64,000 nucleotides of DNA from Pseudomonas putida (GTDB lineage: Bacteria > Pseudomonadota > Gammaproteobacteria > Pseudomonadales > Pseudomonadaceae). The translations under genes and the position numbers were made by a program. The stretch covers positions 4,512,001 through 4,576,000 of the forward strand of contig NZ_CP113097.1 in the NCBI RefSeq assembly GCF_026625125.1, given 5' to 3'. Shown here piece after piece: positions 1-64,000 of this stretch. Within the stretch, counting starts at the first letter, position 1; each line of letters begins with the position of its first letter. The notes beneath the pieces were generated by a model that did not search any database, was not told where the DNA came from, and worked only from the letters and a program-made list of their open reading frames with translations.

Positions 1-480
1 CTTGGACACCGCCCAGTCATAGTCTTCGCGCGAGCAGATGACGAACTTGACCTGGTCATTGCGGGTCAGGTGCTCGATGTTTTCGTAGAGGTTGCGGTGG
101 GACTCTTCGGAGCCCGGGGTCTTGAGGTCCACCACGCGGCTGACGCGCACATCGGTAGCCGAGATGTCCAGGGCACCACTGGTTTCCAGCGAAACCTCAT
201 AGCCCGCATCGCACAGACGCTGCAGCAGCGGCAGGGCATTTGGCTGAGCCAGGGGTTCGCCGCCCGTTACGCAGACGTAACGTGGCTTGAAGCCGGCCAC
301 CTGCTCCATGATCGAATCGAGGCTACGCACAGTACCGCCACTGAACGCGTAGGCACTGTCGCAATATTGACAGCGCAGGGGGCAACCGGTCAGGCGCACG
401 AATACCGTGGGCAGCCCAGCCGTGCGTGTTTCACCCTGCAAAGAGTAAAAGATTTCGGTGATGCGTAATGTGTCTTGCAT
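1..480 (-). CDS. queE: 7-carboxy-7-deazaguanine synthase QueE (partial, 3' end outside window)
   Basis: Radical-SAM enzyme that converts 6-carboxytetrahydropterin to 7-carboxy-7-deazaguanine on the route to queuosine in tRNA. The first 160 residues are present; the gene runs off the left edge of the window. The N-terminus reads MQDTLRITEIFYSLQGET, followed near residues 30-40 by GCPLRCQYCD, the C-x3-C-x2-C motif that holds the 4Fe-4S cluster. The substrate-binding SLQGE stretch just before it is typical of QueE. The ATG at 478-480 starts the conserved sequence directly. The gene is separated from cpoB by an intrinsic terminator, so it is probably transcribed independently. The function is family knowledge; only the N-terminal half can be checked here. 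Confidence 0.93.
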   Translation of the reverse strand, partial: MQDTLRITEIFYSLQGETRTAGLPTVFVRLTGCPLRCQYCDSAYAFSGGTVRSLDSIMEQVAGFKPRYVCVTGGEPLAQPNALPLLQRLCDAGYEVSLETSGALDISATDVRVSRVVDLKTPGSEESHRNLYENIEHLTRNDQVKFVICSREDYDWAVSK

Positions 481-596
481 GATCGCCACGGGCGTGACAG
501 CTAAACAGGCTGTCCGCCTCCGTCAGGCACTGTCGCGGACTCGACATGGCGTTATCCGCAGCAGCGTGTTTAAGAAAAAGGGCGCTGATTCTAACG

Positions 597-626
597 AAAA
601 AACCCGCGACTGGCGCGGGTTTCTTT
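597..626. terminator. Intrinsic terminator between cpoB and queE
   Basis: Nine-base stem (aaacccgcg/cgcgggttt) with a five-base loop. On the minus strand it is followed by a run of T, so it would end the pal-cpoB transcript before queE. Confidence 0.8.
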
Positions 627-639
627 TGAACGGTGTTAC

Positions 640-1455
640 TTAGAGCTTCTGCAGGTCACGCTGCGCCAGCTGTGCGGCGGAGGTGCCGGGGTACTGGGTA
701 ATGACTTGCTGCAGGATGCCCTTGACCTTGTCGGTATGGCCCATGCGGCGCTCGACGTCGGCCAGCTTGTACAGGGAGTCCGGTACCTTGCTGTGCTTGG
801 GATACTTCTGGCTGACCTGGGCAAAAGCCTGGCTGGCACTTTGCAGGTCACCCTTGGCCAGGTTCACCTCACCCAACCAGTACTGGGCGTTGCCTGCGTA
901 CTGGCTGTTCGGGTACTTGCGCAGGAAGGCGGCGAACGCCTGGCTGGCCTTGTCGAAGTCCTTCTGCTTGATCAGGTCGAAAGCCGCATCGTAATAGAGC
1001 TTTTCTTTCGCCGGATCACCCGGCTCGCTGTTGGCGGCCGGCTGCTGTGCAGCAGCGCCAGCGGCGCCTGCTGCTGCACCGGCGGCGGCATCGGGTGCAC
1101 CACCGGTGGAGGAATTATCGGGGGTCGCGGCAGGCGCGCCACCACTGTTGATGCGGCGGTCCAGATCCTGGTAACGCTCCAGGCTTTCCTGCTTCATGCG
1201 GGCGACATCGTTTTGCAGCTCTTCGATGATGCCTTGCTGGCGGGATATCTGGTCCTGCATCTGTTGCAGCTGCATGAACAGCTGGCCCTGTGCTGAGGCA
1301 GGGGTCGAAGCCCCTGCCCCGGCATAGGCGCCGCTCGTGCCATAACCCGAAGGTGGGTAAGCACCTGCGTTGTCATCTACTACAGGAACCGCAGCCCACG
1401 CCGAAAGCGGAAGGCTGAGTGCGAGGACGGTCACAGCACGACGGCACATACGCAT
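640..1455 (-). CDS. cpoB: Cell division coordinator CpoB (YbgF)
   Basis: Periplasmic protein of 271 residues that links Tol-Pal outer-membrane constriction to septal peptidoglycan synthesis by PBP1B. Residues 1-22 look like a signal peptide ending at AWA. Residues about 55-105 form a Gln-rich coiled coil (the trimerisation part of the family), then a low-complexity Ala/Pro linker, then tandem TPR repeats from about residue 150 to the end. It lies six bases after pal and so is probably co-transcribed with it. No strong ribosome site is visible, which suggests translational coupling to pal. The next in-frame ATG, two codons in, is an alternative start. Length and order match the usual last gene of the tol-pal cluster. 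Confidence 0.93.
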   Translation of the reverse strand: MRMCRRAVTVLALSLPLSAWAAVPVVDDNAGAYPPSGYGTSGAYAGAGASTPASAQGQLFMQLQQMQDQISRQQGIIEELQNDVARMKQESLERYQDLDRRINSGGAPAATPDNSSTGGAPDAAAGAAAGAAGAAAQQPAANSEPGDPAKEKLYYDAAFDLIKQKDFDKASQAFAAFLRKYPNSQYAGNAQYWLGEVNLAKGDLQSASQAFAQVSQKYPKHSKVPDSLYKLADVERRMGHTDKVKGILQQVITQYPGTSAAQLAQRDLQKL

Positions 1456-1461
1456 AAGAAC

Positions 1462-1959
1462 TTACTTACGCAGTTCTACGCGGCGGTTCTGAGCCCAGGA
1501 CTGCTCGTCGTTGCCGGTGGCAACTGGACGCTCTTCGCCGTAGGAAACCAGTTCCAGCTGAGCAGGGGAAACGCCCTGCAGAACCAGGTAGCGCTGAACG
1601 GCCTTGGCACGACGCTCGCCCAGAGCCATGTTGTACTCGCGAGTACCGCGCTCGTCGGTGTTGCCTTCCAGAACAACGCGGTTGCCGTTGGCCTTCAGGT
1701 CCTTGGCGTGAACGTCCAGAGCGCGCATGGCTTCTGGCTTCAGGTCCGAGCTGTCGTATTCGAAGTAGAAGGTGGTGATTGCGCGCAGGGCGGCTTCTTC
1801 GCTCAGGGAACCGTCAACAGCGCCAGTGTTGGCACCGTAGCCAGCGTTAGGATCGACAGCGCCTTCGCCAGCGTTGTCACCGCCCTTCGAGGAGCAACCT
1901 ACAGCTACAGCCATGGCCAGAGCCAGCGCAGCAAATTTACCAAACTTCAGCATTTCCAT
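1462..1959 (-). CDS. pal: Peptidoglycan-associated lipoprotein Pal (OprL)
   Basis: Outer-membrane lipoprotein of 165 residues that binds peptidoglycan and, through TolB, the Tol complex; it is needed for outer-membrane constriction at division. The signal peptide ends in a lipobox with Cys22 (AVAVGC). A Gly/Asn-rich tether follows, then an OmpA-like domain from about residue 60 with the peptidoglycan-binding region [15 protein letters not shown] chose the ATG at 1957-1959 because an AGGAG site sits seven bases upstream and the signal peptide begins there; a longer in-frame extension to 2013 lacks these. It is separated from tolB by 54 bases, leaving room for a separate promoter, as reported for oprL in P. 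putida. Confidence 0.97.
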
Positions 1960-2013
1960 CGTGAAACTCCTAATGAAACCCCAGTGTGTTAAGCAAAACG
2001 TATTACGCCGCAA

Positions 2014-3315
2014 TCAGTTCAGGTAAGGGGACCAGGACGGTTCTCTGACTTCGCCTTGAGCGGTAGGAAGTGGGAGCCTCACGCGGCCATTAAGCGACAC
2101 GAGCATCAAGACTCCCCGGCCCTGCTGGCGGGTGGCGTAGATTAGCATGGTGCCGTTTGGCGCAACAGTGGGAGACTCATCAAGACTTGTTTCCGAGAGA
2201 ATCTTTACACTTCCTCTTTGCAAGTCTTGCGCCGCCACTTTGAAGTTGGTGAAACCCTGCTGACGATGGATCATTACCAACGTCTTTTCATCCGCCGAAA
2301 GCTTCGGGTTGGCGTTGTAGTTACCAACGAACGTCACACGCTCGGCGCTGCCGCCACTGACCGACTGTTTGTAGATCTGCGGCTTGCCGCCACGGTCGGA
2401 GGTGAAATACAGGGTGTTGCCATCCTTGCCCCAGAACGGCTCGGTATTGATACCTGGGCCGGCAGTGACACGGCTGATCTGGCGCGAAGCCACGTTCATC
2501 ACGTAGATGTCCGGGTTACCGTCCTTGGACAGCACGAACGCCAGGCGCGAACCATCCGGCGACCAGGCAGGCGCGCCGTTGAGGCCTTCGAAGTTGGTCA
2601 CCTGTTCACGACGGCCTGTGTCGATGTGCTGGATGAAAATGCGCGGACGCTTCTGCTCGAACGAGACATAGGCGATACGCTTGCCGTCCGGGGCGAAACG
2701 CGGCGACAGGATAGGCTCACGCGACTGCAGCAACGTCACTGCACGCGCACCGTCGTAGTCCGAACGCTGCAGGGTGTAGCGGGTATTGTTGGTCGAGAAG
2801 CGCTCGGCGGTCACGTACAGCATGCGGGTGGAAAACGCACCCTTGATACCGGTGAGCTTCTCGAACGACTGGTCGGCAATGTAGTGCGACATGTCGCGCA
2901 GCTGGTCGACGCTGCCGGCAACGCTGCCGGTCAGCACTTGCTGCTCGGTGGCGACGTTGAACAGCGCGTACTGCACCTGCAGGCGGCCGCCCGACGGTAC
3001 GATGCTGCCGACCATCACGTACTGGGCGCCCAGGGCTTTCCAGTCACGGAAGATCACTTCGCTGGCCTGGGTAGGCTGGCTGATCATGTTCTGCCGCGGG
3101 ATGGGCGCGTAGTAGCCGGAGTTGCGCAGGTCATTACCAATGATATCGGCCATGTCTTCCGGCAGCACACTGCCACCCTGCAGACCGAACGGCACTACCG
3201 CGATAGGCGTTGCCCGATCGCTGCCGCTGGTGACCAGGATGTTCTTTTCCTCTGCCATGGCCATGCCTGCCACGCAGCACAGCATGACCAGCAGTCCTCG
3301 AAGGAGTTTAATCAC
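2014..3315 (-). CDS. tolB: Tol-Pal system translocation protein TolB
   Basis: Periplasmic protein of 433 residues that binds Pal and is released from it by TolA. A signal peptide covers residues 1-21 (cleavage after AMA). The N-terminal D1 domain (about 30-160) carries the TolA/Pal switching region, and the C-terminal half is a six-bladed beta-propeller with repeated motifs such as [24 protein letters not shown] and SADEKTLVM. The start overlaps the tolA stop by four bases (ATGA type), so translation is probably coupled. Length is normal for the family. Confidence 0.97.
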
Positions 3316-4388
3316 AACGCTAGATCCTCAGGTGTAAATGTCATCTTGAACGAACGATACGGATTGAACTCGTTCGGCTTCAAGCCCTGCATTTCGGTCA
3401 GACGACCGATGTTCTTGACCGCTGCCACCGCCGAACTGTCGAACGGGCCGTCACCACTGGAGCGCGATACGCTGACATTGGTGATGGTGCCATCGGGCAG
3501 CATGTTGATCTGCAGGACTACCGTCATGCCCTTGCGCGCTGAAGGGGGACGCGCCCAACCTTCGGCCGCTCGCATGCGGATCAGGTCGTCGAAATCGCCG
3601 GCCACCTGGTCGCCCTGCTCGTCGGCCAGCGCCTGCTGCCGCTCGGTGGAATCAGACAACAGCTCGGCCAGGGCCTGGGCTTTCTTGTCTTCTGCCGCCT
3701 TGCGGGCCGCTTCCTGTGCCTTTTTCTTCTGGGCATCTGCAGCGGCCTTTTTCTTGGCCTCTTCAGCTGCCTTCTTCTTCGCTTCCTCAGCCGCCGCTTT
3801 TTTCTTGGCGTCCTCGGCTGCTTTCTTCTTGGCCTCCTCGGCTGCCTTCTTCTTGGCATCCTCGGCGGCTTGTTTCTTCGCCTCTTCGGCAGCCTGCTTC
3901 TTGGCCTCTTCCTCAGCCTTTTTCTTGGCGATGTCGGCCTGCTGCTTTTCAGCGGCCTTTTTCGCCTCGTCGGCCTTTTTGGCTTCGGCGGCTTTCTTGG
4001 CTTCGGCGGCCTTGGCAGCGTCTTCTGCCTTCTTCGCCTCAGCAGCTTCGCGAGCCTCTTCGGCCTTTTGAGCGGCATCGGCTTTCTTTTGTTCCGCGGC
4101 CTTCACGGCTTCCTGCTCGACCTTCTTCTGTTCCAGCTGCTCGACTTCGGTCTGACGCGCGGCGGTTTTCTTCGCTTCCCCGGCAATCTTCTGATTGGTC
4201 TGGGTGGTCGCCTGGCTCTTGGACTTGAGCTGATACAGCGTAGCCTGAACGATCGGCTTGGAAGGCGGCAATTCTGGCGTCATGGCAAAACTGACGAACA
4301 GCAATGCGAACACAAGCACATGCAGGCCGATGGCCCAGACACTGGGCCAGAAGTAGCTTTCCGAGGCGGATGGCTCTCGCTGTTGCAT
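3312..4388 (-). CDS. tolA: Tol-Pal inner-membrane protein TolA
   Basis: Inner-membrane protein of 358 residues that spans the periplasm and uses the proton-motive force transduced by TolQR to pull on TolB/Pal. A single membrane segment lies at about residues 15-35. Residues about 60-230 are a long helical rod made of Ala/Lys/Glu repeats such as [12 protein letters not shown]. The C-terminal globular domain (about 240-358) contains [19 protein letters not shown] and is the TolB/phage/colicin-binding part. The gene overlaps the tolR stop by one base (TGATG). The repeat-rich middle gives internal low-complexity DNA, but I see no frameshift. Confidence 0.96.
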
Positions 4389-4840
4389 CAGGGCGCCTCG
4401 GTAATCAGGCCAACGTTACCGACACCGGCCTTCTGCAACCCGCCCATGGCACCCATGACCGCGCCGTAGTCGACAGCCTTGTCGCCACGAATGAAGACCT
4501 GGGTCTGCTTGCCCTGGTCGCGACCGGCGGCAATGATCTTGGTCACTGCACTGGTCATTTCGGGCAAGGTCATGGCCTTGTCCATCTGCTTGTCGGTATC
4601 GACTTCGCTGCCCAGGTTCCAGTAATACGTCTTGTCGGCTTTGATGGAGATGGTCAGGATCTGGACATTGTTGTCCTGCGGCAAGGCTTCGCTGGAAACC
4701 TTGGGCAGGTCGACCTTCACGCCCTGATTGAGCATGGGAGCCGTCACCATGAAGATGACCAGCAGCACCAGCATCACGTCGATGTAGGGCACCACGTTCA
4801 TCTCGGCGACCGGCTTGCGTTTGTGGCGAACTCGGGCCAT
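4388..4840 (-). CDS. tolR: Tol-Pal inner-membrane protein TolR
   Basis: ExbD/TolR family protein of 150 residues, partner of TolQ in the proton channel. One membrane segment (about residues 17-37) contains the conserved proton-carrying Asp21 in VVPYIDVMLVLLVIF. The periplasmic C-terminal domain follows. The start at 4838-4840 gives MARVRHKRKP, the usual basic cytoplasmic tail; a longer in-frame extension would run into tolQ coding sequence. Fourteen bases separate it from tolQ. Confidence 0.96.
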   Translation of the reverse strand: MARVRHKRKPVAEMNVVPYIDVMLVLLVIFMVTAPMLNQGVKVDLPKVSSEALPQDNNVQILTISIKADKTYYWNLGSEVDTDKQMDKAMTLPEMTSAVTKIIAAGRDQGKQTQVFIRGDKAVDYGAVMGAMGGLQKAGVGNVGLITEAP

Positions 4841-4854
4841 GGGTTTGTACCTGA

Positions 4855-5550
4855 TTACTCTTCGCTGGTGTGCACTTTGCGGTGCAGGATCGCCTGGAAC
4901 TCGTCGGCGAAGGTGTAGTAACGACCGATCAGCACTTCGCTGCGTGCGGCGAAACGGTTGTAGGCGATAACCGCCGGGATTGCCGCGAACAGACCGATGG
5001 CGGTAGCGATCAGCGCTTCGGCGATACCCGGGGCCACGGTGGCCAGGGTCGCCTGCTGGGCGCTGGCCAGGCCGCGGAAGGAGTTCATGATGCCCCACAC
5101 GGTACCGAACAGACCGATGTACGGGCTGGTGGAACCGACAGTGGCGAGGAACGGCAAGCTCTGCTCGAGTTTTTCTTCCTCACGCGAGATGGCTACGCGC
5201 ATGGCCCGGCCAACGCCTTCCATGACCGCGTCGGGGTCCACACCCGGCTGCTGGCGCAGGCGAGAGAACTCCTTGAAGCCGGCCCGGAACACTTGCTCAA
5301 CGCCCGAATCCGGGTCCGGGTTGCTGCCTGCCTGACGGTACAGCTTGGACAGGTCGATACCCGACCAGAAGCGTTCCTCGAAGGCATCCAGCGCACGACG
5401 ACCGGCGCGCAGCATGGTGCTGCGCTGGAAGATCATGATCCATGAGGTGACCGAGGCGGCCACCAGGGTCAGCATTACCAGCTGTACCACCACGCTGGCA
5501 TTGCTGACCAGACTCCACATGGAGGTATGGTCGACGACGTTAGCTTCCAC
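4855..5550 (-). CDS. tolQ: Tol-Pal inner-membrane protein TolQ
   Basis: MotA/TolQ/ExbB family protein of 231 residues that forms the stator pentamer around TolR. Three membrane segments are visible at about residues 18-40, 135-160 and 170-195. The second and third contain the conserved TVWGIMNSF and GIAEALIATAIGLFAAIPAV stretches that line the proton path. It starts two bases after ybgC, so ybgC-tolQRAB is one transcription unit. Confidence 0.96.
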   Translation of the reverse strand: MEANVVDHTSMWSLVSNASVVVQLVMLTLVAASVTSWIMIFQRSTMLRAGRRALDAFEERFWSGIDLSKLYRQAGSNPDPDSGVEQVFRAGFKEFSRLRQQPGVDPDAVMEGVGRAMRVAISREEEKLEQSLPFLATVGSTSPYIGLFGTVWGIMNSFRGLASAQQATLATVAPGIAEALIATAIGLFAAIPAVIAYNRFAARSEVLIGRYYTFADEFQAILHRKVHTSEE

Positions 5551-5552
5551 GC

Positions 5553-6005
5553 TTATTCTCCTGCATTCGATTGAGTACCCGAGCCGTCCGCCACAAAGGC
5601 GTCGCGCAGCTTGGGGGGTATGGCTCGGGGTTTGAAAGTGTCGGCGCGCACGGCGGCCACCAGGAACTGCCCTTCGCAGAGCAGCGTTTCATCCTTTTCC
5701 CGCCAGACCTGCTGCACGAAACGCAGGCTGGCGCGATTGAGTTCAAGTACTTGCGCGGTCACTCGAAGTTCGTCGTCCAGGCGCGCCGGCGCGTGATAGC
5801 GCGCTTCGCTCGAATGGACCACGAACAACAGGTTCTCACCGGCCAGTTGCTGCTGGGAAAAACCCAGGTGCCGCAGGCGCTCGGTCCGCGCGCGCTCCAT
5901 GAATTTCAGGTAGTTGACGTAATACACCACGCCACCGGCATCGGTATCTTCGTAATAGACGCGACAGCGGTGAGCGAAAGGTTCCAGGCCATTTTGCGCG
6001 CGCAT
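5553..6005 (-). CDS. ybgC: Tol-Pal-associated acyl-CoA thioesterase YbgC
   Basis: Cytoplasmic hot-dog-fold thioesterase of 150 residues, the first gene of the tol-pal cluster. The family hydrolyses short-chain or acyl-ACP/CoA thioesters and interacts with phospholipid synthesis enzymes. The signature [17 protein letters not shown] is at residues 17-33, with Asp22 the expected catalytic residue. The only strong purine stretch upstream (GAGGAGT) is about 13 bases from the ATG, which is long. A 125-base gap to ruvB holds the likely tol promoter region. Confidence 0.94.
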
Positions 6006-6130
6006 ACTCTAGTGCTTACTCCTCAGCTTGCCAATCCGCTGCAGCAACTGTTTTTTCTTCATTAATGTCGTATTGCCAGCGCACCCGAGGCATGCCAGCG
6101 GTAGGACCACGAAAAGCGGGTTTCGATCTG

Positions 6131-7177
6131 TCATTCATCGCCTGCTTCAGAAAATTCTGCCCCCTCACCCAAGCGCCCGGGAACATTCAGGCCAAAGTGC
6201 AGGTAGGCATGGCGGGTGACCACGCGCCCGCGCGGCGTGCGCATGATGTAACCCTGCTGAATCAGATAAGGCTCAAGCACATCCTCGATGGTATGACGCT
6301 CTTCGCTGATCGCTGCCGCCAGGTTATCCACGCCCACCGGGCCGCCATCGAACTTTTCGATCATGGTCAGCAGCAGGCGGCGGTCGGAATGGTCGAAGCC
6401 ACGCTCGTCGACGTCCAGCAGGTTGAGCGCCATGTCGGCCACCGCCTTGGTGATCTGCCCCTTGCCGCGCACCTCGGCATAGTCACGCACGCGGCGCAGC
6501 AAACGGTTGGCGATACGCGGCGTGCCGCGGGCACGGCGGGCGATCTCGTAAGCCCCCTGGTCCTCGATGACCAGCCCCAGAATATTGGCCGAACGGCTGA
6601 CGATGGTCGCCAGGTCCTTGTCGCTGTAGAACTCCAGGCGCTGGACGATCCCGAAGCGATCGCGCAGCGGGTTGGTGAGCATGCCGGCGCGGGTCGTGGC
6701 CCCCACAAGGGTGAAGGGCGGCAGGTCCAGCTTGATCGAGCGGGCAGCCGGGCCTTCGCCGATCATGATATCGAGCTGGAAGTCCTCCATGGCCGGATAC
6801 AGCACCTCCTCGACCACCGGCGACAGCCGGTGAATCTCGTCGATGAACAGTACGTCATGCGGTTCGAGGTTGGTCAGCATGGCCGCCAGGTCGCCCGGGC
6901 GCTCGAGAATCGGCCCCGAGGTACTCTTGACCGATACGCCCATTTCCTGGGCGATGATATTGGCCAAGGTGGTCTTGCCCAGGCCTGGCGGACCGAAGAT
7001 AAGCGTGTGGTCGAGCGATTCGTTGCGACCGCGGGCAGCCTGGATGAACAGCGCCATCTGCTCGCGCACCACCGGCTGGCCGATGTATTCGTCCAGGCGC
7101 AGCGGGCGGATGGCACGGTCCTGGACTTCTTCGCGGTCGCGGCCACTGGCGGCAATCAGGCGGTCGGCTTCGATCAC
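6131..7177 (-). CDS. ruvB: Holliday junction branch migration ATPase RuvB
   Basis: AAA+ motor of 348 residues that drives branch migration with RuvA. The Walker A motif [10 protein letters not shown] is at residues 61-70 and Walker [10 protein letters not shown] follows. The arginine-finger region [17 protein letters not shown] and the C-terminal winged-helix domain are complete. The start overlaps the ruvA stop by four bases, so the two are translationally coupled. Confidence 0.97.
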
Positions 7178-7791
7178 TTGGTAATCATCCCTTTGAGGCT
7201 GCGACGGATCAGCTCCTCACTGCTCAGCCCGGCCTTGTCCTTGATCGCGGACACTGCCTTGCTGGCTTCCTGCGGCTTGTAGCCCAAAGAAACCAGGGCG
7301 CTGACGGCATCGGCCTCGGCGCTGGAGGCGCTGCTGACCGGCACCGGCCCATCCGAAACAAGCGTGAACATGGCCGGTGAGGTTTCCCAGGCCTTGAAGC
7401 GGTCTTTGAGCTCGACCAGCAAGCGCTCGGCGGTCTTCTTGCCCACACCAGGCACACGCACCAGCGCCGAGGTGTCCTGGGCCTGGACGCAACGCACCAG
7501 TTCGTCGGCCTCAAGGCCCGACATCAAGGCCAGCGCCAGCTTCGGGCCCACGCCATTGAGGCGGATGAGCTCGCGGAACAGTTCGCGCTCGCGCTTTTCA
7601 TGAAAGCCATAGAGCAGGTGGGCATCTTCGCGCACCACCAGATGGGTATGCACGGTGACCGTTTCGCCGACTTTCGGCAGGCGGTACAGCGTGGTCATGG
7701 GCACTTCAAGCTCATAACCCACGCCATTGACGTCGATAATCAGGTGCGGCGGTTGCTTTTCCGCCAGGGTGCCGCGCAAACGTCCAATCAC
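7174..7791 (-). CDS. ruvA: Holliday junction DNA helicase subunit RuvA
   Basis: Protein of 205 residues that binds four-way junctions and loads RuvB. It begins [19 protein letters not shown], the OB-fold domain I. Two helix-hairpin-helix motifs follow ([15 protein letters not shown] and [16 protein letters not shown]), and a C-terminal UBA-like domain III ([16 protein letters not shown]) contacts RuvB. It lies 109 bases after ruvC. I see no LexA box in that gap. Confidence 0.97.
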
Positions 7792-7900
7792 GTTTCGATC
7801 CTTCCTCTCGGGGAGCCGATCAAAGACCGCTCAACCCTATCAGCAAATACGTCGGGTGAACGTGCCACCCTGACAAAATGTGTATCAGCTCATGAAGCAG

Positions 7901-8425
7901 CTACAGACGCAAGCGCCCACCGCGCCGCCGCGCCGTGGCCAGGCCGTGCGGCACCAGGCTGGAACGGGTATGGGCATGGCACAGGGCAATCGCCAGGGCA
8001 TCAGAGGCATCGATCTGTGGTTTCTGGGTCAGCTTGAGCAGGTGCATGACCATCAGCATCACCTGCTCCTTGTTAGCCCCGCCAGTGCCGGCCACGGCCT
8101 GTTTGACCTGAGTCGCGCTGTATTCGGCGATTTCCAGGCCGGCCTCGGCGGCGGCGACGATGGCCGCGCCGCGTGCCTGGCCAAGCTTGAGCGCCGAATC
8201 AGGGTTGCGCGCCATGAACACGCGCTCGATACCCATGGTCACGGGGCCATGTTGGGCAATGATTTCACTGACACCGCGAAAAACGATCTGCAGGCGCTCG
8301 TGCAGCTCGCCGCTGCCGGTTCGGATACAACCCGACGCCACGTACTCGCAACCACGGGCAGTCTGGCGCACAACGCCATAACCGGTGATGCGCGAGCCGG
8401 GGTCGATACCAAGAATCAGAGTCAT
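7901..8425 (-). CDS. ruvC: Crossover junction endodeoxyribonuclease RuvC
   Basis: Holliday-junction resolvase of 174 residues. All four acidic catalytic residues can be placed: Asp7 ([12 protein letters not shown]), Glu67 (MGIERVF), and Asp139 and Asp142 ([14 protein letters not shown]). First gene of the ruvCAB group. The start ATG at 8423-8425 begins the conserved [10 protein letters not shown] directly. Confidence 0.97.
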
Positions 8426-8473
8426 AACGCCTTTCGTGTAGGGGGTGCTTGAAAGCCTGAGCTCAATTCAAGG

Positions 8474-8600
8474 CTATTGGGGCCGCTGCGCAGCCCATCA
8501 CCGGCAAGCCTGCTCCCACAGATGCAGCGCAACGCTTGAGGGGTGCGCTTGACTACAGGAGCGGGCCTGCCGGCGATGGGCCGCCCAGCGGCCCCAATTA
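8474..8600. repeat. Inverted pair of REP-like elements between ruvC and yebC
   Basis: Two copies of a unit of about 45 bases face each other: one at 8474-8521 (ggccgctgcgcagcccatca, then ccggcaagcctgctcccaca) and its inverse at 8553-8600 (gcgggcctgccggcgatggg then gcggccccaat). The same type of pair is at 31203-31306. The sequence resembles the short palindromic REP family abundant in P. putida, thought to be mobilised by RAYT transposases. No RAYT gene is in the window. Confidence 0.8.
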
Positions 8601-8619
8601 CAACCTTGCTGGCGACACC

Positions 8620-9366
8620 TTAGCCGAGTTTTTCCATGATCTCGTCGGAAATCTGTGCATTGGAATAGACGTTCTGCACATCATCCAGGTCTTCGAGCAT
8701 GTCGATCAGCTTGAGCACTTTCTCCGCGCCCTCCTGATCCAGCTCGGCACTGGTGGTCGGCTGCATGACGATTTCCGCGTCTGCGGCCTTGAAGCCGGCT
8801 TCTTCCAAGGCGTTACGCACGGCATAGAAGCTGTTGAACGAGGTGAACACCTCGAACGAGCCATCTTCGTTGGCCACCACATCGTCGGCGTCGGCTTCCA
8901 TGGCGGCTTCCATCAGCGCATCTTCGTCCACGCCCGGCGCAAAGCTGATCTGCCCCTTGCGCTCGAACAGGTAGGCCACCGAGCCATCGGTACCAAGGTT
9001 GCCGCCACACTTGGTGAAGGCATGCCGCACAGCGGCTGCGGTACGGTTGCGGTTGTCGGTCATGGCCTCGACCATGATCGCCACCCCGCCCGGGCCGTAA
9101 CCCTCGTAGCTCAGCTCTTCAACGTTATCGCTTTCGTTGGTACCGGCACCACGGGCCACAGCGCGATCGATGATATCGCGGCTCATGTTGGCACCCAGGG
9201 CCTTGTCCAGCGCCAGGCGCAAGCGCGGGTTGGAGGCCGGGTCACCTCCGCCCTGCTTGGCAGCGACGGTCAGCTCACGGATCCACTTGGTGAAGATCTT
9301 GCCTCTCTTGGCATCCTGGCGCTCTTTGCGGTGCTTGATGTTCGCCCACTTGGAATGACCAGCCAT
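8620..9366 (-). CDS. yebC: YebC/PmpR family protein
   Basis: Protein of 248 residues of the YebC family. Members have been described both as DNA-binding regulators (PmpR in P. aeruginosa) and as ribosome-associated factors that relieve stalling at proline-rich sequences. The N-terminus [22 protein letters not shown] is diagnostic (given here only as a landmark for start choice). The start at 9364-9366 fits it; an in-frame extension to 9540 would overlap the aspS terminator region and is rejected. It lies downstream of aspS but beyond two hairpins. Confidence 0.93.
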
Positions 9367-9396
9367 AACGACTCCAAACTCTTGAAACACAAACAA

Positions 9397-9419
9397 TTGC
9401 GCCCCCGAGAGGGGCGCAA
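9397..9419. terminator. Hairpin after aspS, proximal to yebC
   Basis: Nine-base perfect stem (ttgcgcccc/ggggcgcaa) with a cgaga loop. On the minus strand it is followed by a T-rich stretch. Second of two hairpins after aspS. Confidence 0.65.
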
Positions 9420-9442
9420 CAACAAATTCCTGCGCCGAAACG

Positions 9443-9468
9443 CAAAGGCGCATCCATCTGGATGCGCC
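9443..9468 (-). terminator. Intrinsic terminator of aspS
   Basis: Perfect nine-base stem (ggcgcatcc/ggatgcgcc) with a four-base loop, just past the aspS stop, followed on the minus strand by TTTGCG. Confidence 0.65.
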
Positions 9469-9478
9469 CGGGGTCCGC

Positions 9479-11254
9479 TTACTCGACCTTGGTCTGTTCG
9501 CGCAGGCGGATATGCAGCTCGCGCAGGGCCTTGGCATCAACCAAACCAGGCGCCTGAGTCATCACGCACGCGGCGCTCTGGGTTTTCGGGAAGGCAATCA
9601 CTTCACGGATCGACTGGGCACCGGTCATCAGCATGACCAGGCGGTCCAGACCGAAGGCCAGGCCACCGTGAGGCGGAGCACCGAACTTCAGGGCATCGAG
9701 CAGGAAGCCGAACTTCTCTTCCTGTTCTGCTGCTTCGATCCCCAGCAGGCGGAACACCACCTGTTGCATCTCTTTGCGGTGGATACGGATCGAACCGCCA
9801 CCCAGTTCGGTGCCGTTCAGCACCATGTCGTAGGCACGCGACAGCGCGGTGGCCGGGTTGGCCTCGAGCTCTTCGGGGGTGCACTTGGGCGCGGTGAACG
9901 GGTGGTGCAGGGCGGTGAAGCTGCCGTCTTCGTTCTCTTCGAACATCGGGAAGTCGACGACCCACATCGGTGCCCACTCGCAGGTCAGCAGTTCGAAGTC
10001 GTGGCCCAAACGGATACGCAGCGCGCCCAGGGCCTCGCTGACGACCTTGAACTTGTCGGCACCGAAGAACACGATGTCGCCGTCTACGGCACCTACGCGA
10101 TCGAGGATCACGTTGAGGTTGGCTTCAGGGATGTTCTTGACGATCGGCGACTGCAGGCCTTCGACGCCTTTGGCACGCTCGTTGACCTTGATGTACGCCA
10201 GGCCACGGGCGCCGTAGATGCCGACGAACTTGGTGTACTCGTCGATCTTGCTGCGCGGCATGCTGGCGCCACCTGGCAGGCGCAGTGCGGTAACGCGGCA
10301 CTTCGGATCGTTGGCCGGGCCTGCGAAGACCTTGAAGTCGACATCTTTGAGCTGGTCGGCGACGTCAACCAGTTCCAGCGGGTTACGCAGGTCTGGCTTG
10401 TCGGAACCGTAGCGGCGCATGGCTTCTTCGAAGGTCATGTGCGGGAATTCGCCGAACTCCAGGTCCAGCACTTCCTTGAACAGCTTGCGGATCATGCTCT
10501 CGGTCAGGCCCATGATCTCGGACTCATCGAGGAAACTGGTCTCGATGTCGATCTGGGTGAACTCCGGCTGACGGTCAGCGCGCAGGTCTTCGTCACGGAA
10601 GCATTTGGCGATCTGGTAGTAGCGGTCGAAGCCGGCGACCATCAGCAGCTGCTTGAACAGCTGAGGCGACTGCGGCAGCGCGAAGAAGCTACCAGCGTGG
10701 GTACGGCTGGGCACCAGATAGTCACGCGCGCCTTCTGGCGTTGCGCGGGTGAGGATCGGCGTTTCGACGTCGAGGAAGCCATTTTCGTCCAGGAAGCGAC
10801 GAATGCTGCTGGTGATGCGCGAACGCAGGCGCAGCTTGTCGGCCATTTCCGGGCGACGCAGATCGATGAAGCGGTAGCGCAGGCGGGTTTCCTCGCCGAC
10901 GTCAGAGTATTCGTTCAGCGGGAACGGCGGGGTTTCAGCTTCGTTGAGCACGTTGAGCTGGTAACCGAGGATTTCGATGGCACCGGAAGCCATGTTGGCA
11001 TTCACCGCGCCCTCGGGGCGCTTGCGCACCTTGCCGGTGATCTGCACCACGTATTCGCTGCGCACGCGGTCGGCCGCAGCGAAGGTTTCGGCGCGATCGG
11101 GATCGAAGACGACCTGGGCCATGCCCTCGCGGTCACGGATGTCGAGGAAGATCACCCCGCCGTGGTCGCGGCGACGATGGACCCAGCCGCAAAGGGTGAC
11201 TTCCTGGCCGTCCAGGCTCTCGTTCAGTTGGCCGCAATAATGGCTGCGCATCAT
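9479..11254 (-). CDS. aspS: Aspartyl-tRNA synthetase
   Basis: Class II aminoacyl-tRNA synthetase of 591 residues. It has an N-terminal OB-fold anticodon-binding domain (from [21 protein letters not shown]), the catalytic core with motif 2 ([18 protein letters not shown]), a GAD insertion domain, and motif 3 ([15 protein letters not shown]) near the end. The length matches the bacterial type. In P. aeruginosa this enzyme is non-discriminating and also charges tRNA-Asn; whether that holds here cannot be read from the sequence alone. Confidence 0.97.
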
Positions 11255-11349
11255 GATGGTGGTTTCGCTTCTCGTGATTCGTGTATTCGATGGAGGCCTT
11301 GGCCGCCCCAGGGGGCTAATACTGCAAGACCCGGCTACTGCAATTCAAC

Positions 11350-11571
11350 TCAGTCGGCCTTGTCGCCGCCTGCCAGATTCTTTTTAGCCCCGGTCTTGAA
11401 GTCGGTTTCGTACCAGCCGCTACCGCTCAGGCGAAATCCAGGGACCGACAACAGTTTCTTCAATGCCGGCGCCTGGCAGGCCGGACAGTCGGTCAGCGGC
11501 GCTGCACTGATCTTCTGCAACGCTTCCATCCGGTGATCGCAGGATGCACATTGATAGTCATAAAGGGGCAT
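11350..11571 (-). CDS. FmdB-type zinc-ribbon protein
   Basis: Small protein of 73 residues: MPLYDYQCASCDHRMEAL with a CxxC pair near residue 8 and a second pair (CPACQ) near residue 34, as in the FmdB/CxxC_CxxC_SSSS putative regulatory family. The tail is Lys/Gly-rich. It lies directly upstream of aspS on the same strand (95 bases), the usual pseudomonad arrangement. The molecular role is not established. Confidence 0.85.
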   Translation of the reverse strand: MPLYDYQCASCDHRMEALQKISAAPLTDCPACQAPALKKLLSVPGFRLSGSGWYETDFKTGAKKNLAGGDKAD

Positions 11572-11624
11572 GGGTGTCTCTCGTCAACCATTACGCTGGC
11601 TGCCCGGGGCAGCAAAAAGCGGGA

Positions 11625-11981
11625 TTATATATGGTTAACAGGCACTGCGCAGCCCGCCTGGCGATCAGCGTCCTGCAACCACGCGACGCAGATCACCCGC
11701 ACCAGGCCGCTGAAGTTGCGCACCCCGCCCTGGCGCAGGTGCACTTCACGGTCCACATAGGAAAGTACGGCACTGACGGAGCACTCATTGGCCTCTGCGA
11801 TGCGCTCGAGGATGCGCCAATAGACTGCCTCCAGGCGCAAGCAGGTGGAAAAACCGTTGAGCCGGACCGAGCGCGATACCGGCTGAATCTGCATCATGTC
11901 GAAATCCGCCTTGAACGGATCAATGCTTTGCCTGCCCAGGCAGCGGCCTTTGCCTACTACACGCTTGCTCGCTTGCATCAT
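11625..11981 (-). CDS. Ribbon-helix-helix domain protein
   Basis: Protein of 118 residues when started at the ATG at 11979-11981, which has GAGGA about 11 bases upstream. The central part (VSRSVRLNGFSTCLRLEAVYW, then ILERIAEANECSVSAVLSYVD) has the basic strand and two helices of a ribbon-helix-helix fold, as in the RHH_4 family found across Proteobacteria. It is probably a small DNA-binding protein, perhaps autoregulatory. It is located upstream of the FmdB-type gene with 53 bases between. No toxin-like partner is next to it, so an antitoxin role is not supported. Confidence 0.75.
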   Translation of the reverse strand: MMQASKRVVGKGRCLGRQSIDPFKADFDMMQIQPVSRSVRLNGFSTCLRLEAVYWRILERIAEANECSVSAVLSYVDREVHLRQGGVRNFSGLVRVICVAWLQDADRQAGCAVPVNHI

Positions 11982-12106
11982 GCGCCCACATCCTCGCCAC
12001 AGGTATGTTCCCCTGCACCGCAAGACAGGCACGGAGCAGGAACCAGAGGCTCAATGAAGCGCGTGCGGCCGGGCGCAAAGCAGCGGCAAAGCCTTCCCGC
12101 GCAAAC

Positions 12107-12142
12107 GAAAAAGCCCGGTGAGCGTCACTCGACCGGGCTTTG
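12107..12142 (-). terminator. Intrinsic terminator of dps
   Basis: Stem aagcccggt/accgggctt with a loop of about 13 bases, followed on the minus strand by TTTTTCG; it ends the dps transcript. Confidence 0.8.
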
Positions 12143-12169
12143 CAGGCCGCTTTTCATACAAGCGGCTGA

Positions 12170-12643
12170 TCATTTACCGTCAAGCAGTACCCGCAGCATC
12201 CATGCAGTCTTTTCGTGCACCTGCATACGCTGGGTCAGCAGATCGGCAGTTGGCTCATCACTGACCTTGTCCACTACCGGGAAAATACTGCGGGCGGTAC
12301 GCACGACCGCCTCCTGCCCCTGGACAAGCTGATGGATCATCTCGTCCGCTGCGGGCACCCCTTCCTCTTCCTTGATGGAAGAATGCCGTGCATAAAAAGC
12401 ATAAGAACCCGGCGCCGGGAAGCCCAGGGCGCGGATCCGCTCGGCGATGGAATCAACGGCCAGCGCCAGCTCGTTGTATTGCTCTTCGAACATCAGGTGC
12501 AGGGTACGGAACGAAGGACCGGTGACGTTCCAGTGAAAGTTGTGGGTTTTCAGATACAGCACATAGGTATCCGACAACAGACGGGACAGCCCTTCGACGA
12601 TGGACTTGCGATCTTCTTCACTGATACCGATATCGATTGCCAT
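12170..12643 (-). CDS. dps: Dps family DNA-binding ferritin-like protein
   Basis: Protein of 157 residues of the Dps/starvation family, which forms 12-subunit shells that oxidise and store iron and protect DNA. The ferroxidase-site helix is visible as [23 protein letters not shown] (residues about 35-58), with the expected His and acidic ligands. I chose the ATG at 12641-12643 because AAGGGGAA lies just upstream; an in-frame upstream ATG six codons earlier would place this site inside the gene. Monocistronic, with its own terminator. Regulation by stationary phase or oxidative stress is expected from the family but no operator was identified. Confidence 0.92.
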
Positions 12644-12926
12644 GAAGTTCCCCTTTTTCATATGGCTTGATGATGATCAAGCGGGCCTCACACACTGTAT
12701 CAATACTTCGCGCCACGCGCCCATGACACAGGGCAACTCATCGCCGGCAGCCACCTGCGGTTTGAGAAGGCCCCGCGTTTGCTGTTAAATAGGCACTGTG
12801 CCACCCGTGCGTGCTGTTATTGCCGGGTGCATAGGCTGGCTCACCATGTGTTCGCGCTCTACACCTCATGCGCACCATGCCGCCAGCTCTTCCTGTGATC
12901 GGCCTTATCAATTGCGAGCCAACCCC

Positions 12927-13520
12927 ATGTTCAAGATCGTCCATCTGTTGACGGGCGCTGCAGCTTTGCTGCTATCGCTCATACCCAGCCTGAAATACGA
13001 CGCAACTCCCTTCCTGCAGCAACCGGACGCGGTCTACCTGGCCCTGCTCGGCCTGCTCAACCTACAGCTGGCACCTGTCGTGCCGCTGTATTACCGCGGC
13101 GCCCGCCAGCAATTGCAGCATCTGGCCTGCGCCTTGCTGGTGGTGGCCGTGGTACTGCAAACCCTGACCTTGCTGGCCCGCCCCGAAATGGGCAACCTGG
13201 CAGCCTTGGTCTGCGCAGGCCTGGCGGTCATTCTGCACCTGGCTGCAGGCTTGGCCCGTAGCCCCAGAAAAAGCCGACCAAGCCAAGGCGCGCCGCAGGA
13301 GACCGGCACGCGCGATACCGGCACGGTGAAGTGGTTCAATACCTCTAAAGGCTTTGGATTCATTTCCCGCGATTCGGGTGACGATATCTTCGTCCACTTT
13401 CGCGCCATTCGTGGCGAAGGCCATCGCATCCTGGTCGAAGGCCAGCGTGTGGAGTTCTCGGTAATGCACCGCGACAAGGGCCTGCAGGCCGAAGACGTGG
13501 TCGCGGTATCCCGCCGCTGA
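12927..13520 (+). CDS. Membrane protein with C-terminal cold-shock domain
   Basis: Fusion of 197 residues. The first 110 or so contain three or four hydrophobic segments ([79 protein letters not shown]). A basic linker follows, then a complete cold-shock domain from about residue 132: [16 protein letters not shown] and [10 protein letters not shown] carry the RNP-1 and RNP-2 nucleic-acid-binding motifs. The domain would face the cytoplasm as a membrane-tethered RNA or ssDNA binder. A syntenic gene exists in other pseudomonads between dps and slyX. The true start is taken as the ATG at 12927, where the first membrane segment begins. Confidence 0.85.
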
Positions 13521-13527
13521 CCCTGCG

Positions 13528-13552
13528 CAGCCCTGGGGCAACCCCAGGGCTG
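13528..13552. terminator. Hairpin between the cold-shock-domain gene and slyX
   Basis: Perfect eleven-base stem (cagccctgggg/ccccagggctg) with a three-base loop between convergent genes. There is no T-tract on either side, so termination is inferred from position. Confidence 0.55.
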
Positions 13553-13559
13553 GCACCCA

Positions 13560-13766
13560 TCAGTAATGAGGCGGCGGCGCTTCCTCGCCCTCACTGCCAT
13601 ACTGACCGACCATTTCCTCGTAACGCTTGATCAACTCGGCCATCTGCAACTGCAGGCGCTGAATCACCCACCCCTGCTCGACCACCACGTCATTGAGTTC
13701 CTGAATGGTGTCGTCCTGAAACGCCTGACGGGTTTCCAATTCGACTATGCGCGATTCCGGCGACAT
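13560..13766 (-). CDS. slyX: SlyX family protein
   Basis: Protein of 68 residues, entirely a short coiled coil ([21 protein letters not shown], then [16 protein letters not shown]), ending with the Pro-rich PPPHY typical of SlyX. Function unknown; the name comes from its position near slyD in enterobacteria. The ATG at 13764-13766 is one base past the stop of the upstream HIT gene, so the two are translationally coupled. Confidence 0.9.
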
Positions 13767-13767
13767 G

Positions 13768-14187
13768 TCAGGCCTCCTCATAGGCGTCATCGAGCAGAAC
13801 GCGCAAGCGCTGGCGAATGGCATCGACCTGCCCCGGCCCGTATTCGACAGCGGGCACCTTGCCCCAGACCGGCGCCGGCCAGGCGGCATCCCCGTGGCGA
13901 CGGACAATCACATGCATGTGCAGTTGGCTGACCACATTACCCAGTGTGGCAACGTTCATCTTGTCTGCCGCGAACTCCGTTTTGAGTGCCTCGGCCAGGC
14001 AGGTGGTTTCTTTCCACAACTGCGCCTGATCGTCCGGGCTCAGGTCGAACAGTTCGCTTACGCCGGCGCGCTTGGGTACCAGAATGAACCAAGGGTAGTT
14101 GGCATCCTTGCTAAGCAGCAGACGGCACAGCGGGAAGTCTCCAAGAACCAAAGAGTCCTGCTGCAAACGCAAATCCATCTCAAACAC
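13768..14187 (-). CDS. HIT family hydrolase
   Basis: Histidine-triad protein of 139 residues. The triad HMHVIVR (family motif H-x-H-x-H-x-x) is partly changed: the sequence reads [10 protein letters not shown], with the first two triad His in place. The family hydrolyses nucleoside phosphoramidates and related nucleotides. I prefer the GTG at 14185-14187 because GGAGG lies six bases before it; the first ATG, three codons later, would be about 15 bases from that site. It precedes slyX in a two-gene unit. Confidence 0.88.
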
Positions 14188-14947
14188 TGAAAACCTCCAC
14201 CAACGAAAAGGGGCCCGGCGTGCGGGTCTATGGCGCAAGGATACTCTGCTTCGCCCACGCAAGCATGCTGCACGCCCCCAGACTGCACCCTTATTGCACA
14301 GGAATCGCTTCAGCCTGCACAGGCGCGGTAACACTCCGCTACTTTTCGCACCAAAATGAGGCCGCAAACGAGTACACCACTACGCTTTCACACACACAAA
14401 TGACTCAACTTGAACAGCGAGCGGTAACACATTGACTTGCAAGGCAGGTTTTTAATTTGCGGGCGGGCTGCTGCCTGATACGCCATCAGCCAGCAGCCGC
14501 CCCGTGTTTACGGGCATTTTCCAGCCACGTGAGCGGCATTTGTGAAAATTTCATGAACCGTTGTTAATTTTGAGCACGCTTGTTGCATTCTTCTCACATC
14601 AAGTCGGCACGACATCTGCATAAAGCGATGGACGCAACAAATAACAACAGCCGCTTTGGATCCACCAGGGAGTTTCCCCAACCGAAATCGATAGTTACAG
14701 AATCGTTACGGTGACAGGAACAGCGCTGGCGTTGTACGGCTCGGAATTCCGGGACGTGATTTGCGACATGGAAATACCTGAAAGCGACATGGCCGTAAAC
14801 TTCGCGAAACGTTGTATATGCCCATATCGCCAACAACAGTCTGCGTGCTATACATTTCCGCCGACATAACAAGAAAGAGCTGCCCCATATAACTAAAAGA
14901 CTTGGGCGCAGCGGTACTCTTCCTAAAAACCAAAGGAGCAAATCACG
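14188..14947. other. 760-base intergenic region upstream of the OprD porin
   Basis: No convincing coding frame. The region is more AT-rich than its surroundings. It contains a long imperfect hairpin at about 14461-14505 (gggcgggctgctg paired with cagcagccgccc, with an inner ctgat/atcag pair), followed by a small cccgtg/tacggg hairpin and a T-rich stretch ending about 14522. The 3' part holds the porin leader with AGGAG about eight bases before its ATG. A small RNA or a long regulated leader is possible; see findings. Confidence 0.5.
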
Positions 14948-16231
14948 ATGCGCGTGATGAAGTGGAGCATGATCGCCCTGGCCGTTTCGGCAGGGACCTC
15001 GCAGCTGGCCTTTGCCTCTGCACAGGACGAATCCAAGGGTTTCATCGAAGACAGCCAGCTGAACGTCAAGACTCGCATGCTGTACTTCAGCCGTGACGCT
15101 CGTAACAATGATCGGGACCCTATTACCGGCGATCGCCAGAGCCGCACAGAAGAAACCGGCCTCGGCTTCCTCGGTACCTTTGAGTCGGGCTTCACCCAAG
15201 GCACCGTAGGCTTCGGTGTCGATGCCATCGGCATGCTCGGCCTGAAACTGGACAGCGGCAAAGGCCGTGCCGGTACCGGCCTGTTCCCGCAAGGCTCCGA
15301 CGGCCGCTCGCAGGATGACTACTCCGAAGCCGGTGGCGCTGTGAAAATGCGCATCTCCAACACTGTGCTGAAGTACGGTAACCAGTTCACCGCCCTGCCG
15401 GTATTCGCTACCGACGACAGCCGACTGCTGCCGGAAGTCGCCGAAGGCGCCTTGATCACCAGCGACGAGATCGAAGGCCTGACCCTGCACGCCGGTCACT
15501 TCACCGGCATGAACGCCCAGGCCCAGACCTACCGCGACAGCCTGCGCCTGACTGAAGCCAACATCGTCGGTGGTACCTATGCCCTGACCGACAGCCTCAG
15601 CACCAGCCTGTACTACTCCAAGGTCGAAGACTACTGGCGCAAGTACTACGGCAATGTCAACTGGGCACTGCCGATTTCGGACAAGCAAGGCCTGGTGTTC
15701 GACTTCAACATCTATGACACCAAGAGCGAAGGCAGCGCCCTGTACAAAGCGTACGACGGCGACAAGCTCGACAACACCGCTTTCAGCCTGTCGGCTGCGT
15801 GGAACATCGGCGCTCATACCTTCACCATCGTGCATCAGCGCGTCCACGGTGATGGTGACTACGGTTACGGCGTCGACGGTGGCGGCACCGTCTTCCTGGG
15901 TAACTCGGTGGCCCGTTCCGACTTCAACGCAGAAGACGAGAAGTCCTGGCAAGCGCGCTACGACCTGAACTTCGCTGAGTTCGGCGTACCCGGCCTGACC
16001 TTCATGACCCGTTACGTGCGCGGTACCGACGCCAATGTCGCAGGCACTTCCAACGGTAAGGAATGGGAACGCGACATCGACATCAAGTACGTGTTGCAGG
16101 AAGGCCCGGCCAAGGACCTCAGCTTCCGCGTCCGTCAGGCCACCTACCGCTCCTCCGACGGCGTCTACTACGGCTCCCCGTCGCTGGACGAACTGCGCCT
16201 GATCGTCGAGTACCCGCTGAGCATCCTGTAA
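14948..16231 (+). CDS. oprD: OprD family outer-membrane porin
   Basis: Substrate-specific porin of 427 residues. A signal peptide covers residues 1-24 (cleavage near AFASA). The mature part is rich in alternating aromatic beta-strands. It starts with the family feature KGFIEDSQLNVKTRMLYFSRD and ends in the strand LRLIVEYPLSIL. The family carries basic amino acids, peptides or organic acids into the periplasm; the substrate of this one cannot be told. It sits between slyX/HIT and proS, the same neighbourhood as oprD of P. aeruginosa, which is why I use that symbol. An unusually long upstream region suggests complex regulation. Confidence 0.85.
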   Translation: MRVMKWSMIALAVSAGTSQLAFASAQDESKGFIEDSQLNVKTRMLYFSRDARNNDRDPITGDRQSRTEETGLGFLGTFESGFTQGTVGFGVDAIGMLGLKLDSGKGRAGTGLFPQGSDGRSQDDYSEAGGAVKMRISNTVLKYGNQFTALPVFATDDSRLLPEVAEGALITSDEIEGLTLHAGHFTGMNAQAQTYRDSLRLTEANIVGGTYALTDSLSTSLYYSKVEDYWRKYYGNVNWALPISDKQGLVFDFNIYDTKSEGSALYKAYDGDKLDNTAFSLSAAWNIGAHTFTIVHQRVHGDGDYGYGVDGGGTVFLGNSVARSDFNAEDEKSWQARYDLNFAEFGVPGLTFMTRYVRGTDANVAGTSNGKEWERDIDIKYVLQEGPAKDLSFRVRQATYRSSDGVYYGSPSLDELRLIVEYPLSIL

Positions 16232-16257
16232 GCCACGCTTATAGTGCCCCGCACCTG

Positions 16258-16288
16258 AAAAAGCCCGGCACGCTCGCCGGGCTTTTTC
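16258..16288 (+). terminator. Intrinsic terminator of the OprD porin gene
   Basis: Stem aaaaagcccggc/gccgggctttttc with a six-base loop and a T-run, 27 bases past the stop. Confidence 0.9.
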
Positions 16289-16391
16289 TTGGCTGACAAT
16301 TACCCCGCCCTGGGGCATCCTGTACGCCTTCGTTTCGCCCCCGTACAATGCGGGGTCATTTCAATGTCTTAGGCAATCGACACGGCTAACC

Positions 16392-18107
16392 ATGCGCACC
16401 AGTCAATATTTGCTCGCCACCCAGAAAGAAACCCCTGCCGACGCAGTGGTCATCAGCCATCAGCTCATGCTGCGTGCCGGCATGATCCGCAAGCTGGCTT
16501 CCGGCCTGTACACCTGGCTGCCGATGGGCTTGCGGGTCATGCGCAAGGTCGAAGCCGTGGTGCGCGAGGAAATGAACGCCGCCGGCGCCCTGGAAGTGCT
16601 GATGCCCAGCATCCAGCCCGCCGAACTGTGGCAGGAATCCGGCCGCTGGGAACAGTATGGCCCCGAGCTGCTGCGCCTGAAGGATCGCCACCAGCGCGAT
16701 TTCTGCGTAGGCCCGACCCACGAAGAAGTCATCACCGACCTGGCCCGCAACGAGCTGTCCAGCTATAAACAGCTGCCGCTCAACCTGTACCAGATCCAGA
16801 CCAAGTTCCGTGACGAGATCCGCCCGCGCTTCGGCTTGATGCGTGGCCGCGAATTCATCATGAAGGACGCCTATTCCTTCCATGCCGACCAGGCTTCCCT
16901 GCAGGAAACCTACGACCGCATGCACCAGGCGTACTCCAACATCTTCACCCGCCTGGGCCTGGATTTCCGTCCAGTGCAGGCCGACACCGGCTCCATCGGC
17001 GGCAGCTACTCGCATGAGTTCCATGTGCTGGCATCGTCTGGCGAAGACGATGTGATCTTCAGCGACAGCTCCGACTACGCTGCCAATATCGAGAAAGCCG
17101 AAGCCATCCCGCGTGAGACCGTGCGCCCAGCGCCAACCGAGGAGCTGCGCCTGGTCGATACGCCAGAGGCCAAGACCATCGCCCAGCTGGTCGAGAACCA
17201 CGGCTTGCCGATCGAGAAGACCGTCAAGACCCTGATCGTGCGCGGCGCGGAAGAAGGCAAGCTGATTGCCCTGATCGTACGTGGCGACCACGAACTGAAC
17301 GAAATCAAGGCTACCAAGCTCGAGCAGGTTGCCGACCCATTGGTCATGGCCACCGAAGCCGAGCTGCGCGATGCGATTGGTGCCGGCGCCGGCTCCCTCG
17401 GCCCACTCAACCTGCCACTGGAAATCATCATCGACCGTTCGGTTGCCTTGATGAGCGACTTCGGCATCGGTGCCAACATCGACGACAAGCACTACTTCGG
17501 CGTCAACTGGGAGCGCGACCTTCCGGTCCCACAGGTTGCCGACCTGCGCAACGTCGTCGAGGGCGACCCGAGCCCGGATGGCCAGGGTACGCTGGTGATC
17601 AAGCGCGGCATCGAAGTGGGCCATATCTTCCAGCTCGGCACCAAGTACAGCGAGGCGCTCAAGTGCCAGGTACTGGGCGAAAACGGCAAGCCGGTCGTGC
17701 TGTCCATGGGTTGCTACGGCATCGGCGTATCCCGCGTGGTCGCCGCCGCCATTGAGCAGAGCCATGACGACAAAGGCATCATCTGGAACGACGCCCTGGC
17801 GCCATTCCAGATCGCCCTGGTACCACTGCGCTACGAAACCGACGTGGTTCGCGAGGCCACCGACAAGTTGTACGCCGAGCTGACGGCCGCAGGCTTCGAA
17901 GTGCTGCTGGACGACCGCGACAAGAAGACCAGCCCAGGCATCAAGTTCGCCGATATGGAGCTGATCGGTATTCCGCACCGCATCGTCGTCAGCGACCGCG
18001 GCCTGGCCGACGGCAACCTGGAATACAAGCACCGCACCGAACAGGATGCTCAAGCGCTGCCACTCAATGAAGTGCTGACCTTCCTGCAGGCCCGCGTTCG
18101 CCGCTGA
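16392..18107 (+). CDS. proS: Prolyl-tRNA synthetase (bacterial type with editing domain)
   Basis: Class II synthetase of 571 residues. The N-terminal catalytic core begins [18 protein letters not shown] and holds motif 2 near [17 protein letters not shown] (about residues 140-155). An INS editing domain of about 180 residues follows (from about 225 to 405), which clears mischarged Ala-tRNA-Pro. Motif 3 ([17 protein letters not shown]) and the C-terminal anticodon-binding domain complete the protein. The length is typical of the long bacterial form. Confidence 0.97.
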
Positions 18108-18127
18108 TAATCAATGCACGAGTGATC

Positions 18128-19081
18128 ATGTCCAAGCGAAGTACCTTTACCCTGGGGGGCACCGCACTGTGCGGCGCCCTGTTCCTCAGCGGCTGCGCGA
18201 ACCAGATGTCCCAGCGCAGCGAGCACGAGGAGCGCGTCGAGCGCAAGCTGCTCGAACACACACTGCAGATTGATGTCGGCGAGCCCAAGGTGATGGAGCT
18301 TCCGCAGCGACGTGTACGCATCAATGAAAAGAGGCGCTTCGAAGTCACCGAGTTCGAAGTTACCCGCCGCTATGACCGCTATACGCCCTACCAACCCTGG
18401 CGGGAGATCTACGAAATCCCGCTGGGCGCGGTGGCGGTAGTGGCCGGTGCAGGCGCCAACGTGGTCAACGTTTTTGCATTGGGCAACCTGCCTGAGAGCA
18501 TGACGCACGACTGGCTCAGTTATGGCGTCGCCGGGCTCAACCCGTTCATGAACGTGCAGTCCAACGGTCGCGCCCAACAGAACCTGGCAGGGATCAGTGA
18601 GGTGCAAAAGGACAAGCGCGAGGAGTTCACCAGCCTGCCCTGGAGCGAGCGCCTGGTCGAGGTCAAGGCCGGCAAGATGACCCACGCGCTGACCACCGAC
18701 AGAAACGGCGTGCTACGCCTGAACCTGCTGGACAGCCCTTTCTCGGAGCAGCACCTGAACCACGTCGGCACCCTGCACCTGCAGGTGGTCGATGAAGACA
18801 ATGCTGTGCGGGGCGACGCCAGCCTGCTGGTCAGCGCCACCCTGCGCAACAAGCTGCGTGAAGCCCATGAGCTGATTTTCGACGACCTGGAAGACGACGA
18901 TGTCGGCCAGTGGGTACACCGGGTGAAGCGCCTGTCGGAGCTAGGCCTGGAAGAAGAGGCCAGCGAGATGGAGCAGAGCCTGATCGAGCTGACCCGCAAC
19001 GATCCGGAGCTGCAACAGGAGTTTGTGCAGGCACTGACCAAGGCCACCGGCCGGTTGGTGGCTGACCCAGGCGCACAGTAA
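18128..19081 (+). CDS. Predicted lipoprotein of unknown function
   Basis: Protein of 317 residues. The signal peptide ends in a lipobox (LFLSGC) with Cys near residue 23, so it is probably a membrane-anchored lipoprotein. After the Cys the mature part begins with an acidic/basic helix (SEHEERVERKLLEHTLQ). It has one internal hydrophobic stretch (EIPLGAVAVVAGAGANVVNVFAL, about residues 98-120) and a C-terminal helical acidic tail (LEEEASEMEQSLIEL). I do not recognise a family. I chose the ATG at 18128 because ACGAG lies five bases upstream; a GTG two codons earlier is the alternative. It lies 20 bases after proS and may be read from the same promoter; it has its own terminator. Confidence 0.75.
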   Translation: MSKRSTFTLGGTALCGALFLSGCANQMSQRSEHEERVERKLLEHTLQIDVGEPKVMELPQRRVRINEKRRFEVTEFEVTRRYDRYTPYQPWREIYEIPLGAVAVVAGAGANVVNVFALGNLPESMTHDWLSYGVAGLNPFMNVQSNGRAQQNLAGISEVQKDKREEFTSLPWSERLVEVKAGKMTHALTTDRNGVLRLNLLDSPFSEQHLNHVGTLHLQVVDEDNAVRGDASLLVSATLRNKLREAHELIFDDLEDDDVGQWVHRVKRLSELGLEEEASEMEQSLIELTRNDPELQQEFVQALTKATGRLVADPGAQ

Positions 19082-19085
19082 TAAC

Positions 19086-19112
19086 AGAGGGGCTGCAGTG
19101 CAGCCCTTCTTT
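19086..19112 (+). terminator. Intrinsic terminator of the lipoprotein gene
   Basis: Stem gggctgc/gcagccc with a three-base loop, then TTCTTTTATT. It touches the dinB stop codon from the other strand. Confidence 0.8.
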
Positions 19113-20176
19113 TATTCGTCTGCGAACAATTCCAACTGCTCGTGAGCCCCGCGCAAGTCGCGCAACCTCACCCCTACCCCTAGCAACCTCACCGGCTTGC
19201 CACCGCGGGCGAATGCTTGCCGTAGCAACTGCCTATAGCTGTCCAGGTCCCTACCCGCCCCTGCCTGCTCCAGGGTTGTCTGGCTGAAGTCATGGAATTT
19301 GACCTTCACGAAAGGTTTGTCCGGCCGATAGCTGCTGTCCATACGAGCGATCCGTTCATTCAGGCTGACCAGCAGTTCAGGCAAGCGCTCCAGACAACTG
19401 GCCAAGTCCGGCAGATCCGTGTCATAGGTGTTCTCCACGCTTACTGACTGCCTACGGCTATCGTTGTGCACGGCGCGATCATCGACACCCCGCGCCAGCC
19501 CCCATAGGCGTTCACCGAAACTGCCGAATTCCCGCACCAGCGCCAGCCGCGACCAGTCACGCAGGTCCAGGCAGGTGTCGATACCCAACCGAGCAAGCTT
19601 GTCTGCAGTGACCTTGCCGACACCATGCAGCCTGGCAACGGGCAATGCGGCGACAAAAGCTTCCACCTGATCGGGCGTAATCACGAAAAGACCATTGGGC
19701 TTGCGCCAGTCACTGGCGATCTTGGCCAGAAACTTGTTTGGCGCCACCCCAGCCGAGACGGTGATGTGCAAGGTGCGCGCAACACGCCTGCGAATATCTT
19801 CGGCGATGCGCGTAGCGCTGCCGGCAAACCACTGGCTGTCGCTGACATCCAGGTAGGCCTCATCCAGCGACAATGGCTCGATCAGGTCGGTGTAGTCGCG
19901 GAAGATGCCGTGAAGCTCGCGTGATGCTTCGCGGTAGGCCTCGAAACGCGGTTTGACGATCAACAAGTCAGGGCAAAGCTTCAGTGCATGGCGCGATGAC
20001 ATGGCCGAGCGCACCCCATAGGCACGCGCTTCATAATTGCAGGTGGCGATCACCCCACGGTGGTCCGGCGAGCCACCCACGGCCATGGGGCGACCGGCCA
20101 GGCGCGGGTCATCACGCATCTCGATCGCGGCGTAGAAACAATCGCAGTCGATGTGAATGATCTTGCGCAAAGACAT
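19112..20176 (-). CDS. dinB: DNA polymerase IV
   Basis: Y-family translesion polymerase of 354 residues. The metal-binding acids are in IHIDCDCFYAA (Asp10) and SLDEAYLDV (Asp105, Glu106). The steric-gate and finger region (ATCNYEARAYGVRSAM) and the little-finger domain are complete. The C-terminus (HEQLELFADE) looks like a beta-clamp-binding motif (QLELF). A LexA box lies 16 bases upstream of the start, so SOS control is expected. Confidence 0.96.
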   Translation of the reverse strand: MSLRKIIHIDCDCFYAAIEMRDDPRLAGRPMAVGGSPDHRGVIATCNYEARAYGVRSAMSSRHALKLCPDLLIVKPRFEAYREASRELHGIFRDYTDLIEPLSLDEAYLDVSDSQWFAGSATRIAEDIRRRVARTLHITVSAGVAPNKFLAKIASDWRKPNGLFVITPDQVEAFVAALPVARLHGVGKVTADKLARLGIDTCLDLRDWSRLALVREFGSFGERLWGLARGVDDRAVHNDSRRQSVSVENTYDTDLPDLASCLERLPELLVSLNERIARMDSSYRPDKPFVKVKFHDFSQTTLEQAGAGRDLDSYRQLLRQAFARGGKPVRLLGVGVRLRDLRGAHEQLELFADE

Positions 20177-20191
20177 GGATGACCGTCAGCA

Positions 20192-20207
20192 CTGTAAATT
20201 CATACAG
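20192..20207. promoter_or_regulatory. LexA box upstream of dinB
   Basis: ctgtaaattcatacag is a CTG-N10-CAG match with AT-rich spacing, 16 bases before the dinB start codon. This is the canonical gamma-proteobacterial SOS box. Confidence 0.85.
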
Positions 20208-20349
20208 ATAGTACCGCATGCTCTGTCAGCGAGACAGCCAACGCAGGGGTGCGCTCGACAATTGGCCTGAAAGCCGCAGAGCGACTGAGTTGCCTGCCTT
20301 ATTGAAGGCCTAAGGGTTTGAACGAAAAAGGTTTTTTTGAACGAAAAGC

Positions 20350-20377
20350 TTGACAGTGGGCGTTAAATCCGTAGAAT
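20350..20377 (+). promoter_or_regulatory. Sigma-70 promoter of the first initiator tRNA gene
   Basis: TTGACA at 20350-20355 and TAGAAT at 20372-20377, spacer 16 bases; the tRNA begins 13 bases after the -10 box. Confidence 0.85.
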
Positions 20378-20390
20378 TCGATCTCACAGG

Positions 20391-20467
<77 letters not shown>

Positions 20468-20477
20468 GATTCAAGAA

Positions 20478-20508
20478 AAGGCCACTGTTAACGCAGTGGC
20501 CTTTTTCT
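20478..20508 (+). terminator. Terminator after tRNA-fMet copy 1
   Basis: Stem aaggccactg/cagtggcctt with a six-base loop, then TTTTTC. Identical to the one after copy 2. Confidence 0.92.
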
Positions 20509-20562
20509 TTTGCCCTAACAATAGTCTTTGGTTGAAAACGTAAGTAAATCAATAAGTAACGC

Positions 20563-20590
20563 TTGACACCCTGCACGTTCACTGTAGAAT
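20563..20590 (+). promoter_or_regulatory. Sigma-70 promoter of the second initiator tRNA gene
   Basis: TTGACA at 20563-20568 and TAGAAT at 20585-20590, spacer 16 bases, the same geometry as copies 1 and 3. Confidence 0.85.
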
Positions 20591-20603
20591 TCGTTTCCAC
20601 AGG

Positions 20604-20680
<77 letters not shown>

Positions 20681-20688
20681 GATTCGAG

Positions 20689-20720
20689 AAAAGGCCACTG
20701 TTAACGCAGTGGCCTTTTTC
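20689..20720 (+). terminator. Terminator after tRNA-fMet copy 2
   Basis: The same hairpin and T-run as after copy 1. Confidence 0.92.
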
Positions 20721-20775
20721 TTTTGCCTTCGAAAAGCAGGCCACCCGTAAGTTACTGACCAATCAAAAGTAATGC

Positions 20776-20803
20776 TTGACCGCCGCAGTCAACGCTGTAG
20801 AAT
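20776..20803 (+). promoter_or_regulatory. Sigma-70 promoter of the third initiator tRNA gene
   Basis: TTGACC at 20776-20781 and TAGAAT at 20798-20803, spacer 16 bases. Confidence 0.8.
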
Positions 20804-20815
20804 GCGCACCTTTGA

Positions 20816-20892
<77 letters not shown>

Positions 20893-20902
20893 TATTCGTC
20901 AG

Positions 20903-20947
20903 AACAAACCCCGCCTGTGTAACAGCAGCGCGGGGTTTGTTGTTTTT
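20903..20947 (+). terminator. Terminator after tRNA-fMet copy 3
   Basis: Stem aacaaaccccgc/gcggggtttgtt with a loop of about 16 bases followed by gtttttc. Confidence 0.85.
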
Positions 20948-21137
20948 CCCCTCCTGAAAAATCCGGGCCCCGTAGCCAGCCTTGGCTTTGCGGCGCCACC
21001 TGCTGGATGAACTATCTTTAACCCTCCCAAAGGACTGAAAGTCACGTTGCCCGGAGTAATATCTGGATACGTTTCCACAGGGAGATTCACTTGGCCGCAC
21101 CATCCCCCTACCTCGCGCTGCTTGCCCGGGGTAACTC

Positions 21138-23780
21138 ATGACAGACCGCAACCCAGAAGCCCAGGCCCCACTCGCCTCAACCCTGCCCACGGCTGCGCAG
21201 CGTTTGCCGTGGCTGGAGCGGGTGAGCCGCTATCGCCAACCCATCACCCTGGCAGTCACCCTTGTGCTGTTCGCGATGGCACTGATTGCCTGCCGACACT
21301 TGCTCAGCGAACTGGATATCTATGCACTGCACGATGCGATGCTCAGCGTGCCCACCCGCTCACTGGTCGGCGCACTCCTCGCGGCGACAATCGGGTTTCT
21401 GATCCTGCTGGGGTACGAATGGTCGGCCAGCCGCTACGCCGCCGTGAAGTTGCCCCGGCGTACGCTTCTGCTGGGCGGTTTCAGCGCATTTGCCATAGGT
21501 AACGCCATTGGCCTGTCGATGCTCTCGGGCGGTTCGGTGCGCTATCGCCTGTATGCTCGAGAAGGCCTGGGGGCCGCCGAAGTCGCGCGCATGACAGTGT
21601 TCGCCAGCCTTTCCTTGGGCTGTGCCCTGCCCCCCCTGGCAGCCCTGGCCACCTTGAGCAACTTGCCAGCTGCGGCTGCCGCCCTGCACCTGCCCATCTC
21701 TGTAATGGCCGCAGTCGCTATCGGCGTGCTGGTACTGAGTGCATTACTGGTGGCCGGCCTGTATCGCCGACGCCTGACAGAGCAGCCGTTGCCAGACAGC
21801 TTGCTGGTACAACTGGGCCGCCGGACGCTGCGCCTGCCCGGCGCACGCCTGGCAGCGCTGCAATTGGTCATCACCGCGCTGGATGTAGCCGCCGCCGCGA
21901 CGGTCCTTTACCTGCTGCTCCCAGAAGCCCCTCCGTTCGGCGCGTTCGTGCTGGTGTATCTGCTGGCCCTGGCTGCCGGTGTACTTAGCCATGTGCCTGG
22001 CGGGGTCGGGGTATTCGAGGCGATCTTGCTCGCTGCCTTCGCCAATCAGCTGGGCGCCGCGCCACTGGCCGCCGCACTGCTGCTGTACCGTTTGATCTAT
22101 GTGGTACTGCCATTGCTGCTGGCCTGCGTGCTGCTGCTGGCCAACGAAGCCAGGCGCTTGCTGTTTGCGCAGCAGGCGCTCAAGGCCGCCTCCGGGCTGG
22201 CCGCTCCGGTCCTGGCGATCCTGGTGTTTCTCTCCGGCGTGGTGCTGTTGTTCTCTGGCGCCACACCAGAAATCGACACTCGCCTGGAACACATGGGCTT
22301 TCTGGTACCCCACCGCCTTATAGATGCCTCGCACTTCGGTGCCAGCCTGATTGGCGTGCTGTGCCTGTTGTTGGCCCAGGGCTTGCGCCGACGCCTCTCT
22401 GCGGCTTGGCTGCTGACTACCGTTCTGCTACTGGTCGGTGCACTGCTGTCGTTGCTCAAAGGCTTCGACTGGGAAGAGGCCTGCCTGCTGACCTTCACCG
22501 CAGCGCTGCTCGCGTTGTTCCGCCGTTCGTTCTACCGCCCAAGCCGGCTGTTGGAACTGCCGTTCTCACCGGTATTCCTGGCAGCGAGTGCGTGCGTGGT
22601 CGGTGCTTCGGTGTGGCTGCTGCTTTTTGCCTACCAAGACGTGCCCTATAGCCATGAACTGTGGTGGCAATTCACCCTCGATGCCGATGCCCCACGCGGC
22701 CTGCGCGCCGCCATGGGCAGCGCGATACTGTTGCTGGCCGTGGCCCTGACCTGGCTGCTGCGCACTGCCCGGCCGGTCATACACTTACCAGACGACCAGG
22801 AGATACAGCGCGCCAACCGCATCCTGCTGGCTTCCGACCAACCTGACGGCGGCCTGGCCCTGACCGGTGACAAGGCCCTGCTGTTCCATCCCAATGACAA
22901 CGCCTTCCTGATGTACGCACGCCGGGGCCGCAGCCTGGTAGCGCTGTACGACCCGATCGGCCCGGCCCAGGAACGCGCCGAGATGATCTGGCAATTCCGC
23001 GACCTGTGCGACCTGCACCATGCTCGCCCGGTGTTCTACCAGGTGCGCGCGGAGAATCTGCCGTTTTACATGGATATCGGCCTGACCGCACTCAAGCTCG
23101 GCGAAGAGGCCCGGGTCGACTTGCGCCGCTTCGACATCGAAGCCAAAGGCAAGGAGATGAAAGACCTGCGCTACACCTGGAACCGCGGCGGCCGCGACGG
23201 CTTGAGCCTGGAGATCCATGAACCCGGCCAGGCCCCCCTGGCCGAGCTCAAGGAAATCTCGGATGCCTGGCTCGGCGGCAAGAACGTGCGCGAAAAGGGC
23301 TTCTCGCTGGGCCGTTTCAGCCCTGAGTATCTGCAGCATTTTCGCATCGCCCTGATTCGCTACCAAGGCCGGCCGGTGGCGTTTGCCAACCTGCTTGAGA
23401 CTCACGGCCACGAACTGGCCAGCCTGGATCTGATGCGCGCCCACCCCGAGGCACCCAAGCTGACCATGGAATTCATGATGATCGGCCTGATCCTGCACTA
23501 CAAAAGCCGTGACTACAGCCGGTTCAGCCTGGGCATGGTCCCGCTTTCCGGCTTGCAGCCCCGGCGCGGGGCCCCCCTGGCGCAGCGCCTGGGCTCGATG
23601 GTGTTCCGTCGCGGTGAACAGCTTTACAACTTCCAGGGGCTACGCCGCTTCAAGGACAAGTTCCAACCGGACTGGGAACCCCGCTACATGGCTGTGCCGG
23701 CCGGGCTCGACCCGCTGGTGGCACTGGCCGACACTGCCGCCCTGATTGCAGGCGGCCTGACTGGATTGGTGAAACGTTGA
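21138..23780 (+). CDS. mprF: Bifunctional aminoacyl-phosphatidylglycerol synthase/flippase MprF
   Basis: Integral membrane protein of 880 residues. The N-terminal two thirds (about 35-540) hold some 14 hydrophobic segments of the flippase part, including the conserved GNAIGLSMLSGGSVRYRLY. The cytosolic C-terminal domain (about 560-860, DUF2156, GNAT-like) transfers an amino acid from aminoacyl-tRNA to phosphatidylglycerol (RRGRSLVALYDPIGPA; SLGRFSPEYL). The P. aeruginosa homologue uses alanine, so alanyl-PG is the more likely product than lysyl-PG, but I cannot decide from the sequence. The modification reduces the negative charge of the inner membrane. The stop overlaps the next gene (TGATG), so synthase and hydrolase are coupled. 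Confidence 0.93.
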   Translation: MTDRNPEAQAPLASTLPTAAQRLPWLERVSRYRQPITLAVTLVLFAMALIACRHLLSELDIYALHDAMLSVPTRSLVGALLAATIGFLILLGYEWSASRYAAVKLPRRTLLLGGFSAFAIGNAIGLSMLSGGSVRYRLYAREGLGAAEVARMTVFASLSLGCALPPLAALATLSNLPAAAAALHLPISVMAAVAIGVLVLSALLVAGLYRRRLTEQPLPDSLLVQLGRRTLRLPGARLAALQLVITALDVAAAATVLYLLLPEAPPFGAFVLVYLLALAAGVLSHVPGGVGVFEAILLAAFANQLGAAPLAAALLLYRLIYVVLPLLLACVLLLANEARRLLFAQQALKAASGLAAPVLAILVFLSGVVLLFSGATPEIDTRLEHMGFLVPHRLIDASHFGASLIGVLCLLLAQGLRRRLSAAWLLTTVLLLVGALLSLLKGFDWEEACLLTFTAALLALFRRSFYRPSRLLELPFSPVFLAASACVVGASVWLLLFAYQDVPYSHELWWQFTLDADAPRGLRAAMGSAILLLAVALTWLLRTARPVIHLPDDQEIQRANRILLASDQPDGGLALTGDKALLFHPNDNAFLMYARRGRSLVALYDPIGPAQERAEMIWQFRDLCDLHHARPVFYQVRAENLPFYMDIGLTALKLGEEARVDLRRFDIEAKGKEMKDLRYTWNRGGRDGLSLEIHEPGQAPLAELKEISDAWLGGKNVREKGFSLGRFSPEYLQHFRIALIRYQGRPVAFANLLETHGHELASLDLMRAHPEAPKLTMEFMMIGLILHYKSRDYSRFSLGMVPLSGLQPRRGAPLAQRLGSMVFRRGEQLYNFQGLRRFKDKFQPDWEPRYMAVPAGLDPLVALADTAALIAGGLTGLVKR

Positions 23781-25072
23781 TGATCCGACGCTACTGGCTG
23801 TACCTACTGATACCCCTGCTGCTGGCCGCACTGGCCGGGGCTACCGCCTTCTGGTTGTGGGCCCGTCCGGCCCCAGAGGCGCACCTCGAGCAACTGCCGG
23901 TCAATGACACCCACATCACCCGCGTCACCCCGGGCGTTCATGCCAAAGCCTGGGTGGCCATCGGCGTGCCTCAGGACCAGGCGCTGACCGACAAGCAGTT
24001 GCTTGACTTGAGCCAGGCCGGTGAGGCCCAGCTGGTGCAGGTCATCCTGCCGTCGGGGGACTGCACTCACCAGCAGCAGTCAATGGACAAGGCCATGACC
24101 CTGCTGGCCGAAAAACCGACCCTGGTGGCCGGTATCGGCCCTGGTGCGACCCAGGCATGGCGTTGGCTGGCCACACAGAATGACGACAAGGCCCGAGCCA
24201 TCTCCGTCGACTTCAACATGGAGCAGCCCGGGTGCACTGCAGCCTTGCCCAAGTCCGCCCCTCATGGCCACTGGAGCGTCGCCTGGAACGACAACCCGGA
24301 TGATGCCAGCGCCGCGTTCGTGCGCGACCAGCGCAATGCCGAGACCAGCATCAGCGACTACGACATTCACCTGCCACAAGTACTCAAGTCGCAGCTGACC
24401 CAGGCCTTGGTGGGCCACGATGGTAACGCGCTGGCTATCCCGGTGGTGGAAGTGCCCGCCGGGCAAACCACCGACACCGTCACTCTATTCCTCTCAGGCG
24501 ATGGTGGCTGGCGCGACCTGGACCGCGATGTGGCCGGTGAAATGGCCAAATTGGGTTACCCCGTGGTCGGCATAGACACCCTGCGTTACTACTGGCAGCA
24601 CAAGACACCCGAGCAAAGCGCTGCCGACCTGTCGGCACTGATGCAGCATTATCGTCAGAAATGGGGTACCAAGCGCTTCGTGCTAACCGGCTATTCGTTC
24701 GGTGCCGACGTGCTGCCGGCCATCTACAATCGCCTGCCTGCCGAGGACCAGCAACGTGTCGATGCGGTGATGCTGCTGGCCTTCGCCCGCAGTGGCAGCT
24801 TCGAAATCGAAGTCGAGGGCTGGTTGGGCAAGGAAGGCCAGGAAGCACCTACCGGGCCGGAGATGGCGAAACTGCCGGCGGCCAAAGTGGTATGCATCTA
24901 TGGCGTGGAAGAGGCCGACGAAAGCGGTTGCACCGACAAGACTGCCGTGGGCGAGCGCATGAAGCTGCCCGGTGGGCACCACTTCGACGAGAACTATCCG
25001 GCGCTGGCCAAGCGCTTGATCGATGAAATTGAAACACGCCAGGGCAAGCCCAGCGTGGCAGAACAGCACTGA
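23780..25072 (+). CDS. AcvB/VirJ family aminoacyl-phosphatidylglycerol hydrolase
   Basis: Periplasmic serine hydrolase of 430 residues. One N-terminal membrane segment (about 5-28) anchors it. The C-terminal half is an alpha/beta-hydrolase with nucleophile motif LTGYSFGAD (Ser near 306) and a late His in LPGGHHFDEN. Relatives (AcvB of Agrobacterium, PA0919 of P. aeruginosa) hydrolyse lysyl- or alanyl-phosphatidylglycerol. The gene overlaps mprF by one base, so maker and eraser of the lipid are made together. I chose the ATG at 23780 over the TTG one codon upstream. Confidence 0.9.
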   Translation: MIRRYWLYLLIPLLLAALAGATAFWLWARPAPEAHLEQLPVNDTHITRVTPGVHAKAWVAIGVPQDQALTDKQLLDLSQAGEAQLVQVILPSGDCTHQQQSMDKAMTLLAEKPTLVAGIGPGATQAWRWLATQNDDKARAISVDFNMEQPGCTAALPKSAPHGHWSVAWNDNPDDASAAFVRDQRNAETSISDYDIHLPQVLKSQLTQALVGHDGNALAIPVVEVPAGQTTDTVTLFLSGDGGWRDLDRDVAGEMAKLGYPVVGIDTLRYYWQHKTPEQSAADLSALMQHYRQKWGTKRFVLTGYSFGADVLPAIYNRLPAEDQQRVDAVMLLAFARSGSFEIEVEGWLGKEGQEAPTGPEMAKLPAAKVVCIYGVEEADESGCTDKTAVGERMKLPGGHHFDENYPALAKRLIDEIETRQGKPSVAEQH

Positions 25073-25080
25073 GGCGTAGC

Positions 25081-25101
25081 GAGGGCCGCATTGCGGCCCT
25101 C
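25081..25101. terminator. Hairpin between acvB-like gene and kup
   Basis: Perfect nine-base stem (gagggccgc/gcggccctc) with a three-base loop between two convergent genes. No T-run, so termination is inferred from position. Confidence 0.55.
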
Positions 25102-25108
25102 ACGGGCG

Positions 25109-27007
25109 TCAGATCTCGACCTGTGTACCCAGCTCGATCACCCGGTTGAGCGGCAGGTTGAAGAAACGCAGGTTACCGTTGGCATTCTTGAGCAGGAACG
25201 CGAACAGGTTGCCCCGCCAGCGCGACATCCCCTCAAGACGCGACGCGATCACCGTTTCGCGGCTAAGGAAATAAGTCGTACGCATCGGGCTGAAATCCAA
25301 GCCGTCCAGGTGGCACAGCTTCAGGGCCGCCGGCACATCCGGCTCATCCATGAAACCGAAGTGCAACAGCACCCGGAAGAAGCCATCACCATAGGCCTCC
25401 ACTTCAAATCGCTCCTGCTCGGGCACCCGCGGCCGGTCCTCACTCACAACCGTCAGCAGCACCACCTGGCTGTGCAGCACCTGGTTATGCAACATGTTGT
25501 GCAATAGCGCGTGCGGCACCGCGTCAGGCCGCGCAGTGAGGAACACCGCAGTACCTTCGACACGGTGCGGTGGCTGTACGCGAATGCTGCTGATGAAAAC
25601 CGGCAGCGGCAGCCCACCCTCATCGATTCGCTCGACCAGAATCTGCTTGCCGCGCTTCCAGGTGCTCATCAGCAGGAACAGCACGCCCCCGGCCAGTACC
25701 GGGAAGGCGCCGCCCTGGGCAATCTTCGGCACGTTGGCGGCGAAGAACAGCCCGTCGATCAGCAGGAAACCAATCAGAATCGGTACCGCCAGCACCGGCG
25801 GCCACTTCCACAACAACAGCATCACCGCCGCCACCAGGATGGTGGTAATCAGCATCGTTCCGGTCACCGCCACGCCGTAAGCAGCCGCCAGCGCGCCGGA
25901 TGACTCAAAACCGATCACCAGCAGCACCACACCCGCCATCAGCGCCCAGTTCACCGCAGCGATGTAGATCTGCCCCTGCTCGTCGCTGGAGGTGTGCTGG
26001 ATATGCATGCGCGGGATGTAACCCAACTGGATAGCCTGGCGGGTCAGGGAGAAAGCACCCGAGATCACCGCTTGCGAAGCGATTACCGTGGCCATGGTCG
26101 CCAAGCCCACCAGCGGCAGCAACGCCCAGGCCGGCGCCAGCAGGTAGAACGGGTTGCGCGCAGCATCAGGGTTTTGCAGCAATATCGCGCCCTGGCCGAA
26201 ATAATTGAGCACCAATGCTGGCAGCACCAGGGCGAACCAGGCCCGGGCAATCGGCTTGCGCCCGAAATGGCCCATGTCGGCGTAGAGCGCCTCGGCACCG
26301 GTCAAGGCCAGCACCACCGCACCGAGGATGGCCACGCCCATGCCGGGGTGCACGATGAAGAAATTCACCGCCCAGCCCGGGTTGAACGCCTTGAGCACCT
26401 CGGGGCTTTGCGAGATGCCATGCACCCCGAGCGCCGCCAGCACCACGAACCAGGTGACCATGATCGGGCCGAACAGCTTGCCGATCTTATCGGTGCCATG
26501 CTTTTGCACCAGGAACAGCCCCACCAGCACCACCAGCGAAAGCGGCACCACCCAATGGTCGATACCCTCGAATGCCAGGCCCATGCCCTCCACTGCCGAC
26601 AGCACCGAAACCGCCGGGGTGATCATGCTGTCGCCGTAGAACAGCGAGGCGCCGATCAATCCGCAGATGACCATCAGCGTGCGCAGGCGTGGGTAGGCCG
26701 CCGTGGCCCGCCGCGCCAGCGCGGTCAGGGCCATGGTGCCGCCCTCCCCCTGGTTGTCGGCACGCAGGATGAACATCACGTACTTGAACGACACCACCCA
26801 CAGCAGCGACCAAAGGATCAGCGAGAGGATCCCCAGTACACCATCGTGATTGACCGGCACCCCGTAACCGCCGGTGAAAACTTCCTTGAGGGTATACAAC
26901 GGGCTGGTTCCGATATCGCCGTAGACCACCCCAACAGCTGCCACCAACAGGCTCAGCGACCGCGTCGCCCCCTGACCGCCCTCGGCGTGACTGCTTGCCT
27001 GAACCAT
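25109..27007 (-). CDS. kup: Low-affinity potassium uptake protein Kup
   Basis: K+/H+ symporter of the KUP/HAK/KT family, 632 residues. Twelve hydrophobic segments span about residues 20-450, starting with the family signature [18 protein letters not shown] and including [23 protein letters not shown] sequence ([20 protein letters not shown]). A cytosolic C-terminal domain of about 160 residues follows. I chose the ATG at 27005-27007 because GGGAG lies seven bases upstream; the in-frame extension to 27229 has no ribosome site and no family similarity. Confidence 0.95.
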
Positions 27008-27243
27008 CGACCACTCCCGCAAACGGCCATCTAGACCGGTAGAATTCTGCCCCACGCCAGGGGAACACACATACCCCGGCGCAACGGGGCGAAGCATAGC
27101 GCAGCGTTCGTCGCATTTGTGCTGGTCAAGCGACCTTGCGCTCGCTAGAATTGCGCACTTTTTGATCAGAGGCGCCCAAAAGCGCCCGTCAGGGTCGCCG
27201 CCGTTTCCGGCCGGGCGGCCTGTATTCAATACCGAGGTTAGTC

Positions 27244-28575
27244 ATGTCCACCACTCCCGCCACCCCCAAGGTAGGGTTCGTCAGCCTGGGTTGCCCAAAA
27301 GCCCTGGTTGATTCCGAGCGCATTCTGACCCAGCTGCGTATGGAAGGTTATGAAGTCGTGCCCACCTACGAGGATGCCGACGTGGTGGTGGTCAACACCT
27401 GCGGCTTCATCGACAGTGCCAAGGCCGAGTCGCTGGAAGTGATCGGCGAAGCGATCAAGGAAAACGGCAAGGTCATCGTCACCGGCTGCATGGGTGTCGA
27501 GGAAGGCAGCATCCGTGACGTGCATCCCAGCGTGCTGTCGGTCACAGGCCCCCAGCAGTACGAGCAGGTAGTCAACGCCGTGCACGAAGTGGTACCACCC
27601 CGCCAGGACCACAACCCGCTGATCGACCTGGTACCACCGCAGGGCGTCAAGCTGACCCCGCGCCACTACGCCTACCTGAAGATCTCCGAAGGCTGCAACC
27701 ACAGCTGCAGCTTCTGCATCATCCCGTCGATGCGCGGCAAGCTGGTCAGCCGCCCGGTCGGCGAGGTGCTGAGCGAAGCCGAACGCCTGGTCAAGGCCGG
27801 CGTCAAGGAGATCCTGGTGATCTCCCAGGACACCAGCGCCTACGGCGTCGATGTCAAGTACAAGACCGATTTCTGGAACGGCCGGCCCGTCAAGACCCGC
27901 ATGCTTGAGCTGTGCGAAGCGCTGAGCAGCCTGGGCGCTTGGGTGCGGCTGCACTACGTCTATCCGTACCCGAACGTCGACGACGTGATCCCGCTGATGG
28001 CCGCCGGCAAGATCCTGCCGTATCTGGACATCCCGTTCCAGCACGCCAGCCCGAAAGTGCTCAAGTCGATGAAGCGTCCTGCCTTCGAAGACCGCACCCT
28101 GGCGCGCATCAAGCGCTGGCGCGAGCAGTGCCCGGAACTGGTGATTCGCTCGACCTTCATCGTCGGCTTCCCGGGCGAAACCGAAGAAGACTTCCAGTAC
28201 CTGCTGGACTGGCTGACCGAAGCTCAGCTCGACCGTGTCGGCTGCTTCCAGTACTCGCCAGTCGAGGGTGCGCCTGCCAACGACCTGGGCCTGGAAGAGG
28301 TGCCGGATGACGTCAAGCAGGCACGCTGGGACCGCTTCATGGCCCACCAGCAGGCTATCAGCAGCGCCCGCCTGCAACTGCGTATCGGCAAGGAAATCGA
28401 AGTGCTGATCGACGAAGTCGAAGAACAAGGCTCGGTTGGCCGCAGCTTCTTCGATGCACCTGAGATCGATGGCAGCGTATTCATCGATGGCGACCATGGC
28501 TTCAAACCGGGCGACAAGGTCCGTTGCCGGGTGGTCGATGCCGACGAGTACGACATGTGGGCAGAGCCAGTCTGA
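27244..28575 (+). CDS. rimO: Ribosomal protein uS12 methylthiotransferase RimO
   Basis: Radical-SAM methylthiotransferase of 443 residues that modifies Asp89 of ribosomal protein S12. It has an N-terminal UPF0004 domain with three cluster-binding Cys (in [19 protein letters not shown] and VTGCMGV), the radical-SAM motif CNHSCSFC near residues 151-158, and a C-terminal TRAM domain (about 375-443). Length and motif order are those of RimO and not of MiaB. Monocistronic with its own terminator. Confidence 0.97.
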
Positions 28576-28592
28576 GGCCGCGCCTGTAGAAG

Positions 28593-28620
28593 AAGCCCCG
28601 CCCCACTGGCGGGGCTTTTT
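28593..28620 (+). terminator. Intrinsic terminator of rimO
   Basis: Stem aagccccgcc/ggcggggctt with a five-base loop and T-run. Confidence 0.9.
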
Positions 28621-28660
28621 GCATCTATGGTTTCTTCATTGGCCACCGAGGAACACCGGC

Positions 28661-29116
28661 ATGCATTCGGCATTGACGCTGCAAACGCCCCACCTGTCTG
28701 ATTACCCGGAACTGGTTCAGGTCTGGGAAAGCTCGGTGCGCGCAACCCATGATTTTCTGCCAGACGCTTACATCCTGCTGCTGCGCGATCATGTGCTACG
28801 CAAGTACCTGGATGCCGTGATGCTGGTCTGCTGCAAGGATCGCCAGCGCATCTGCGGCTTTGCCGGTGTCGCCAATGGGCGTGTGGACATGCTGTTCGTG
28901 GCACCGGAATACCGCGGCCGAGGCGTGGGCAAGCGCTTGCTGCGTTATGCCATCAGCGAACTGAACGCCCAGTACCTGGACGTCAACGAACAGAACCCCC
29001 AAGCCTTGGGCTTCTACCGGCACGAGGGCTTTGAGGTGATCGGGCGCTCGGAAACGGATGGCCTGGGGCAGCCCTATCCATTGCTTCATATGAAGCTTAT
29101 TCGTACAGCGTCCTAA
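28661..29116 (+). CDS. GNAT family N-acetyltransferase
   Basis: Protein of 151 residues with a GNAT fold. The acetyl-CoA binding motif A is VDMLFVAPEYRGRGVGKRLL (about residues 77-96), and motif B is near YLDVNEQNPQALGFYRHEGF. It most resembles the YjaB-type branch. Substrate unknown. I chose the ATG at 28661, which has GAGGA about ten bases before it; an earlier in-frame extension would overlap rimO. Confidence 0.85.
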   Translation: MHSALTLQTPHLSDYPELVQVWESSVRATHDFLPDAYILLLRDHVLRKYLDAVMLVCCKDRQRICGFAGVANGRVDMLFVAPEYRGRGVGKRLLRYAISELNAQYLDVNEQNPQALGFYRHEGFEVIGRSETDGLGQPYPLLHMKLIRTAS

Positions 29117-29237
29117 GACTTTGTCGCAGGAGGCCGTGCAATACTTCCCAATTGACGGATTTGGCACAGATTCCCGTCATCAGCCCCCCATGGACAGGTA
29201 CAATGCAAGACTTTCCCTGCCTTGCGAATTGCCCGCC

Positions 29238-29948
29238 ATGTCCGAACCCGTCCGCCTGTCCAAACGCCTCATCGAGCAGCTCGGTTGCTCACGTCGGGAG
29301 GCAGAGCTGTACATCGAAGGAGGCTGGGTCACGGTCGATGGCGTGGTAGTCGAGCAGCCTCAGTTCAAGGTTGACCAGCAAGCGGTCGAGCTGTTGCCGG
29401 GCGCCAATGCCGAGGCGCTTGACCCGGTTACCCTGCTGCTCAACCAGCCTGCCGGTGTCGATATGGATACGGCCCGCGCCAGCATCAACATGGCCAGCCT
29501 CAGCGAAGCGCATCGCGAAGGCGTGCGGCCGCTGCACGGGCACTTCACCCGGCTGACCTGTTCGGCCCCCTTGGAGCGCGGAGCCAGTGGCCTGCAGGTG
29601 TTCACCCAGGATTGGCGGGTTACCCGCAAGATCGAAGCCGACCTGCGTCGCCTGGAACAGGAATACATCATCGAAGTGCGCGGCGAGACTACGCCACAGG
29701 CGCTGGAGCGCCTGGCGCGCGGCGCGACGCGCAATGATCGGGAACTGCCCAAGGCCAAGGCCAGCTGGCAGAACGAGACCCACCTGCGCCTGGCCCTGAA
29801 AAATCCACAGCCTGGGCAAATCTCCGAGATCTGCGCCTACCTGCGCCTGGAAATCCTCAGCATGCGCCGCATTCGCCTGGGTGGTGTCTCCATGGGCAAG
29901 CTGCCCGTGGGCAACTGGCGCTACCTGGCCGGCACTGAACGTTTCTAA
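29238..29948 (+). CDS. RsuA/RluF-like pseudouridine synthase family protein with atypical active site
   Basis: Protein of 236 residues. An S4 RNA-binding domain occupies about residues 5-55 (VRLSKRLIEQLGCSRREAELYI). The synthase domain follows, with the family's closing motif MRRIRLGGVSMGKLPVGNWRYL near the end. Family members have a GRLDxxTxGL motif with the catalytic Asp. Here the aligned stretch is APLERGASGLQVFTQD, so Glu113 stands at the catalytic Asp position, and the flanking Gly, Arg and Thr are also changed. The Lys of the family's KEY motif is Gln (QEYIIEV). It may be inactive, RNA-binding only, or of altered chemistry. It starts a run of three closely spaced genes (with 29996 and 30464). 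Confidence 0.8.
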   Translation: MSEPVRLSKRLIEQLGCSRREAELYIEGGWVTVDGVVVEQPQFKVDQQAVELLPGANAEALDPVTLLLNQPAGVDMDTARASINMASLSEAHREGVRPLHGHFTRLTCSAPLERGASGLQVFTQDWRVTRKIEADLRRLEQEYIIEVRGETTPQALERLARGATRNDRELPKAKASWQNETHLRLALKNPQPGQISEICAYLRLEILSMRRIRLGGVSMGKLPVGNWRYLAGTERF

Positions 29949-29995
29949 GCAATGCGCCACGCCCTGGCGTGGCATTTGAACAGGATTTTGCAGCA

Positions 29996-30457
29996 ATGAA
30001 CCACAACGATGTACTGCGCAGCCTGCGCTACATGCTCAAGGTGAACGACGCCAAGATGGCCGAGATCATCGCGCTCTCGGGCCTGGAAGTTAATCCGGTA
30101 GTGCTCGCCACCTACCTGATGAAAGAGGACGAGGCCGGCTTTGTGCGTTGCCCCGAACGGGTCATGGCGCACTTTCTCGACGGTTTGGTCTTCTATCGCC
30201 GCGGCAAGGACGACAGCCGTCCGCCACAGCCTGTTGAGCTGCCGGTGACCAACAACACCATCCTCAAGAAGCTGCGCGTAGCCTTCGAGCTCAAGGAAGA
30301 CGACCTGCATGCGATCCTCAAGTCGGTCAACTTCCCGGTTTCCAAGCCCGAACTCAGCGCACTGTTCCGCAAGGTGGGCCATGACAACTATCGGCCTTGC
30401 GGCGACCAGTTGCTGCGCAACTTCCTCAAGGGCCTGACCCTGCGCGTACGCGGCTGA
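29996..30457 (+). CDS. DUF1456 (YehS-like) family protein
   Basis: Cytoplasmic protein of 153 residues made of two copies of a domain of about 65 residues. Each begins with a similar helix pattern (NDVLRSLRYMLKVNDAKMAEI at the start; NTILKKLRVAFELKEDDLHAI in the second half), the signature of DUF1456. The function of the family is unknown. It lies 47 bases after the RsuA-like gene and six bases before trmO, suggesting one transcript. The start ATG at 29996 begins the first repeat directly. Confidence 0.85.
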   Translation: MNHNDVLRSLRYMLKVNDAKMAEIIALSGLEVNPVVLATYLMKEDEAGFVRCPERVMAHFLDGLVFYRRGKDDSRPPQPVELPVTNNTILKKLRVAFELKEDDLHAILKSVNFPVSKPELSALFRKVGHDNYRPCGDQLLRNFLKGLTLRVRG

Positions 30458-30463
30458 CTCGCG

Positions 30464-31159
30464 ATGCACCATACGGTTTCGCCTGTTGGCATCGTGCGCT
30501 CCTGCTTCAAGGAGAAATTCGCCATCCCACGGCAGCCACAGCTGGCGCCGGCTGCACGTGGGATACTTGAGTTGCTGCCACCGTTCGACCAAGGCGAGGC
30601 CGTGGCGGGCCTGGAGCAGGTCAGCCATGTGTGGCTGTTGTTCCTGTTCCATCAGGCCCTGGAAGACAAGCCACGCCTCAAGGTGCGCCCACCCCGCTTG
30701 GGCGGCAACAAGAGCATGGGCGTGTTCGCCACGCGAGCGACCCACCGGCCCAATGGCATCGGCCAGTCGGTGGTGCGCCTGGAGGGGGTGGAACCGGGGC
30801 GGCTGCTACTGTCCGGCATCGATCTGCTCGATGGCACGCCGGTGCTGGACATCAAACCGTATGTTCCCTATGCCGACAGCATCGCCGGGGCGAACAACCT
30901 GATGGCCAGCGATGCGCCTGCCGCGATCGCCGTGCAATGGGGCGATAGTGCCCTGCCCCAGGCCCGCGAACACGCCCTGCGCCTGGGCGAGCCACTGGTG
31001 GAGCTGATCGAGCAGTGCCTGGCACAGGACCCTCGACCGGCCTATCAGGTGCCAGTACCGGACCGGGTGTACGGGGTGAAGTTCTGGGATGTGCAGGTCA
31101 GGTGGCACTACCCGCAGCCGGAAGTGATTCGGGTGCTTGAGGTCGTTGCGGAAAACTGA
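30464..31159 (+). CDS. trmO: tRNA (N6-threonylcarbamoyladenosine37-N6)-methyltransferase TrmO
   Basis: Protein of 231 residues of the TsaA/TrmO (UPF0066) family, a SAM-dependent enzyme that methylates t6A37 of tRNA-Thr. The N-terminal beta-barrel domain shows the family motifs VSHVWLLFLFHQ, RPPRLGGNKSMGVFATRATHRPN and GLxxLDGTPVLDIKPYVPY (here GIDLLDGTPVLDIKPYVPY). A small C-terminal domain ends with YGVKFWDVQVRW. It is followed by a REP pair. Confidence 0.92.
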   Translation: MHHTVSPVGIVRSCFKEKFAIPRQPQLAPAARGILELLPPFDQGEAVAGLEQVSHVWLLFLFHQALEDKPRLKVRPPRLGGNKSMGVFATRATHRPNGIGQSVVRLEGVEPGRLLLSGIDLLDGTPVLDIKPYVPYADSIAGANNLMASDAPAAIAVQWGDSALPQAREHALRLGEPLVELIEQCLAQDPRPAYQVPVPDRVYGVKFWDVQVRWHYPQPEVIRVLEVVAEN

Positions 31160-31202
31160 AGGCACTGGCAGCCTCAGGCGCACAGGCTTAATGGCCTTGT
31201 CA

Positions 31203-31306
31203 GGGCTGCTGCGCAGCCAATCGCCGGCAAGCCGGCTCCCACAGGGACCGCGCAGTCATTGAGGCCTGCGCTGTACCTGTGGGGGCCGGCTTGCCGGCGA
31301 TGGGCC
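31203..31306. repeat. Inverted pair of REP-like elements between trmO and fpr
   Basis: Left unit 31203-31245 (gggctgctgcgcagccaatc, then gccggcaagccggctcccac) and right inverse unit 31276-31306 (cctgtgggggccggcttgcc then ggcgatgggcc). The same family as the pair at 8474-8600, with about 30 bases between units. It lies between two convergent genes, the usual place for these elements. Confidence 0.8.
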
Positions 31307-31354
31307 GTAAAGCGCTTGGCTGACTGGCATCAGGCCAAGCTTGCTACCGGTCGA

Positions 31355-32134
31355 TTACTTCTCGACGAAGGCACGTTCGATCAGGTAGTCACCCGGCTCA
31401 CGCATGCGCGGGGAGATCTTCAGGCCGAAGCTGTCGAGGACCTCGCTGGTCTCGTCGAGCATGCTCGGGCTACCACAGATCATCGCGCGGTCGTCCTGCG
31501 GGTTGATCGGTGGCAGGCCAATGTCGCTGAACAGCTTGCCGCTGCGCATCAGGTCGGTCAGACGGCCCTGGTTCTCGAACGGCTCGCGGGTCACGGTCGG
31601 GTAGTAGATCAGCTTGTCACGCACCGCTTCACCGAAGAACTCGTTCTGCGGCAGGTGTTCGGTGATGAACTCGCGATAGGCCACTTCATTCACGTAACGC
31701 ACACCGTGCACCAGGATCACTTTCTCGAAGCGCTCGTAGGTTTCCGGGTCCTGAATGACGCTCATGAACGGCGCCAGGCCAGTGCCGGTGCTCAGCAGGT
31801 ACAGATGCTTGCCCGGGTTGAGGTCGTCGAGGACCAGCGTGCCGGTAGGCTTCTTGCTGATGATGATCTCGTCGCCTTCCTTCAGGTGCTGCAGCTGGGA
31901 GGTCAGCGGACCGTCCGGCACCTTGATGCTGAAAAATTCCAGATGCTCTTCCCAGTTGGGCGAAGCGATGGAGTAGGCGCGCATGAGCGGACGGCCGCTG
32001 TCCTGCTGCAGGCCGATCATCACGAACTGACCGTTCTCGAAGCGCAGGCCCGGGTCGCGGGTGCACTTGAAGCTGAACAGAGTGTCGTTCCAGTGATGCA
32101 CACTGAGGACACGTTCGTGGTTCATGTTGCTCAT
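31355..32134 (-). CDS. fpr: Ferredoxin-NADP+ reductase Fpr
   Basis: FAD-dependent reductase of 259 residues that moves electrons between NADPH and ferredoxin or flavodoxin. The FAD-binding motif RAYSIASPNW (R-x-Y-S) lies near residues 50-60, the NADP-binding part includes LLSTGTGLAPFMSVI, and the C-terminus ends ERAFVEK as in the bacterial subclass I enzymes. I chose the ATG at 32132-32134 (MSNMNHERVL), which has GGAG about ten bases upstream. It diverges from finR; in P. putida FinR is needed for fpr induction under oxidative stress (known from the family, not shown here). Confidence 0.96.
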   Translation of the reverse strand: MSNMNHERVLSVHHWNDTLFSFKCTRDPGLRFENGQFVMIGLQQDSGRPLMRAYSIASPNWEEHLEFFSIKVPDGPLTSQLQHLKEGDEIIISKKPTGTLVLDDLNPGKHLYLLSTGTGLAPFMSVIQDPETYERFEKVILVHGVRYVNEVAYREFITEHLPQNEFFGEAVRDKLIYYPTVTREPFENQGRLTDLMRSGKLFSDIGLPPINPQDDRAMICGSPSMLDETSEVLDSFGLKISPRMREPGDYLIERAFVEK

Positions 32135-32203
32135 CGATGGGGCTCCTGAAGAAAACGCAGCGCGCAAAGCGCACAGTTGCGCGATAGTTTAGGGGCAGCG
32201 ACA

Positions 32204-32231
32204 ATATCTGTTAACTGAATTATCAAGATAT
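32204..32231. promoter_or_regulatory. Candidate FinR operator in the fpr-finR intergenic region
   Basis: Inverted repeat atatct (32204-32209) and agatat (32226-32231) with a 16-base spacer of AT-rich sequence, plus a third agatat at 32248-32253 overlapping the finR start. Position between a LysR-type regulator gene and its target is as expected for an operator; binding is inferred. Confidence 0.5.
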
Positions 32232-32251
32232 GTGTTATCGGTTATATAGAT

Positions 32252-33178
32252 ATGCGATTCACACTTCGTCAGCTACAGGTATTCGTCGCCGTGGCCCAGC
32301 ATCAGAGCGTCTCTCGAGCCGCCAGCGTGCTGGCCCTGTCGCAGTCGGCTGCCAGCACGTCCATCACTGAACTGGAGCGGCAATCGAGCTGCCAGTTGTT
32401 CGACCGTGCAGGTAAACGCTTGGCCCTCAATGCCTTGGGCCATCAGTTGCTGCCGCAAGCGGTTGCGCTGCTCGACCAGGCCAAGGAGATCGAAGACCTG
32501 CTCAACGGCAAGTCCGGTTTTGGCTCACTGGCAGTCGGCGCCACACTGACCATTGGCAACTACCTGGCCACCTTGCTGATCGGCAGCTTCATGCAGGTAC
32601 ACCCGGAAAGCCAGGTCAAACTGCACGTGCAGAACACCGCCCATATCGTGCACCAGGTTGCACAATACGAAATTGATCTGGGTCTGATCGAAGGCGACTG
32701 CAGCCATCCAGACCTGGAGGTGCAGCCTTGGGTGGAGGACGAACTGGTGGTGTTCTGCGCGCCGCAACACCGGCTGGCCGAGGTGGGCCATGCAGATATC
32801 GAAAGCCTGTCCCAGGAAGCCTGGATCCTGCGTGAGCAGGGTTCTGGGACACGACTGACGTTCGACCAGGCCATGCGCCATCATCGCGCCAACCTGAACA
32901 TCCGCCTGGAGCTGGAGCACACCGAAGCGATCAAACGCGCCGTGGAATCAGGCCTGGGCATTGGCTGCATATCGCGCCTGGCACTGCGCGATGCCTTCCG
33001 GCGTGGCAGCCTGGTGCCGGTTGAAACCCCGGAGCTGGACCTGATGCGCCAGTTCTATTTCATCTGGCACAAGCAAAAATACCAGACCTCGGCCATGCGC
33101 GAGTTTCTCGAGTTATGCCGTAACTTCACCGCAGGCTTCACCCGCAGTGACGAAATTGTTCTGCCGCCGATCGCTTAG
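32252..33178 (+). CDS. finR: LysR-type redox regulator FinR
   Basis: Regulator of 308 residues with an N-terminal winged helix-turn-helix (residues 1-60: VAVAQHQSVSRAASVLALSQSAAS) and a LysR substrate-binding domain. It is divergently placed from fpr, the arrangement from which FinR was named in P. putida. There is no visible ribosome-binding site before the ATG (gttatatagatATG), so it may be translated from a very short or leaderless transcript. Its stop overlaps the dgkA stop from the other strand by three bases. Confidence 0.92.
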   Translation: MRFTLRQLQVFVAVAQHQSVSRAASVLALSQSAASTSITELERQSSCQLFDRAGKRLALNALGHQLLPQAVALLDQAKEIEDLLNGKSGFGSLAVGATLTIGNYLATLLIGSFMQVHPESQVKLHVQNTAHIVHQVAQYEIDLGLIEGDCSHPDLEVQPWVEDELVVFCAPQHRLAEVGHADIESLSQEAWILREQGSGTRLTFDQAMRHHRANLNIRLELEHTEAIKRAVESGLGIGCISRLALRDAFRRGSLVPVETPELDLMRQFYFIWHKQKYQTSAMREFLELCRNFTAGFTRSDEIVLPPIA

Positions 33179-33537
33179 AGCAGGATAACGCCCCAGACCA
33201 ACGCCACCATCGTCAACGCTACGAGTTGCGCAGCACTGCCCATGTCCTTGGCGTTTTTCGAAAGCGGGTGGCGCTCCAGCGAAATACGGTCAATGGCCGC
33301 CTCTACCGCCGAGTTGAACAGTTCGACGATCAGCCCGAGGAGGCACACCGCAATCATGATGGCCCGCTCTGCGCGGCTTACCGGCAGCCAAAAGGCAATC
33401 GGGATCAGCAGCACATTGAGCAGTACCAGTTGACGGAAAGCAGCCTCGCCTTTGAAGGCGGCGCGCAGGCCGTCCAGCGAATAGCCGGCGGCATTGAAGA
33501 TACGTTTGAGGCCGGTCTGGCCTTTGAATGGCGACAT
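33175..33537 (-). CDS. dgkA: Diacylglycerol kinase
   Basis: Small trimeric inner-membrane kinase of 120 residues that recycles diacylglycerol to phosphatidic acid. Three membrane helices are visible, with the active-site motif VELFNSAVEAAIDRI (about residues 75-90). I chose the ATG at 33535-33537 (MSPFKGQTGLKRI), which opens the amphipathic N-terminal helix of the family. Confidence 0.94.
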   Translation of the reverse strand: MSPFKGQTGLKRIFNAAGYSLDGLRAAFKGEAAFRQLVLLNVLLIPIAFWLPVSRAERAIMIAVCLLGLIVELFNSAVEAAIDRISLERHPLSKNAKDMGSAAQLVALTMVALVWGVILL

Positions 33538-33610
33538 GTGCGTCACTTCACCGATGAAAGGCCAGCAGACTAGTCCAAAACGAGTCAAAAAAGCGTGAAG
33601 CTGCAAGCAG

Positions 33611-34255
33611 TTAGCTGCTTGCAACAGATTCAAGTTGTTGCAGCAGCAAGGCCGCCTGGGTTCGCGTGCGCACGCCCAGCTTGCGAAAGATCGCTGTCAC
33701 ATGAGCCTTGATGGTCGCTTCCGACACATTCAGCTCGTAGGCGATCTGTTTGTTAAGCAAGCCTTCACAGACCATGGTCAGCACGCGAAACTGCTGTGGC
33801 GTAAGGCTGGCCAGGCCTTCGCTGGCGGCTTTGGCCTCGGCCGACACATCGACCCTTTCGAATGCCTGAGGCGGCCACCAAACGTCGCCATCGAGCACCT
33901 TTCTCACTGCATCCTGAATCACTTCCAGCCCACTGGACTTTGGAATGAAGCCACTGGCCCCGAACTCACGGGACTTGACTACCACGGCAGCCTCCTCCTG
34001 GGCCGAGACCATCACCACCGGGATCTGAGGGTACTGGCCACGGAGCAGGACCAGCCCGGAGAAACCATAGGCACCCGGCATGTTCAGGTCCAGCAGGACC
34101 AGATCCCAGTCGGCTTTTTCGCTCAGTCGGCTTTCCAGCTCGGCGATGCTCGCCACCTCGACCAGGCGCACATCCGCACCCAGGCCGAGGGTGACGGCCT
34201 GGCGCAGAGCGCTACGAAACAGTGGGTGGTCATCGGCAATCAGGATTTCGTACAT
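33611..34255 (-). CDS. erdR: LuxR/NarL-type response regulator (ErdR-like)
   Basis: Response regulator of 214 residues. The receiver domain carries the acidic pair Asp8-Asp9 and the phosphorylation site Asp56 (LVLLDLNMPG). A LuxR-type helix-turn-helix occupies about residues 150-210 (LTPQQFRVLTMVCEGLLNKQ; LNVSEATIKAHVTAIFRKLG). By sequence and neighbourhood (next to dgkA) it matches ErdR, which controls ethanol and acetate metabolism genes in pseudomonads. No cognate kinase is adjacent. The ATG at 34259-34261 two codons upstream (MAMYE) is an equally possible start. Confidence 0.85.
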   Translation of the reverse strand: MYEILIADDHPLFRSALRQAVTLGLGADVRLVEVASIAELESRLSEKADWDLVLLDLNMPGAYGFSGLVLLRGQYPQIPVVMVSAQEEAAVVVKSREFGASGFIPKSSGLEVIQDAVRKVLDGDVWWPPQAFERVDVSAEAKAASEGLASLTPQQFRVLTMVCEGLLNKQIAYELNVSEATIKAHVTAIFRKLGVRTRTQAALLLQQLESVASS

Positions 34256-34439
34256 GGCCATCGATCTAAGGATCCTGTTCTGTGCCAGGCGCAGCGGCGG
34301 AATGATAGCGCCCGGCGGGGAATCGGCGCCAAGGTGCCGAGCACAACCGGGCGGGTCAAACCACTCGCCCCGGCGCCTCGCTTCATCCTGGCCGCCAGCC
34401 CCGTCATTATGAACCAAAGTGGGGCTTGTGCCCCTTGGA

Positions 34440-35150
34440 CTATAGGAAGGTATGCAAACGCTGGTGGGTAGCGTCCTGCTCATCCAGTGGCAGACGACGC
34501 TTGCCACTGAGGTAGTGCAGGCTGAACACATCCAGGTACGCATCCAGGGCTTGGGAAGCCTGGTGGTCACCCGCAAGGTCCAAGCACATGGCAGCCACTT
34601 CCGCAGTGCAGAAATGATCATCGCGCTTGGAGCGGCGCAAGCGATAGCGCGACATCTGCTCAGCTTGCAGGCTGAGCACCGGGAAGCGGTCAAGATAAGG
34701 GCTCTTGCGGAACATTTTGCGGGCTTCGGTCCAGGTAGCGTCCAGCAGGATGAACAAAGGCCGCTTGCCCGGCACACGAACTACCTCGCTGACCACCCGC
34801 TCCTGGGCGACGAATTCCCCGGGGAAGACGATGTACGGCTGCCACTGGGGGTCTGCCAGCAGGGTCAACAATCGTTCGTCCACCGCCGTGCGCAACCAGC
34901 CGAAGGCAGAGGTCTCTTCGATGACGTCGGCGATCAGCCAGCCGGTGTTGGTGGGCTTCAGTGGCTCGGTATCATGCATCAACAGGCATACACCCGAGTC
35001 GGCCTGCACCTTTGGCTTCCAGGCACATAGACAATGGGTGGCGATAACCCGACAGTCAGGGCAACGTTCGGCACGTGAGCCACGAGCAATGAACGGCTTG
35101 ATGCTGCGGGCCAGCCGTTCGGCGCGCAGGCGCGCTACCGCATGGCTCAT
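34440..35150 (-). CDS. DTW-domain protein (tRNA-uridine aminocarboxypropyltransferase family)
   Basis: Protein of 236 residues with a zinc-binding start (CPDCRVIATHCLC, about residues 30-42) and the DxTW signature as LLDATWTEARKMFRKSP (about residues 135-150). Members such as TapT (YfiP) of E. coli make acp3U at position 47 of several tRNAs from SAM. I chose the ATG at 35148-35150 (MSHAVARLRAERL); the longer in-frame extension has no family similarity. Monocistronic. Confidence 0.88.
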   Translation of the reverse strand: MSHAVARLRAERLARSIKPFIARGSRAERCPDCRVIATHCLCAWKPKVQADSGVCLLMHDTEPLKPTNTGWLIADVIEETSAFGWLRTAVDERLLTLLADPQWQPYIVFPGEFVAQERVVSEVVRVPGKRPLFILLDATWTEARKMFRKSPYLDRFPVLSLQAEQMSRYRLRRSKRDDHFCTAEVAAMCLDLAGDHQASQALDAYLDVFSLHYLSGKRRLPLDEQDATHQRLHTFL

Positions 35151-35264
35151 GCTGGCAAGCCTCGGAACAGGTTGTGACTGGACACTGCGATAACTCGATG
35201 AAAACAAAGCGCCATTCTATCAGAGCGGGCGTCATTTGCCGTGCAGCTGGACGGGCTGGTCCTT

Positions 35265-35270
35265 TATAAT
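35265..35270 (+). promoter_or_regulatory. Candidate -10 box upstream of the PA3611-family gene
   Basis: Perfect TATAAT about 100 bases before the gene start, with a small cccgc/gcggg hairpin in the leader at about 35295-35311. No convincing -35 box at 17 bases; the call is tentative. Confidence 0.4.
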
Positions 35271-35372
35271 CGGCGTTTGGTGGCCGCGAGCCTACCCGCG
35301 ATACTGCGGGTTTCATGGAACACCAGCCGTCTGCGCATGTCGAAGCGCCAGTCACCGAACCAGGAGAGATTC

Positions 35373-35792
35373 ATGCTGCGTCTTATCGTCCCGACCCTGA
35401 GCCTGTTGCTCACCCTGCCACTGGCAGCCCAGGGGGCCTCCAAGCAGGAGTTCGAGCTGAACAAGCTGCTGGAAAAGGTCGCCAAGCAAAGCAGCGTCGG
35501 CACCCCAAGGGCCATCAACGAAGATATCCTCGACCAGGGCTATACCGTTGAAGGCAGAGCACTGGTCAATCACCTGAGCGTACGCGCCGAGCACGCCGCA
35601 CGCATGCAGGAAAAACCCGCCGAGGTGCGTAGCCAATTGGGTGACAGCGTCTGCCGCAATAGCGGCTACCGCAACCTGATGTCCAAAGGCGCCGTGATGG
35701 TCTATCGCTTCACCGTCTACAAGACCAACGAACCTGTCATGGACCAGGCCTTCGACGCTGCCAGCTGCACTGCCGGCAACAAGAAGAAGTGA
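35373..35792 (+). CDS. PA3611-family secreted protein
   Basis: Exported protein of 139 residues: signal peptide at 1-21 (LTLPLAAQGA), then a small helical/beta domain with two Cys (DSVCRNSGYRNLM and AASCTAGNKKK) that could form a disulfide. It resembles PA3611 of P. aeruginosa, described there as quorum-sensing regulated, and has the same neighbourhood (erdR, dgkA, recA). The biochemical role is unknown. AGGAGA is placed seven bases before the ATG. Confidence 0.82.
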   Translation: MLRLIVPTLSLLLTLPLAAQGASKQEFELNKLLEKVAKQSSVGTPRAINEDILDQGYTVEGRALVNHLSVRAEHAARMQEKPAEVRSQLGDSVCRNSGYRNLMSKGAVMVYRFTVYKTNEPVMDQAFDAASCTAGNKKK

Positions 35793-35996
35793 TCAACTGA
35801 CCCGCTCATCCTCCGCGCGCTGCGGCTCTTCGTCGGCGCGCATCTCTGCCAAAAGCGCCTGCAGATAGGGTGATTGGCATTCCAACGCAGCCAACCGCCG
35901 CAAGCACTCCGCTTCCAGGCTCACATGATGGACCTGGGCCGCATGTTCCAGCTGCTGATACAGCTGCCGGTCTACCTCGATGACCAAGCGATGCAT
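35793..35996 (-). CDS. Small Arc/ribbon-helix-helix-like protein
   Basis: Protein of 67 residues: MHRLVIEVDRQLYQQLEHAAQVHHVSLEAE forms one strand followed by two helices, the pattern of an Arc/MetJ ribbon-helix-helix protein, with an acidic tail. GGAGG lies six bases before the ATG at 35994-35996, which decides the start; a longer in-frame reading is not supported. Convergent with the PA3611-family gene (stops adjacent). No toxin gene is next to it. Confidence 0.7.
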   Translation of the reverse strand: MHRLVIEVDRQLYQQLEHAAQVHHVSLEAECLRRLAALECQSPYLQALLAEMRADEEPQRAEDERVS

Positions 35997-36297
35997 ACCG
36001 CCACCTCCTGCATCGACACGTTTCGCTTCTCCAGTTAACCAAACCCTTGCCATCAATGGCCGCGTGCCGACGAGTGGCCGCAGCGATAGTGCCTGCACGA
36101 AGTGGCGCAAGGGTCTAGATTGATAGCGAAGCGCACAAAAACGACAAGATGAATGACGCACTGCATCAGGGCCTTGAAGGCCTACTGCAATGCTCGGGAC
36201 GCACACTCGAGCAAGAGCAGCCAGCGACGCACGTAGTGTCGCGGCCGAGCCCAGCCATCAGCTCGGTCAGAGGTTTTGCTGCAGAAGGAGACGTTGA
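35997..36297. other. 301-base gap between the small RHH gene and the LOG gene
   Basis: Divergent intergenic region that must hold both promoters. No tRNA, repeat or convincing small frame is visible. AGGAGA precedes the LOG gene by about seven bases. Confidence 0.4.
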
Positions 36298-37416
36298 ATG
36301 CCTTACCAACCCAATGAGTATCTGTTCAATCACTTCAGGGACAGTGGTATCGACCTGAGCAAGCTAGACGAACAACTGCAATTGGTCGCACCGGACAGCC
36401 CCAACCTGCCACTGTACCGGGACATGATGCTGACCATCTTGCGCATGGCCCACGACGACACCGATCGCTGGAGTGCCAAGATCACCTTGCAGGCCCTTCG
36501 CGAACTGGACCACTCCTTCCGCAGCCTGCAACGCTACAAGGGCCGGCGCAAGGTCACGGTTTTTGGCTCGGCGCGCACACCGCTGGAACACCCGATGTAT
36601 GCCTTGGCCCGCGAACTGGGCGCCACACTGGCCCGCTCCGACCTGATGGTCATTACCGGCGCAGGTGGCGGCATCATGGCCGCTGCGCATGAAGGCGCGG
36701 GTAGCGACCACAGCCTGGGTTTCAACATCACCCTCCCTTTCGAACAACACGCCAACCCTACAGTGGACGGCACTGACAAGCTGCTGCCCTTCCACTTTTT
36801 CTTCATTCGCAAGCTGTTCTTCGTCAAGGAAGCGGACGCCCTGGTCCTTTGCCCCGGAGGTTTCGGCACGCTCGACGAAGCACTGGAAGTACTGACACTG
36901 ATTCAGACTGGCAAAAGCCCACTGGTACCGGTGGTGCTGCTGGATTCACCAGGTGGCAGCTTCTGGCAAGACTGCCTGGACTTCATCAGCAGGCAACTGG
37001 AAGAAAACCGCTACATCCTACCCAGTGACCTCAAGCTGCTACGCCTGGTGCACAGTGCCGACGAGGCGGTGGAGGAGATCAACCAGTTCTACAGCAACTA
37101 CCACTCCAGCCGTTGGCTGAAGAACCAGTTCGTGATCCGCATGCATCATCGGCTCAGCGACGCAGCACTGCATGAAATTCAGGAAGCCTTCGCCGATTTA
37201 CGGCTCAGCGGTAAGTACTACCAACATGCCGACAGTGGCGCAGAGCATGAAGTAGGCAACTACAACCACCTGACCCGCCTGACCTTTGCCTTCAATGGGC
37301 GCAACCAAGGGCGCCTGCGTGAGCTGGTGGATTTCATCAATCTGTCGGAGAACTGGGCCAAGCCCCAGCCGATGCATACTACACAGCGGGCAAGGGACGC
37401 GCTGAAGGTCAGCTGA
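36298..37416 (+). CDS. LOG family protein (lysine-decarboxylase-like Rossmann fold)
   Basis: Protein of 372 residues with a LOG core at about residues 80-270. The signature PGGFGTLDEALEVLTLIQ and the upstream GAGGGIMAAAHEGA match the family's phosphate-binding and PGGxGTxxE motifs. LOG enzymes release cytokinin-type bases from nucleoside monophosphates, and many bacterial members act as nucleotide phosphoribohydrolases (PpnN-like). N- and C-terminal extensions of about 75 and 100 residues make it the long type II class. Misannotation as lysine decarboxylase is common. Confidence 0.85.
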   Translation: MPYQPNEYLFNHFRDSGIDLSKLDEQLQLVAPDSPNLPLYRDMMLTILRMAHDDTDRWSAKITLQALRELDHSFRSLQRYKGRRKVTVFGSARTPLEHPMYALARELGATLARSDLMVITGAGGGIMAAAHEGAGSDHSLGFNITLPFEQHANPTVDGTDKLLPFHFFFIRKLFFVKEADALVLCPGGFGTLDEALEVLTLIQTGKSPLVPVVLLDSPGGSFWQDCLDFISRQLEENRYILPSDLKLLRLVHSADEAVEEINQFYSNYHSSRWLKNQFVIRMHHRLSDAALHEIQEAFADLRLSGKYYQHADSGAEHEVGNYNHLTRLTFAFNGRNQGRLRELVDFINLSENWAKPQPMHTTQRARDALKVS

Positions 37417-37445
37417 GTACGCCTGCCTGCGATGTGGCTGTTAGA

Positions 37446-37916
37446 TCAATAGTCGTCCAAGTCTCGGCCGCTGAGCAGGCGGCCGATCATGTCCATGGGA
37501 AACCCACGGTAAGCGAGAAATCGGGTCTGCTGGGCGCGGCTGCGGGGATCCTGCGGACGTTGACCGGCATATTTGCGCTGCCAGGCATCCTGTAACCGCT
37601 CTGCCCAGTTCACACCACAGTCACGCAGTGCCTGGTCGACATCGCCACGGTTCAGGCCACGCTGGCCGAGTTCCTCGCGAATACGCGCTGGACCATAGCC
37701 GGCATTGGAACGGTACCTGATGAAGCTTTCGAGGTAGCGAGCCTCGCTGAGCAGCCCTTCTTCGGCGAGCCGATCGAGCGCTGGCTCGATCAACTCATCC
37801 GTAGCGCCGCGCTGACGCAGTTTACGCGTCAGCTCGATGCGACCATGCTCGCGGCGCGCAAGCAGGTCCATGGCTGTCCGCCGAACGGCGACGGGGGTGT
37901 CGAGTACGACGGACAT
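37446..37916 (-). CDS. recX: RecA regulatory protein RecX
   Basis: Protein of 156 residues made of three-helix repeats ([57 protein letters not shown]) that binds RecA filaments and limits their extension. It lies 18 bases after recA, so it is read through from the recA promoter and shares its LexA control. Confidence 0.95.
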
Positions 37917-37934
37917 GATCAGGCCAAGCAGCTA

Positions 37935-39002
37935 TCAATAACCGGCGTCGGCGTCAGCCACGTCGTCGGCGTTGGCATCGGCTGCAGCAGCCTTGCCCGC
38001 TTCGGCAACGACACCCGCCTTGAGCAGCTTCTCACGAATCTGCTTCTCGATCTCGGCGCCAATGGCCGGGTTCTCTTGCAGGTACTTGGCCGCGTTAGCC
38101 TTGCCTTGGCCGATCTTGTTGCCTTGGTAGGCATACCAGGCCCCCGACTTCTCGACCAACCCTTGGGAAACACCCAGGTCGATGATTTCGCCGTTACGGT
38201 AGATACCCTTACCGTAAAGAATCTGGAATTCAGCCTGACGGAACGGCGGCGAAACCTTGTTCTTGACGATCTTGACGCGGGTTTCGCTGCCGACGACTTC
38301 GTCGCCTTCCTTGACTGCACCAGTACGGCGGATGTCCAGGCGCACCGAGGCGTAGAACTTCAGGGCATTACCACCGGTGGTGGTTTCGGGGCTACCGAAC
38401 ATCACACCGATCTTCATACGGATCTGGTTGATGAAGATGACCAAGCAGTTGGCATTCTTGATATTACCGGTGATCTTACGCAGCGCCTGGGACATCAGAC
38501 GGGCCTGGAGGCCAACGTGCATGTCACCCATCTCGCCTTCGATTTCCGCTTTGGGCACCAGGGCGGCCACGGAGTCGACGATGATTACGTCAACGGCGTT
38601 GGAACGCACCAGCATGTCGGTGATTTCCAGCGCCTGCTCACCGGTATCCGGCTGCGAAACCAGCAGGTCGTCGACGTTTACGCCCAGCTTGCCGGCGTAC
38701 TCAGGGTCCAGCGCGTGCTCGGCGTCGACGAAGGCACAGGTGGCGCCGCTTTTCTGGGCTTCGGCGATGACCGACAGGGTGAGCGTGGTTTTACCCGAAG
38801 ACTCCGGGCCATAAATCTCGACGATACGGCCTTTTGGCAGGCCGCCGATGCCCAGGGCGATGTCCAGGCCCAGGGAGCCGGTGGAGATGGCCGGAATGCC
38901 AGTGCGCTCGTGATCGCCCATGCGCATGACTGCGCCCTTGCCGAATTGGCGTTCGATCTGACCCAGGGCCGCAGCCAAGGCGCGCTTCTTGTTGTCGTCC
39001 AT
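37935..39002 (-). CDS. recA: Recombinase RecA
   Basis: Protein of 355 residues. Walker [10 protein letters not shown] is at residues 65-73; Walker B is in [12 protein letters not shown]; the L2 loop ([18 protein letters not shown]) and the acidic C-terminal tail ([14 protein letters not shown]) are present. It drives strand exchange and stimulates self-cleavage of LexA and of phage-type repressors. The start at 39000-39002 is the conserved [13 protein letters not shown] lies upstream at a normal distance. A LexA box precedes it. Confidence 0.98.
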
Positions 39003-39045
39003 TGAAATCCTCACGTGTTCGACTTGGCCCTGATGGCCGGAATAC

Positions 39046-39061
39046 CTGTATAAGTAGCCAG
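39046..39061. promoter_or_regulatory. LexA box upstream of recA
   Basis: On the minus strand ctggctacttatacag is CTG-N10-CAG, 44 bases before the recA start codon and probably overlapping its promoter. Confidence 0.88.
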
Positions 39062-39105
39062 TATTATTCCACAGGGAAGCGCTTGAGCAAACCCCTGTCG
39101 TCGAT

Positions 39106-39588
39106 TTACTCGGCACCAAGCTGTAACAAGCCGTCTAGCGCGGCGATCACCGTCTGTCGGCGCACTGCTTCACGGTCGCCGTCGAAGTGGCGACGCTCAC
39201 TGATCACATGACTGCCATCGGCCCATGCCAGCCACACGGTACCAACGGGTTTGGCCGGCGAGCCACCATCGGGCCCGGCCACACCACTCACCGCCACGGC
39301 GAAACGCGCACCGCTGGCCGCTTGGGCGCCGCGCACCATGGCTTCGACCACTTCCTGACTGACTGCACCTACCTGGGCGAACAAATGTTCAGGGACCCCA
39401 AGCTGGCGGGTCTTCTGAGCGTTGGAGTAGGTGACATAGCCAGCCTCGAACCAGGCGGAGCTGCCAGGTACGCGGGTGATAGCTTCGGCGATGCCACCGC
39501 CGGTGCAGGATTCGGCGGTGGTGACCTGGGCGCTGAAACGGCGCAGGTGTTCGCCCAGTCGGGCGGAGAGAACGGTAATCGGGTCCAT
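39106..39588 (-). CDS. pncC: Nicotinamide-nucleotide amidase (CinA C-terminal domain)
   Basis: Stand-alone CinA C-terminal domain of 160 residues (PncC), which deamidates NMN to NaMN in pyridine-nucleotide recycling. The motif [22 protein letters not shown] is near residues 26-47, and [22 protein letters not shown] carries the second conserved region. I chose the ATG at 39586-39588, which has AGGAA upstream. It sits directly upstream of recA, the usual cinA-recA order. Confidence 0.93.
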
Positions 39589-39695
39589 GTGCAGTTCCTG
39601 GAAGAGAGGCAGAGCCACACCCTAGCATTTGAGGTGGCTGATCGGGACAGGCATTGCTTTACCCAAGCGCACACTTTCGCATGCACATCCTTCAT

Positions 39696-40031
39696 TCACT
39701 CATCGCTCGACGCGTTTTCACGCAAGCCCAGCCGCCTGATCGCCCAGCACTCATAAAGGCGCATGGCAACATCGGCGCCACCTACCGCGGTCAGGCAACC
39801 AAATGCGCTGGCCGCCCAGATCGACAGGCCGCCGGCATAGAGCAACATCACCGTCGAAACGCCGCAGACGATACAGGCGCCGGAGCGCAGCGCCAGTCGT
39901 CGCAGCAGCGACCAACCGGTGGCGCCCGCCTTGTCGGCCCGCCACATTTCGCCGCTGAGGCCGCCCAGCGATGCCAGGACGATCACCAGCCAGAGCGGCA
40001 TCTCCAGTAACACTTGGTGCTCGTTCGTCAC
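39696..40031 (-). CDS. Phage/tailocin-type holin
   Basis: Protein of 111 residues with three hydrophobic segments (MPLWLVIVLASLGGLSGEMW; SGACIVCGVSTVMLLYAG; LSIWAASAFGCLTAVGGADV) and a charged C-terminal tail (CWAIRRLGLRENASSDE). This is the pattern of holins in Pseudomonas R-type tailocin and prophage lysis cassettes. The GTG at 40029-40031 is chosen because GGGAG lies eight bases upstream. No endolysin, spanin or tail gene is nearby. The locus mutS-cinA is a known tailocin site, so this may be a remnant or a minimal cargo. Confidence 0.8.
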   Translation of the reverse strand: MTNEHQVLLEMPLWLVIVLASLGGLSGEMWRADKAGATGWSLLRRLALRSGACIVCGVSTVMLLYAGGLSIWAASAFGCLTAVGGADVAMRLYECWAIRRLGLRENASSDE

Positions 40032-40120
40032 TGCCCTGTCTCCCGTGTGATGCCCACCGGCATCCGCGCTGCCGGCGTAATAAAGGTCTAGCCCGACCTG
40101 AGACACAATCTATGCGTACA

Positions 40121-40130
40121 TGCATATGCA
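40121..40130. promoter_or_regulatory. TGCATATGCA palindrome upstream of the holin
   Basis: Perfect ten-base palindrome about 90 bases before the holin start, within a TGCAT-rich stretch (40117-40140). A closely similar site is at 41009-41020 before the repressor gene. Candidate operator for the CI-like repressor; binding is inferred. Confidence 0.45.
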
Positions 40131-40228
40131 GTCAATGCATTTATTCATTGAAAAGTAAGCTCGGCTTTGCTGATACGCATGAAGGTCTCTGCTCATCAGG
40201 CCTGTAGGACTGTTCACCAGGCGAAAAA

Positions 40229-40250
40229 AAACCCGCCAAAGCGGGTTTTT
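40229..40250. terminator. Intrinsic terminator after the CI-like repressor gene
   Basis: Stem aaacccgc/gcgggttt with a four-base loop. Both strands end in long T-runs; it stops the repressor transcript before the holin promoter region. Confidence 0.88.
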
Positions 40251-40266
40251 CTGAAAAAACGCCTGG

Positions 40267-41004
40267 TCAGCGGGCGTACATGCCCCACCAGAACACATGA
40301 CCGAGCAAGCTGATCTGCTCCTCCTGCAACTGCAGGAAGCTGTAGTCTTCATCAGGGTGCTCGTCGCGATTGAAGCTGCGCAGGCGGATACCCGTGGGCA
40401 ACCGATAAACCTGCTTCACGCGCAATTGGCCATTGTGGTTGATGGCGTAGAGATCGCCATCGATGATGTCACCGATCGAGCACTTGCCGGTATTGACACC
40501 GACCGTCGCCCCATCTCGCAGCACCGGTAGCATGCTGTTGCCGCGCACGGTCACGCACTTGGCCTGGTCGAACTGCACGCCGTTATGGCGCAGGCTGCGC
40601 TTGCCGAAGCGCAGGCGAGCGCGCTCGCTTTCCTCGATGACGAATCTTCCTGATCCTGCTGCCAACTCGACCTCACGGAGAAAGGGTACTGACACCTCGT
40701 CGTCCTCGACGGGCGTTTCATCATCCCACAGGCTGATGTCACTGAGGTCAGCATGGCCGTGTGCGGGCACGGCGGCTTCGCGTGAGGCGCCAAGTTCCGC
40801 GCGGCCGCGCAGCTGTTCAGTGCTGACGCCGAAATAGTCGGCAATTTTCGACACGTGCTTGTCCGAGGGATCGACGATCTTCTCGCTGAGGATCCGCGAC
40901 AAGGTGGACTGAGGCACGCCCGTGCGCCGATGCAGCTCTGTAGGGGACAGGCCGTGGCGGGCGAGCAGTTCTCTGAGTACGGTAGCTACATTGCGTTTTT
41001 GCAT
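40267..41004 (-). CDS. LexA/CI-type self-cleaving transcriptional repressor (XRE HTH plus S24 peptidase)
   Basis: Regulator of 245 residues. The N-terminal XRE helix-turn-helix is at about residues 5-62 (LSPTELHRRTGVPQSTLSRI). The C-terminal S24 peptidase domain has the nucleophile Ser157 (VRGNSMLPVLRDG), the general base Lys197 (GQLRVKQVYR) and an Ala116-Gly117 bond in VELAAGSGR placed where LexA/CI proteins cut themselves. This is the design of phage CI and of PrtR, which holds pyocin/tailocin genes silent until RecA is activated. It lies between the holin and mutS, within two kilobases of recA. An in-frame ATG three codons upstream (41013) is an alternative start; neither has a strong ribosome site. 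Confidence 0.88.
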   Translation of the reverse strand: MQKRNVATVLRELLARHGLSPTELHRRTGVPQSTLSRILSEKIVDPSDKHVSKIADYFGVSTEQLRGRAELGASREAAVPAHGHADLSDISLWDDETPVEDDEVSVPFLREVELAAGSGRFVIEESERARLRFGKRSLRHNGVQFDQAKCVTVRGNSMLPVLRDGATVGVNTGKCSIGDIIDGDLYAINHNGQLRVKQVYRLPTGIRLRSFNRDEHPDEDYSFLQLQEEQISLLGHVFWWGMYAR

Positions 41005-41008
41005 AGCG

Positions 41009-41020
41009 TGCATAATGCAG
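41009..41020. promoter_or_regulatory. TGCAT-A-ATGCA palindrome at the 5' end of the repressor gene
   Basis: tgcataatgcag directly before or overlapping the repressor start, matching the palindrome at 40121-40130 before the holin. Candidate autoregulatory operator. Confidence 0.45.
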
Positions 41021-41151
41021 CGCCGCCGCAGGAAATGCAATCGATGCAGCCGGGTGCAAAGGCGCTCGCCCGCCGCCTGCATCTCGGCCGAAAAGCCTGT
41101 ACCATTGCCGGTTTCACAATCGCCAACCAGATACCCGCTGTAAGGCCCTGA

Positions 41152-43725
41152 ATGTCTGATCTTTCCGCACACACCCCGATGATGCAGCAGTACTGGAAGC
41201 TGAAAAACCAGCACCCGGACCAGCTGATGTTCTACCGCATGGGCGACTTTTACGAAATCTTCTATGAAGATGCGAAAAAAGCCGCAAAACTGCTGGATAT
41301 CACCCTGACCGCGCGCGGTCAGTCTGCCGGCCAGTCGATCCCCATGTGCGGAATTCCGTTCCACTCGCTGGAAGGCTACCTGGCCAAGCTGGTCAAGCTC
41401 GGCGAGTCGGTGGTGATCTGCGAGCAGATCGGTGACCCCGCCACCAGCAAGGGCCCGGTGGAGCGTCAGGTGGTGCGCATCATCACCCCAGGCACCGTCA
41501 GCGACGAAGCGTTGCTCGATGAGCGCCGCGACAACCTGATTGCCGCACTGCTGGGGGACGAGCGCCTGTTTGGCCTGGCAGTGCTGGATATCACCAGCGG
41601 CAACTTCAGCGTGCAAGAGATCAAAGGCTGGGAAAACCTGCTGGCCGAGCTTGAACGCATCAACCCTGTCGAGCTGCTGATCCCCGACGACTGGCCCCGC
41701 GACCTGCCGGCCGAGAAACGTCCGGGCGCACGCCGACGTGCCCCTTGGGACTTCGACCGCGACTCGGCACGCAAGGCGCTGTGCCAGCAGTTCGCAACCA
41801 AAGACCTCAAGGGCTTTGGTTGCGACAAGCTGACCCTGGCCATCGGCGCCGCCGGCTGCCTGCTGACCTACGCCAAGGAAACCCAGCGCACCGCCCTGCC
41901 CCACCTGCGCAGCTTGCGCCATGAGCGCCTGGACGACACCGTGATCCTCGACGGGGCCAGCCGTCGCAACCTGGAACTGGACATCAACCTGGCAGGCGGC
42001 CGCGACAATACCTTGCAGTCGGTGATCGACCGCTGCCAGACCGCAATGGCCAGCCGGCTGCTGACCCGTTGGCTGAACCGGCCGCTTCGCGACCTCAAGG
42101 TCTTGCAGGCGCGCCAGGATTCGATTCGCTGCCTGCTCGATGGCTACCGCTTCGAAAAACTGCAGCCCCAGCTCAAGGAAATTGGCGATATCGAGCGGAT
42201 CCTCGCCCGTATCGGCCTGCGCAATGCCCGCCCGCGGGATCTGGCACGCTTGCGTGATGCCCTCGGCGCCCTGCCCGAACTGCAGAACGCCATGGCCGAG
42301 CTGGAAGCCCCACACCTGGCGCGCCTGGCGGCCATCACCGGCACCTACCCGGAACTGGCCAGCCTGCTGGAGCGGGCGATCATCGACAACCCGCCAGCGG
42401 TTATCCGCGACGGCGGCGTACTCAAGGCCGGCTACGACAACGAGCTGGACGATCTGCTGGCGATCAGCGAAAACGCCGGCCAGCTCCTGATAGACCTCGA
42501 AGCCCGCGAGAAGGCCCGCACCGGGCTTGCCAACCTGAAAGTCGGCTACAACCGGGTGCACGGCTACTTCATCGAATTGCCGACCAAGCAAGCCGAACAG
42601 GCCCCGGGCGACTACATTCGTCGCCAGACCCTCAAAGGGGCCGAGCGCTTCATCACGCCGGAGCTCAAAGCGTTCGAGGACAAGGCGCTGTCGGCCAAGA
42701 GCCGTGCCCTGGCCCGCGAGAAGATGCTGTACGACGCGTTGCTCGAGACACTCATCAGCCACCTCGCACCGCTGCAGGACAGCGCTGCGGCGCTGGCCGA
42801 GCTGGACGTGCTGAGCAACCTGGCCGAGCGGGCGCTGAACCTGGACCTGAACTGCCCGCGTTTCGTCGAGGAACCTTGCCTGCGCATCGAGCAGGGGCGC
42901 CACCCGGTGGTCGAACAGGTACTGACCACGCCGTTCGTAGCCAACGACCTGGGCCTGGACAACAGCACCCGGATGCTGATCATCACCGGCCCGAACATGG
43001 GTGGTAAATCCACCTACATGCGCCAGACCGCACTGATCGTGCTGATGGCGCACATCGGTAGTTTCGTTCCGGCGGCCAGCTGCGAACTGTCGCTGGTCGA
43101 TCGCATCTTCACCCGTATCGGCTCCAGCGACGACCTGGCAGGAGGCCGCTCGACGTTCATGGTCGAGATGAGCGAAACCGCCAACATTCTGCACAACGCC
43201 ACTGACCGCAGCCTGGTACTGATGGACGAGGTCGGCCGTGGCACCAGCACCTTCGACGGCTTGTCGCTGGCTTGGGCGGCTGCCGAGCGCCTGGCGCAGC
43301 TGCGTGCGTACACGCTGTTCGCCACGCACTACTTCGAGTTGACCGTCCTGCCGGAAAGCGAACCGCTGGTGGCCAACGTCCACCTGAACGCTACCGAACA
43401 CAACGAGCGCATCGTGTTCCTGCACCACGTGCTGCCTGGCCCCGCCAGCCAGAGCTACGGCCTGGCCGTGGCGCAACTGGCGGGCGTGCCGTCGCCGGTC
43501 ATCCAGCGTGCGCGCGAACACCTTGGGCGGCTGGAGACCAGCAGCCTGCCCCACGAACAACCCGTGTCGAAAAAAGCCAAGGGCGAGCCACAAGCACCGC
43601 ACCAGAGCGACCTGTTCGCCAGCCTGCCACACCCGGCCATCGAGAAGCTGGGCAAGCTGGACCTGGACGACATGACCCCGCGTCAAGCTATCGAAATGCT
43701 ATATCAACTAAAGAACCTGTTATAA
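41152..43725 (+). CDS. mutS: DNA mismatch repair protein MutS
   Basis: Mismatch-recognition ATPase of 857 residues. The mismatch-binding domain contains the Phe-x-Glu element in [13 protein letters not shown] (about residues 25-40). The connector, lever and clamp domains follow. The ATPase has Walker [14 protein letters not shown] at about residues 611-623, Walker [17 protein letters not shown] and the signature [10 protein letters not shown]. The C-terminus ends in the tetramer/beta-clamp region ([16 protein letters not shown]). A frame remains open along almost the whole opposite strand, which is a composition effect. Confidence 0.98.
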
Positions 43726-43865
43726 CGGCGTCCACTACAAGCTGGTAGAATCCGCCGCGGTTTGCTGGTGCTGCAGGTTATTAGCCTGGCCTGCAGCCAC
43801 ATGCCCGTAAACCGCGCGGCCCTGAGAGGAAGGGCCGCCGCCGTTGCCTGAGGAGAGAACTAGAA

Positions 43866-44189
43866 ATGACCTTCGTCGTCACCGACAACTGCATCAAATG
43901 CAAATACACCGACTGCGTGGAAGTCTGTCCGGTGGACTGCTTCTACGAAGGCCCGAACTTCCTGGTCATTCACCCGGACGAGTGCATCGACTGTGCACTG
44001 TGCGAGCCTGAATGCCCGGCCCAGGCCATCTTCTCGGAAGACGAAGTGCCTGCGGGCATGGAGAACTTCCTTGAGCTCAATGCCGAGCTGGCGGAGATCT
44101 GGCCGAACATCACTGAGCGTAAGGATCCCCTGCCTGACGCCGAAGAGTGGGATGGCAAGCCCGGCAAGATCGCCGATCTGGAGCGTTAA
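43866..44189 (+). CDS. fdxA: Ferredoxin FdxA (7Fe type)
   Basis: Ferredoxin of 107 residues with two cluster motifs: [18 protein letters not shown] near the N-terminus and [17 protein letters not shown], binding a 3Fe-4S and a 4Fe-4S cluster. The C-terminal half is an acidic extension ([17 protein letters not shown]) seen in Azotobacter/Pseudomonas FdxA. It follows mutS and converges with rsmZ, as in P. aeruginosa. Confidence 0.95.
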
Positions 44190-44202
44190 TCGCCCGGATA
44201 CG

Positions 44203-44229
44203 AAAAAGGCCCGCAACGGGCCTTTTTTC
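44203..44229 (+). terminator. Intrinsic terminator of fdxA
   Basis: Stem aaaaaggcccg/cgggccttttt with a three-base loop and a run of T. Confidence 0.92.
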
Positions 44230-44243
44230 ATTTTCTGCGGGCG

Positions 44244-44376
44244 AAAAAAAGGGGCGGTTTGACCCGCCCACATTTTTTTCCGTAGTCCCTGCTTGTCCTG
44301 AACATCGTCCTGATGAATCGCGTCTTGCGATGTCCTTGGCGCTCTTCCTGAACGCCTGTGCATGTCCGTGTGCACA
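44244..44376 (-). ncRNA. rsmZ: Small regulatory RNA RsmZ
   Basis: About 133 bases on the minus strand, between rpoS and fdxA, the position of rsmZ in Pseudomonas. It has seven GGA motifs, several in hairpin loops (for example catc-aggac-gatg), and ends in a strong terminator (gggcgg/ccgccc then seven T). RsmZ binds and removes RsmA/CsrA-type translational repressors. The 5' end is placed at TGTGCACACGG because a TAGTAT -10 box ends seven bases before it (44383-44388). A GacA site lies about 175 bases upstream. Confidence 0.92.
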
Positions 44377-44382
44377 GTTCGA

Positions 44383-44388
44383 ATACTA
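44383..44388 (-). promoter_or_regulatory. -10 box of rsmZ
   Basis: TAGTAT on the minus strand, seven bases before the inferred RsmZ 5' end. No good -35 box is visible, as expected for an activator-dependent promoter. Confidence 0.65.
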
Positions 44389-44548
44389 ACGACTTCTGGA
44401 GGCCAGGCAACCGCGAACCCTCACAAGACATTGCCGTGGACACATTTCCACATATCCAAAAAGTTCAATTATTTCAGCGGCTTGAGAAAAAATCGGATCT
44501 GGAAACGACAATGATTTACTGGCTGTTACGTGTATGGCTTACACAACA

Positions 44549-44566
44549 AGTAAGCAAAGGCTTACA
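44549..44566 (-). promoter_or_regulatory. GacA upstream activating sequence for rsmZ
   Basis: On the minus strand TGTAAGCCTTTGCTTACT, matching TGTAAG-N6-CTTACA in 11 of 12 positions, about 173-190 bases before the RsmZ start. This is the known distance for GacS/GacA-controlled small RNA genes. Confidence 0.88.
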
Positions 44567-44646
44567 CGCAGTGCATCAGGGGTAGCAAGTTACATATTCC
44601 TCGTACTCAGCTAACGGCCGGCCGCCATGGCCTGCGCACCAAACGA

Positions 44647-44675
44647 AAACGCCCCGAGGTCATCGGGGCGTTTTG
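44647..44675 (-). terminator. Intrinsic terminator of rpoS
   Basis: Stem aaaacgccccga/tcggggcgtttt with a five-base loop, 19 bases past the rpoS stop, T-rich on both strands. Confidence 0.88.
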
Positions 44676-44693
44676 CATACTGGCATTGAATGC

Positions 44694-45701
44694 TTACTGG
44701 AACAGTGACTCACTGGACAAGCCATTCTTCTCCAGGATCTCACGCAGGCGCTTGAGGCCCTCTACCTGGATCTGCCGCACCCGCTCACGGGTAAGGCCGA
44801 TTTCGAGGCCTACATCCTCCAAGGTGCTGCTCTCGTGCCCCCGTAGACCAAAACGGCGTACCACCACCTCGCGCTGCTTGTCGGTGAGCTCGCCCAGCCA
44901 CTGATCGATGCTCTGAGACAGGTCGTCATCCTGCAGCAGTTCGCACGGGTCGGTCGGCCGATCGTCGGTGAGTGTATCGAGCAGGGTCTTGTCCGAATCT
45001 GGCCCGAGCGAAACATCCACCGACGATACCCGCTCGTTAAGACCAAGCATGCGCTTGACCTCGGCAACGGGCTTTTCCAGCAGGGTGGCAATCTCTTCGG
45101 GGGAAGGCTCGTGGTCGAGCTTTTGGGTCAACTCCCGCGCCGCACGCAGGTAGACGTTGAGCTCCTTGACGACATGGATCGGCAGGCGAATGGTGCGGGT
45201 CTGGTTCATGATCGCCCGCTCGATGGTCTGGCGGATCCACCACGTCGCGTAGGTCGAGAAACGGAAACCGCGCTCTGGGTCGAACTTCTCGACTGCTCGA
45301 ATCAACCCCAGGTTGCCCTCCTCGATCAGGTCAAGCAAGGACAGGCCGCGATTCACGTAACGGCGGGCGATTTTCACGACCAGGCGCAGGTTGCTTTCGA
45401 TCATGCGCTTGCGCCCGGCTGGATCGCCCTTCTGCGACAAGCGCGCGAAGTGCACTTCCTCTTCCGGCGAAAGCAGAGGCGAGAAACCAATCTCGTTGAG
45501 GTACAACTGGGTGGCATCGAGCGCCCGGCTGTAATCGATATATTTATGCTGCTTGAGCGTAGAGCCTGATTTAGCCTTGGTCCGAACCGACGGTACAGCA
45601 GGTTCGTCTGACACCACATCCGTTTCCAAAACGATGCCCGTCTCCATCAGGAGCACGTCATCGTCGATGTCAAACTCCGGCGCTTCTTTATTGAGAGCCA
45701 T
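44694..45701 (-). CDS. rpoS: RNA polymerase sigma factor RpoS
   Basis: Stationary-phase sigma-38 factor of 335 residues. Region 1.2 ([20 protein letters not shown]), region 2 ([40 protein letters not shown]), region 3 and region 4 ([20 protein letters not shown]) are all intact. An AAGGA site is seven bases before the ATG. The gene follows nlpD with a 108-base gap; in pseudomonads the main rpoS promoter lies inside nlpD. Confidence 0.98.
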
Positions 45702-45809
45702 TGTTATAGTCCTTTGCTGAGTTCGAACTCAGACTCGAGCGGCGCCTGCATCCCTGGCATCGCTGGAGCCTCTCCCCTCTACCTCAGAGGAACAGGCCGG
45801 GAACAACAA

Positions 45810-46667
45810 TCAACGACGTGGCAGGAACTGGAGTGGATCGACGGGTTTGCCCTGGCGGCGAATCTCGAAATGCAGCTTCACCCGATCAGTGCCCGTGGAC
45901 CCCATTTCAGCAATCGACTGCCCTGCCTTGACCTGCTGCCCCTCCCGAACCAACAGCCTGCGGTTGTGACCGTAGGCACTGACGTAGGTATCGCTGTGCT
46001 TGATGATGATCAGTTCGCCGTAGCCCCGCAAGCCACTCCCGGCGTAGACCACCGCACCATCAGACGCAGCAAAAACAGGCTGTCCCAAATCACCGGCGAT
46101 ATCAATGCCTTTATTCAAACTACCGTTTGAAGCGAATTTTCCAATCAGCACGCCATTTGCAGGCCAGGTCCAACCGCCCACCGCGCGCTCTGCGGCGGGC
46201 ACCGTGGTAACCACCGGAGTAGGCGTGGTTCGCGTTGTTGGCGTCGTTTTCCCGCCGCTGGCGGGGGTCGTGATAGGTTGTCCAACAGGCCGACGAATGA
46301 CCGTCGTCTTGCTCGAAGAAGAGGGGCTGGACACCACTGTGGTACTGCCGGTAGCGCCGCTGCTGAAGCGGATCGCCTGACCTGGCCGGATGGTGTAAGG
46401 CGCAGAGATGCCATTGCGGGCTGCGAGCTCCTTGTAGTCCCAGCCGTAGCGAAAGGCAATGGAGAACAACGTATCGCCAGGCTTGACCACATACTGGCCC
46501 GAGGTCACCGTCGGCCGCTTGGGCGCCGCATTGCTGCGATCGACCACGCGTGCGCCGCCTGAGCCGGTGCTTGAGCAACCAGTCAGCAGGGCGCCCATGG
46601 CCAGTGCAATCACCAGAAGCTTGAAACTCAACCAATCCCTGCGCTGCCGAATGACTGTGTGCCCCAC
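45810..46667 (-). CDS. nlpD: Peptidoglycan hydrolase activator NlpD
   Basis: Outer-membrane lipoprotein of 285 residues. Lipobox GALLTGC near residue 30; a LysM peptidoglycan-binding domain (YVVKPGDTLFSIAFRYGWDY) follows; a Thr/Pro-rich linker leads to a C-terminal LytM/M23 domain. The metal ligands of active M23 peptidases are lost (NKGID in place of HxGxD; LHFE in place of HxH), so it should activate amidases such as AmiC and not cut itself. I prefer the GTG at 46665-46667, which has GGGGAG five to ten bases upstream; the ATG at 46680-46682 is the alternative. Confidence 0.9.
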   Translation of the reverse strand: MGHTVIRQRRDWLSFKLLVIALAMGALLTGCSSTGSGGARVVDRSNAAPKRPTVTSGQYVVKPGDTLFSIAFRYGWDYKELAARNGISAPYTIRPGQAIRFSSGATGSTTVVSSPSSSSKTTVIRRPVGQPITTPASGGKTTPTTRTTPTPVVTTVPAAERAVGGWTWPANGVLIGKFASNGSLNKGIDIAGDLGQPVFAASDGAVVYAGSGLRGYGELIIIKHSDTYVSAYGHNRRLLVREGQQVKAGQSIAEMGSTGTDRVKLHFEIRRQGKPVDPLQFLPRR

Positions 46668-46852
46668 CCGCGCTCCCCTCATGGTGCCGAAAATCGAAAA
46701 TACGCAAAGAAATGCAATAATGTTGCAATTATAACCGAGTGCGACTGTATTGGCAGGCTCGGCCACAGGCTCGGTAAAGAGCCGGGATGCCCCGCCAGAT
46801 AGACAGGGCAATGCGGCAAGAATTCGTCGCCAGCACAAATATTCCCTGCAGC

Positions 46853-48266
<1,414 letters not shown>

Positions 48267-48279
<13 letters not shown>

Positions 48280-49325
48280 GGGCTGTCCGTCTGCCCTGCC
48301 GGCACCAGATCGACGAGTTCGCGCACCACCACGGTGGCGAAGCATCCGGCCGGAAGGACGAATTCCAGTTGCAGGTTATCAGGCTCCGGATAATGCCACG
48401 TAAGGCCGCCAATAGGGAGCCGCAGGATGCGCCGTTCGTGACTCATGCCTGCATTGGCCAGCCATTGGCACAGCGATGCATGCTGCTCGCCTATCGCCGT
48501 CTCCAGTGCCAAGGCCGCGCCGGCCGCAGGAGACGGGCCTTCGCCCCACATTGGCCCGGTAGGATGCAAGTCCAGAATGGCCAAGCGGGGGTCTGAACAT
48601 TCCAGTTCACCCGCCGAAAAAAAACTACGGCTATCGGTGAATGCCAGCAGATCACCGACTTGGGCCTGCTGCCAGCTACCGTCAGCAACACGGGCGGCCA
48701 GGACCTGGTTGAACAGGTAGCTGCGGGCAGCCGAGAGCAACCGCGAACGCACGTTGCGCTGCTCGGGCAGGGCTTTGCGGGCAGCCCAGTGCTGGGCATC
48801 CTGGACGTTGCCGCCGCCATGCCCGAAACGCTGGCCGCCGAAGTAATTCGGCACACCCTGCTGCTTAAGCGTCTGCAGGCGGGCATCGAGGGCCGCATGA
48901 TCAGCCGCCAGCGCCCTGAGGCGCAGGGTGAAGCCATTGGCCGAATGGGCGCCGCGCTGCAGCTTGCGCTGGTGGCGCACCTGTTTGAGCACACGCAGGG
49001 TGGCATCTTCGGCACGCGACAGGTCAGGGTCTGCCTTGCCCGGCAGGTGCAGGCTGAACCACTGGCGCGTCAGGGCCTGGCGATCCTTGAGGCCGGCATA
49101 GCTGATCGAGCGCACCGGCACGCCTGCGGCCCGCGCCAGGCGGCGGGCAGCTTCTTCGGTGTTGAGGTCACGCTTCTCCACCCACAGCCATAGGTGCTCC
49201 CCTTGGCCCGAGAGCGGGATGTCAAGCACCTCGTCGACCTGGAAATCTTCGGCCACAGCCTTGAGTATCGCGGTGCCCAGGGGTTGGCCCGATGCGCGCG
49301 GGCCCAGCAGTTCCATTTCGGTCAT
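48267..49325 (-). CDS. truD: tRNA pseudouridine synthase D
   Basis: Enzyme of 352 residues that makes pseudouridine 13 in tRNA-Glu. The catalytic Asp is in [18 protein letters not shown] (about residues 75-92). The TRUD insertion domain and the motif [16 protein letters not shown] are present. Overlaps ispF by four bases and surE by 13, in a tight operon. Confidence 0.95.
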
Positions 49326-49795
49326 GCTGGCAGCAGCAGGGCGACCGCGTGCACGGCAATACCCTCCTCGCGGCCAGTGAAGCCCAGTTTTTCGGTGGTG
49401 GTAGCCTTGACGTTGACCTGGTCGAGCTCGACCTGCAGGTCCTCGGCGATCCGTTGCCGCATGGTTTCGATATGCGGGGCCATTTTCGGCGCCTGGGCAA
49501 CGATGGTGGCGTCGACATTACCGACTTTCCAGCCTTTGGCCTGGACGATGCCGACCACATGGCGCAGCAGCGCACGGCTGTCGGCACCCTTGAATTGGGG
49601 ATCGGTATCGGGGAAGTGCTTGCCAATGTCACCCAGCCCCGCCGCGCCAAGCAAGGCATCGCTCAGGGCATGCAGCAGCACGTCACCGTCGGAATGGGCC
49701 AGGAGGCCGTATTTGTGGGGGATACGCACCCCACCCAGGGTAATGAAATCACCGTCGCAAAAACGGTGCACATCGTAGCCGTGGCCAATACGCAT
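49322..49795 (-). CDS. ispF: 2-C-methyl-D-erythritol 2,4-cyclodiphosphate synthase
   Basis: Fifth step of the MEP isoprenoid pathway, 157 residues. The zinc ligands Asp and His are in [12 protein letters not shown], and [20 protein letters not shown] holds the third ligand and substrate loop. First gene of ispF-truD-surE-pcm. An intrinsic terminator hairpin with its T-run stands immediately before the start codon; only AGGG within that hairpin could serve as ribosome site. Confidence 0.95.
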
Positions 49796-49797
49796 AG

Positions 49798-49825
49798 AAA
49801 AACGCCCTGATTGAGTCAGGGCGTG
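49798..49825 (-). terminator. Terminator hairpin abutting the ispF start codon
   Basis: Eight-base stem (cgccctga/tcagggcg) with a five-base loop; on the minus strand TTTTTCT follows and runs straight into the ispF ATG. It would end the fghA transcript but also lies in any transcript that reads ispF from upstream. Confidence 0.85.
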
Positions 49826-49840
49826 ATTCTACCTGCATTT

Positions 49841-49942
49841 GCAGCTGCAAGCTGCAAGCTACGAGCCGCAAGCCAAAAGCAGGCGCTGCGCCAACCGCAC
49901 TGCCTTGCAGCTTGCAGCTTGCAGCTTGAAGCTTGAAGCTTG
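49841..49942. repeat. Inverted array of CTTGCAG/CTGCAAG heptamer-like repeats
   Basis: The left arm at 49841-49880 repeats gctgcaa (gcagctgcaagctgcaagct); the right arm at 49904-49942 repeats the inverse (ttgcagcttgcagcttgcag, then cttgaagcttgaagcttg). The arms can pair over 20 or more bases around a 25-base loop. It lies between fghA and ispF. The same simple motif is seen in other Pseudomonas intergenic repeats, but I cannot name the family. Confidence 0.75.
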
Positions 49943-49947
49943 CCCCC

Positions 49948-50802
49948 CTACCCCCGCCCAAGTGCCACGGCGTGATGGCGCAGATGCTCATCAATGAAGC
50001 TGGCGATGAAGTAATAGCTATGGTCATAGCCAGGTTGCAGCCGCAGGTCCAAGGCATGCCCCCCTTTGCGGGCCGCCTGCTCCAACGCTTCAGGCTTGAG
50101 CTGCTTGGCCAGGAAGTCGTCACGATCGCCTTGATCGACCAGCAATGGTGGGCATTGGCCCGCTGGCGTCTCGGCAAGCAGCACACTGGCATCCCACTCA
50201 CGCCAGCGCGCCCGGTCTTCCCCTAGGTAACGGCTGAACGCCTTTTCACCCCAAGGGCAATCCATCGGATTGCTGATCGGAGAAAACGCCGATACCGAGC
50301 GATAGCGCCCCGGGTTGCGCAGGGCGCAGACCAGCGCGCCGTGCCCACCCATGGAGTGGCCACTGATGCTGCGCTGACCCGAGGCCGGGAAGTGCGCTTC
50401 GATCAGCTCTGGCAGCTCCTTGACCACATAATCGTGCATGCGGTAGTGCTGCGCCCAAGGCTGCTGGGTGGCGTTGAGGTAAAAGCCGGCGCCCAGGCCG
50501 AAGTCCCAGGCACCGTCAGGGTCGCCTGGCACCTGCTCGCCACGCGGGCTGGTATCGGGCGCGACGATGATCAGGCCAAGCTCGGCGGCCAGGCGCTGGG
50601 CGCCGGCCTTCTGCATGAAGTTCTCGTCGGTGCACGTCAGGCCGCTGAGCCAGTACAGCACGGGCAGCTTTTCGCCCTGTTCGGCCTGCGGCGGCAGGTA
50701 AACGGCGAACACCATGTCGCAACCCAGCACCTTGGAGTGATGCCGGTAACGCTTGTGCCAGCCGCCGAAGCTTTTCTGGCAGGAGATGTTATCCAGGCTC
50801 AT
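49948..50802 (-). CDS. fghA: S-formylglutathione hydrolase
   Basis: Esterase D family enzyme of 284 residues, last step of glutathione-dependent formaldehyde oxidation (S-formylglutathione to formate). The nucleophile is in [13 protein letters not shown] (about residues 145-157). The conserved [16 protein letters not shown] and [13 protein letters not shown] stretches bind the glutathione part. Eight bases separate it from frmA. Confidence 0.96.
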
Positions 50803-50810
50803 GGCTCACC

Positions 50811-51944
<1,134 letters not shown>

Positions 51945-52030
51945 TCAGTTCAGGCAGGCAGTGTAATTCAGCTTGTTTTGATGAATAATCGTGGCCAAGA
52001 CAAAACATTATTGCTGTATAGGGACAATCC

Positions 52031-52927
52031 ATGACCAGCCGCTGGGAGGGCATCGATGAATTCGTAGCGGTGGCCGAATTGGGCCAATTCACGGCTGCAG
52101 CCGAACGCATGGGCGTATCGTCGTCGCATATAAGCCGGCAAATCGCCCGCCTGGAGGAGCGCCTGCAAACGCGCCTGCTGTATCGCAGTACGCGCCGCGT
52201 GACCCTGAGTGAAGCCGGGCAGACATTCCTGCAACATTGCCAACGCCTGCAGGATGGCCGTGAAGAAGCGCTGCGTGCCGTAGGCGATCTGGCCAGCGAA
52301 CCCAAGGGGCTACTGCGCATGACCTGCGCGGTGGCTTATGGCGAGCGCTTCATCGTGCCGCTGGTGACGCGCTTCATGACGCTGTATCCACAGTTGCGGG
52401 TCGAGGTGGAGTTGAGCAACCGCACGCTGGACCTGCTGCACGAAGGCATGGACCTGGCGATTCGTCTGGGACGCCTTGCCGATTCAAGGTTGGTGGCGAC
52501 GCGCCTGGCGCCTCGGCGCATGTATCTGTGCGCTTCACCCGCCTACCTTGAACGCTACGGCCGTCCGCACAGCCTTTCGGAATTGGCCCGGCACAACTGC
52601 CTGGTGGGCAGCTCGGACCTGTGGGCGCTGCAACAGGACGGCCGCGAGATCAGCCAGCGGGTGCAGGGCAACTGGCGGTGCAACAGTGGCCAGGCGGTGC
52701 TGGATGCCGCTTTGCTGGGGATGGGGCTGTGCCAGTTGCCGGATTACTACGTGCTGGAACACCTCAACAGCGGCGCGCTGGTGTCGTTACTGGAGGCGCA
52801 TCAGCCGCCCAATACGGCGGTGTGGGCGCTGTATCCGCAGCAGCGCCACCTGTCGCCCAAGGTCCGGCGGCTGGTGGACTATCTCAAGGAAGGGTTAGCG
52901 GGGATGCCGGAGTACCGAACGGTCTGA
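52031..52927 (+). CDS. LysR-type transcriptional regulator, divergent from frmA
   Basis: Regulator of 298 residues with an N-terminal helix-turn-helix (VAELGQFTAAAERMGVSSSHIS, residues about 12-33) and a substrate-binding domain. It belongs to the large CrgA/AaeR-like branch, with the typical SEAGQTFLQHCQRL and LVGSSDLWAL stretches. The target is unknown; position suggests frmA-fghA. The start at 52031 begins the conserved N-terminus. Confidence 0.88.
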   Translation: MTSRWEGIDEFVAVAELGQFTAAAERMGVSSSHISRQIARLEERLQTRLLYRSTRRVTLSEAGQTFLQHCQRLQDGREEALRAVGDLASEPKGLLRMTCAVAYGERFIVPLVTRFMTLYPQLRVEVELSNRTLDLLHEGMDLAIRLGRLADSRLVATRLAPRRMYLCASPAYLERYGRPHSLSELARHNCLVGSSDLWALQQDGREISQRVQGNWRCNSGQAVLDAALLGMGLCQLPDYYVLEHLNSGALVSLLEAHQPPNTAVWALYPQQRHLSPKVRRLVDYLKEGLAGMPEYRTV

Positions 52928-52933
52928 CAGTTT

Positions 52934-52955
52934 GCCGGGGCCGCTTTGCGGCCCG
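52934..52955. terminator. Hairpin between the LysR gene and ispD
   Basis: Stem ccggggccgc/gcggcccgg with a TTT loop (one bulged base) between two convergent genes; no long T-run. Confidence 0.5.
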
Positions 52956-52961
52956 GTAATC

Positions 52962-53669
52962 TCAACGCCGCCCCGCCCACCGCTGGCGGAGCCACTCCAG
53001 GTCTTCCGGGCGGGTCACCTTGATGTTGTCGCTGCGCCCCTCGACCAGCCGCGGCGCCTGGCCGGACCACTCGATGGCCGAAGCTTCATCGGTGACCACC
53101 ACATCGGACACCAGGCACTCGGCCAACGCTCGGTGCAAAGCACCAAGACGGAACATCTGAGGCGTGAAGGCCTGCCAGATGGTACTGCGATCCACGGTCG
53201 CACTGACCCGGCCATCGACATCGGCGCGCTTTAGCGTGTCACGCGCAGGCACCGCCAGCAGCCCGCCAACAGGGTCATCCGCCAACTGCGACAGCAGACG
53301 GTCGAGATCGGTGCGTGCCAGGTTTGGCCGCGCCGCATCGTGCACCAGCACCCAGTCAGTGTCCGGCGCACCTTGGGCATGCAACAGCAACAACGCGTTG
53401 AGCACCGAGTCGGCACGCTCACGCCCACCTGGCGCACGCTGGATGCGAGGATCGCTGGCGCAGCGCAAGCCAGGCCAGTAAGGATCATCTGCAGCAATGC
53501 TGACCACCACGCCCTTGAGCGTCGGATGGCCAAGAAAACAGTCGAGGCTATGCTCGAGAACGGTCTGCCCGCCCAATTGCAAATACTGCTTCGGGCGGTC
53601 GGCAGCCATGCGGGCACCTACACCCGCAGCAGGAATCACGGCCCAGAAGGCCGGTAGGGTTTCGATCAT
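52962..53669 (-). CDS. ispD: 2-C-methyl-D-erythritol 4-phosphate cytidylyltransferase
   Basis: Third step of the MEP pathway, 235 residues. The CTP-binding motif IPAAGVGARMAADRPKQY is at about residues 12-29, and VLVHDAARPNL and SVENTYDT-like substrate loop (here VTDEASAIEW) are in place. Overlaps ftsB by four bases. Confidence 0.95.
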   Translation of the reverse strand: MIETLPAFWAVIPAAGVGARMAADRPKQYLQLGGQTVLEHSLDCFLGHPTLKGVVVSIAADDPYWPGLRCASDPRIQRAPGGRERADSVLNALLLLHAQGAPDTDWVLVHDAARPNLARTDLDRLLSQLADDPVGGLLAVPARDTLKRADVDGRVSATVDRSTIWQAFTPQMFRLGALHRALAECLVSDVVVTDEASAIEWSGQAPRLVEGRSDNIKVTRPEDLEWLRQRWAGRR

Positions 53670-53947
53670 TTTTGCGGCAGCTGGAAGAGGGTTTCACCCT
53701 CTTTGACCATCCCCAGTTCGTGACGAGCCCGTTCTTCAACGGTCTCCATACCTTTTTTCAATTCCAGGACCTCGGCATAGAGCACGCGATTACGCTCCAG
53801 CAGCCGCTCGTTTTCGGCATGCTGCTCGTCGATCTGCTGCTTGAGCTCAGCCACTTGCGCCAGGCTGCCGTTACCCACCCACAGGCGGTACTGCAGGCCA
53901 CCAAGCAGCAGGAGCAGGACAAGGAACAACCAATAGGGACTGCGCAT
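53666..53947 (-). CDS. ftsB: Cell division protein FtsB
   Basis: Bitopic division protein of 93 residues: one N-terminal membrane segment (MRSPYWLFLVLLLLLGGLQY), then a periplasmic coiled coil (LAQVAELKQQIDEQHAENER) that pairs with FtsL and binds FtsQ. I take the ATG at 53945-53947; the TTG one codon before is a weaker option. It lies between eno and ispD, its standard place. Confidence 0.94.
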   Translation of the reverse strand: MRSPYWLFLVLLLLLGGLQYRLWVGNGSLAQVAELKQQIDEQHAENERLLERNRVLYAEVLELKKGMETVEERARHELGMVKEGETLFQLPQK

Positions 53948-54109
53948 CAAGGTATCCAGGTTAAAAAGACCGCCGCGAAAAGGCAGACCTCAAATAGCAC
54001 GAAGCCTGGCCGAGGCCAGGCTTCGTCGACAGAAACCCGCATCATGTGTCAGAAATTTCAGTATGAAAGTTCCGACAGCTTCGGCTGCTGTCTTTTTACC
54101 ATCTCTTGC

Positions 54110-55438
<1,329 letters not shown>

Positions 55439-55496
55439 TTAGGAAATTCTTGCCTTGCACCAGGCGTAAATGCAGCAGGCAGGCCTGGCAGAAGCA

Positions 55497-55520
55497 GCCC
55501 CTGACCTGTGGGTCAGGGGC
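55497..55520. other. Perfect hairpin between pyrG and eno
   Basis: Ten-base perfect stem (gcccctgacc/ggtcaggggc) with a TGTG loop, in the 195-base gap where kdsA would be expected. There is no T-run on either side. It may be a weak terminator of pyrG or a leader structure of eno. Confidence 0.5.
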
Positions 55521-55594
55521 AGAACGGACGGTACTTTACCCGAGAAATGAGCGTTGCGCGGTTTATACCGTCGGAAAACTCACCCAGCCTGGGC

Positions 55595-57244
<1,650 letters not shown>

Positions 57245-57492
57245 TTAAGGCGGCCAGCGCCGCCGGAGAAAGCGAAGGAAGGCCGAAGCCCCCGATCACC
57301 TGCGTCAATCACAGTGCATCTCGAAAAACTGCCGCGCCTGTACAGACCAGGGTCATCCCCGGCATGGAGTTCGCTCGTCATTTCCAGAATCAGCCCAGCA
57401 AAAAACTGCGTGGTAATCGGCAACTGCCGTGTTTCCGAGGAACGCACAGAAGTTGTATCAAGAAGGGAGGGTAGTCTACCGGAATGTACCCT

Positions 57493-58773
57493 TCAGCTCA
57501 AACCTTGCGCGTTCGTCGGAGGCTGCCAGTGAAGCTGGCAATCGGCCTGCGCCAGTCGCGGCAGATTGGCCACTGCCAGCAAGCGCTCGCCACGATACAG
57601 CAATGGCAGGCGCGGTCGCACGAAGTGCGGGACGTGCGTTTCGTTGAGCAGGCGCTTGAGGTCGCGCTTGCCACGGCCTGGTATGTCCAGCACTTCCCCG
57701 CCCTGGCGATAGGCGATGCGCAAATCGCCTTCCGGGGCGCCCTGCAGGCTGACGCTGCCGTTCCCGGGCAATGGCAACGGGCTACCGGGCTTGTCCCAGC
57801 GCAGCGTTCCGCACACAGGCTGCAGCCAGTCGCCAGACAACCACCAGATCCGTCCATGGCTGCGCTCGAGTTTGCCATCGGTCAGCTGCCAGGCAGGTTG
57901 GGCATCGATTGCCGCATCACGCAGAGCCGCCCAACCGGCCCAATGCCGGGTGTCGGGCAAACGGGTACGCAAGCTCAACCAATACTGCAGGGCGTTGCGC
58001 TGACGGGCCGGCGACAGCGCCGCCAGGCTCGCAAGGTCAAGGGAGTCCACCGCAGACCACATGGCCGGCGCGCCCTCCTGGGCCACGGCCAGGTCAGCCT
58101 GGGCCAGTTCATCGAGCAGCCCGAGCGCCTCCCCCAGGTGCCCGGCGGTGCGAGCCAGGGCCTGGCTGGCCTGCGGCCAACGCTGCTGCAGTAGCGGGAA
58201 CACCTCAGCGCGCAAGAAATTGCGGGCAAAGGCCCTGTCTGCGTTGGACGGGTCTTCGGCCCAGATCAGCCCATGGCTTTGTGCATAGTCATGCAACTGC
58301 ACACGTGAAACGTTGAGCAGCGGCCTGACCAGGTGGCCGCGCCCCAACGGACGCTGTTGCGGCATCGCCGCCAGACCACGCAGGCCGGCACCACGCAGAA
58401 GCCGGAACAGCAAGGTTTCGGCCTGGTCATCACAGTGCTGCCCCGTGAAAAGAACGTCGCCCGCGCCGAGCACGGTCTCGAATGCCGCATACCGAGCATC
58501 GCGCGCAGCCTGCTCCAGGCTCGCCTCGGCAGCGACCTGAACGTGGATGACGGTGAGTTCGATCCCGAGCCGTTCGCACACTGCGGTGCAATGGCTTGGC
58601 CAGGCATCGGCGGCGGGTTGCAGGCCGTGGTGAATGTGGATGGCATGGAGCGGAGGCGTTGCATGGATGCTGGCGTAGTCGGCCAGCCAGTGCAGAAGGA
58701 CCGTGGAGTCGAGGCCACCGGAGAAAGCGATGTACCAGGCAGGGGCATTGAGCCAAGGGGTGAGGTTGATCAT
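57493..58773 (-). CDS. tilS: tRNA(Ile)-lysidine synthase
   Basis: Enzyme of 426 residues that converts C34 of the CAU-anticodon tRNA-Ile to lysidine. The PP-loop ATP-binding motif is IAFSGGLDSTVLLHWL (residues about 14-29). A TilS substrate-binding domain and a C-terminal TilS-C domain follow. A 269-base gap to pyrG without recognisable features lies downstream. Confidence 0.94.
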   Translation of the reverse strand: MINLTPWLNAPAWYIAFSGGLDSTVLLHWLADYASIHATPPLHAIHIHHGLQPAADAWPSHCTAVCERLGIELTVIHVQVAAEASLEQAARDARYAAFETVLGAGDVLFTGQHCDDQAETLLFRLLRGAGLRGLAAMPQQRPLGRGHLVRPLLNVSRVQLHDYAQSHGLIWAEDPSNADRAFARNFLRAEVFPLLQQRWPQASQALARTAGHLGEALGLLDELAQADLAVAQEGAPAMWSAVDSLDLASLAALSPARQRNALQYWLSLRTRLPDTRHWAGWAALRDAAIDAQPAWQLTDGKLERSHGRIWWLSGDWLQPVCGTLRWDKPGSPLPLPGNGSVSLQGAPEGDLRIAYRQGGEVLDIPGRGKRDLKRLLNETHVPHFVRPRLPLLYRGERLLAVANLPRLAQADCQLHWQPPTNAQGLS

Positions 58774-58799
58774 TGGCGCCTCACGCGACTTGAAAGCGT

Positions 58800-58818
58800 G
58801 GGGGCGCTTGGCGCCCCC
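58800..58818. terminator. Hairpin between accA and tilS
   Basis: Perfect eight-base GC-only stem (gggggcgc/gcgccccc) with a three-base loop and no T-run; probably a weak terminator or processing stem after accA. Confidence 0.45.
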
Positions 58819-58827
58819 AGTGGTGCA

Positions 58828-59775
58828 TCAGAGGCCGTAGCTCATCAGGCGCTCATAACGACGGGCCAGCAGCGTGTCGTTATCGAGCTTGCCGAGCATG
58901 TCCAGCTGCTGAACCAGGTCAGCGCGAATGCTTTCGGACATCTGCGCCGGGTCACGGTGGGCACCGCCCAGCGGTTCCTCGATGACCTTGTCGACGATGT
59001 TCAGGCTTTTCAGGCGCTCGGCGGTGATGCCCATGGCCTCGGCAGCGTCGGCGGCCTTGTCGGCGGTTTTCCACAGGATCGAGGCGCAACCCTCCGGCGA
59101 GATCACCGAGTAGGTGGAGTACTGCAGCATGTTCAGCTGGTCGCACACACCGATGGCCAGTGCACCGCCGGAACCACCTTCACCGATGACGGTGGCGATG
59201 ATCGGCGTCTTCAGGCGCGCCATGACACGCAGGTTCCAGGCGATCGCTTCGCTCTGGTTGCGTTCTTCCGCGTCGATGCCTGGGTATGCACCCGGGGTGT
59301 CGATGAAGGTCAGGATCGGCATCTTGAAGCGTTCGGCCATTTCCATCAGGCGGCAAGCCTTGCGGTAGCCTTCAGGGCGCGGCATGCCGAAGTTGCGGCG
59401 AACCTTTTCGCGCACTTCACGGCCCTTCTGGTGGCCGATGACCATGACCGGCCGGCCATCCAGGCGCGCGGTACCACCGACGATGGCGGCATCGTCGGAG
59501 AAGTGACGGTCGCCGTGCAGCTCTTCGAACTCGGTGAAGATGTGCTCCAGGTAGTCCAGCGTGTACGGACGACGCGGGTGACGGGCCAGGCGGGCGATCT
59601 GCCAGCTGGTCAGGTTGCCGAAGATGCTTTCGGTCAGAGTGTTGCTCTTGTCTTGCAGACGGGCAATTTCATCGCTGATGTTCAGCGAGTTGTCGTTACC
59701 CACCAAACGCAGCCCTTCGATCTTGGCTTGCAGGTCGGCAATCGGCTGTTCGAAATCGAGAAAATTCGGGTTCAT
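58828..59775 (-). CDS. accA: Acetyl-CoA carboxylase carboxyltransferase subunit alpha
   Basis: Subunit of 315 residues of the carboxyltransferase that makes malonyl-CoA. The carboxylase-binding region includes [16 protein letters not shown] and the oxyanion-hole [13 protein letters not shown] (about residues 200-212). The start at 59773-59775 ([12 protein letters not shown]) has CGGA upstream. It follows dnaE, the common order dnaE-accA-tilS. Confidence 0.97.
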
Positions 59776-59880
59776 AGTCATCCGTCTTGGGTCTACGGCC
59801 AGGCGGCCGGCCGGTTGATCCGTTTGGCGCCCTACCTTAAGGGATCAGGCGCATTCAGGTCGAGATTAAATTTCGTCGGT

Positions 59881-63405
<3,525 letters not shown>

Positions 63406-63466
63406 GGAAGATCCTGTAGCAGTGCTGAACGACAAAGGCGGGATTGTAGCGTAAAAGCGAGGGGGG

Positions 63467-63491
63467 GTTGGGGACGCAAGGCGTCCCCAAC
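63467..63491 (-). terminator. Hairpin after rnhB
   Basis: Perfect eleven-base stem (gttggggacgc/gcgtccccaac) with a three-base loop directly after the rnhB stop. It is followed on the minus strand by a run of C in place of T, so termination efficiency is uncertain. Confidence 0.5.
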
Positions 63492-63494
63492 AGG

Positions 63495-64000
63495 CTAGAT
63501 CAGAGAATCGGTAATGCCTTCACGGGCTTCCCAAGCGGCCCGTACCGGCGCAAAGGAACGCCGATGGATGGGGGTGGGCCCGAGGCGGGCCAGGGCTTGC
63601 AGATGTACCGGCGTCGGGTAGCCCTTGTGCCCGCCAATCCCGTACCCCGGATAAATCAGCTCGAATGCGCTCATCTCCCGATCGCGGGTCACTTTGGCCA
63701 GGATCGACGCTGCAGCGATGGCCGGCACTTGGCTATCGCCCTTGATGACCGGAGCAGCCGGCACCGACAGCTTGGGGCAGCGGTTACCGTCGATCAGAGC
63801 GAGCCTGGGAGTAACGCTCAGGCCTTCGACCGCACGCTGCATGGCCAGCATGGTCGCTTGCAGAATATTGAGGCGGTCGATTTCCTCCACTTCGGCGCGG
63901 GCAATGCAAAAACTCAGGGCTTTCGCACAGATCTCGTCGAACAGCGCTTCGCGCTTGGCTTCGGTGAGTTTCTTCGAATCGTTGAGGCCGAGGATCGGCC
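63495..64000 (-). CDS. rnhB: Ribonuclease HII (partial, 5' end outside window)
   Basis: The last 167 or so residues are in the window; the gene continues past the right edge. It removes RNA from RNA-DNA hybrids. The visible part starts [18 protein letters not shown] and contains the acidic residue in [23 protein letters not shown] with the fourth catalytic Asp, and the [16 protein letters not shown] signature. Standard neighbour of dnaE. Confidence 0.95.

Follow-up and report, generated by a model that had tools for sequence, protein, structure and literature searches.

Why would a bacterium keep a pore-forming gene of phage type, under a repressor of its own, where the pore has no weapon to release? 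The question is raised by a stretch of Pseudomonas putida DNA of 64,000 nucleotides (hereafter the window; positions are counted from its first letter), which belongs to a Pseudomonas genome assembled as a single contig of 5.86 Mb. The interval between mutS and cinA is a known site of tailocin loci, among them prophage 01 of Pf-5, ssh6 of Q8r1-96 and the locus of P. protegens CHA0, as described in excerpts of the source reports (PMC2647930, PMC7815802). In the window, this interval consists of two minus-strand genes only, an XRE/S24 repressor and a holin of family PF16085. An earlier note on this DNA had offered three readings, namely that a tailocin cluster was lost, that the pair is the founder state into which clusters insert, or that it is a minimal SOS-triggered pore-forming unit. 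Judging from the sequence comparisons given below, we consider it probable that repressor and holin form a minimal SOS-responsive switch, which was derived from a tailocin locus and is still maintained.

Gene content of the mutS-cinA interval

The interval is flanked by mutS (41152-43725, plus strand) and cinA (39106-39588, minus strand, counted from the ATG used here). Between them lie the PrtR/CI-like S24/XRE repressor gene (40267-41004, minus strand, 245 aa), assigned from profiles and residues, and the holin gene (39696-40031, minus strand, 111 aa from a GTG start), which is preceded by a ribosome-binding-like GGGAG. The positions that the earlier note had given for these four genes and for recA were confirmed. 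It had also claimed that the interval holds only two phage-type genes, with no endolysin, spanin or tail gene, and indeed none of these was found between holin and cinA by an ORF scan and a comparison with the proteins of the HAI-2 tailocin. Specifically, ORFs reaching 75 aa were absent from the holin-cinA gap of 107-111 bp, as were matches to the HAI-2 tail, lysin or Rz proteins. Tail genes elsewhere in the genome, the search for which had been suggested as a check, were sought with the tail sheath profile PF04984, and none was found in the whole genome, the same search being positive in 3 of 14 genomes. The HAI-2 tailocin lysin had no match in the whole genome either, in a search run without a positive control. 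The window thus has the site, the PrtR-like repressor and the holin of a mutS-cinA tailocin; tail structural genes are missing from the interval and, as examined with PF04984, from the genome, and endolysin and spanin genes are missing from the interval. The window also carries an RsmZ/PrrB regulatory RNA at 44244-44376 on the minus strand (Rfam RF00166, 131 bits).

The repressor matched the profiles Peptidase_S24 (E = 8e-18), HTH_26 (6e-11) and HTH_3 (2e-10), so that it combines an HTH with an S24 domain bearing the Ala-Gly, Ser and Lys of self-cleaving repressors. The numbering of these residues in the earlier note was correct (Ala116-Gly117, Ser157 and Lys197), and all of them are identical across the 38 solo loci, that is, the loci of the same kind collected in the census below. 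RecA-mediated cleavage has been reported for PrtR of P. aeruginosa in the part of a review drawn on here (PMC10598620), and the window repressor would be expected to undergo RecA-induced cleavage as well. PADLOC gave three weak matches for the repressor, all to the N-terminal HTH region, and no match for the holin.

The holin was matched by Phage_holin_3_5 (PF16085) over residues 2-108, with an E-value of 1.3e-47 and 161 bits against a cut-off of 27. It is the only PF16085 holin of this genome. The protein also matches PHROG 3897, a group without assigned function. PF05449, considered as a holin family, had no match anywhere and was rejected. A related holin, PFL_1211, was lethal to E. coli when induced alone, according to the available portion of the report (PMC2647930), and by analogy the window holin is predicted to be lethal.

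Promoter and operator sites

A sigma-70-like promoter of the holin, TTGACT-17-TAGATT, lies at 40107-40135 on the minus strand; the promoter scan found 1 site where 0.7 were expected, which is weak when taken alone. Between its -35 and -10 hexamers, at 40111-40126 (no strand assigned, as for the motifs that follow), is a candidate operator close to TATGCATNNATGCATA, with one mismatch. At up to one mismatch, this palindrome occurs at a single place in the 5.86-Mb genome, which is within the holin promoter. A TGCA-N5-TGCA motif at 40127-40139 overlaps the -35 hexamer, and two more, at 41000-41012 and 41036-41048, lie on the 5' side of the repressor gene and are candidate half-sites for its product, the former overlapping the start of that gene. 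The 64-kb window holds six such motifs in all against 2.6 expected. As a genome-wide search motif, TGCA-N5-TGCA was rejected as too common (335 places against 69 for the reversed control), and the 16-bp palindrome was therefore used instead.

The 130 bp upstream of the repressor contain on average 2.5 TGCAT/ATGCA half-sites in 37 solo loci as compared with 0.24 in shuffles. At least two are present in 25 of the 37, and one solo clade of eight loci has none or one. The promoter-operator block scored 22-30 of 31 in all 38 solo loci and at most 19 in 760 mononucleotide shuffles, its consensus being derived from the same solo spacers that it scores; the score of the window was 26 of 31. These patterns suggest that the repressor binds at the candidate operator and half-sites. 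Between the repressor gene and the holin promoter, a hairpin with a T-run (40224-40251, minus strand, -14.5 kcal/mol) is likely the repressor terminator. This hairpin was seen in the sequence and is unlisted in a simple terminator scan, which gave 0 sites against 2.0 in shuffles.

A leader RNA in tailocin carriers and its absence from the window

In locus L095, the tailocin operon starts with a leader, at about 4190-4430, between promoter and holin. Repressor and holin stand in order in 77 of 80 named loci, and the sequence GGCAACTGRCCCRGGTGTGCAGCGTAAAGCACC was found between them, within six edits, in 73 of the 77. The four loci without it (L011, L029, L042 and L048) are exactly those in which cinA lies less than 1 kb from the holin and which have no leader.

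The leader alignment comprised 59 of 69 representatives (55 distinct rows; ten representatives were left out). Covariation was seen over 16 pairs in three hairpins, with 99.3% of cells paired and six pairs changed on both sides in 33 such cells, whereas shuffles gave means of 94.7% paired, 2.5 both-side pairs and 6.4 cells, and slid versions at most 48% paired. RNAalifold recovered these three hairpins and added a weaker fourth, which was excluded from the count of pairs since prophage-type rows are misaligned in that part. In one of the left-out representatives (L307, the second copy in G377), the first hairpin is missing and the second is broken, which speaks against these hairpins being universal. 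A search of Rfam 15 gave no match in the leader; at a relaxed E-value, the HAI-2 leader gave sub-threshold matches only, all at or near the repressor terminator, and a prophage copy gave none. A terminator-like hairpin 3' of the leader was found by a strict expression in at least 57 of 82 loci, and this number is a lower bound since five of the six printed misses are variants of the hairpin (L013 is not).

At least 120 viral stretches carry the leader. Among the matches listed, 81 have relatives of the repressor and the holin within the set distances and 11 are without both relatives, some of them because the stretch ends. Some prophage copies lie upstream of RecT, YqaJ or AAA genes. In phage PseuP_224, a copy stands just after cI on the same strand, within a 126-bp hypothetical ORF, and in the Q8r1-96 record the leader stands unannotated between prtR and com. 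Loci L298, L150, L302, L310 and L311 also contain the leader; several are prophages, some with the leader ahead of RecT/YqaJ genes.

In phage HK022, the put antitermination RNA, which is structured, comes just after a phage promoter under repressor control. By its covariation, the leader of the carriers is likewise a structured RNA; it opens a repressor-controlled operon, after prtR or cI, and its position recalls the put sites of HK022. We therefore propose that it may act in antitermination as a candidate put-like element, the two being alike in position only.

A genome listed under the window's own species, G215, has an R-tailocin at the mutS-cinA site and is presumably P. putida HAI-2 (L005 and L095). 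Its holin and cinA are 12.8 kb apart, and 9 of 10 ORFs scanned in the insert match baseplate, fibre, sheath, tube, hub, GH19 lysin or Rz families. As aligned with L095, the window has a junction at 40052-40073 (minus strand) in the place of the carriers' leader RNA and hairpin. Both flanks of the leader are kept (GGCAGCG and GCCGGTGGGC), and leader and hairpin are absent, so that the holin directly follows the repressed promoter. This absence is a feature of the window beyond those described in the earlier note.

Census across Pseudomonas

Among the 398 Pseudomonas genomes sampled, 268 had a holin relative (E <= 1e-10) and 253 a repressor relative (E <= 1e-60). Allowing up to 3 mismatches, the core of the leader was present in 209, all among the 253 repressor-bearing genomes, and 44 genomes had the repressor without the leader when the lists were compared by hand. 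Reading covered 41 of these 44 (G106, G222 and G223 were left out). Two genomes, G069 and G397, had no holin, mutS or cinA relative in the stretch read; in G340 the contig ends and the leader is present with 4 changes. At all 38 readable leader-negative loci, cinA lay at most 2.3 kb from the holin, and in 32 it lay within 500 bp. One of them, in G292, was confirmed as solo on reading, with 84 bp between holin and cinA. Note that the 38 solo loci on which our analyses rest are those of the census without G292, with the named locus L048 added. The earlier note had held that its reading would fail if the two genes never co-occurred in related genomes; the pair does recur in relatives, and that objection is rejected.

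In seven loci of the solo set, cinA lies more than 500 bp beyond the holin. A lysin relative lies between holin and cinA in L085, L048, L224 and L228, and L096, L234 and L241 have more than 500 bp there without a match to HAI-2 proteins. In L096 and L241, which are otherwise solo, about 2.2 kb with several ORFs separate the two genes, including ORFs for proteins of 190-194 aa that are alike over their first 60 residues. Loci L086-L090 and L253 are intermediate, in that leader and holin are followed by a GH19-type lysin relative, with cinA about 1.1-1.4 kb downstream; most of them also carry an Rz relative.

Insert sizes were taken from the 149 genomes with a holin place among the matches listed, 141 of which were measurable; another 118 genomes with a holin entered the tally without their places being listed, G364 excepted. 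The insert was 10-80 kb in 120 of the 141, and all 120 have the leader somewhere in the genome. Inserts of at most 5 kb were found in 20 genomes (14 with the leader, 6 without), and one measured genome was anomalous in that its best holin is elsewhere. The holin-only loci of G225 and G376 retain the leader, so that loss of the leader is no condition of the solo state. A literature search over open-licence PMC text, titles and abstracts found nothing on the solo pair or on the leader, which is weak evidence of novelty.

Maintenance of the holin in solo loci

The holin frame is open in all 38 solo loci (for L249, in which the match started within the gene, the spacer supplies the preceding codons in frame), and most of the 38 have an AGGAG-type ribosome-binding site. 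The median dN/dS of solo holins was 0.048-0.209 in eight groups, assembled by hand from trees and covering 36 of the 38 loci, and that of tailocin holins was 0.023-0.153 in four groups. In the P. putida group, the value for solo holins (0.208) was higher than that for their tailocin neighbours (0.071), and the end branches of the holin tree were longer (window 0.11, L084 0.24 and L085 0.19, with a median of 0.047), indicating that some relaxation is possible. Pairwise dN/dS of the window holin was 0.05-0.15 against 0.04-0.13 among tailocin pairs. For the window alone, selection after the loss is indistinguishable from ancestry; for the old solo clades, the substitution patterns point to clear purifying constraint on the holin.

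These data bear on the possibility that the pair is a passive remnant, in which recombination between the conserved repressor-holin segment and the lysis/cinA side swapped or removed the tails, and repressor and holin stayed merely by lying outside the exchanged part. A recombination hotspot between prtR-hol and lys was proposed in the portion of the report considered here (PMC2647930). In addition, the window and the same-species carrier share 87.7% identity over the holin stretch (39696-40031; 4478-4810 in L095), as against 98.1% and 98.7% in its flanks, which makes allele exchange at the holin likely in one or the other genome, and the raised dN/dS of the P. putida-group solos points in the same direction. 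However, whole clades keep solo holins at dN/dS of 0.05-0.08 with no frame closed in the solo set, and the leader is missing in the window and other solos; as it sits between repressor and holin, tail loss alone would leave it in place. We thus regard a passive remnant as unlikely, and a maintained holin switch as the better account of the pair.

Repeated origin of the solo state

The mutS tree, which was built with a quick method and SH-aLRT support only, has 100 rows, of which 34 are solo, 59 labelled tailocin and 7 intermediate. Here, the tailocin label means that no cinA was found in the downstream DNA examined. At least three HAI-2-type tail proteins were present in 53 of the 59 tailocin-labelled rows; L036, L059, L063, L068, L076 and L081 had none, and their inserts may be of other kinds. 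The solo label changes 14 times on this tree, at least six of the changes being forced by well-supported branches, and 15 times (at least six forced) on the holin tree of 126 rows, in which columns are few and the bootstrap is unsettled. The window groups with HAI-2 on the mutS tree, nested among carriers. Leader stubs in L085 and L230, and decayed leaders or hairpin in L233, L234 and L239, are losses caught midway. The solo state recurs across the genus, with the conserved leader RNA lost in most cases, which is a new finding.

In two clades of the mutS tree, every row sampled is solo (9 of 9 and 4 of 4), with no leader remnant noticed in the spacers by eye, so that a founder state is possible for those clades, with repressor and holin at mutS-cinA before tail insertion and the solos keeping the original arrangement. 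As an explanation of the window, to which the earlier note had applied it, the founder state does not fit, since on the mutS tree carriers surround the window and several other solos, the sequences that border the leader in carriers are both still present in the window, and five loci retain the stubs or decayed leaders named above; overall, we consider it improbable. On the other hand, the suggestion that a cluster was lost fits the window lineage: the window is nested among carriers, and G215, listed under its own species, carries an R-tailocin there, so that the tails were lost or replaced in the window lineage. It is likewise improbable that the pair serves as a docking site, to which tail clusters return by homologous recombination, or as an immunity site, whose repressor shuts down incoming elements that share its operator, because, although the several state changes on the trees and the likely allele exchange around the window holin would suit such roles, neither would require solo clades to hold their holin under purifying selection or to preserve its frame and ribosome-binding site.

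A candidate self-killing switch and known systems

In a minimal SOS-responsive switch of the kind proposed here, the S24 repressor in an undamaged cell would occupy the operator between the -35 and -10 hexamers of the holin promoter, as well as the half-sites at its own promoter. Upon DNA damage, activated RecA would induce self-cleavage of the repressor, the holin would be transcribed directly, without a leader, and holin oligomers would breach the inner membrane, so that the cell is killed or depolarised. Given that no endolysin lies beside the holin, death would probably occur without fast lysis. In tailocin carriers, this promoter is followed by the structured leader RNA, the terminator-like hairpin and then the holin, tail and lysis genes. 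In loci without the tails, the leader has usually disappeared as well, and repressor, promoter, ribosome-binding site and holin remain. The pore-forming unit of the earlier note gains support from the half-sites at both promoters, the single operator, and the S24 residues and open frames kept in 38 of 38 loci, features of sequence that favour it and stop short of proof.

The recurrence in related species of this pair, the pared-down core of a phage-tail weapon, suggests that it could still serve as a small self-killing switch. As a holin gene that lacks any cargo to release and has a damage-sensitive repressor of its own, it is a very simple candidate for such a switch, and its repeated origin beside recA makes the question of why a pore is kept without a weapon testable. 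More tentatively, and with less confidence than we place in the switch itself, Pseudomonas tailocins and several temperate phages might share an undescribed antitermination RNA family, and tailocin loci might repeatedly become one-gene SOS suicide switches by losing the RNA, the terminator and the tail genes, so that the holin sits directly under the repressor; the window would then be a clean example of convergent reduction.

Compared with the tailocin loci of Pf-5, Q8r1-96 and CHA0, as far as the excerpts describe them, the window is alike in site, orientation, the PrtR-like repressor by mutS, a homologous holin and the promoter-operator block, but differs in being without tail, endolysin and spanin genes and without the leader RNA. 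With the PrtR/PrtN control of pyocins in P. aeruginosa, as outlined in part of one report (PMC10598620), it would share an S24 repressor responding to RecA; no prtN-like gene was found in the mutS-cinA interval of the window. The same part of that report states that prtR is present and prtN absent in plant-associated strains, and calls the regulation of such clusters unclear. Our comparison suggests a way in which these tailocins could be regulated without prtN, namely by a repressor at the holin promoter together with a conserved leader RNA.

The alp death system of P. aeruginosa, in the sections available to us (PMC7969949), is alike in that a self-cleaving repressor restrains a lysis gene and DNA damage is the trigger. 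However, the window has no alpA-like antiterminator and no alpCDE-like genes between repressor and holin, and its repressor seems to control the holin promoter without an intermediary. A separate antiterminator gene alpA and the lysis genes alpBCDE have no counterpart in the interval, which comprises repressor and holin only. The window pair resembles the alp pathway with fewer parts and is not a member of it; it is derived from a tailocin and is no longer a tailocin.
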